Positions 1-34,328 of a stretch of 34,328 bases of DNA are shown one piece after another. The position numbers were made by a program, and so were the translations under genes. The stretch comes from an uncultured Acholeplasmataceae bacterium (GTDB taxonomy: Bacteria; Bacillota_I; Bacilli_A; Acholeplasmatales; Acholeplasmataceae). Numbering within the stretch: position 1 is the first letter of the stretch; every line of letters begins with the position of its first letter. The stretch is taken from the NCBI GenBank assembly GCA_927441705.1, contig CAKMKH010000008.1, forward strand, positions 1 to 34,328, written 5' to 3'. A model generated the notes under the pieces. It had not been told where the DNA came from. It was given only the letters and a program-made list of their open reading frames with translations, and searched no databases.

Positions 1-224
1 AGAAGTGATGCAATCATCACAAATGGAATTGCGATATATAAAGGTTCGTTAGTAAGAAGTATACTTAACACTAATCCTGCAAAACTTACGTGTGCGAGAC
101 CATCAGCAATCATAGCTTGTTGATTTAAAACAAGATAAGGACTTAATAAAGCTGCTGATAAAGCTAAAGTTATACCTATAAATAAAGCGTTGATTATAAA
201 ATCATATTGGAGTAGATCAAACAT
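1..224 (-). CDS. znuB: Zinc/manganese-type ABC transporter permease, N-terminal part (ZnuB family), cut by the window edge
   Basis: Reading the - strand from an ATG at 224 gives about 74 residues that begin MFDLLQYDFIINALFIGITL and run off the window. The piece holds a first hydrophobic helix and the family's typical MIADGLAHVSFAGL stretch, followed by a second hydrophobic segment. It would be the membrane channel of a metal uptake ABC transporter. The start codon overlaps the end of the upstream ATPase gene by 8 nt, the arrangement of translationally coupled znuA-znuC-znuB operons. The metal cannot be read from this fragment; zinc is inferred from the His-rich binding protein in the same operon. 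The rest of the gene lies outside the window. Confidence 0.85.
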   Translation of the reverse strand, partial: MFDLLQYDFIINALFIGITLALSAALLSPYLVLNQQAMIADGLAHVSFAGLVLSILLTNEPLYIAIPFVMIASL

Positions 225-885
225 GATGATGCCCCCTATGTTCAAATTCATGATAAGCATCATAGGATCCTAAGAATCTTATGCTTTGATCAACATACAT
301 GATTTTACAATCATCTTTAACAGCATCAGTTAGATCGTGTGTAACATGAATAATAGTTGTTTGATACTCTTGTTGAATTTCATATAATAGTTTATAAAAT
401 TTTTCTCTAAATGATGGATCTAATGCGCTTGTTGGTTCATCTAATATTAAGACTTCAGGATTTGAAATAAGTGCTCTTATTAAATAAACTCTTTGTTGCT
501 GACCACCAGATAAGTAGTTCATACTTTGGTTAAATAACTCAGGGATTTCCATTCTCAATAACCATTTTTTTATAAGGCTACATTCAGTTTTTGTTGGAAA
601 TAGTTTTGGTTTATCAAATCCACTATAAATGACTTCTTGAACAGTCATAGGTATTTGATTTTTTAAATTTAATTTTTGAGGCAAATATCCCATATTATTA
701 GTATTTATATGGATCTGACCTTCTGTGGGCTTTAGTAGACTAACTAGTGTTTTAACTAAAGTTGTTTTCCCACTACCATTTGGTCCAACAATATGGAGAA
801 AATCTCCTTTTCCAATATGAAAGTTTATATTTTTCAAAACTTCAAAATTTCCAAATGATACACTAACATTTTCGTATTTTATCAT
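217..885 (-). CDS. znuC: Metal ABC transporter ATP-binding protein (ZnuC/MntB family)
   Basis: A 222-residue cytoplasmic ATPase that powers uptake by the adjacent permease. Visible motifs in order: Walker A GPNGSGKTT at residues 34-42, Q-loop region around YLPQKLNL, ABC signature LSGGQQQR near residue 125, Walker B VLILDEPTSALD near residue 145, and the switch His in HVTHD. The length is normal for the family. The C terminus is His-rich (EHRGHHHV), in keeping with a zinc system. The start is the ATG at 885, one base after the stop of the binding-protein gene, so the three genes form a single operon. The choice between Zn and Mn cannot be made from the ATPase alone. Confidence 0.92.
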   Translation of the reverse strand: MIKYENVSVSFGNFEVLKNINFHIGKGDFLHIVGPNGSGKTTLVKTLVSLLKPTEGQIHINTNNMGYLPQKLNLKNQIPMTVQEVIYSGFDKPKLFPTKTECSLIKKWLLRMEIPELFNQSMNYLSGGQQQRVYLIRALISNPEVLILDEPTSALDPSFREKFYKLLYEIQQEYQTTIIHVTHDLTDAVKDDCKIMYVDQSIRFLGSYDAYHEFEHRGHHHV

Positions 886-886
886 T

Positions 887-1858
887 TCAATCGGTTACAC
901 CTAAAGCAATCTTTATATTTTCAAAATTTCTTTGTAAAAGATCTCTATATGTAACTTTCGCCTCCCAGTCTGTTTGATTCACATTATGATAAGTATGTAA
1001 CTCAAGTATATTTAATTCATATTCATCATTTGATTCTAAACTTTCTTTGATAGCATTCGCAGCTCTTGGTTCAATTAAAGCTTCAGTAAACAAGTAATGT
1101 GTATTAGTTGTTTTAACTAAATTGGAAAATGTAATAATTTCACTACTTGTCAAATCATCATCTGGCTTAAATTCGCTAAACAAAGACTCTATATGGATGT
1201 GATATCTACTTGCAAAAGCGCCCATTGCATTATGCCCAGCGAAATAAATGCTAGAGTCAATATATGGCTCATGAGCGAGAAGTTCATAGATTTCTAAATG
1301 TAGATTTTCAATTTCCGCTTTATAAGCATTAGCATTAGCCTGATAGAAGTCAATATTATCAGGATCTACAATTATAACGTGTTCTAGTATATAATCAATC
1401 ATTTGTAAAACAGTTGTTGGATCTACCCAATAATGAAGGTCATCATGGTCATGATCATCCTCTTCTATAGTTGTCGACAATAATACATTATTATTATATT
1501 TGTTTAAGTGATCATGCTCTTGATGCTCATAACTTTCAGACATATTTAAGACAATAGTATCACTGTCCATTATTTGATCAACATTTTTTAGCCATTGATC
1601 GATTTCAGAACTTGTATAAATAAATATTTTTGATTGATTAATGTCAACCATATCCTTACTTGAAGCTTCAAAATTGTGTATATCAGCACCAAGCGGAATA
1701 AGTAAATCAACAGTCATCTTGTCACCAACAATTTGACTGGCCAAATCGTAATGTGTAAACATAGTTGTGACAATATCAGGACTATCTTGGTCATCTTGAC
1801 AAGAAACCAACATAACCCCTGTTAATAAAATAAAAATCATCATTGCAATTTTTCTCAT
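887..1858 (-). CDS. znuA: Zinc-binding lipoprotein of a metal ABC transporter (ZnuA/AdcA family)
   Basis: A 323-residue extracytoplasmic solute-binding protein. The N terminus is a lipoprotein signal: a hydrophobic run ending in the lipobox LVSC with the lipidated Cys at residue 20, so the mature protein is tethered to the membrane. Family marks are GADIHNFEAS (first His ligand), the HYWVDP stretch, GHNAMGAF (later His ligand), and an acidic/His-rich loop at about residues 112-143 (EHQEHDH, then EEDDHDHDDLH). Such a loop is characteristic of zinc-specific members and argues against manganese. A ribosome-binding site (AGGAGG on the - strand) precedes the start. It is the first gene of the operon and is probably repressed by a Fur-family regulator through the palindromes at 1878-1937. 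Confidence 0.93.
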   Translation of the reverse strand: MRKIAMMIFILLTGVMLVSCQDDQDSPDIVTTMFTHYDLASQIVGDKMTVDLLIPLGADIHNFEASSKDMVDINQSKIFIYTSSEIDQWLKNVDQIMDSDTIVLNMSESYEHQEHDHLNKYNNNVLLSTTIEEDDHDHDDLHYWVDPTTVLQMIDYILEHVIIVDPDNIDFYQANANAYKAEIENLHLEIYELLAHEPYIDSSIYFAGHNAMGAFASRYHIHIESLFSEFKPDDDLTSSEIITFSNLVKTTNTHYLFTEALIEPRAANAIKESLESNDEYELNILELHTYHNVNQTDWEAKVTYRDLLQRNFENIKIALGVTD

Positions 1859-1877
1859 ATGTATAAAATCCTCCTAC

Positions 1878-1937
1878 TTGCAAATCATTCGCAATAAAAT
1901 TATATCATAAAAAACACTAAATGCAAATCATTCGCAA
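1878..1937 (-). promoter_or_regulatory. Promoter of the zinc operon flanked by two Fur-family (Zur-like) operators
   Basis: Read on the - strand, the promoter is TTGCAT (1926-1921), a 16-nt spacer, then TATAAT (1904-1899). Two near-identical 17-bp palindromes bracket it: TTGCAAATCATTCGCAA at 1878-1894, just downstream of the -10, and ATGCAAATCATTCGCAA at 1921-1937, covering the -35. Each has two 8-bp half-sites around one central base with the AATNATT core typical of Fur-family boxes. Binding at both would block polymerase. The regulator gene is not in the window. Zur is inferred from the controlled genes; Fur, PerR or MntR-like proteins remain possible. Confidence 0.78.
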
Positions 1938-1983
1938 CTTTTTTATAAACCACTTCTAAAAGCGAAAAAAGCAGCATATTAAA

Positions 1984-2012
1984 TTGTATTTTATGCTAAA
2001 AAATGTTATAAT
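1984..2012 (+). promoter_or_regulatory. Promoter of the rimP-nusA-infB operon
   Basis: TTGTAT at 1984-1989, a 17-nt spacer, and TATAAT at 2007-2012, with a TGn element directly before the -10. Transcription would start near 2019, just before the leader hairpin, and would run divergently from the zinc operon. Confidence 0.75.
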
Positions 2013-2024
2013 AAAAACCTAAAC

Positions 2025-2054
2025 GTGAGTGGGATGATGATTTCCACTCATTTT
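2025..2054 (+). promoter_or_regulatory. Leader hairpin ahead of rimP
   Basis: GTGAGTGG (2025-2032) pairs with CCACTCAT (2044-2051) around an 11-nt loop and is followed by TTTT. It lies between the promoter and the rimP ribosome-binding site. As I recall, GAGTGG/CCACTC hairpins occur at this place in other Firmicutes, so it may be an attenuator or a 5'-stabilising element. The T-run is too short for a strong terminator. Confidence 0.5.
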
Positions 2055-2068
2055 ATTGAGGTCAAATG

Positions 2069-2509
2069 ATGAATTTAGAAAAAATGAAACAAAAGTTAAT
2101 ACCAATATTAAAAAGATATGATTTAAGTATCTTTAGTATAAAAACTAAGAAAGAATTTGGTGAGAAAATCGTTGAAATCTTAATTGATGTTGATGTCATG
2201 GATATCAATGATTTAGAGAAAATTCATTTGGAATATGTTGAACTATTGACAGATGAAGATATGGATCCTGACTACTTTTTAGAATTATCTTCACTAGGTG
2301 CAGAAAGACCACTTAAGACAAAAGAAGATGTTGAAAAAGCAATTGGGAAATATATTTATTTGGATTCAGATAAATATAATGGAAACGGATATATCATATC
2401 GTTTGAAAATGATATAATAAAACTAGAGATAAATGACAAGGGACGCATTCGAAAGATTGATATCGACTTCACAGATGCAAGACACATGCGTACTTCAGTT
2501 AAGGTATAA
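2069..2509 (+). CDS. rimP: Ribosome maturation factor RimP
   Basis: A 146-residue cytoplasmic protein for 30S subunit assembly (YlxS/RimP family). The middle carries the family's DxDxMDPDYFLELSSLGAERPL-type region, here LSSLGAERPLK, followed by a small beta-rich C-terminal domain. The length is normal. Two ATGs are adjacent (2066 and 2069); the second is 7 nt from the GAGG at 2058-2061 and is preferred. It is the first gene of the rimP-nusA-ylxR-ylxQ-infB-rbfA operon and lies 12 nt before nusA. It is identified from both sequence and position. Confidence 0.9.
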   Translation: MNLEKMKQKLIPILKRYDLSIFSIKTKKEFGEKIVEILIDVDVMDINDLEKIHLEYVELLTDEDMDPDYFLELSSLGAERPLKTKEDVEKAIGKYIYLDSDKYNGNGYIISFENDIIKLEINDKGRIRKIDIDFTDARHMRTSVKV

Positions 2510-2521
2510 AAGGAGGATATC

Positions 2522-3592
2522 ATGATTAGTAAAGTATTTTTTGATAATATTGATGCGGTTGCACAGGAAAAAGAACTTAACAGAGAACAAGTGATGGAAG
2601 CGTTCATTCAAGGATTGACAGCTGGGTGTAAAAAATCACATGATGTACGTTCATGCAGAGTTGAACTAAAAGAAGATCGTAATGAAATACTAGTATTTAC
2701 TCAATACTTAGTTGTAGAAGAATTAACATTAGAAGCAGATAAGAATTATTCACAAATGTTATTGGCTGATGCTAAAAAAATTAATTCAAGAATTAAAGTC
2801 GGTGAAATCTTAGAACAAAAAATTGATCCAAAAGATTTCGGTCACTTTGCAGTTAGAGATTTTAAGTCTAGACTAAACGAAAGTTTAGTATCTAGTCAAA
2901 AAGAAAATCTTTATAATCATTTTAAAGCTTATGAGCACGAGATGATTAATGCAAGAGTTATTGATGTTCAAGATGATCACTATCGTTTAGACATCGGTAA
3001 AGATTTAACGACACTATTGCCTAAAAAAGAAGCTCTACCTAAGGACTTGTTCCATGTGGGTGATCATGTAAGAGTTTATGTTTCAGATGTAGAAATGAAA
3101 ACAAAATGGCCAAAGGTGTTTGTGAGTCGTTCACATCCAAGTCTAATTATTAGACTATTAGAAAATTATATACCAGAAATTAAAGAAGGCATCATTGAAG
3201 TTATGGGTATCTCTAGAGATCCTGGAGATCGCTCTAAAATTGGTGTGAAATCTAATGATCCAAAAGTTGATCCAATCGGAGCATGTGTTGGTGAAGGTGG
3301 ATCACGTATTAGAGAGATTGTAAAAGCTTTAAGTGATGAAAAAATAGATTTATTTAGATGGAGCGATAATGAAAAAGAATTAATCGCTAACGCGTTACAA
3401 CCAGCAGAGGTTGTTGCAGTAACCCATGTAAATCCAAAAGATAAAAGTGCGCTAGCAATTGTACCAGATACTCAATTATCACTAGCTATCGGTAAGTTAG
3501 GACAAAACGTTAAACTTGCTGTTCAAGCTTGCGGTTGGAGTATTGATATTAAATCAGAAACAATGGCGCAAGGTGAAGGCATTCTTTATTAA
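2522..3592 (+). CDS. nusA: Transcription termination/antitermination factor NusA
   Basis: A 356-residue RNA polymerase-binding elongation factor that modulates pausing, termination and antitermination. An N-terminal polymerase-binding domain (about 1-125) is followed by an S1 domain (about 135-200) and two KH domains. KH1 contains GACVGEGGSRIREIVKAL and KH2 contains LSLAIGKLGQNVKLA. No acidic C-terminal repeats are present, so this is the short Gram-positive form. A strong ribosome-binding site (AAAGGAGG) lies before the ATG. Position between rimP and ylxR is canonical. Confidence 0.95.
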   Translation: MISKVFFDNIDAVAQEKELNREQVMEAFIQGLTAGCKKSHDVRSCRVELKEDRNEILVFTQYLVVEELTLEADKNYSQMLLADAKKINSRIKVGEILEQKIDPKDFGHFAVRDFKSRLNESLVSSQKENLYNHFKAYEHEMINARVIDVQDDHYRLDIGKDLTTLLPKKEALPKDLFHVGDHVRVYVSDVEMKTKWPKVFVSRSHPSLIIRLLENYIPEIKEGIIEVMGISRDPGDRSKIGVKSNDPKVDPIGACVGEGGSRIREIVKALSDEKIDLFRWSDNEKELIANALQPAEVVAVTHVNPKDKSALAIVPDTQLSLAIGKLGQNVKLAVQACGWSIDIKSETMAQGEGILY

Positions 3593-3615
3593 TTTAAGTA
3601 AAGGTGGTTTGTCAC

Positions 3616-3882
3616 ATGAAAAAAGTTAAGAAAATTCCACTTAGAACATGTGTTGTCACAAAAGAAGTTTTACCTAAAAAAGAGTTAATTAGAGTAACTG
3701 CGACCAAAGAAGGTGTCGTGAGTATTGATTTAACTGGAAAAGCTGATGGTCGTGGTGCATATTTAAAACTAAGTGAAGAAGTAATAGTATTAGCAAGAAA
3801 AAATAAAGCGTTAGATAGAAAACTTGAGACTGAAGTGCCAAAAGATATTTATGATGAACTATTAAAGTTGGTTCATGGATAA
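3616..3882 (+). CDS. rnpM: YlxR/RnpM family RNA-binding protein
   Basis: An 88-residue small basic protein of the DUF448 (YlxR) family, reported in Bacillus to bind and modulate RNase P. Visible marks are RTCVVTKEVLPKKELIR near the N terminus and the invariant GRGAYL motif. The ATG at 3616 lies 8 nt after GGTGG, so it is preferred over an in-frame GTG at 3604 that sits inside the ribosome-binding site. Its 3' end overlaps the next gene by 8 nt, indicating translational coupling. The function is from family knowledge; the family match is secure. Confidence 0.88.
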   Translation: MKKVKKIPLRTCVVTKEVLPKKELIRVTATKEGVVSIDLTGKADGRGAYLKLSEEVIVLARKNKALDRKLETEVPKDIYDELLKLVHG

Positions 3883-4165
3883 AACGATTGGTTTGGCGTA
3901 TCGTGCAAGAAAAGTTGTGCTTGGCACAGAAAATACGATAGAGCATTTACGTAAGAAGAAGGTTTTCGTCATTATTTTGGCAAATGATGCTTCACTTCTA
4001 ACTCAAAAGAAAATCAAAGATAAGGCAAAAACGTATGATACACCTGTGATTGATGATTTATCTGCTTTTCAATTATCTAATGCTGTAGGAAAAAACGACA
4101 TCAAAGTCATTGGTATAACTGATCAAGGTTTTACTAGACTACTGATGGACCAGAAAAGGAAGTGA
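3875..4165 (+). CDS. L7Ae/L30e-family ribosomal/RNA-binding protein (YlxQ)
   Basis: A 96-residue protein of the L7Ae/L30e/S12e/Gadd45 fold, usually annotated YlxQ in this operon and thought to bind kink-turn RNA. The region [22 protein letters not shown] and the alternating hydrophobic segments fit the alpha/beta fold. It overlaps ylxR by 8 nt and ends in TGA four bases before infB; the infB ribosome-binding site (AGGAAGTG) straddles its stop codon. The natural RNA ligand is unknown. The TGA stop supports standard decoding in this organism. Confidence 0.85.
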
Positions 4166-4169
4166 TTAT

Positions 4170-6026
4170 ATGCCTCAAAATCAAAAAAGACATAGTAATA
4201 ACAACAACAATAATAACAATCATAAGAAAAGACCAGATTTAAGAAAGCAAGTTGTTCCAAAAAAACCGAAGATTGAAGGACCAAAAATTTTAATCTATAG
4301 ACCAGACATGTCGGTTGCTGATGTAGCTCAAGGCTTATCAATTAGTAATGCAGTTATGATCAAAAAATTAATGAGTCAAGGATTAATGGCAACTGTTACT
4401 CAAGTCATCGATCGCGATACAATTGAAGTAATTGCACTTGATGAAGGTTTCGAAGTACAAGATGAAGTCATTACAGATGTGACTAGATTCGATGAAATGG
4501 AGATTGTCGATGATCCAAAAGATTTAGTTAAAAGACCTCCAATTGTAACTGTTATGGGTCACGTAGACCATGGCAAGACAACTTTGTTAGACACGATTCG
4601 TAAATCAAGAGTCGTTGATGGTGAAGCAGGTGGTATCACCCAACATATTGGTGCATACCAAGTAGAAAGAAATGGTGAGAAAATCACATTTATTGATACT
4701 CCAGGCCATGCCGCATTTACTGAAATGAGAGCACGTGGCGCTAAGGTTACTGATATAGTTATATTAGTAGTTGGTGCAGATGATGGTGTTATGCCACAAA
4801 CCATTGAAGCTTTAGATCATGCAAAAGCAGCTAAAGTACCTATCGTAGTAGCAGTTAATAAAATTGATAGACCATCCGCAAATCCTGATCGCGTTATGAC
4901 AGAATTATCAGAACGTGGATTAGTACCTGAAGCTTGGGGCGGAGATACACCATTTGTTAATGTATCAGCTTTAAAAAATCAAGGAATTGATGAGTTGCTA
5001 GATGTATTACAACTGATGAGTGAAATCCAAGAGTTTAAAGCAAATCCAAAGAGATTGGCAAAAGGTACTGTTATCGAAGCTAGCTTAGATAAGGGTAGAG
5101 GTCCTGTAGCAACTCTAATCGTTGAAACAGGTACGTTGCGTATCACTGATTACATCGTAATTGGAAACACATATGGAAAAATTAGAACGATGAGTGATGA
5201 TTTAGGGAATCGATTTGATACAGCTGGACCTTCTCAACCTGTAGAAGTTACGGGGTTAAATGAAGTACCTCAAGCTGGTGATATTTTCATGGCGTTTACC
5301 GATGAAAAAGTTACAAGAAATATTGCATCAGATCGTCAATCAAGACAAAAAGAAACAGAACAAAAACAAATGAAAAAACGTTCTCTAGATTCTTTATTTG
5401 GACAAATGGAAGAAGAAACTAAAGAATTAAACATTATTATTAAAGGTGATGTTCAAGGTTCTATTGAAGCACTAAAGGGTATGTTGGAAAAAATTGATGT
5501 CAATGGATTCCATGTAAACATAGTCAGACATTCTGTAGGTGCTATTACAGAAAATGATGTTTCATTAGCATCAGCATCCGATGCTATCTTAATAGGATTT
5601 AACGTAAGACCAACGGCTGCAGTTAAAAAAGTTGCAGATAATGAAGGCGTAGAAATTAGATTATACAGCATTATATATCGTATACAAGAAGATATTGAAG
5701 CAGCTCTTAAAGGTATGTTAGAACCTGAATTTGAAGAAATTGTAACAGGTCAAGCAGAAGTAAGAGAAACTTATAAGATATCAAAAATTGGTACCATCGC
5801 AGGTTGCATGGTAACAGATGGTGTTATCAAACGTGATGCTTTAGTGAGAATTCTAAGGGATGGAATTGTAGTTTATGAAGGTAAATTAGCTTCATTAAAA
5901 CGTTTCAAAGATGACGCAAAAGAAGTTAGAAGCGGTTTTGATTGCGGATTATCAATTGAAAACTATAACGACCTTAAAATAGGAGACGTTATAGAGGCAT
6001 CACAATTAAAAGAAATTGAGGTGTAG
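4170..6026 (+). CDS. infB: Translation initiation factor IF-2
   Basis: A 618-residue GTPase that delivers initiator tRNA to the 30S subunit. The N-terminal extension is short, low in complexity and rich in Asn (eight consecutive Asn at about residues 10-17), followed by an IF2-N module (about 48-100). The G domain has G1 GHVDHGKT at 130-137, G2 [11 protein letters not shown]3 DTPGHAAF and G4 NKID. Domains II, III and the C2 initiator-tRNA-binding domain follow. The length matches short Mollicutes/Firmicutes IF-2 forms. It is the fifth gene of the operon and is followed 3 nt later by rbfA. Confidence 0.96.
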
Positions 6027-6029
6027 TAT

Positions 6030-6371
6030 ATGTCAATAACAACAGAACGTTTAGCAAGTTTAATACAAAGAGAGCTTGCACCTATTGTGAATCAAGAAAT
6101 TAAGGATAAGAGTTTTGGTTACATTAACTTAACTGAAGTAAAAGTAACTAAAGATATGTCTTATGCAACAATCTATTACACAATTTTAAATGATGAAGAA
6201 GAAGTTCTTAGTCGTGCTAAAAAAGCAATTGAAGAAGTAAAGGCTACAATCCGTATGGAATTAGCTAAAAAAATTAGAAATATTAGAAAAATACCAGATT
6301 TGGTTTTTAAATATGATGAAGCATTAGCTTATGGTAATCATATTGACCAACTTCTAAAAACAATAAAGTAA
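6030..6371 (+). CDS. rbfA: Ribosome-binding factor A
   Basis: A 113-residue KH-like protein needed for late 30S maturation and 16S rRNA 5' processing. The start (TTERLASLIQRELAPIVNQEI) and the segment ITLTEVKVTKD-like INLTEVKVTKDMSYATIYY are typical. It is the last gene of the operon, and its stop codon is part of the terminator stem that follows. Assignment is supported by sequence, length and place. Confidence 0.93.
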   Translation: MSITTERLASLIQRELAPIVNQEIKDKSFGYINLTEVKVTKDMSYATIYYTILNDEEEVLSRAKKAIEEVKATIRMELAKKIRNIRKIPDLVFKYDEALAYGNHIDQLLKTIK

Positions 6372-6388
6372 CCTCGGTTACTTTTTTT
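6366..6388 (+). terminator. Rho-independent terminator of the rimP-rbfA operon
   Basis: AAGTAACC (6366-6373) and GGTTACTT (6376-6383) form a perfect inverted repeat around TC and are followed by a run of seven T. The rbfA stop codon lies within the stem. Confidence 0.85.
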
Positions 6389-6417
6389 GCATGATATGAG
6401 AGGATGTAAGTGATTAA

Positions 6418-8733
6418 ATGTACGCTAAAATCATTGTTGATATAAAACATGAAGACGTCAATAAAGCTTATGATTATTGTGTTCCTGAAAGCTTAGTTGC
6501 AGACCTTAAAAAAGGCATGAGAGTTATCGTGCCTTTTGGTGCGCAAACTAGAATGGGATTTGTTCTAGAGTTGCTAGATAAAAGTAGTTCTGCTACTAAA
6601 GAAATTGTTGAAATACTTGATGTTATACCAACGATTTCAGAAGAGCTATTCCAAATTATGGATTATATCAATGATCACTCTTTAAGCCTTTATAGTGCGG
6701 TTTTTGATACTGTGATTCCAAGTGGATTAACAATGCATTATGATAAAGATATTTATTTAGTTAATGAAAAATTATTACCTGATGAATTTAAAGATTATTT
6801 TAATAAAAATGGAGTTTGGCATTTACAAAAAAATCAATATAATTTACTTCCTAAACTCAGAAGATTAAATGAAAAAAAGATTATTGAAATCAAAAATGCA
6901 TACAAACAAAAGACTAAAGAAAAAATGATAAGTGTTTATCAATATAACAATAATCATAAGTATTCAAAAATTGATAATTATCCTCAAATTTATCAATTAA
7001 AAATAGATCAAACATATTCAAAAAAAGATTTAATAAATATAGGATTATCTTCAAGCAATATCAATACTTTAGAAAAGCATGAGGTTTTTGTAAAAACTCA
7101 AGAGCAAATCGATAGAGAAATCAAACATTTATTTAATCAAGAAGACAAAATTGTTAAACTATCTGATGAACAATTATTGGCAGCAAAATTAATCAAAACA
7201 TCACTTTCTAGAAATCAAACATTTTTATTAAAAGGTATTACAGGTTCTGGGAAAACTGAAGTTTATTTGGATGTCATAGAAGAGGTAATTAATAAAAAAA
7301 AGAAAGCATTAGTGCTAGTTCCTGAAATAACATTAATTGCACCAATGGCAAAACGTATTAAATCTAGATTTGATAGAGTCGCCATATATCATAGTGCTTT
7401 ATCAAGTGGAGAAAGATACGATCAATATCAACTCATTCTACATGATGAAATCGATGTTGTTATATCAACTAGAAGTGGTATATTTTTGCCTATCAATGAT
7501 TTAGGTATCATCATCATAGATGAGGAACACGATCAATCTTATATGCAAAAAGAAGGCGTCATTTACGATGCTAAAGAAATAGCTGATTTTAGGGCTAACT
7601 ATCATCAAATACCGCTTTTATTAGGTAGTGCAACACCATCTATTTCGAGTATGTTTAAAGCTAATGAAAAAAAATATCAACTTTTAACTTTAACCAAAAG
7701 ACCTTTTGAGCTAAAAGAAGCAAACATCTTATTTGTTGATATGAAAAGTGAATTAAAGGAAAAAAACACATCGATTTTTTCGAATATTTTAACAGAAAAA
7801 ATCAAAGATAGATTAACGAAAAACGAACAAACTTTGATGTTATTTAACAGAAAAGGCTATGCTCCATTTGTTTTGTGTAGACAATGTGGAGATGTACCGA
7901 AATGTCCTGATTGCGATATATCTTTAACTTATTATAAAGATAAAAATATATTAAAATGTCATTACTGTGGGTACGAAAAACCATTTAGTTCAACATGTGA
8001 AGTTTGTAGCCAAAAAACTGTTAAAGAAGTCGGTGTTGGCATAGAATACGTTGAATCTCAATTAAAAAAAACATTTCCTAAAGCGAGAATTCTAAGAATG
8101 GATAAAAACATGACTACTACAAAAGGAAGTCATGAAAAAATATGGCATCAATTTTTAAATGAAGAAGCCGATATATTATTAGGGACACAAATGATTTCAA
8201 AAGGTTTAGATTTTCCAAAAGTGACTTTAGTAGGTGTTCTTATGGCAGATCTTTCACTAAAGGTTCCTTCTTATACAGCTTCTGAAGATACATTTATGTT
8301 ACTAACACAAATATCTGGAAGATCTGGAAGACATATGCCAGGTGAAGTTGTTATCCAAGGATATCAACTAGAACATTACGCAATCAAAAGTGTTTTAAGT
8401 GGATATGATAGTTTTTATAAAGAAGCATTATACGATAGAAAGATTTCAAAATATGAGCCTTTTTATCATGTATCGCAATTTTTGATTGAAGGACCTTCTT
8501 ATTTAAAAACTTATCAAAAGGCTTTTATGCTTAAAAAAAGACTTCAAACACTAAATGAGGTTTATGCTTTAGGTCCTACTCCAGCATTTATAAAGAAAAT
8601 CAAAGATAATTATAGATTTGTTGTGACTATGAAGTTTAAAGATGATAAGATGAAAGAAATTAAACATATTATTGACTCAATAAAAGAAGACTTAATTCAA
8701 ATTAAGTATTATCCAAATTTAGATAATTGGTAG
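6418..8733 (+). CDS. priA: Primosomal replication protein PriA (3'-5' helicase)
   Basis: A 771-residue superfamily 2 helicase that restarts stalled replication forks. An N-terminal 3'-DNA-binding domain (about 1-105, YAKIIVDIKHEDVNKAYDY) is followed by the helicase core with Walker A GITGSGKTE at about 272-280 and the DEEH box near 367 (IIIDEEHDQSY). The zinc-binding insert at about 486-530 keeps eight cysteines in CxxC pairs (CRQCGD, CPDC, CHYCG, CEVC). The C-terminal helicase lobe has GTQMISKGLDFP and the QISGRSGR motif. It sits 8 nt before fmt, a common Firmicutes pairing. A weak ribosome-binding site (GAGGATG) lies about 11 nt before the ATG. Confidence 0.96.
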   Translation: MYAKIIVDIKHEDVNKAYDYCVPESLVADLKKGMRVIVPFGAQTRMGFVLELLDKSSSATKEIVEILDVIPTISEELFQIMDYINDHSLSLYSAVFDTVIPSGLTMHYDKDIYLVNEKLLPDEFKDYFNKNGVWHLQKNQYNLLPKLRRLNEKKIIEIKNAYKQKTKEKMISVYQYNNNHKYSKIDNYPQIYQLKIDQTYSKKDLINIGLSSSNINTLEKHEVFVKTQEQIDREIKHLFNQEDKIVKLSDEQLLAAKLIKTSLSRNQTFLLKGITGSGKTEVYLDVIEEVINKKKKALVLVPEITLIAPMAKRIKSRFDRVAIYHSALSSGERYDQYQLILHDEIDVVISTRSGIFLPINDLGIIIIDEEHDQSYMQKEGVIYDAKEIADFRANYHQIPLLLGSATPSISSMFKANEKKYQLLTLTKRPFELKEANILFVDMKSELKEKNTSIFSNILTEKIKDRLTKNEQTLMLFNRKGYAPFVLCRQCGDVPKCPDCDISLTYYKDKNILKCHYCGYEKPFSSTCEVCSQKTVKEVGVGIEYVESQLKKTFPKARILRMDKNMTTTKGSHEKIWHQFLNEEADILLGTQMISKGLDFPKVTLVGVLMADLSLKVPSYTASEDTFMLLTQISGRSGRHMPGEVVIQGYQLEHYAIKSVLSGYDSFYKEALYDRKISKYEPFYHVSQFLIEGPSYLKTYQKAFMLKKRLQTLNEVYALGPTPAFIKKIKDNYRFVVTMKFKDDKMKEIKHIIDSIKEDLIQIKYYPNLDNW

Positions 8734-8741
8734 GTGATTAT

Positions 8742-9677
8742 ATGAAAATAGTATTTATGGGAACCCCACTATTTGCTGTCGAAGTATTAGAAATGCTTAT
8801 AAAAGAACACGAAGTTATTTTAGTTATTACACAACCTGATAAAGTTGTTGGAAGAAAGAAGATTTTAACTCCATCATTAGTAAAAGAGTTAGCTTTAAAA
8901 CACAATATTGAAGTATTTCAACCAATAAAAATAAAAACTGATTATCAAAAAATAGTTGATTTAAACCCTGATTTTATCATTACTGCAGCATATGGCCAAA
9001 TTCTACCTAAACAACTATTAGATCAAGTAAAAGCTATCAATGTGCATGGGTCTCTATTACCTAAATATAGAGGTGGAGCACCTATACAATATGCAATATT
9101 TAATAATGATGAAAAAACCGGTGTAACTGTTATGTATATGGCATTTAAAATGGATAGTGGAAATATAATCGCACAAAAAGAACTTCCAATTTTAGATAGT
9201 GATGACTATTTATCATTAACTAAAAAACTATCAAGTTTAGGCACATGTCTTTTAAAAGAAGTTTTAGAAGATATTAGTAATGGACACATTGTAAGCATAC
9301 CTCAAGAAGAATCAAATGTAACATTTGCAAAGACATTAACATATGATGATGAATTTTTGACATTTAATCAAAAAACTGTAGATGTTGTCAATAAAATTAG
9401 AGGATTATCTCCTGAACCTGGAGCATATGCATCAATTAATAATCAGAAGATCAAAATTTATAAAGCTAAAAAAAGTGATATAATAGTAGACAAAGATGTA
9501 ACACCAGGAAAAATTATAAGACTAAAAAAACAACTCATTGTAAAAACGCTTGATGGTGCAGTAGAAATTGAAAGCGTTCAAATACCAGGTAAGAATATTA
9601 TGCCTGCAAAAGACTTTTTAAATGGACAAAATTTTATATCAGAAAATGATGTATTTGAAAAAGGAGATTCCAAATGA
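8742..9677 (+). CDS. fmt: Methionyl-tRNA formyltransferase
   Basis: A 311-residue enzyme that formylates initiator Met-tRNA using 10-formyltetrahydrofolate. The N-terminal Rossmann-like formyltransferase domain starts MKIVFMGTPLFAVEVL. The catalytic signature is NVHGSLLPKYRGGAP at about residues 100-114, and GVTVMYMAFKMDSGNI follows. The C-terminal OB-like domain is at about 205-311. The ATG at 8742 follows AGGTGAT with ideal spacing, so an in-frame upstream TTG at 8727 is rejected. The gene overlaps the next one by 4 nt. It shows that initiation here uses formyl-Met. Confidence 0.96.
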   Translation: MKIVFMGTPLFAVEVLEMLIKEHEVILVITQPDKVVGRKKILTPSLVKELALKHNIEVFQPIKIKTDYQKIVDLNPDFIITAAYGQILPKQLLDQVKAINVHGSLLPKYRGGAPIQYAIFNNDEKTGVTVMYMAFKMDSGNIIAQKELPILDSDDYLSLTKKLSSLGTCLLKEVLEDISNGHIVSIPQEESNVTFAKTLTYDDEFLTFNQKTVDVVNKIRGLSPEPGAYASINNQKIKIYKAKKSDIIVDKDVTPGKIIRLKKQLIVKTLDGAVEIESVQIPGKNIMPAKDFLNGQNFISENDVFEKGDSK

Positions 9678-10240
9678 GTAATCAGAAGAAAAAACTTTTA
9701 TTTACAAGACAAGAAATGTTTGAACTTAATAAAAAAATGTTGCAAAAACGAGGTGTAAGCATCGAAGCAATAGCTGAGATATCTTATATGCAACAAGCAA
9801 AATATTCAGATAATGTAAGCCGTTCGATATGTATTGAATCTGTTGAAAAAATATTATCGTTAAGAGATGTATTTCATCATGTTCAGCTTGCTGCTGAAAT
9901 TGATCGTCTTGCTGAAGAAAAGATGTTTCAAGGACCAATTCAAGATATAATCCTAGAAGATTTAGGTTTATTTGGTGTCGATGAAACTCTAGGCTTAGAT
10001 GTTTCAGGCTTATATGGAACTATTGGACAAACTAATTTTGGAGATATCGATGTGAATAAACATGGTATCGTTAAAAGATTAAATGATGCTGGTAAAGAAG
10101 AAGGCATTTGCCATACATTCTTAGATGACATCGTTGGAGCGATTGCAGCTGCTGCATCTACTAGAGTTGCACAAGTGGTCAATGAAGATTTAGCACATGA
10201 AGATGCTGATGTAAAAAGATTTAGCATTTTTGATTTATAA
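9674..10240 (+). CDS. PgpA-superfamily phosphatidylglycerophosphatase-like protein (YutG-like)
   Basis: A 188-residue soluble protein that resembles Bacillus YutG and the PgpA superfamily. The most telling segment is the C-terminal NTFLDDIVGAIAAAASTR-like run (here CHTFLDDIVGAIAAAASTR), preceded by GLYGTIGQTNFGDIDVNKHGIV. In proteobacteria PgpA dephosphorylates phosphatidylglycerophosphate; in Firmicutes the role of the soluble YutG branch is less certain, so the reaction is an inference. It starts inside the last codons of fmt (ATGA overlap) and is probably translationally coupled to it. No membrane helices are seen. Confidence 0.75.
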   Translation: MSNQKKKLLFTRQEMFELNKKMLQKRGVSIEAIAEISYMQQAKYSDNVSRSICIESVEKILSLRDVFHHVQLAAEIDRLAEEKMFQGPIQDIILEDLGLFGVDETLGLDVSGLYGTIGQTNFGDIDVNKHGIVKRLNDAGKEEGICHTFLDDIVGAIAAAASTRVAQVVNEDLAHEDADVKRFSIFDL

Positions 10241-10259
10241 CAACAAAGGATGATCTTTA

Positions 10260-11576
10260 GTGGATAGTCGTAAAAAGAAAAAAAGAAGATTTTGGGATAT
10301 AAAAACACTTGGTACAGATATATTCGCTAAGTTTTTTGGTTTTGAACAAGGTGTAGATATAACAAATGATGTTGCTGTTTTATATAGACGTAATTATGTT
10401 ATTAAAAATATTGTCTTTCTTTCTAATATAATGTATGCGATTATCCTATTTATTTTATCTTTATCTAGTGATGGTCAAGTTTCCGATTGGGTAGTTACAG
10501 TCATGGCGTTTCCTATGACATATGTAATTAATAAGTTATTAAATAAATTAATACATTTAGATCCTGAAGATAAGACGAAACAAAATGTAGCAATGTATGT
10601 CCAAGCGTTTTATATTTTCTTTTCATCCGTTTTAATTTACGCAAGATTGTACACGAATGTGTATTTTGAAACAGGTGCATATATCTTAATGTATTATGCA
10701 GTTGTAGTTATTTCTTTATACCAAGAAAAGAAACTTTTAAGTAGTAGTTTTCAAGGCTTGCTTGCGTTACTAACTGTTATTCATTTGATTTGGACATATA
10801 ACTTTCATGGCCTAGTTAATGGACAAACTATTGTTGAATTCTTACCTAATTTTTTAAGATTACCAGAATTTAGTGATATTTTACTTAGAACGTTATTATT
10901 TATTCTATTTTACTTTGTTGTTTATGCCATTGTTTCTATGGGACAATACATGCAAGAAGAAAGAAAAAAAGAGTTGATAAAAAGACGACAAGTTCAAAAT
11001 GATTTTTCTCATATTGTAGGTGACTTATTTACAGTTGTATTTTCATCATCATATACGCTGATGGATAAAAGACATGCATATCAAGTTCAACAAATGAGTC
11101 AAAAATTAGCTGACTATTATGGTTTAAATCAAGAGCATATAATAAAATTAAATGAATATTCAATGATTCATTTACAATATCAAGAGATTAAACATCTTTT
11201 AAACGATATTAATACAGATGATGAGAAAACTTATGATATCTTAAAAGGTCAAACTGAGTTAGGTTCAAAAATTGCGAAACGAATTCAGTTGGCTCAAAAA
11301 TGTGAAGACATAGCTAGAGCACATATCGAAGATACAGCTAATGAAAAATTCTTAAAAGAAATGCTTTTGATCCAACCAGAAATTGAAGCTCAAATCATTT
11401 TGTTAAGTGATTTATATATTACAATGAGATCTCATAGGTCATATAAAAGACCAATGGCTCATAGTATTGTTTTAAAACAATTTCAAGGTGAGTTAGGCAA
11501 TTATTTTGATTATGATTTAAAAGAAAGATTTTTGAAATTTAACGATGAATTTTCTGAGATGTATAATAATTTTTAA
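10260..11576 (+). CDS. Six-helix membrane protein with a degenerate HD-GYP-like C-terminal domain
   Basis: A 438-residue protein starting at GTG 10260, seven bases after AAGGATG. A basic N terminus (SRKKKKRR) precedes about six hydrophobic helices at roughly 50-70, 77-95, 112-130, 138-155, 162-182 and 208-230. The cytoplasmic part (about 245-438) resembles an HD-GYP phosphodiesterase: RHAYQVQQMSQKLADYYGL aligns with the first conserved His helix. The end, LSDLYITMRSHRSYKRPMAH then FDYDLKERFLKF, matches the characteristic HD-GYP tail. The metal-binding HD pair appears replaced (IHLQYQE), so catalysis is doubtful. It may act as a sensor or structural protein. Domain identity is by eye; the function is unknown. 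Confidence 0.6.
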   Translation: MDSRKKKKRRFWDIKTLGTDIFAKFFGFEQGVDITNDVAVLYRRNYVIKNIVFLSNIMYAIILFILSLSSDGQVSDWVVTVMAFPMTYVINKLLNKLIHLDPEDKTKQNVAMYVQAFYIFFSSVLIYARLYTNVYFETGAYILMYYAVVVISLYQEKKLLSSSFQGLLALLTVIHLIWTYNFHGLVNGQTIVEFLPNFLRLPEFSDILLRTLLFILFYFVVYAIVSMGQYMQEERKKELIKRRQVQNDFSHIVGDLFTVVFSSSYTLMDKRHAYQVQQMSQKLADYYGLNQEHIIKLNEYSMIHLQYQEIKHLLNDINTDDEKTYDILKGQTELGSKIAKRIQLAQKCEDIARAHIEDTANEKFLKEMLLIQPEIEAQIILLSDLYITMRSHRSYKRPMAHSIVLKQFQGELGNYFDYDLKERFLKFNDEFSEMYNNF

Positions 11577-11593
11577 ACATAGATTTATATCAA

Positions 11594-11622
11594 TTGACTT
11601 TTTACATGAAATCATGTAATAT
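11594..11622 (+). promoter_or_regulatory. Promoter upstream of the metK riboswitch
   Basis: TTGACT at 11594-11599, a 17-nt spacer, and TAATAT at 11617-11622. Transcription would begin near 11630, about 20 nt before helix P1 of the riboswitch. Confidence 0.75.
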
Positions 11623-11648
11623 GAGATAGAATAATTTAGAAAAATTAT

Positions 11649-11780
11649 CTTATTAAGAGCTATCGAGGCTAGTGACCGACGACGTAGCAGCAACCTATTT
11701 TATTAGGTGCTCATCACGAGGGGTATATCCCAACAATAAGGAAAAAAAGTATCACTTTCCTTATGGAGAGTGATTTTTTT
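11649..11780 (+). promoter_or_regulatory. SAM-I (S-box) riboswitch with transcription terminator controlling metK
   Basis: Helix P1 is CTTATT (11649-11654) with AATAAG (11735-11740). P2 is GCTA/TAGC (11659-11662 and 11685-11688) with a kink-turn-like GA...GACGA interior and a loop carrying GTGA (11672-11675). This loop can pair with TCAC (11714-11717) as the expected pseudoknot. P3 starts with the conserved GCAACC and closes at AGGTGC; P4 is GGG/CCC. The expression platform is a terminator, ATCACTTTCC (11751-11760) with GGAGAGTGAT (11765-11774) plus seven T. The P1 3' strand AATAAGGA can instead pair with TCCTTAT (11758-11764) as the antiterminator. High SAM should therefore switch metK off. 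The class is read from motifs, without a covariance search. Confidence 0.88.
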
Positions 11781-11800
11781 ATAAAAAGGAGAGTAGAAAA

Positions 11801-12949
11801 ATGTACAAATTATTTAGTAGTGAATCTGTAACAGAAGGACATCCAGATAAGTTATCAGATTATATTTCTGATTCTATATTAGATGCTTGTTTAGAACAAG
11901 ATCCAGAATCAAGAGTTGCTATAGAAACAGCTGTAACAACTCATTATTGCTTGTTATTTGGAGAAATAACAACCAAAGCAGTTATTGATTATAAACAGAT
12001 TGTAAAACAAGCTATCCTAGATATTGGTTATACCAAAGAAGCTTATGGATATAGTGTGGATACTGTAGAAATTGATCTTAAAATTAAAGAGCAATCTGCT
12101 GATATCGCTTTAGGTGTCAATAAAGATGAAAACAAATCTTTAGGTGCCGGAGATCAAGGGTTGATGTTTGGTTATGCTAATCAGGATACTGATACTTATT
12201 TGCCACTTCCAATTTATTTAGCACACAGACTTGCAGAAAGATTAAGTTATGTAAGAAAGACAGAACTTGTTAAAGGACTGCGCCCAGATGGGAAAACTCA
12301 AGTGACAGTGGCATATGATGAAAATCATAAACCAAAATATATCCATACTGTTGTTTTATCAACACAGCATGATGAGTTTTGGAGTCAAAAAGAATTACAT
12401 GAAGCAATGCTGGAGCATGTAATTAATCCTGTTCTAAAAGAGTATGATACTTCAAAAACAGTTTATCAAATTAATCCTACTGGTAGATTCATTATTGGTG
12501 GTCCACATGGAGATGCTGGTCTTACAGGTAGAAAAATTATTGTAGATACATATGGAGGATACGCTAGACACGGCGGAGGTGCATTCTCAGGAAAAGATGC
12601 TACAAAAGTAGATAGAAGTGCGGCATATATGGCTAGATATATTGCTAAGAATATTGTAGCAAGTAATATAGCTACTGAATGTGAAATTCAAATTGCGTAT
12701 GCTATTGGTTTATCTGAACCAGTAAGTTTTTCGATTAACACTTTCAATACTGAGAAAGTCGATTTAGATAAGATTTATGAAGCAATTTATGTTAATTTTG
12801 ACCTAACTCCAAAAGGTATAATTGAAATGTTAAAACTTAATCGTCCTATCTATAAAAAAACTGCAGCATATGGCCATTTTGGAAGAGATATTGACGACTT
12901 TACATGGGAAAATACAGATAAGATTGAAATATTTAAAAAATTATTATAA
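11801..12949 (+). CDS. metK: S-adenosylmethionine synthetase
   Basis: A 382-residue cytosolic enzyme making SAM from methionine and ATP. Signature motifs are [12 protein letters not shown] at the start (ATP binding), [12 protein letters not shown] in the middle, and the glycine-rich [21 protein letters not shown]-type region, here split as [12 protein letters not shown] and [17 protein letters not shown]. The length is normal for the family. A good ribosome-binding site (AAAGGAGAG) lies downstream of the riboswitch terminator, so expression depends on antitermination. SAM feeds methyltransferases, including rRNA and DNA methylases elsewhere in the genome. Confidence 0.97.
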
Positions 12950-12969
12950 AATGTATGTGGTGATAATAA

Positions 12970-13866
12970 ATGAATGAAAAATTGCAAAAATTAGAAGTTA
13001 GAAGACTTGAGATTGCAAAGTCACATAAAAATAATATTTTACTGGGGTTTTTATTTTTAATACCTTCAGTGACTTCAATTTTTTATGGTGCTACTAAAGA
13101 GTTAACAGTATTGATGATCATTGGAATCATTTTCATTGTTTTGGCTATTATCTTTTTTGGAAAAGCTGCTGGACAATCTAGTAAGTACAGAAATATTATC
13201 AAGACAGAACTCATTCAGTTATTATTAGAAGATCAATTTGAGAATGTAACTTATAATCCAAAAGCATATATTGATGTATCAAAAATTAATGCAACAGGCA
13301 CAGTAAGAAAACCTGATAGACATCAAGGTGAAGATTATATTAAAGGTAGTTACAAAGGTATTACATTTGAAGTCTCAGATATCAATTTAAAACAAAGAGT
13401 AGAGCATGTAGACAAGAATGGACATGTAAGAGTAACATACGAAACTTATTTTAAAGGCCGTTGGTTTATTTATCGTTTTACAAAACAACTAGATCAAGTA
13501 TTAAAAATTGTTGAGGGTCGTGGCAGTCAAGTTAATAAACGCAACTTAGAAAAGTTTGATACAGAAAGTATTGAGTTTAATAAAAAATTTGATATTTTTT
13601 CATCAACTAAAGAGTTTGGGTTTTATTTGATTACACCTTCTATGATTGAAAAACTATTAGAATTAGAAAAATTACATCGTGGTTCTATTCTATATTGTTT
13701 CATGAATAATGAACTACATATTGGTGTTAATGACGGAAAAGACTACATGGAATTAAAGTTAAAAACACCGATTAATGAGAAAACAATAGGACTTTTCACT
13801 GCGGATATCGAACTTATTCCTGCAATAGTGAATGAGTTTAGATTAGATAGCAATAAATTCAAGTAA
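12970..13866 (+). CDS. DUF3137 family membrane protein
   Basis: A 298-residue protein with two close N-terminal hydrophobic segments at about 20-36 and 42-62 and a long C-terminal soluble domain. The domain contains GEDYIKGSYKGITFEVSDINL and FKGRWFIYRF, which I recognise as the DUF3137 pattern. The molecular function of this family is unknown. It lies 20 nt after metK and 26 nt before a LemA gene. DUF3137 and LemA genes are commonly neighbours, suggesting they act together at the membrane. No catalytic motif is visible. A short ribosome-binding site (GGTGAT) precedes the ATG. Confidence 0.75.
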   Translation: MNEKLQKLEVRRLEIAKSHKNNILLGFLFLIPSVTSIFYGATKELTVLMIIGIIFIVLAIIFFGKAAGQSSKYRNIIKTELIQLLLEDQFENVTYNPKAYIDVSKINATGTVRKPDRHQGEDYIKGSYKGITFEVSDINLKQRVEHVDKNGHVRVTYETYFKGRWFIYRFTKQLDQVLKIVEGRGSQVNKRNLEKFDTESIEFNKKFDIFSSTKEFGFYLITPSMIEKLLELEKLHRGSILYCFMNNELHIGVNDGKDYMELKLKTPINEKTIGLFTADIELIPAIVNEFRLDSNKFK

Positions 13867-13892
13867 ATCATAGAGGGAAGGAGAAAACATAA

Positions 13893-14456
13893 ATGATAGA
13901 TCCAATTATTTTAGTATTGATTATTGTTGGTGCGGTATTACTTATATTCTTTGCATGGTACATTTCAACTGTTAACTCATTTAGACGTATGCTTATCAAA
14001 ATTGATGAATCAGAATCAAGCATTGATATTTCACTTACAAAACGTTTCGATATGTTAACTAAAATGTTTCAAGCAACAAAAGGATATATGAAGCATGAAG
14101 CAGAAACTCTTCAAAAAGTTATTGCAATGCGTCAACCAGCACACTCTGCACCAATGGAACAAAAACAAGAATTTGCTGATCAAGTATCAAGAGGTCTTCA
14201 AGCGATTAACGTTGTAGTTGAACAATATCCGGAATTAAAAGCATCAGAAAGTATTACAAACCTACAAAATGCTACAGTTGAAGTTGAAGAAAACTTGCAA
14301 GCATCTAGAAGAGTATATAACTCAAATGTTTCTATTTACAATCAAAAGGTTGTAGTATTTCCTACAAACATTATTGCAAACTTAAAACATTTTGAAAAAC
14401 GTGCATTCTTTGAAGCAGAAGTTGCAAAGAGAGCAGACGTAACATTTGATTTCTAA
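13893..14456 (+). CDS. lemA: LemA family protein
   Basis: A 187-residue protein with one N-terminal membrane helix (about 4-25) and a mostly helical cytoplasmic or extracytoplasmic bundle. Family signature: RRMLIKIDESESSIDISLTKRFDML, then TKGYMKHEAETLQKVIAMR, then a C-terminal NIIANLKHFEKRAFFEAE, close to the LemA consensus ending. The function of LemA proteins is unknown; links to envelope stress and membrane proteolysis have been suggested in other bacteria. A strong GGAAGGAG ribosome-binding site precedes the ATG. It is the last gene of the metK-DUF3137-lemA group and is followed directly by a terminator. Confidence 0.88.
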   Translation: MIDPIILVLIIVGAVLLIFFAWYISTVNSFRRMLIKIDESESSIDISLTKRFDMLTKMFQATKGYMKHEAETLQKVIAMRQPAHSAPMEQKQEFADQVSRGLQAINVVVEQYPELKASESITNLQNATVEVEENLQASRRVYNSNVSIYNQKVVVFPTNIIANLKHFEKRAFFEAEVAKRADVTFDF

Positions 14457-14457
14457 A

Positions 14458-14484
14458 ATAAAACGCCAAGCGTTTTATTTTTTT
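14458..14484 (+). terminator. Rho-independent terminator after lemA
   Basis: ATAAAACGC (14458-14466) pairs perfectly with GCGTTTTAT (14470-14478) around CAA and leads into a run of T. Confidence 0.88.
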
Positions 14485-14540
14485 GCTTTATGTTGCCTTT
14501 TTTCACAATTATGGTAAATATAATGATTAGCTTAAAATGC

Positions 14541-14572
14541 TTGTAAAATCGCCCCTATTATAGTAATATAAT
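14541..14572 (+). promoter_or_regulatory. Candidate promoter of secA-prfB
   Basis: A good -10 (TATAAT, 14567-14572) lies 24 nt before the secA start. The best -35-like hexamer, TTGTAA at 14541-14546, is 20 nt away, longer than usual. A second TATAAT at 14519-14524 likewise lacks a well-spaced -35. Which one is used cannot be decided by eye. Confidence 0.3.
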
Positions 14573-14596
14573 AGAGAACGAAAAGGATGTGAATGT

Positions 14597-17065
14597 ATGC
14601 TAAAAAAATGGTTTGATCCAAGCAAACGCGAACTTAAAAGAGCTAAAAAAATAGCAGATGATGTGTTTGCATTGGAAGAAGAATCAACAAAATTATCGGA
14701 TCAAGAAATAAAAAATAAAACAGAAGAATTTAAGAAAAGATATCAAAATGGAGAAACCCTCGATGATTTAATGGTTGAGGCTTTTGCTGTTGTAAGAGAA
14801 GCATCAAGACGTGTTACAGGACTATTTCCTTATTATGTACAAGTAGAAGGTGCTGTTGCAATTTTTGGTGGTAATATTGCTGAAATGAAGACTGGTGAAG
14901 GTAAAACTTTAACAGCTGTCATGCCAGCATATCTTAGTGCACTTAATGGCGAAGGTGTTCATATCGTAACTGTTAATGAATACTTGGCTAAACGTGAAGC
15001 TGAAGGAGAAATAGGTGATTTATTCCGTTTCTTAGGCTTAACAGTAGGATTGAATTTAAGAGATTTAACTAGAGAAGAGAAAAAAGAAGCTTATGATTGT
15101 GATATTCTTTATTCTACCAACTCAGAATTAGGGTTTGACTATTTAAGAGATCATATGGTTTTATATGCTAAGGATATGGTTGCTAGACGTGGACTTAACT
15201 ACGCTATTATAGATGAAGTTGACTCCATATTAATTGATGAAGCTAGAACACCACTAATCATTTCTGGTGGATCAAAAAATAATCAAAATTTATATTCAGC
15301 AGCTGATAGATTTGCAAAATCGTTAAGAGATGAAGATTTTGAAATTGAAATTGAAACTAAAAGTATCGCTCTTACCCAAAGTGGTATTGAAAAAGCAGAG
15401 CGTATTTTCCAAATAGATAACCTATATGATTTAAGTCATGTATCGCTTGTCCATCATATTAACAATGCACTTCGTGCGAATTATATTATGTCAAGAGACA
15501 AAGAATATGTTGTTAATGATGGGGAAGTTTTAATTGTTGACCAGTTTACTGGACGTATTTTAAGAGGACGTCAATTTTCTGAAGGTCTTCATCAAGCTCT
15601 AGAAGCTAAAGAGAATGTTCAAGTAAAACGTGAAACAGTAACGGTTGCAACAATCACATATCAAAACTTTTTTAGAATGTATAAAAAGTTATCAGGTATG
15701 ACAGGTACTGCTAAAACCGAAGAAGAAGAATTTAGAGACATCTATAACATGGATGTTATTGAAATACCTACAAATGCACCAGTTATAAGAGATGATGCTG
15801 CTGATTTCATTTATGCAACTTTAGAAGAAAAATTTAAAGCATTAATAGATGAAGTTGAACAAAGACATTTATTGGGTCAACCATTACTTATTGGTACAAT
15901 AGCAGTTGAAACATCAGAAGATTTATCTAGAATGTTAAAAGCTAGACGTATACCTCACGAAGTATTAAACGCTAAAAACCATGAAAGAGAAGCAGAAATT
16001 GTTGCTAAAGCAGGATTTAAAGGCTCAGTAACAATCGCAACTAACATGGCTGGTCGTGGGACAGATATTAAACTTGGCGAAGGCGTAGTTGCATTAGGCG
16101 GTTTAGCTGTTATTGGTAGTGAGCGTCATGAATCAAGACGTATTGATAATCAGTTAAGAGGCCGTAGTGGTCGTCAAGGAGATCCAGGATACTCTAGATT
16201 CTATTTGTCTGCTGAAGATGAACTAATGATGAGATTCGGTGGGGATTCCTTTAAACGACGAATTGAAATGCTTGAACGCATGAATACGACAGGAGAACCA
16301 TTATCTTCTAAACTTTTTTCTAGATTCGTTTCTAGTGCTCAAAAACGTATTGAAGGTAATAACTATGATTCTAGAAAGACAGTTTTAAAATATGATGATG
16401 TACTTCGTAAACAAAGAGAGATTATATATCAAAATAGAAGAGACGTTCTACTTTTAGACTCTATTGAAGATCAAGTGAGACAAACCTTAACGAATTCTTT
16501 AGTCAATCAGGTACAACAATTTATTCATTTGGTTGGAAAAAATGAATATAAAGTCGAATTCGATTCACTATTAACACATTTTAACGGTAATATTTTTTAT
16601 CAAGACACTATTAAAAAAGAAGAAATAGAAAAATTAAGTCATGATGAAATCACAGACTATATACTTAATCTAGGTTTAAAATCTATAGATGATAAGAAAA
16701 ATAATTTCCCACCTGAAGTGTTTAATGAATTCTTAAAAGTAGTTATGTTAAGAGTGATTGATACATATTGGATGAGACATATAGATGCGATGAGTGAACT
16801 TAGACAAGGTGTATCACTTCAAGCATATGGCCAACAACAACCACTTACAATTTATCAACAAGAAGGTTTGCGTATGTTTAATGAAATGATAAAAAATATC
16901 TCTACTGATGTAACTAGATATGCAATTAGAGCACAAATCAAGTATGATCAAGAAAGAGAAGCTGTTGTTAAGAATACACAAACAAATCAAGGTATTGCTG
17001 ACAATAAACCAAAGAAACCGAAAGTAAGAAAAAATAGAGGGCAAAGAAACTTACCTTGGCGATAG
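14597..17065 (+). CDS. secA: Preprotein translocase ATPase SecA
   Basis: An 822-residue motor that drives proteins through SecYEG. Walker A is in EMKTGEGKTLTAVMPAY, Walker B/DEAD box is IIDEVDSILIDEARTPLI, the preprotein cross-linking domain follows, and the second nucleotide-binding fold has MAGRGTDIKL and RRIDNQLRGRSGRQGDPG. The helical scaffold and wing follow. The protein ends KVRKNRGQRNLPWR: the usual Cys-rich zinc tail (SEC-C motif) is absent, although the basic linker before it is present. It is followed after 10 nt by prfB, the usual Firmicutes order. The ATG at 14597 follows AAAGGATGTG. Confidence 0.96.
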   Translation: MLKKWFDPSKRELKRAKKIADDVFALEEESTKLSDQEIKNKTEEFKKRYQNGETLDDLMVEAFAVVREASRRVTGLFPYYVQVEGAVAIFGGNIAEMKTGEGKTLTAVMPAYLSALNGEGVHIVTVNEYLAKREAEGEIGDLFRFLGLTVGLNLRDLTREEKKEAYDCDILYSTNSELGFDYLRDHMVLYAKDMVARRGLNYAIIDEVDSILIDEARTPLIISGGSKNNQNLYSAADRFAKSLRDEDFEIEIETKSIALTQSGIEKAERIFQIDNLYDLSHVSLVHHINNALRANYIMSRDKEYVVNDGEVLIVDQFTGRILRGRQFSEGLHQALEAKENVQVKRETVTVATITYQNFFRMYKKLSGMTGTAKTEEEEFRDIYNMDVIEIPTNAPVIRDDAADFIYATLEEKFKALIDEVEQRHLLGQPLLIGTIAVETSEDLSRMLKARRIPHEVLNAKNHEREAEIVAKAGFKGSVTIATNMAGRGTDIKLGEGVVALGGLAVIGSERHESRRIDNQLRGRSGRQGDPGYSRFYLSAEDELMMRFGGDSFKRRIEMLERMNTTGEPLSSKLFSRFVSSAQKRIEGNNYDSRKTVLKYDDVLRKQREIIYQNRRDVLLLDSIEDQVRQTLTNSLVNQVQQFIHLVGKNEYKVEFDSLLTHFNGNIFYQDTIKKEEIEKLSHDEITDYILNLGLKSIDDKKNNFPPEVFNEFLKVVMLRVIDTYWMRHIDAMSELRQGVSLQAYGQQQPLTIYQQEGLRMFNEMIKNISTDVTRYAIRAQIKYDQEREAVVKNTQTNQGIADNKPKKPKVRKNRGQRNLPWR

Positions 17066-17075
17066 GAGGAAATTG

Positions 17076-18176
17076 ATGGAACGTTATGATGTAAACAAGA
17101 TGATTAATGAACTCAAACAATCAATTGAAGACTTTAAAAATGCTATTCAACCAGAAAAGCTGGAAAAAAAGTATATTGAACTTAATGAACTTATGCAACA
17201 ACCAGATTTTTGGTCAAATACCAATGAAGCCAAAAAGGTAACTAAAGCTGCAAATTCTATTAGAAGTAGAGTTGACCATTTAAATCAATTAAAAACTAAA
17301 GTAAAAAACTTAATTGACTGGGCAGAAATTTCCGAAGAACAAACAGAAGAATGGGAAATCTTAGAAACAGATTTACATGCATTAGAAAAAGAAATTAAAG
17401 CATTTGAATTAGAGACAATCCTTAATGGTACTTATGATGAAAATAATGCGATTATAGAAATTCACCCTGGTGCTGGTGGCACAGAGTCACAAGACTGGGC
17501 TGAAATGCTTTATCGTCTATATTCAAGATATGGTCAAAGGAAAAAATATAAAGTTGAAGTTCTTGATTATCAATCAGGTGATGAAGCTGGTATTAAAAGT
17601 GTTACAATGCTTGTTAAAGGACCATATGCGTATGGTTATTTAAAAGCTGAACGTGGTGTGCATCGTTTGGTAAGAATTTCTCCATTTGATTCAAATGCGA
17701 GAAGACATACCTCATTTGCTTCAATTGATGTTATTCCAGAAATAAATGATGAAATTGATGTAGATATCAAAGATGAAGATTTAAAAGTTGATGTTTATCG
17801 TTCAAGTGGAGCAGGTGGCCAATCTGTCAACACGACAGATTCAGCTGTAAGAATTACACATTTACCAACAAATATTGTTGTAACATGTCAAAATGAGAGA
17901 AGCCAACTAAAAAATAAAGAAACTGCGATGAGTCTTTTAAAAGCTAAATTAGCTATTGAAGAGATTAAAAGACAAGAAGCAGCAATTAAGGATATCAAAG
18001 GTGAACAAAAAGACATCGCTTGGGGATCACAAATAAGATCCTATGTATTTCACCCATATCAAATGGTTAAAGACCACAGAACGAATTATGAAGTTGGTAA
18101 TGTGGATTTAGTCATGGATGGAGATATCGATGGGTTTATTAATGCATACTTAAAAGCAGGTGATGCTAGTGAATAA
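17076..18176 (+). CDS. prfB: Peptide chain release factor 2 (RF2), no frameshift
   Basis: A 366-residue class I release factor that ends translation at UAA and UGA. Visible motifs are the stop-recognition tripeptide SPF in RISPFDSNARRHTSF and the catalytic SGAGGQSVNTTDSAVR with GGQ. The reading frame is open from an ATG at 17076, six bases after AGGAGG, to the end. The CTTTGA programmed-frameshift site that autoregulates RF2 in many bacteria, expected near codon 25, is not present. Having RF2 together with genes ending in TGA shows that UGA is a stop codon here. It overlaps the next gene by about 8 nt. Confidence 0.96.
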   Translation: MERYDVNKMINELKQSIEDFKNAIQPEKLEKKYIELNELMQQPDFWSNTNEAKKVTKAANSIRSRVDHLNQLKTKVKNLIDWAEISEEQTEEWEILETDLHALEKEIKAFELETILNGTYDENNAIIEIHPGAGGTESQDWAEMLYRLYSRYGQRKKYKVEVLDYQSGDEAGIKSVTMLVKGPYAYGYLKAERGVHRLVRISPFDSNARRHTSFASIDVIPEINDEIDVDIKDEDLKVDVYRSSGAGGQSVNTTDSAVRITHLPTNIVVTCQNERSQLKNKETAMSLLKAKLAIEEIKRQEAAIKDIKGEQKDIAWGSQIRSYVFHPYQMVKDHRTNYEVGNVDLVMDGDIDGFINAYLKAGDASE

Positions 18177-19041
18177 AATGAAAACATTAGAGATTTTAGA
18201 AATCACAGGAGGAGTTATCCTCCTGACTTTGGGTTTCTATTTTTTCTTATTACCACAAAATTTGGTGATTGGTGGTGTCATGGGTATATCTGTTTTACTT
18301 AGAAATGTTATACCTGTTTCAACATTCGTATTATCTGCAAACTTAGTTTTACTTGTTGTAGGACTTATTTTTTTAGGAAAAGCTTTTTTCTTAAAAACAG
18401 TTTATGCAACTTTACTACACCCTTTAATACTTTTAGTTTTAGAGTTAACTGTACCAGCTGATTTTTTTATGAAATTTATGATAGAAAGTCCATATATGGT
18501 ATCAGCTTTATTTGGAGCATTATTTGTTGGTGTAGGTTTAGGTATGGTCATTAGAAATAATGCAACTACTGGTGGTATTGACATCTTGCAAAATATGATG
18601 CATAAATTTTTACATATCCCTTTTACTTGGGCATTATATATCATTGATGGCACTATTATTGCGATTGCCTTATTTGTTGATTTTCAAGCAGGTTTATATG
18701 CGTTTGGAGCAATGTTATTAAGTGGTATGATCATTGATAGATTATCAATAGAAGGTCGTTCAGGTTTTACAGTATTTATTTTGACTAGTAAAACTCAAGA
18801 AATGCAAACTGAAATATATAATAAGTTAGACCGTGGTCTAACAAAGATAAAAGTTGTTGGTGGATACACAAACAAGGAAAAAGAAATGATTGTATGTACG
18901 ATAGATCGTATGCAACTTTATACATTTAAGCTTATTATAAAACGAATTGATCCAAATGCTTTTACATTTGTTACAAGAACAAAAGAAGCATTCGGATTTG
19001 GATTTAGTAAAGGAAGTGCGTCATGGAAAATAGAAAACTAG
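18169..19041 (+). CDS. YitT family membrane protein (DUF161 plus DUF2179)
   Basis: About 290 residues: five or six hydrophobic helices in the first 190 (for example GGVILLTLGFYFFLLP, then GVMGISVLL and the GGIDILQNMMHKF region), followed by a soluble DUF2179 domain of about 80 residues ending GFGFSKGS. The role of the YitT family is not established; a transport or signalling function is possible. The start is uncertain: GTG 18169 is best placed 5 nt after AGGTGAT, while ATG 18163 and ATG 18178 are in frame. It overlaps prfB at its start and the S41 peptidase by 19 nt at its end. Confidence 0.82.
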   Translation: MNKMKTLEILEITGGVILLTLGFYFFLLPQNLVIGGVMGISVLLRNVIPVSTFVLSANLVLLVVGLIFLGKAFFLKTVYATLLHPLILLVLELTVPADFFMKFMIESPYMVSALFGALFVGVGLGMVIRNNATTGGIDILQNMMHKFLHIPFTWALYIIDGTIIAIALFVDFQAGLYAFGAMLLSGMIIDRLSIEGRSGFTVFILTSKTQEMQTEIYNKLDRGLTKIKVVGGYTNKEKEMIVCTIDRMQLYTFKLIIKRIDPNAFTFVTRTKEAFGFGFSKGSASWKIEN

Positions 19042-20513
19042 GTATCATATTTATCTTAGCAATTGCCTTAGCGTTTTTTGCTGGATTTCAAGTTCAAACT
19101 TTTTTTGTTGATAATGAACCTGAACCATTTGTAGATGTCTATAGTGAAATCACAGAAGCATTAGATCGTTATTATTTATATGATTTGGAAAGTGATGAAA
19201 AACAAGCAGCTTTTCTTGCTCAAATGCAAGCGATAGTAAATTCTTATGCTGATGCTAATAATGACCCTTATACAAGATTATATGCTAGTCCTGCAGGTAT
19301 AGCACCCACCGATGCGGAGTCATATGTAGGCATGGGGATTACCATTCAAAATGAATTTGATTTCTTAAGAGTATTAGACGTGGTTTATCAAGGTCCTAGT
19401 TATAAGGTATTATATCCAAATGATTTAATTGTTGGGATTATGGAAGGTACTGAAAAACTATATTTCAAAGATTTGAGTGTTAATGTTCAACCAACTTCAT
19501 ATTTAGCTGGAACAATTGGTGAAGTTAAATCATTGATTGTTGTTAATCCTGAAGGTAATGAAGATATTGTTGAGATTACATATGAAGAAATTTTAACACC
19601 AACTGCATATCACCAAGTGATTGATGATAGCATTGGATATATTAAAATTTCAGAATTTTCTGGATATGTCAAAGATATTACTGAAGGTACTGCTAAAGTA
19701 TTTACTGATTCATTAAATGCTCTTGAAGCTCAAACTTTGAATGATGAAACAGATACATTAATTCTTGATTTGAGAAATAACCCGGGTGGCTCATTGAGTG
19801 CTCTTCATAATAATAATGCAAGTGGAGTTATACCTGGCATTATGCAATTACTACTAATTAAAGATGTAGAAAGACCATTGTTTTCAATGGTTAATAAAAA
19901 TGATATAACACTTACCTATCTAGGTGGATTAACTCAACCTAAAGTATATGATATAAAAGTTTTAGTAAATGAATATTCAGCTTCAGCTTCAGAAGTATTG
20001 GCTGCGGCACTAAGTGCGAATGGTGGATATGAACTATACGGTAATTTAACGTATGGAAAAGATGTTTATCAAAATACAGTCTCACTAACAACCATTGATT
20101 CGATGACTTACTATTTGACATATACTGAAGGTCATTGGTTATATGACATGGATAAAAAAGTTTCTGAATATCCTCTTGATGTTGAAATCATTGATCAAAT
20201 TGGCTATTATGAAATATACGATATGATGTATGAAAGAGAGTTATCAATAGATGATGTAGATGATTCACTGATTTCTTATCAGCAGTTTCTAAATGTCTAT
20301 TTCAATTTAGATGAAAATCAACTGATTAGAACTGATGGATACTTTGATCAGTCAACAGAAGATTATATAGCTCAATTCCAACAAGAGAATAATTTATCAT
20401 TAACAAGAAAACTTGATTTAGAAACAGCAAGACATATGTTTGATTTATTAAAACAATATCAAAATGAAATTGAATATGACACACAACTTCAAACACTTAT
20501 AGGAATGATTTAA
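19023..20513 (+). CDS. S41-family carboxyl-terminal processing peptidase with C-terminal peptidoglycan-binding-like domain
   Basis: A 496-residue membrane-anchored serine protease of the CtpA/Prc group. An uncleaved signal anchor (about 6-28) is followed by an N-terminal helical part, a divergent PDZ region (about 95-185) and the S41 catalytic domain (about 190-395). The dyad is visible: middle Ser of SASASE (Ser321) and the Lys of TYGKDVYQ (Lys346), exactly 25 residues apart as in E. coli Prc. The strand DLRNNPGG is also conserved. The last about 75 residues (GYFDQSTEDYIAQFQQENNL) look like a PG_binding_1 helical repeat. Substrates are unknown. It overlaps the YitT gene and runs directly into recX. 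Confidence 0.9.
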   Translation: MENRKLGIIFILAIALAFFAGFQVQTFFVDNEPEPFVDVYSEITEALDRYYLYDLESDEKQAAFLAQMQAIVNSYADANNDPYTRLYASPAGIAPTDAESYVGMGITIQNEFDFLRVLDVVYQGPSYKVLYPNDLIVGIMEGTEKLYFKDLSVNVQPTSYLAGTIGEVKSLIVVNPEGNEDIVEITYEEILTPTAYHQVIDDSIGYIKISEFSGYVKDITEGTAKVFTDSLNALEAQTLNDETDTLILDLRNNPGGSLSALHNNNASGVIPGIMQLLLIKDVERPLFSMVNKNDITLTYLGGLTQPKVYDIKVLVNEYSASASEVLAAALSANGGYELYGNLTYGKDVYQNTVSLTTIDSMTYYLTYTEGHWLYDMDKKVSEYPLDVEIIDQIGYYEIYDMMYERELSIDDVDDSLISYQQFLNVYFNLDENQLIRTDGYFDQSTEDYIAQFQQENNLSLTRKLDLETARHMFDLLKQYQNEIEYDTQLQTLIGMI

Positions 20514-20517
20514 GTCT

Positions 20518-21294
20518 ATGAAAACTATTACTGAAATCAAGAAATTAAAAAATGGATATAAAGTTTTATTTAATGATGATACCGAGTCTATAAATGTAGA
20601 GCTTGATATATATTTTAAGTTTCATTTAAAGCCTGGACTCACATTAGATCAAGCGACATATCAAAAAATGATTTTAGAGAATAATGAACTTTTTTATATG
20701 CGTCTAGGCATACTTAGACTAAAGAAAATGCAAACAGAAAAAGAGTTATACGATTATTTAATTGAAAAAGGATGTATGAAAGCATTAGCAAAAAAGCTGA
20801 TGACATATTATAAAGACAGAAGATACATCAATGATCAAGAATACGCAAAAATCTATATAGATATAAAAAAGAACCAATCTGGTCCACAAATGCTGAAATC
20901 CAATTTAGAAAAAAAGGGAATAGATCTAGATATTATCGATAATTTATTAAAAAATGTCGATCAAGAAGAAATCCTAACTAGACTTATTTCAAAAAAAATA
21001 ACTACAACTAAACATAAGACCAAAAAACAAGTATTGTTGACCACAAAAGCCCATTTTTTATCCAAAGGATTTCAAAGTGATTTAATTGATAATGTTTTAG
21101 AAAAAACCAGTAAAAACATGAATTTTAATGATGCTGAGTTATTATCAAAAACTTTTGACAAATACTACTTGAAATTTAAAGATAAAAAGTCGGGTTACGA
21201 GTTGAAATCAATGATTAAGCAAAAACTTTATCAAAAAGGGTTTAATTTAACAGATATTGAAAACATATTTATAGATAAAGACGTTCTATCATGA
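20518..21294 (+). CDS. recX: Regulatory protein RecX
   Basis: A 258-residue protein made of three-helix repeats, with RLGILRLKKMQTEKELYDYLIEKG and DRRYINDQEYAKIYI as the most typical RecX segments. In other bacteria RecX binds RecA filaments and tunes their activity. The N-terminal about 60 residues form a beta-rich extension as in Firmicutes RecX. No recA lies nearby in this window. It starts 4 nt after the S41 peptidase stop and is the last gene of the secA-recX run; its TGA stop codon sits inside a terminator stem. Confidence 0.88.
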   Translation: MKTITEIKKLKNGYKVLFNDDTESINVELDIYFKFHLKPGLTLDQATYQKMILENNELFYMRLGILRLKKMQTEKELYDYLIEKGCMKALAKKLMTYYKDRRYINDQEYAKIYIDIKKNQSGPQMLKSNLEKKGIDLDIIDNLLKNVDQEEILTRLISKKITTTKHKTKKQVLLTTKAHFLSKGFQSDLIDNVLEKTSKNMNFNDAELLSKTFDKYYLKFKDKKSGYELKSMIKQKLYQKGFNLTDIENIFIDKDVLS

Positions 21295-21316
21295 TAAAAT
21301 CATGGTAGAACTTTTT
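21283..21316 (+). terminator. Rho-independent terminator overlapping the recX stop
   Basis: A 13-bp stem, 21283-21295 with 21299-21311, holds one G-T pair and a three-base AAA loop. A run of five T follows. The recX TGA codon (21292-21294) lies within the left arm. Confidence 0.85.
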
Positions 21317-21331
21317 ATTAGGAGATTGTCT

Positions 21332-22804
21332 ATGATTCTATGGAAAAATGGATTTATACATACTTTAAAATACGAAGATGAAATACATTATAAAATGGCG
21401 ACTGAAGATGGATTGATTATTGGATTTGATGATGAGATTAAAAACCTATCATTTGATCAAGAAATAGATCTAAAAAATAATCATTTGTATCCAGGTTTTG
21501 TTGATAGTCATCTACATATCGTTGGGTACGGACAAAAGCTTTCAGTTATTGACATTAGTGATTATAAAGATCAATCTAGCTTGCTTGAATACCTTAAGCA
21601 ACAAGTCAATCTTAATCACACTTTTTATGAAGGTTATCATAATATTAATATAACAAAAGACATGTTAAATGAACTCTTAAGTGATAAACCACTTATTTTA
21701 AGACATCGTGATTATCACAGTGTCACAGTAAATGATTTTGTGTTAAATGAAACCAATCTTAAAAGTAAAACGGGATATCTAACTGAAGATGATGCAAAAT
21801 TAGTTTTAGCTAAATATCAGACATATGATCATCAAGATATAGTTGATATGATTGATAAGTCGATTTCAAAGTTATATCAATATGGTATTACAGGTGGACA
21901 TTCAGATGATTTATTTTATTTTAACGGATATCATGACACACTAAATGCTTATCGTGAAGTTTTGAGTCGAAAACCATTTAGAGCACATTTGCTTATGCAT
22001 TATAAAATATTAGATGATTATATAAAAGCAAAAGATAAGTTTTTAGATCAAAATGAATATTTACAATTAGGCGCAGTTAAAATATTTTATGATGGTACAT
22101 TATCGTCAAAAACTGCACTTTTATACTATCCATATAAACATGAAGACCATCAAGGTATTCGTATGTTTGAAAAAAATGATTTGGAAAGTCTAGTAAAAAA
22201 GGTTAGAAAACAAAATCTTCCTTTAGCTATCCATATTATAGGTGACCTTGCTTTAGAAGAAACGATTAGTTTATTAAAAAAATACCCACCTAGAAAAGGG
22301 CTACATGATAGAATCATTCATGCATCATTAGCAAGCTTAAACACAATTAAAATGATGGAACATATGCCACTTATTATAGACATTCAACCACAATTTATCA
22401 CATCTGATTTACCAGATGTTCTAGATTTGTTTTCAAAAAATCCTGAATATATATATCCTTTTAAAACCTTTTTGAAGCATCACTTAACGATATGTGGATC
22501 AAGTGATGCACCAGTTGAGATACCTAATCCATTTTTAGGTATGTATGCAGCAATATATAGAAATTTATGCGACCAATCAGTTTTTCAGGAATCAGAAAGA
22601 CTTTCACATTACGAAGCTTTAAAGCTATATACGACTTATGCAAATATTCCTACTTACAAAGCGAATAGAGGTCTATTAGATAAAGGATATATTGCGGATT
22701 TTACAGTTTTATCAAAAGACTTTTTGAAGCTTGAAGCTGATGATTTCTTTAAAGATTTAGTCGAAATGACAGTGATTAATGAAAAAATAGTTTACACGAA
22801 GTGA
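21332..22804 (+). CDS. Amidohydrolase family protein (YtcJ-like, Amidohydro_3)
   Basis: A 490-residue metal-dependent hydrolase. The N-terminal beta-sandwich part leads into YPGFVDSHLHIVGYG, the HxH metal site of the amidohydrolase barrel. Further expected ligands are in LAIHIIGDLALEE and DRIIHASL, and the barrel ends with the catalytic Asp in CGSSDAPVE. The C-terminal GYIADFTVLSKD closes the sandwich domain. Substrates of YtcJ-like enzymes are mostly unknown, so none is assigned. The ATG at 21332 follows AGGAGAT; an in-frame ATG at 21302 falls inside the preceding terminator and is rejected. It has only the short gap to recX for its own promoter. Confidence 0.87.
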   Translation: MILWKNGFIHTLKYEDEIHYKMATEDGLIIGFDDEIKNLSFDQEIDLKNNHLYPGFVDSHLHIVGYGQKLSVIDISDYKDQSSLLEYLKQQVNLNHTFYEGYHNINITKDMLNELLSDKPLILRHRDYHSVTVNDFVLNETNLKSKTGYLTEDDAKLVLAKYQTYDHQDIVDMIDKSISKLYQYGITGGHSDDLFYFNGYHDTLNAYREVLSRKPFRAHLLMHYKILDDYIKAKDKFLDQNEYLQLGAVKIFYDGTLSSKTALLYYPYKHEDHQGIRMFEKNDLESLVKKVRKQNLPLAIHIIGDLALEETISLLKKYPPRKGLHDRIIHASLASLNTIKMMEHMPLIIDIQPQFITSDLPDVLDLFSKNPEYIYPFKTFLKHHLTICGSSDAPVEIPNPFLGMYAAIYRNLCDQSVFQESERLSHYEALKLYTTYANIPTYKANRGLLDKGYIADFTVLSKDFLKLEADDFFKDLVEMTVINEKIVYTK

Positions 22805-22809
22805 ATTGC

Positions 22810-22838
22810 TTGTATACATAAAAATTTACTGTTAAAAT
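22810..22838 (+). promoter_or_regulatory. Promoter of the DsbA-like gene
   Basis: TTGTAT at 22810-22815, a 17-nt spacer, and TAAAAT at 22833-22838 with a TGT extended -10 directly before it. The start of transcription would be about 20 nt upstream of the coding sequence. Confidence 0.72.
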
Positions 22839-22863
22839 GTAGACATTAAGGGGTTGAAAAAAC

Positions 22864-23511
22864 ATGAAAATTGAATTTTGGTTAGACTATCTATGCCCAA
22901 AGTGTTATTTGCAACATCAAACCATAGAATCGATGCTTAAAAATTATGAAATACATGATTTAGAATTAATTTATCGTAGCTATGAAATGGTTGAAGATGA
23001 GCATTTTGACGTAACTCAATCATATGAAAACTTTATTGCAACTTATAAAAAAATGGATGTTTCAGAAGTAAATGAATTTTTAAAAAATGAGAGTATTGAT
23101 CTTTCGCTATTTAAAATTCATGATGTGCATCGCATGGCACACTTAGCTAAGAAGAAGAAAGTATCAAGACTGTTCAATCAGCTTGTATTTGAAGCAATTT
23201 ATAAAGATCGACTAGATTTAAGCAACAAAGAAAATTTAAAACAAGTAAGTTTAAATGCTGGATTAGAGGAAAATGAAATAGATGAAGTATTATCATCAAA
23301 TAAATTTACAAGTCAAGTCATATCAAATCGTGAAAATGCCCAATTAAAAGGTATCTATGATTTACCATTTCTTCGAATAAATGGTGAGACGAAACTAAGA
23401 GGGCTCCAATCTGAACAAGAATTAGTCAATGCATTGAATCAATCGTTTATTCACTTTAATGAAACTGAGTTTTGTGAAGGTGAACATTGTGTAAGGAAAA
23501 AAAGACAATAA
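22864..23511 (+). CDS. DsbA/FrnE-family thiol-disulfide oxidoreductase
   Basis: A 215-residue thioredoxin-fold protein of the DsbA-like FrnE group. The redox motif C11-P-K-C14 follows the first strand (IEFWLDYLCPKC). A helical insertion holds HRMAHLAKKKK, and the second half of the thioredoxin fold ends with GIYDLPFLRINGE, including the cis-Pro loop. The tail carries an extra pair of cysteines, FCEGEHC, which could bind metal or shuttle disulfides. No signal peptide is seen, so it is probably cytoplasmic. It has its own promoter and terminator and is thus monocistronic. Some FrnE proteins are linked to oxidative stress; the substrate here is unknown. Confidence 0.85.
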   Translation: MKIEFWLDYLCPKCYLQHQTIESMLKNYEIHDLELIYRSYEMVEDEHFDVTQSYENFIATYKKMDVSEVNEFLKNESIDLSLFKIHDVHRMAHLAKKKKVSRLFNQLVFEAIYKDRLDLSNKENLKQVSLNAGLEENEIDEVLSSNKFTSQVISNRENAQLKGIYDLPFLRINGETKLRGLQSEQELVNALNQSFIHFNETEFCEGEHCVRKKRQ

Positions 23512-23532
23512 ATCCTTTTTTAGGATTTTTTT
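23510..23532 (+). terminator. Rho-independent terminator after the DsbA-like gene
   Basis: AAATCCT (23510-23516) pairs with AGGATTT (23522-23528) around a T loop and continues into a T-run. It begins within the stop codon. Confidence 0.75.
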
Positions 23533-23555
23533 GCTGTAAAAGGGTAAAAAAACGC

Positions 23556-23573
23556 GATAATTTACTAATTATC
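23556..23573 (+). promoter_or_regulatory. Perfect inverted repeat upstream of the DEAD-box helicase gene
   Basis: GATAATT (23556-23562) and AATTATC (23567-23573) are perfect inverted copies around TACT. They lie about 20 nt before a weak -10-like TATGAT (23592-23597), so they could be an operator. No regulator can be named. Confidence 0.35.
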
Positions 23574-23632
23574 TAGCATTTTATCGACTTATATGATATA
23601 GTTAGTAAGGTTAAAAAGAATTGAGGAAAAAG

Positions 23633-25330
23633 ATGAATATATTATTTAATGATTTACCAATTTTGGAAGAAACAAAACAAGCCATTCAGGCTTTAGGATT
23701 AGTTGAAACAACAGACATTCAACATCACACGATTTTTAAAATGTTAGAGAAAAAAGATTTAATTGGGCAAGCACAAACAGGAACAGGGAAAACATTCGCT
23801 TTTGCTATTCCGATGATTGAACATATAGATCCAAAAAACAAAAACATTCAAGGGCTAGTTATATGCCCTACTAGAGAATTAACTTTGCAAGTTTATAAGG
23901 AATTTATAAAATTAATCAAATTTAACAAGGATATAAGAATCACATCTATCTATGGTGGAGAATCTTATCAAAAACAATTTAAAGCACTTGCGAATCATCC
24001 ACATATTGTGGTTGCGACTCCAGGTAGAGCTATTGATCATTTAAATCGTAAAACAATCGATTTATCTCATTTAGATATGCTTATTATGGATGAAGCAGAT
24101 GAAATGCTTAAGATGGGGTTTCAAGAAGATTTAGAAACACTTTTAAAAGATACACCACAGGATAGACAAACTGCGTTATTTTCAGCAACTATTCCAGCGT
24201 TTATCAAAGAAGTAGCTAAAAAATATCAAAAAAATCCAGAAATCATAAAAATTAAAACAGAATCGTTAACAGTAGATAAAATTGAACAATTTTATTATAT
24301 GATTAAAAAATCTGATCGTGACCAACTATTGTTACGTGTATTAGATTACAATAATCCAAGTTCAGCAATTATTTTTGCAAACACAAAAAAAGATGTTGAT
24401 CATATTGCAGCATTCCTACAAAAGTATAATTTCGAAGCTGATGCACTTCATGGCGATTTAAAACAATCTCAAAGAGATTATGTCATGAATAGATTTAGAT
24501 CAAGACAATTAACTTTATTAGTAGCAACTGATGTTGCAGCTAGAGGATTAGATATTTCTCACGTAGATGTTGTATTTAATTATGAATTACCATTTGAAGA
24601 TGAAATCTATGTGCACCGTATTGGCCGTACTGGTCGTGCTGGTGAATCAGGAAAATCAATTTCATTTGTTTATCCTTCAATGAGAGGTAAACTCATGATG
24701 ATTGAAAGATTTATAAAACTAAAAATGGTAGAATTAGAAATTCCGTCTTTAGTTGAAATCAAACAAAAACAAGATGAAGTATTAATTGAAACTGTAAAAC
24801 ATTACACAGACACTAAATCTCAAGACTATTCGGAAATGATAAATAATTTAGTTGCAGAAGGCTATGATAAAGATGATATTATATCGTCTTTAGTAGAAAG
24901 ACTTTCTAAACAAACTAAAGAATATGAAGATATTTCTAAACCAAGAACAAAACAAGACTCATTCGAACAAAAAGGTTCTAGAAATAATAGCAATAGACGT
25001 GATAGAAATTCAGGTAGTAGAGATCAAAGGGATTCAAGTGGTAGAGATCAAAGAGATTCAAGTAGAGGTAGAAGCCAAAGAGGTTCTCAAGACAACACTT
25101 ACTATACCGCTGTTATGAATGTTGGTAAAAATGATGGACTTAGAGCTCCACATTTAATTGATTATTTAAAGAAAAATGCTGACATGTATCCAAAAAATAT
25201 TGGCGACATTGATATACAAGATAATCAGACCGAATTTCAAATTCACATAAAAGCTGTTAAAAGGCTTGACCAACTTACGGATAAAATATTTAAAGGCCGT
25301 AAATTAAAGTTCAAAATAACAAAAAAATAA
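23633..25330 (+). CDS. DEAD-box ATP-dependent RNA helicase (CshA/DeaD type)
   Basis: A 565-residue RNA helicase for RNA unwinding in ribosome assembly and mRNA decay. Visible motifs: Q motif (TTDIQHHTI), motif I AQTGTGKT at about 46-53, PTREL, TPGR, DEAD at 153-156, SAT, then in lobe two HGDLKQ, ATDVAARGLD and HRIGRTGRAG. After residue 440 comes an Arg/Asp/Ser-rich linker with a tandem GRDQRDSS repeat. The last about 75 residues form a DbpA-like RRM (AVMNVGKNDGL to KLKFKI). This architecture resembles cold-inducible DeaD/CshA proteins. The ATG at 23633 lies 6 nt after GAGG; an upstream TTG in frame is rejected. It is followed by the jet operon. Confidence 0.95.
   Translation: MNILFNDLPILEETKQAIQALGLVETTDIQHHTIFKMLEKKDLIGQAQTGTGKTFAFAIPMIEHIDPKNKNIQGLVICPTRELTLQVYKEFIKLIKFNKDIRITSIYGGESYQKQFKALANHPHIVVATPGRAIDHLNRKTIDLSHLDMLIMDEADEMLKMGFQEDLETLLKDTPQDRQTALFSATIPAFIKEVAKKYQKNPEIIKIKTESLTVDKIEQFYYMIKKSDRDQLLLRVLDYNNPSSAIIFANTKKDVDHIAAFLQKYNFEADALHGDLKQSQRDYVMNRFRSRQLTLLVATDVAARGLDISHVDVVFNYELPFEDEIYVHRIGRTGRAGESGKSISFVYPSMRGKLMMIERFIKLKMVELEIPSLVEIKQKQDEVLIETVKHYTDTKSQDYSEMINNLVAEGYDKDDIISSLVERLSKQTKEYEDISKPRTKQDSFEQKGSRNNSNRRDRNSGSRDQRDSSGRDQRDSSRGRSQRGSQDNTYYTAVMNVGKNDGLRAPHLIDYLKKNADMYPKNIGDIDIQDNQTEFQIHIKAVKRLDQLTDKIFKGRKLKFKITKK
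25019..25066 (+). repeat. Two tandem 24-bp repeats in the helicase linker
   Basis: Units 25019-25042 and 25043-25066 both begin AGAGATCAAAG and both encode RDQRDSS plus one residue, with three or four base differences. They lie in frame in the low-complexity linker, so copy-number change would only lengthen the linker. Confidence 0.7.
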
Positions 25331-25349
25331 TTGGATAATTAATAGAAAA

Positions 25350-25370
25350 TATGAACATTTCATGATACAA
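25350..25370 (+). promoter_or_regulatory. Candidate jetA promoter with an overlapping inverted repeat
   Basis: TACAAT at 25365-25370 preceded by TGA gives an extended -10. Its -35 (TAGAAA, 25342-25347) is poor. The perfect repeat ATGAA-CAT-TTCAT (25350-25362) lies between them. The predicted start falls near 25377, leaving a leader of about 43 nt. Confidence 0.35.
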
Positions 25371-25395
25371 TAAATATGGAATTTCATATTTTTTT
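25371..25395 (+). terminator. AU-rich hairpin and T-run between the helicase and jetA
   Basis: AAATATG (25371-25377) pairs with CATATTT (25385-25391) around a seven-base loop and is followed by T. The stem is almost all A-T, so it may be a weak terminator for the helicase gene that allows some read-through. Confidence 0.5.
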
Positions 25396-25419
25396 ATTTA
25401 TAATAAAAGGAGGACTTAC

Positions 25420-26796
25420 ATGGCACATCTATTTGACCGCATGCATGAAAACTTTTTTAGTGTGCTCTCCTCTCCAAATAGAAATACATATATCGATTGT
25501 ATATTTATAATCTATAACGCAATAGATACGATTGAAGATGCTTTTCAGGGGGACCGTGAATTTATCATTTCAAAACTTGTTGATTATTTTGATGATCAAC
25601 AAATAGATGACTTTGAAGATATGGATGAAGATGAACAATCTAATACTTCTAGACAAAAAGCAGTTCACGTTATTAACATTTTAAAAAAGAACGGGTGGCT
25701 TGGTGAAGAAGAGTTAGGTGACTATAAGACATCGCTCAATCTTTTTGATTATTCAATTCAAATTATTGATATATTAAGTCGTATAAAAAACAACCAACAA
25801 AACGAATATACTGGAGAAATTTATACAGTGTATTCTCTTTTGTCTAGTTTCGCTATAGAAGAAGGTATAGGTGTATTAGAACAAGCATATTTAAAAACAA
25901 ATGATATTATTAGGAAATTAAAAGCTTTAAAAGCTAATATCTACCGTTATTATTATGATATTACTAAAAAACATTCTAAAAAAGATTTACCTCAACTTCT
26001 AGAAAAACTATTAGTTGAATATAAGCAAAATTTCTTTGACTCTGCTTATTATAATTTAAAAACAACTGATAGTTTATCAAGGTATAAACGTGGCATTTTA
26101 GAATCGATTTCTAAAATTCAAAATGATGCAGATCTTATGGATGAACTCGCTAAAACAGTTATTAAGTTAAAACGTATTGAAGACTATAATGAAGCTTTCA
26201 TGTATGTTGAAGATCGTATGAGATTTATCTCAGATAGTTTTACAGCTCTAGAACATCTCATTTTAGCAATCGACCGTAAAAATGAACAATATATTACTGC
26301 TGCCGCATCTAAGATTTTATTCTTCACAAATCAATCAGATGATATTGAAGGTATATTTAATCGCTTATTCAGAATTATATTAACACATAATGAATTAGAG
26401 CTTAACCAATTATTTAATATTTCACAAATCAGAAATCTAGATACAGATTCGCTATATAATCAAAGAAGAACACGAATCAAACCTGAACCAGAAGAACTTG
26501 ATTTTGATGATTCTCTCATATCTGACGAGTATAGAAAAGAGAAAATTAGAGCACTATTAAAAAACAATATTTATGGTAAAAAAGAAATTGACTTATATGT
26601 GAAATCACTTTTAGCGGATAAGAAACAAATAGAAGCAAAAGATATTCAATTAGATACACAAGAAGATTTTATTAAATTAATTTTGATTTTCTTATATTCG
26701 AAATCTGTTGGTATGCACTATGATATCAAACTATTAGATCACAAATGTAAAGTTAACTTTATTACTTTTCAAAACTTTGTGATAAAAGGAGTTTAA
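25420..26796 (+). CDS. jetA: JetA: kleisin-like (MukF/MksF-type) subunit of a Wadjet-type condensin
   Basis: A 458-residue protein I recognise as JetA (Wadjet anti-plasmid family, DUF5716-like). Its start, LFDRMHENFFSVLSSPNR, and the stretch HVINILKKNGWL match the winged-helix N terminus. A helical middle holds ILDILSRIKN-like and LKALKANIYRYYYDITKK segments; the C-terminal part, after an acidic EEDELDFDD-like linker, would contact JetC heads. In known systems JetA bridges the SMC heads and recruits JetB. It is preceded by a strong AAAGGAGG ribosome-binding site and followed 3 nt later by jetB. Assignment is from recall of the family plus the three-gene order. Confidence 0.82.
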   Translation: MAHLFDRMHENFFSVLSSPNRNTYIDCIFIIYNAIDTIEDAFQGDREFIISKLVDYFDDQQIDDFEDMDEDEQSNTSRQKAVHVINILKKNGWLGEEELGDYKTSLNLFDYSIQIIDILSRIKNNQQNEYTGEIYTVYSLLSSFAIEEGIGVLEQAYLKTNDIIRKLKALKANIYRYYYDITKKHSKKDLPQLLEKLLVEYKQNFFDSAYYNLKTTDSLSRYKRGILESISKIQNDADLMDELAKTVIKLKRIEDYNEAFMYVEDRMRFISDSFTALEHLILAIDRKNEQYITAAASKILFFTNQSDDIEGIFNRLFRIILTHNELELNQLFNISQIRNLDTDSLYNQRRTRIKPEPEELDFDDSLISDEYRKEKIRALLKNNIYGKKEIDLYVKSLLADKKQIEAKDIQLDTQEDFIKLILIFLYSKSVGMHYDIKLLDHKCKVNFITFQNFVIKGV

Positions 26797-26799
26797 AAG

Positions 26800-27438
26800 A
26801 TGAATAAAACAAATGCAATGAAACAATTTAATGAAGCTTATCAACAATTAAAAGAAGGCGAAAAAAATAACGTTTCACGAATAATTAATAAATTATTGCA
26901 AGTAAACTTCTTAACAAAAAGAAAGCCTGGAGATGCGACTGATTATCGTTTTATCTTAGCATTTAAAGAAGTTTTTATGGCATTTTTTACGCTTGCTGAT
27001 TTCACATTAAATATACACAGAGAAGATGAAGTTGTTTATATCTCAAACGACCAATTGTTTAATCATATGCGACTTAGAAAAACAGAAAGCATCATGATTT
27101 TAATTTTAAGAATTCTATATCAAAGAAAAAGTGATTATGTGACACTAGATGATGATGTGGAAATCTTTTTGCATGAGATACATTCAGAACTGACAAGAAT
27201 TGGTTATCTAGACCATAAAAGAATTACGAAAGATCGTTTAAAACCAGCACTTGTATTCTTAAGAAATTATAATATGATTGATTATATTGATCGCGGATTA
27301 CAAGATGACGCAAGAATTAAAATATATCCTACAATTTTATACGTAACAAACCTAGATTCAATTAAGGAAGTCGTAGACAGACTTGATGAATATACGGAAG
27401 GAGATACATCTGATCATGAAGAAATTGACGAAGATTAA
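26800..27438 (+). CDS. jetB: JetB: KITE-like (MukE/MksE-type) subunit, DUF4194
   Basis: A 212-residue protein of the DUF4194/JetB family. A helical N terminus (KEGEKNNVSRIINKLLQVNFLT) is followed by tandem winged-helix folds; MRLRKTESIMILILRILY and the end segment DARIKIYPTILYV are typical. It ends in an acidic tail (YTEGDTSDHEEIDED). In condensins of this type the KITE dimer binds the kleisin and helps hold DNA. The last 23 nt overlap the start of jetC, so translation is coupled and subunit ratios are probably linked. The acidic tail is encoded largely by this overlap region. Confidence 0.83.
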   Translation: MNKTNAMKQFNEAYQQLKEGEKNNVSRIINKLLQVNFLTKRKPGDATDYRFILAFKEVFMAFFTLADFTLNIHREDEVVYISNDQLFNHMRLRKTESIMILILRILYQRKSDYVTLDDDVEIFLHEIHSELTRIGYLDHKRITKDRLKPALVFLRNYNMIDYIDRGLQDDARIKIYPTILYVTNLDSIKEVVDRLDEYTEGDTSDHEEIDED

Positions 27439-30400
27439 ATTAATCAACTGGCATTTGTTTTCTAATCAAACGATAGACATTAAAGATAATGCCCTCATAT
27501 CAGGTGAAAATGGGTCTGGTAAATCAACTTTACTAGATGCTATGCAATATTTACTTGTTGGTGGTAGAAGTGGTGCTAAATTTAATATAGCAGCAACCGA
27601 TGACGCTAAACGTACACTAGATGGTTATATTAAAGGTCGTATTGGTGCTGAAAATAAAGAATACTTAAGAAATGGTGATGTAATAACCCATCTAGCATTA
27701 GAGTATTTTGATGAACAAAGCAAACAATTTTCAACCATGGGAGTTGTTTTGGAATTACCTAAATCAGGGAATTTAAAAGAAAGATTTTATTTACTAGATA
27801 ACATATCTATTCATGATAGCTTATTTTTAGATAAAAAATATCCGAGAGATTATAAATCGATGAAACAATATCTAAAAACATTAGATGTTGATTTTTCACC
27901 ATTTGAATCACAAAGAAAATATCGTGAAGCACTTGCTAGATTTTTTGGCATGGATGCGACTAAATACGCAAGAATTCTTCCAAAAGCATTAGCTTTTAGA
28001 TCAATTGATTTACAACAATTTGTTTTTGAGTTTTTGCTTGATGATGATCCTATTGATATCCAATCATTAAAAAACAATGTTTCACAATTAAAGAAAATCG
28101 AGCATCAAATTCAAAATGATCGTGAAAAATTAACAAAACTAGATCTAATCACTCAAAAGGGTGAAGAGATTGAACAGAATATGAAACAAAAAGACATCAA
28201 TGAAATTATTGATCAACTAAATTGGGTAGAAAAAAGAGAGCAATTCGTTAAAGAAAATGAAAACAAGCTTGTTAACATTAATAAACAATTAGATTTCTTG
28301 AGAGATGCTAAAGCACAAATTGATGACCAATTAGAAGAAAACGATTCTGCGATTTTAAGCCTAGAACGCGCAAGAAACGATAATGATATCTCAAGAACCC
28401 TACAATCATATCAAGAGGCATTAAATAAGAAAGCCGTTGAATATGAAAAACAAAAAGAAATAGTTCTACAAGTTAGACAAGACTTGCAAAAAGAATTTAA
28501 TGTGATGAAAGAACTGGCAGTTTTAATGCCTAATGAATCTATTAAACAGTTTGTTGCTTATTATCAACAATCTATGGATCAATTAGACACTGAAGAGATT
28601 AATCATCATTTATCTAATCTTGAACAAGAAGTTAAATCTTTAGGACAAGCATACACACTTGAAAAAGATCGTATAGAAAAAGATAAGCAAGAATTATCTA
28701 GTCAAATGAGTCAATCAAAAGCGAAACTAAATCAACTAAAAAGACATGTTAAGACATATCCATTTTACATTGAAAAACTCATTAATTCACTAAATGACGA
28801 GTTATCTAATTACTATCAAAAAGAAGTAAGAGTACAACCACTTTGTGAAATGATTGAAGTTGCAGATGAGAAGTGGCGAAATGCGCTTGAAGGATATTTA
28901 GGAGGTCAACGCTTTGATATTATTGTTGACCCAGCATACTTTAATGATGCATTAGAAATATATGATCGGATCAAATTTGAACAAAAAATATATGGCGTAG
29001 GTTTAGTTAATACTCAAAAAATAAACCACTATGATCAGATTAATGAAAATTCATTAGCTGAAAAAGTGTCAACTGAATACACTTATGCAAGATATTATGT
29101 CAATATGGTTTTAAATAGCATGACTTGTGTAGATAATGTTCAGGACTTAAAGAAATATCAAAGAGCAATTACGCCTACTTGTATGACATATAGTAATTTT
29201 ACGGCTAGACAAATCAATCCAAGAAATTATGAGATTCCATTCATAGGCCAAAGTGCAACAAAGATTCAAACAGAACAAGAAGAGAAAATTCTTGCAGGTT
29301 TAGAAGAAAAAATGAATATTTTATATAATTTATCTGATAAAAACAATCAAATTGTTAGATTGTTAACTCAATCTAAGAGTCCACAACTCTTACATCAAGG
29401 GCAGATAAGATATTTAGATCTCATTAAGTTAACTAGAAAAGAATATACACAAATAGAAGATCAAATTCAAGCACTTGGGAAGAGTAAAACTTTACAAAAT
29501 ATTGAAGAGCAAATTGATAAAGCTAAAAACACACGTAAGGAATTGCGTTTTGAATCTGATGAGTTGGTTGGTAAGATTGCTACTCAAAGAGAAGAAAGAC
29601 AACGCGTACTTGATCGTATCGATGATGTGCAAATGAAGTTAGAAGAATTTATGTTAGCCCAAAAAGAACTAGCTAAAAAACATCCAGAAAAATTAAGTAT
29701 TGCAAACACACAATATTATGCTTTAAAACAAAGACTTAAGCAAAATCATGATGAAATAACAGCTTATCTAGCTAATTCATCAGTTTCGCTAAACTCTCAA
29801 ATCATTAAAGATAGATCTGATTTATCGAATCTGATGAAATCATATAATGATTTATATCATTTTGGAGCAGCTCCATCGCTTGATGAACTTATATATTATG
29901 ATCAAGAAGCAAATAAAATTAGAAATAATGATTTAGTTAAATATGAACAAGAAGCAACTGATTTAAGAAGACATTCTGAAATTGGATTTAAAGAAGAGTT
30001 TGTAGGCAAACTAAGAGCAAGTATAGAAAATGCACAACAGCAAATTGCTGAACTTAACTATGCACTTCAAGACAAACGTTTTGGTAGTGACTCATACCAA
30101 TTAATTTATAAACCTAGTGATGATCCTGACTATAAGATGTATTATGATATCATCATGAGTAATGAAGCAATTAAAAAACATACTTTATTTACTGAAGGAT
30201 TAACAAAAAGACATGAAACAGTCTTAATGGAACTATTTGAAAAAATAGCTTCAAATAATCCAGAATATGATCAACTCACTTATAAGTATTTAGACTATAG
30301 AAATTATATGTCTTATGATATTGAAGTAACAAACGTCAATGGCAATAAGTCACTATTTTCTAAAGTTTCTAAAGAAAAGAGTGGTGGGGAAACTCAAGTT

Positions 30401-30691
30401 CCATTCTATATCGTTATTGCGGCTTCTTTCCAACAACTTCTAACTAAAAATAGAAGAATTGATTCTGGATGTATTGTTTTATTTGATGAAGCATTTAATA
30501 ATATGGATGAAAGTAGAATTGATGCGATGATGAAATTTTATAATTCATTAAGTATTCAACTATTAATTGCAGTACCACCGCAAAGAGTTTCAAACATCAT
30601 TAATTATGTGAACACAAGTTTAGTTATTGTTAAAGAAAATGACTATGCTATTGTAGAAACATTTAATGATGATCGTATGATTCATATCTAA
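27416..30691 (+). CDS. jetC: JetC: SMC-like ATPase (MukB/MksB/SbcC-type) of a Wadjet-type condensin
   Basis: A 1091-residue SMC-like ATPase. Walker A GENGSGKST is at residues 30-38; the signature motif KSGGE (Ser989-Glu992) and Walker B CIVLFDEAF (Asp1024, Glu1025) are at the C terminus, so a complete ATPase head can form. Between them lie long coiled coils (about 230-465 and 620-900) around a hinge-like region (about 470-600, with PLCEMIEVADEKWRNALEGYL). This resembles JetC more than housekeeping Smc. The ATG at 27416 is chosen because MKKLTKIKLINWHLF is the typical start; the AAGGAGAT ribosome-binding site is 12 nt away. Such complexes extrude DNA loops. No JetD partner follows; the next gene is pepC. 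Confidence 0.88.
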   Translation: MKKLTKIKLINWHLFSNQTIDIKDNALISGENGSGKSTLLDAMQYLLVGGRSGAKFNIAATDDAKRTLDGYIKGRIGAENKEYLRNGDVITHLALEYFDEQSKQFSTMGVVLELPKSGNLKERFYLLDNISIHDSLFLDKKYPRDYKSMKQYLKTLDVDFSPFESQRKYREALARFFGMDATKYARILPKALAFRSIDLQQFVFEFLLDDDPIDIQSLKNNVSQLKKIEHQIQNDREKLTKLDLITQKGEEIEQNMKQKDINEIIDQLNWVEKREQFVKENENKLVNINKQLDFLRDAKAQIDDQLEENDSAILSLERARNDNDISRTLQSYQEALNKKAVEYEKQKEIVLQVRQDLQKEFNVMKELAVLMPNESIKQFVAYYQQSMDQLDTEEINHHLSNLEQEVKSLGQAYTLEKDRIEKDKQELSSQMSQSKAKLNQLKRHVKTYPFYIEKLINSLNDELSNYYQKEVRVQPLCEMIEVADEKWRNALEGYLGGQRFDIIVDPAYFNDALEIYDRIKFEQKIYGVGLVNTQKINHYDQINENSLAEKVSTEYTYARYYVNMVLNSMTCVDNVQDLKKYQRAITPTCMTYSNFTARQINPRNYEIPFIGQSATKIQTEQEEKILAGLEEKMNILYNLSDKNNQIVRLLTQSKSPQLLHQGQIRYLDLIKLTRKEYTQIEDQIQALGKSKTLQNIEEQIDKAKNTRKELRFESDELVGKIATQREERQRVLDRIDDVQMKLEEFMLAQKELAKKHPEKLSIANTQYYALKQRLKQNHDEITAYLANSSVSLNSQIIKDRSDLSNLMKSYNDLYHFGAAPSLDELIYYDQEANKIRNNDLVKYEQEATDLRRHSEIGFKEEFVGKLRASIENAQQQIAELNYALQDKRFGSDSYQLIYKPSDDPDYKMYYDIIMSNEAIKKHTLFTEGLTKRHETVLMELFEKIASNNPEYDQLTYKYLDYRNYMSYDIEVTNVNGNKSLFSKVSKEKSGGETQVPFYIVIAASFQQLLTKNRRIDSGCIVLFDEAFNNMDESRIDAMMKFYNSLSIQLLIAVPPQRVSNIINYVNTSLVIVKENDYAIVETFNDDRMIHI

Positions 30692-30705
30692 AAGGAGATG
30701 AGAAA

Positions 30706-32031
30706 ATGAAATCGATTACGAAAAAAGATATTGAGAAACTATCAAGTAATTTTGAAAAAAAACCTGTTCAAAAAGCATTATCAAGAGTTCTAGTTAAAAA
30801 CGAATTATCAACTCTTTTTGACAAGCAAGAACAAGCACTAATTAATCAGTTTAAGTTTTCAAACGAAATCAAAACATTACCAGTAACAAACCAGAAAAAA
30901 AGTGGTAGATGTTGGATTTTCGCGGGACTTAATGTTTTAAGAGAATTAATTGCAAAAAAGTATAATTTAAAAACATTCGAATTGTCACAAAACTATACAG
31001 CATTTTGGGATAAATTTGAGAAAATTAATTATTTCATTGAAATTATGGATGATTTCTTAGAAGTTGATCAAGATGATAGAACATTACAACATGTATTAAA
31101 AACTGGAATCCAAGATGGTGGTCAATGGGATATGTTTGTGTCACTTATTGAAAAATACGGTGTAGTTCCACAAGAAGCAATGATTGAAACTTCATCTTCT
31201 AGTGGTACACATTTTATGAACCAACTAATAAACGTGAAATTACGTCAATATGCTGCAAATGCTAGAAGTTTAAAAGCTGAAGGTAAAGAAAAAGATATAC
31301 CTCATCTAAAACAAAAAGCTTTAGATGAGTTTTATACATTGTTAGTGACTAATTTTGGAACTCCACCAAAAAGGTTTGATTTTGAATATGTAACAGATGA
31401 TACTTACAACGTGATAAAAGATTTAACACCTGAAGCATTTTATAAAGACCATGTTGGCGATATCTTAAAAGACTATGTATCTATCATTCATGCTCCAACT
31501 AAAGATAAACCATATATGAAAACTTATACCGTATCATATTTAGGAAATGTGATTGGTGGTAGAGATATCAAGTATTTAAATCTTGAAATGAAAGATTTAA
31601 AAGCATTAGTGTTAAAGCAAATGCTTAACCAAGAAGTGGTATGGTTTGGATCTGATGTTGCTAGATTTGGTGATCGCAAAATTGGTATATGGGATGATCA
31701 TCAATTTGATTATGAAGAAATGTTAGGCATGTCATTTGAAATGTCAAAAGAAGATCAATTAGATTATTCTCAAAGCGCTATGAATCATGCGATGGTATTA
31801 ACCGCAGTACATATCGATAATCAAGAACCAAAACGTTGGAAGATTCAAAATAGCTGGGGTGATGATAACGGCAAAAAAGGCTATTATCTAGCTTCTGATT
31901 CATGGTTTGACCAATATGTATATCAAGCAGTCATTCATGAAAAATACTTAAATGAAGAGCAATTAAAGGCTTGGAAACAAGAACCTAAGGTGTTAAAGCC
32001 TTGGGATCCTATGGGTTCACTTGCTAAATAA
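30706..32031 (+). CDS. pepC: Aminopeptidase C (bleomycin hydrolase family, C1B)
   Basis: A 441-residue cytoplasmic cysteine aminopeptidase. The papain-type catalytic residues are all present: Cys69 in KKSGRCWIFAGL, His361 in SAMNHAMVL, and Asn382 in KIQNSWGD. The oxyanion Gln lies in TNQKKSGR. The length and the C-terminal tail (EPKVLKPWDPMGSLAK) fit PepC, whose last residues plug the active site and define exopeptidase action. It probably supplies amino acids from peptides. It follows jetC by 14 nt with a good AAAGGAGATG site and may share that transcript, though no functional tie is evident. A strong terminator follows. Confidence 0.95.
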   Translation: MKSITKKDIEKLSSNFEKKPVQKALSRVLVKNELSTLFDKQEQALINQFKFSNEIKTLPVTNQKKSGRCWIFAGLNVLRELIAKKYNLKTFELSQNYTAFWDKFEKINYFIEIMDDFLEVDQDDRTLQHVLKTGIQDGGQWDMFVSLIEKYGVVPQEAMIETSSSSGTHFMNQLINVKLRQYAANARSLKAEGKEKDIPHLKQKALDEFYTLLVTNFGTPPKRFDFEYVTDDTYNVIKDLTPEAFYKDHVGDILKDYVSIIHAPTKDKPYMKTYTVSYLGNVIGGRDIKYLNLEMKDLKALVLKQMLNQEVVWFGSDVARFGDRKIGIWDDHQFDYEEMLGMSFEMSKEDQLDYSQSAMNHAMVLTAVHIDNQEPKRWKIQNSWGDDNGKKGYYLASDSWFDQYVYQAVIHEKYLNEEQLKAWKQEPKVLKPWDPMGSLAK

Positions 32032-32041
32032 AAAAATGATA

Positions 32042-32080
32042 AGGTGTTTATAGATATTTAATCTATAGACATCTTTTTTT
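32042..32080 (+). terminator. Rho-independent terminator after pepC
   Basis: A 14-bp stem, 32042-32055 with 32061-32074 (AGGTGTTTATAGAT against ATCTATAGACATCT, two G-T pairs), surrounds ATTTA and is followed by seven T. Confidence 0.9.
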
Positions 32081-32093
32081 GATGTGTTGAATT

Positions 32094-32102
32094 TGCTATA
32101 AT
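32094..32102 (+). promoter_or_regulatory. Extended -10 promoter of tRNA-Pro
   Basis: TGC followed directly by TATAAT (32097-32102) lies 8 nt before the tRNA. There is no real -35; the place is occupied by the T-run of the pepC terminator. Confidence 0.6.
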
Positions 32103-32110
32103 AAATAAGA

Positions 32111-32187
32111 CGGGACGTGGCGTAGCTTGGTAGCGCGCTTGGATGGGGTCCAAGAGGTCGCAAGTTCAAATCTTGTCGTCCCGACCA
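32111..32187 (+). tRNA. tRNA-Pro, anticodon GGG
   Basis: A full cloverleaf with encoded CCA. Acceptor CGGGACG/CGTCCCG, D arm GCGT/GCGC, anticodon stem CTTGG/CCAAG with loop ATGGGGT, and T arm GCAAG/CTTGT with TTCAAAT. The anticodon is GGG (positions 34-36), preceded by U33 and followed by G37 as in other tRNA-Pro. Discriminator A73. It would read CCC and CCU. Confidence 0.95.
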
Positions 32188-32209
32188 CTATTTTTTAGGA
32201 GAAAAGCTT

Positions 32210-33004
32210 ATGGATATTGATGAGATTAAAAAAATATTTAAATATAATACTTTAGATTATGTACTGAAAAGTGAAATAGGAGAGGTTTTGGTTAATGATG
32301 GTCATGCATTCATTAGCAAGTATTTTGATACGCAACAAAATATCTTGATTTATCGATATGCATTAGATGATGTTAAGTATTTGATAGATGTTTTACAAAA
32401 AGAAAAAACAACATATTTAATACCGTTTGTACACAAAGAATTTGTTGCTAAACTAGAAAAAATTGGGTTATCAATTAGAAGCATGTTTAAAGGTTTTTTT
32501 AAATTTGGGTTTAATGATTTTGAACTAGTAAATCAATTTGATTTTTTAGATATATCAGAATCAGAAAAAGCAGCCTTATTAACGCAAAAAGCAATAAATA
32601 CATCAAGAGGATTTTTTGGACAAACTAAGCAGTGGATAGAAGGATGGATTTTAGGAACAATAGATGATATTAAAGAAATAGGCGTTAAAAATCAACAAAT
32701 AATCGTAAAAAGAGATAAAGATAAAATTATTGGATTAATTTGTATTGGTCTTTATGGTTTTGATAAAGAAAATGGACCGACTCTTTGGGTAAGAGAGCTC
32801 GTTGTAGATCAGGATTATCAAGGACAAAAAATTGGTCAGACATTATTGCAAGAAGGTTTAGGTTATGGTAAGTTACTAAATGCAAAAAAAGCATTTTTAC
32901 TTGTTGACGAGTTAAATAATAACGCTATACATATCTACAAAAAATATGGATTTTGTGCAGCTGATGAAGACGCCCAAATAGATATGATATATGATGCCGA
33001 TTAA
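32210..33004 (+). CDS. GNAT-family N-acetyltransferase
   Basis: A 264-residue protein with a C-terminal GNAT domain. The N-terminal half (about 1-130) is not recognised. The C-terminal half has LIGLICIGLYGF (beta strand 4), the acetyl-CoA-binding motif A VRELVVDQDYQGQKIGQTLL with Q/K-x-x-G-Q, and the late NNNAIHIYKKYGF typical of these enzymes. The acceptor substrate is unknown. It lies only 22 nt after tRNA-Pro with no separate promoter visible between, so it is probably made from a tRNA-mRNA transcript cut by tRNA-processing RNases. A terminator overlaps its stop codon. Confidence 0.87.
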   Translation: MDIDEIKKIFKYNTLDYVLKSEIGEVLVNDGHAFISKYFDTQQNILIYRYALDDVKYLIDVLQKEKTTYLIPFVHKEFVAKLEKIGLSIRSMFKGFFKFGFNDFELVNQFDFLDISESEKAALLTQKAINTSRGFFGQTKQWIEGWILGTIDDIKEIGVKNQQIIVKRDKDKIIGLICIGLYGFDKENGPTLWVRELVVDQDYQGQKIGQTLLQEGLGYGKLLNAKKAFLLVDELNNNAIHIYKKYGFCAADEDAQIDMIYDAD

Positions 33005-33030
33005 AAAACACAAGTAATTGTGTTTTTTTT
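33003..33030 (+). terminator. Rho-independent terminator after the acetyltransferase
   Basis: AAAAAACACAA (33003-33013) pairs with TTGTGTTTTTT (33018-33028) around GTAA and extends into a T-run. Confidence 0.85.
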
Positions 33031-33038
33031 CACTTAAA

Positions 33039-33077
33039 TTGTTTTTTCTAAAAATATTTGATACAATTAAATTGTAT
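33039..33077 (+). promoter_or_regulatory. Promoter of the gpx-ohrR operon with an OhrR-type operator
   Basis: TTGTTT (33039-33044), a 17-nt spacer and TACAAT (33062-33067) with an extended TGA before it. ATACAATTAAATTGTAT at 33061-33077 is a perfect 17-bp palindrome (8-1-8) covering the -10 and the predicted start. From memory, the Bacillus subtilis OhrR operator has the same TACAATT-A-AATTGTA core. As an OhrR-type repressor is encoded in this operon, autoregulation is strongly suggested. Confidence 0.82.
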
Positions 33078-33101
33078 AAAATATAAATGGAGGATTCTAA
33101 A

Positions 33102-33620
33102 ATGATATTATATGATTTTAAAGTAAAAAATATGAAAAACGAAGATATTTCTTTAGAGAAATACAAAGGCAAGGTTTTGCTGATTGTAAATACCGCACCA
33201 AAGTGTGGGTTTGCGCCACAATATGAAGGACTAGAAAAATTATATGAACAATATAGAGATCAAGGCTTTGAAATTCTAGATTTCCCTTCTAACCAGTTTA
33301 TGAATCAAGCACCAGGTACAAATGAAGAAATTAAAGAGTTTTGCGAATTAACTTATGGGACTCAATTTGAAACATTCTCAAAAATTGATGTTAACGGGAA
33401 TAAAGAAGAACCACTTTATAATTATTTAAAACAACATGCGCCTTATGAAACTAAGGATAACGGTAAACCTGAAGGATTTTTTAGAAAAATATTTTTTGGG
33501 AATAATATTAAATGGAATTTCACTAAGTTTTTAGTTGATAGAAATGGAAAAGTTGTTAAAAGATTTAGTCCAAGTTTTAAACCAGAAAAATTAGAAGCTT
33601 ATATAAAAGAGGTTTTATAA
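33102..33620 (+). CDS. gpx: Glutathione peroxidase-family thiol peroxidase (thioredoxin-dependent type)
   Basis: A 172-residue thioredoxin-fold peroxidase reducing hydroperoxides. The peroxidatic Cys35 lies in NTAPKCGFAPQY (usually ASKCGFT), and the conserved Gln and Trp surroundings are in FPSNQF and KWNFTKFLVD. A second cysteine, Cys81 in EFCELTYG, matches the resolving cysteine of yeast Gpx3, so reduction by thioredoxin rather than glutathione is likely. The common Cys of FPCNQF is Ser here. The ATG at 33102 lies 8 nt after GGAGG; an in-frame ATG at 33087 overlaps that site and is rejected. Its stop codon overlaps the ohrR start by one base. Confidence 0.93.
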   Translation: MILYDFKVKNMKNEDISLEKYKGKVLLIVNTAPKCGFAPQYEGLEKLYEQYRDQGFEILDFPSNQFMNQAPGTNEEIKEFCELTYGTQFETFSKIDVNGNKEEPLYNYLKQHAPYETKDNGKPEGFFRKIFFGNNIKWNFTKFLVDRNGKVVKRFSPSFKPEKLEAYIKEVL

Positions 33621-34027
33621 TGGATTGGAATCTTGATGACCAACTATGTTTTTTGTTATATTCAAATTTCAGAAAAATCACTAGAATATATCAAGATTAT
33701 TTAGAACCATTCGATTTAACATATACACAATATATCACTTTAATAGTTTTATTTGAAAAGAATCATCAATCAATAACTGATCTGGGTCAAAGATTAAATC
33801 TAGATTCTGGAACTTTGACGCCTTTATTAAAGAAATTAGAATCTAAAGGTTATGTTAAAAGAGTTAGAGGTATAAATGATGAAAGAAAAGTTTATATAGA
33901 TTTAACCGAACAAGGGGATATATTGAAAAAAGAGTTACAACATGTACCTATTAATATAGCAAATCATTATGAACTTAATTTAGAAGAAGCTAAGATGCTA
34001 CAAAAACTTCTTAGAAAGACTATTTAA
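33620..34027 (+). CDS. ohrR: OhrR-type MarR-family peroxide-sensing repressor (one-cysteine type)
   Basis: A 135-residue winged-helix regulator. The N terminus DDQLCFLLYSNFRKI matches OhrR (Bacillus ENQLCFLLYASSRE) with the redox Cys at residue 10. Tyr24 and Tyr35 stand at the places of Bacillus Tyr29 and Tyr40, which contact that Cys. The DNA-binding helix region DLGQRLNLDSGTLTPLLKKLE and wing RGINDERKVYIDLT are intact. There is no second Cys, so this is the one-Cys form, inactivated by mixed disulfide or over-oxidation. It is coupled to gpx by a TAATG overlap and should repress the pair through the palindrome at 33061-33077. Confidence 0.93.
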   Translation: MDWNLDDQLCFLLYSNFRKITRIYQDYLEPFDLTYTQYITLIVLFEKNHQSITDLGQRLNLDSGTLTPLLKKLESKGYVKRVRGINDERKVYIDLTEQGDILKKELQHVPINIANHYELNLEEAKMLQKLLRKTI

Positions 34028-34037
34028 GCAAATCTTA

Positions 34038-34067
34038 TAGACATGAAGACGTCTTAAATGTTAAAAT
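34038..34067 (+). promoter_or_regulatory. Promoter of tRNA-Arg
   Basis: TAGACA (34038-34043), an 18-nt spacer and TAAAAT (34062-34067) with a TGT extended -10. A 10-bp perfect palindrome, AAGACGTCTT (34046-34055), sits in the spacer; its meaning is unknown. Confidence 0.55.
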
Positions 34068-34077
34068 AATATAGGTC

Positions 34078-34154
34078 GCATCCGTAGCTCAGTTGGATAG
34101 AGCATAACCCTCCGAAGGTTAAGGTCGCATGTTCAATTCATGTCGGATGCACCA
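34078..34154 (+). tRNA. tRNA-Arg, anticodon CCG
   Basis: A full cloverleaf with encoded CCA. Acceptor GCATCCG/CGGATGC, D arm GCTC/GAGC, anticodon stem TAACC/GGTTA with loop CTCCGAA, and T arm GCATG/CATGT with TTCAATT. Anticodon CCG reads CGG. Discriminator A73. Confidence 0.95.
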
Positions 34155-34157
34155 TGT

Positions 34158-34207
34158 GGAGGAATACTCAAGTGGCTGAAGAGGCGGGCTTGGAAAGCTC
34201 GTAGACT
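34158..34207 (+). pseudogene. Truncated tRNA-Ser, anticodon GGA (5' part only)
   Basis: The acceptor 5' strand GGAGGAA (34158-34164), the D arm (CTC...GAG) and the anticodon arm CGGGC-TTGGAAA-GCTCG (34185-34201) are those of tRNA-Ser(GGA). The variable arm then degrades, and neither a GGTTCGAAT-type T arm nor the TTCCTCC acceptor 3' strand follows. The break lies at about 34202-34215. The organism's real gene is presumably intact, and the break is a junction to other DNA (see the CheB fragment). Confidence 0.8.
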
Positions 34208-34328
34208 GTAAAAGGTGCAGCACCCTATGTTGGATCGACATTTCCTTGTTTGGCGGAATTACATAGACGCAGTTCGGTTGAACCGTTGTATTCTCCTTGA
34301 CCTGAACAACCGTCATTGGAGTAGCACT
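34208..34328 (-). CDS. Fragment of a CheB-type methylesterase domain (foreign or chimeric)
   Basis: On the - strand, from the window edge at 34328, the frame reads SATPMTVVQVKENT, then PNCVYVIPPNKEMS and VLHLL. This is the typical CheB methylesterase pattern, most like the CheB part of CheB-CheR hybrid proteins of Gram-negative bacteria. The match stops near 34208; beyond it the frame merely reads the antisense of the tRNA. GC is about 47% by count over 114 bases, well above the rest of the window. No other chemotaxis gene is present, and wall-less Acholeplasma-like cells are not known to use this pathway. A chimeric join in assembly is the simplest explanation. Confidence 0.7.

Follow-up and report, generated by a model that had tools for sequence, protein, structure and literature searches.

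In the window (i.e., the whole analyzed stretch of 34,328 nucleotides from an uncultured Acholeplasmataceae bacterium), positions 25420–30691 hold intact jetA, jetB and jetC genes belonging to type I Wadjet, without a neighbouring jetD. All genes and motifs described here lie on the forward strand. The jetA gene (25420–26796) encodes a kleisin subunit of 458 aa (PF18982, 281.7 bits, 1.1e-83; PADLOC JetA1, 340 bits), jetB (26800–27438) encodes a KITE subunit (DUF4194) of 212 aa (PF13835, 79.7 bits, 2.7e-22; PADLOC JetB1, 211 bits), and jetC (27416–30691) encodes an SMC-like ATPase of 1091 aa arranged as head, coiled coil, hinge, coiled coil and head (PADLOC JetC1, 1077 bits). Note that the JetC length is counted from the conserved start at MKKLTKIKLINWH; a longer frame, which starts with TTG, opens at 27383. 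The jetA/jetB gap is 3 nt and the jetB/jetC overlap is 23 nt. Upstream, and outside the complex, lies a CshA-like DEAD-box RNA helicase gene (23621–25330; NF053631 CshA, 504 bits, under the cut-off of 646), while 14 nt past jetC, pepC (peptidase C1-like; 30706–32031; PF03051, 8.9e-158) fills the position held by jetD in Wadjet loci. A preliminary sequence-only reading had proposed three coupled genes with these spacings, these JetA, JetB and JetC identities and intact motifs, all of which held against coordinates, profiles and motifs; its statement that jetD is missing locally, with pepC downstream and an RNA helicase upstream, was likewise upheld by profiles. The cshA and pepC genes flank jetABC in most Acholeplasmataceae loci, and misassembly is unlikely because the cshA-jetABC-pepC order, with a continuous jetC-pepC junction, is repeated across many independent Acholeplasmataceae assemblies.

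The ATPase motifs of JetC were compared with those of 24 relatives. Walker A (GENGSGKST, residues 30–38, 27503–27529), read from the sequence, has G30, N32, G35, K36 and S37 invariant; the ABC signature (SGGET, residues 989–993, 30380–30394) has S989, G990 and E992 invariant and G991 and T993 conserved in more than 90%; and Walker B (IVLFDE, residues 1020–1025, 30473–30490; PF13558 SbcC_Walker_B, 5.1e-25) has D1024 and E1025 invariant. The integrity of the subunits and of these motifs is thus directly shown. The structural model of JetC (pLDDT 84) displays the order head, coil, hinge, coil, head, the hinge being a globular segment between two coiled coils at about residues 470–611 (28823–29248), and PF06470 matches the JetC of relatives at the hinge position. 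Its top Foldseek matches are Wadjet-II JetC, MukB and Wadjet-I JetC, and the nearest sequences with solved structures are E. coli JetC (8as8/9qxt) and PA14 JetC (8dk2); plasmid and phage records gave only distant JetC relatives, with less than 60% identity. For JetA, the AlphaFold2 model (pLDDT 75) predicts an N-terminal winged helix (~21–108) followed by a helical neck, a disordered linker (~305–368) and a C-terminal winged helix (~369–457). Although the JetA profile gave no credible match against PDB sequences, the fold comparison did give matches, the best being Wadjet-II JetA, MukF and Wadjet-I JetA.

Neither the JetA N-terminus nor the JetC alignment columns gave a statistically clear sign, at residue level, that JetD binding was lost. 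The N-terminal [IL]FD motif of JetA, considered as a mark of such loss, was rejected since it is identical in JetD-bearing and JetD-less copies. In JetC, seven columns are constant with JetD and changed without it, compared to 2.9 expected; 5 of 60 random draws gave at least as many. As a weak lead that is not statistically clear, residues 496, 694, 995, 1032 and 1063 are invariant in JetD-bearing lineages but differ in most of the JetD-less ones, residue 995 sitting just past the ABC signature.

The absence of JetD, like that of Smc-ScpAB, rests on profile searches. The contigs of the source genome (~1.76 Mb, 105 contigs, 97% complete) gave no match to JetD_C (PF09983) or DUF3322 (PF11795), the control genome of Corynebacterium glutamicum being positive for the JetD profiles. 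Among 160 genomes of the order, in which the relatives that bear names belong to the Acholeplasmataceae, JetA was found in 127, with full-length frames in nearly all of them, and JetD_C in 8, of which 7 also carry JetA; JetD is absent genome-wide from 120 of the 127 JetA-bearing genomes, closed genomes included. The option raised in the sequence-only reading that JetD is encoded elsewhere is therefore unsupported, both profiles being negative genome-wide, and the reduced genome that it mentioned is not the cause, since the source genome is ~1.76 Mb and relatives of 2.2 Mb share the arrangement. These searches show that the missing JetD is a lineage trait of the order and beyond, and neither a local loss nor an assembly gap.

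True JetABCD loci do occur in the order as separate, patchy second copies. Indeed, five genomes (G023, G096, G109, G111 and G121) carry a JetD-less jetABC plus a separate jetABCD elsewhere, with jetD directly after jetC; G133 combines a JetD-less locus with a partial jetC and jetD on another contig, G151 has a JetD-bearing locus only, and in G152 jetD follows a jetC truncated by the contig end. The closed or near-closed genomes of the same genus (G022, G024 and G025) agree with the source genome. An adjacent jetD in a related strain, which had been named as one observation that would refute the reading, was met only by the second locus of the same-genus G023, whereas the orthologous locus there has none. 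Loss of JetD, as opposed to gain, is inferred from its constant position after jetC. In a separate observation, two closely related jetABCD loci (L132 and L139) come from families f1 and f4, which suggests horizontal transfer of the armed system.

Smc-ScpAB was also sought across the order. The ScpA profile, positive in 9/14 control genomes, matched none of the 160 genomes, and no ScpB exceeded the cut-off in any of them, with one weak fragment in G017. The SMC-hinge profile matched 20 genomes of the order, and those matches that were compared with JetA coordinates lie ~3.3 kb downstream of it, in JetC. The search with the SMC_N profile was confined to a selection of 55 genomes: the source genome, five relatives from its family f1 (G015 and G022–G025), six members of f4, six phytoplasma-like genomes, and 37 genomes from the rest of the class that have neither ScpA nor JetA. 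By this profile Smc was not found in the six f1 genomes, source genome included; among all 55, a Smc-like score (150 bits) was obtained for G164 alone, the other strong matches having RecF/RecN frame lengths. In the other genomes of the order, Smc is judged absent from the ScpA, ScpB and hinge profiles. JetABC is then the sole condensin-type complex detected in the order, with the reservation that Smc itself was sought by SMC_N in those 55 genomes only. The lack of ScpA, of ScpB over cut-off and of Smc in the six f1 genomes is shown, and it supports the other option of the sequence-only reading, a nuclease-free condensin used for chromosome organisation or plasmid control. The checks proposed with that reading, namely searches with JetD/MksG profiles and for smc-scpAB and inspection of the same locus in relatives, returned no JetD and no Smc-ScpAB in the source genome, and a conserved locus in relatives.

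Some related families appear to lack both types of complex. No ScpA, JetA or JetC was found in families f4 (except two JetABCD-bearing members), f9, f16 and f19, nor Smc where tested. As an example, near-complete genomes of these families such as G148, G163, G170 and G185, with no ScpA, JetA, JetC or Smc-like SMC_N match, are possibly without any SMC condensin.

Phytoplasma-like genomes (a label inferred from their size of 0.5–0.8 Mb, family and gene content) keep jetB and jetC together with jetA unlinked, yet kept. The JetC profile, run on 80 chosen genomes, found a near full-length JetC in 11 of the 20 phytoplasma-like ones among them and none in the remaining 9/20, which show neither JetABC nor Smc-ScpAB. 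The presence of JetA and JetC is concordant, the exception being G058, where JetC is present but JetA gave no match. A review of phytoplasmas describes their partitioning repertoire as sparse (PMC3322544). Judging from these genomes and from the families above, members of the class can apparently live without both JetABC and Smc-ScpAB. The unlinked loci comprise jetA at L148, L182 and L183 and jetC at L195–L205, mostly with jetB. In addition, contig 2 of G048 (L225, 4224 bases) carries a DnaG-like primase gene and is probably a plasmid, in a phytoplasma-type genome that carries JetA, JetB and JetC; this may be read, weakly, as a sign against the removal of small plasmids by JetABC.

Outside the order, 223 genomes of the class were sampled: 42 have JetA and 121 have ScpA, with both in 10, JetA only in 32, ScpA only in 111 and neither in 70. 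JetD adjoins the JetA locus in 6/10 of the genomes with JetA and ScpA, versus a complete JetA locus in 0/32 of the JetA-only genomes (Fisher p 4e-5, descriptive only since the genomes are related). The exception is G223, with a broken jetA beside jetD (L105) and an intact JetD-less jetABC elsewhere in the genome, the former being a decaying Wadjet.

Trees of JetA+JetB+JetC (FastTree and treekit) recovered separate well-supported JetD-less groups, namely f1; f2/f3/f5/f23/f24; f11/f21; f7; f12; and a second f11 group. At least five changes of state (JetD present or absent) are needed on the tree. A single clade of all JetD-less copies was rejected (AU p 1.8e-50), as was the union of f1 with f2/f3/f5/f23/f24 in one clade (AU p 1.4e-16), with the caveats of long branches and a simple model. 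JetD-less f7 is sister to the JetD-bearing f12 copies. The JetD-less copies cluster by family and the JetD-bearing ones are dispersed over the tree (f1 with f4; f2 at two positions), suggesting transfer. These results show that JetD-less JetABC arose in several lineages. In family f12, JetD-less JetABC (L169, L170, L173, L175, L176 and L177) occurs together with ScpA, a possible intermediate similar to Pseudomonas with MksBEF.

Vertical inheritance of JetABC is also shown, as the distances between JetC proteins correlate with the CshA distances (Mantel r 0.90) and with the PepC distances (Mantel r 0.75). When the source genes were compared with two relatives, omega was 0.05–0.09 for jetA, jetB and jetC versus 0.07–0.30 for the neighbours, showing that jetABC is under stronger purifying selection than most of them; note that these values are rough, dS being near saturation. 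No nuclease was common to the neighbourhoods across families, the other families having different housekeeping genes as neighbours (judged by eye and mutual similarity, without full annotation).

Compared with known systems, the locus shares with type I Wadjet (JetABCD) the three motor subunits, the jetA-jetB-jetC order, overlapping genes and ATPase motifs, the best PADLOC models being JetA1, JetB1 and JetC1. It differs in that JetD is absent from the source genome and that JetABC is near-universal, vertical and placed among housekeeping genes; of what defines a Wadjet, JetA, JetB and JetC are present, but a JetD Toprim nuclease is found in neither operon nor genome. MukBEF of enterobacteria is a divergent SMC complex that replaced Smc-ScpAB across a clade (PMC10586767), and the structural models of JetA and JetC are similar to MukF and MukB; however, MukB has ~1482 aa versus 1091 aa in JetC, and JetC does not qualify as MukB (PF04310, 16.8 bits, cut-off 23; NCBIfam MukB, 38.9 bits, cut-off 699). 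MksBEF of Pseudomonas aeruginosa would represent the same kind of change as proposed here for JetABC, but in a separate lineage with a separate JetD loss, and P. aeruginosa retains an SMC condensin beside it (PMC7485682), whereas Smc-ScpAB was not found in the order. The function presumed for JetABC is that of Smc-ScpAB, but the kleisin, KITE and SMC families of the two differ, and the source locus does not meet its definition (TIGR02168, 35 bits for JetC, cut-off 567; ScpA and ScpB absent from the source genome).

We consider it likely that a nuclease-free Wadjet motor took over from Smc-ScpAB as chromosomal loop extruder. In this view, two JetC ATPases would join at the hinge, the JetA kleisin would bridge the pair, and the JetB KITE protein would bind; JetABC would then use ATP to extrude DNA loops in the manner of MukBEF and MksBEF, and this extrusion would fold the chromosome and aid the separation of sister chromosomes in place of the Smc-ScpAB lost by the order. 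Without JetD, the full extrusion of a small circle would lead to no cutting. Loop extrusion, action on the chromosome and replacement of Smc-ScpAB function are all inferred, the basis being the lack of Smc-ScpAB, conservation, and kinship to MksBEF and MukBEF; there are no functional data. A takeover by JetABC does not follow from the lack of Smc-ScpAB alone, because some related families and phytoplasma-like genomes show neither. Further points that weigh against the condensin reading are the co-occurrence of JetD-less JetABC with ScpA in f12, the conserved JetA [IL]FD motif and the want of a clear residue-level sign that JetD binding was lost.

Other explanations were considered. JetABC could still be a plasmid-restriction sensor that recruits in trans a nuclease outside the JetD family: all sensor parts are intact, the JetA N-terminus is unchanged, and full extrusion is the presumed means by which Wadjet motors recognise small circles (PMC10586767), which favours this possibility. 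However, no neighbour gene or nuclease is shared across families, the context is housekeeping, the constraint is strong, G048 carries its 4.2 kb plasmid-like contig despite intact jetA and jetBC, and defence systems are usually patchy whereas JetABC is near-universal and vertical in the order; we therefore regard this sensor as unlikely. It is also improbable, in our opinion, that JetABC serves another DNA role (e.g., repair, replication-fork or terminus processing, or silencing of foreign DNA) in cells that are condensin-free. The several sister families and some phytoplasma-like genomes that seem to lack every SMC condensin speak for it, but the studied JetD-less kin, MksBEF of Pseudomonas and MukBEF, have roles in organising and segregating the chromosome (PMC10586767, PMC7485682).

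A decaying Wadjet, in which jetD was lost and the remainder is on its way out, would agree with the lack of JetABC in some phytoplasma-like genomes and some other families, but it is contradicted by the full-length frames across nearly all JetA-bearing genomes of the order and by the omega values of 0.05–0.09, and can be practically ruled out. That the missing jetD and Smc-ScpAB are an artefact of incomplete metagenome assembly or insensitive profiles draws some support from the fragmented source genome (105 contigs, 97% complete), but is highly improbable: the closed or near-closed G022, G024 and G025 agree, in G023 JetD is confined to the second locus, the profiles do give matches in control genomes and in those families of the class that carry ScpA, and the jetC-pepC junction is continuous and identical in many independent assemblies. 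Misassembly, decay and a JetD elsewhere in the genome were thus all considered and rejected.

If a takeover by the nuclease-free Wadjet motor is correct, a disarmed defence motor took over chromosome housekeeping, probably more than once. MukBEF and MksBEF have reportedly been proposed as descendants of a nuclease-losing defence complex, examples being few. A JetD-less JetABC arrangement was unreported in the open-access literature that we searched; subscription papers and preprints were mostly outside this search, so its novelty is provisional. A bolder reading, for which we see as much reason to doubt as to believe, is that Smc-ScpAB was lost early in Mollicutes-like Bacilli and that disarmed Wadjet motors were adopted repeatedly as the main condensin, some sister families being condensin-free; the independent adoptions would be those of f1, f2/f3/f5/f23/f24, f11/f21, f7 and the second f11 group, and on this reading the SMC complexes of defence systems would repeatedly give rise to housekeeping condensins. 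The order and the outside families carrying JetABC without JetD and without Smc-ScpAB make the route from defence motor to condensin testable in culturable wall-less bacteria, with natural comparisons in the disarmed and armed copies of G023 and in the related families apparently without Smc and JetABC. Note that a housekeeping condensin of this kind may be counted as a Wadjet component by programs that search for defence systems.
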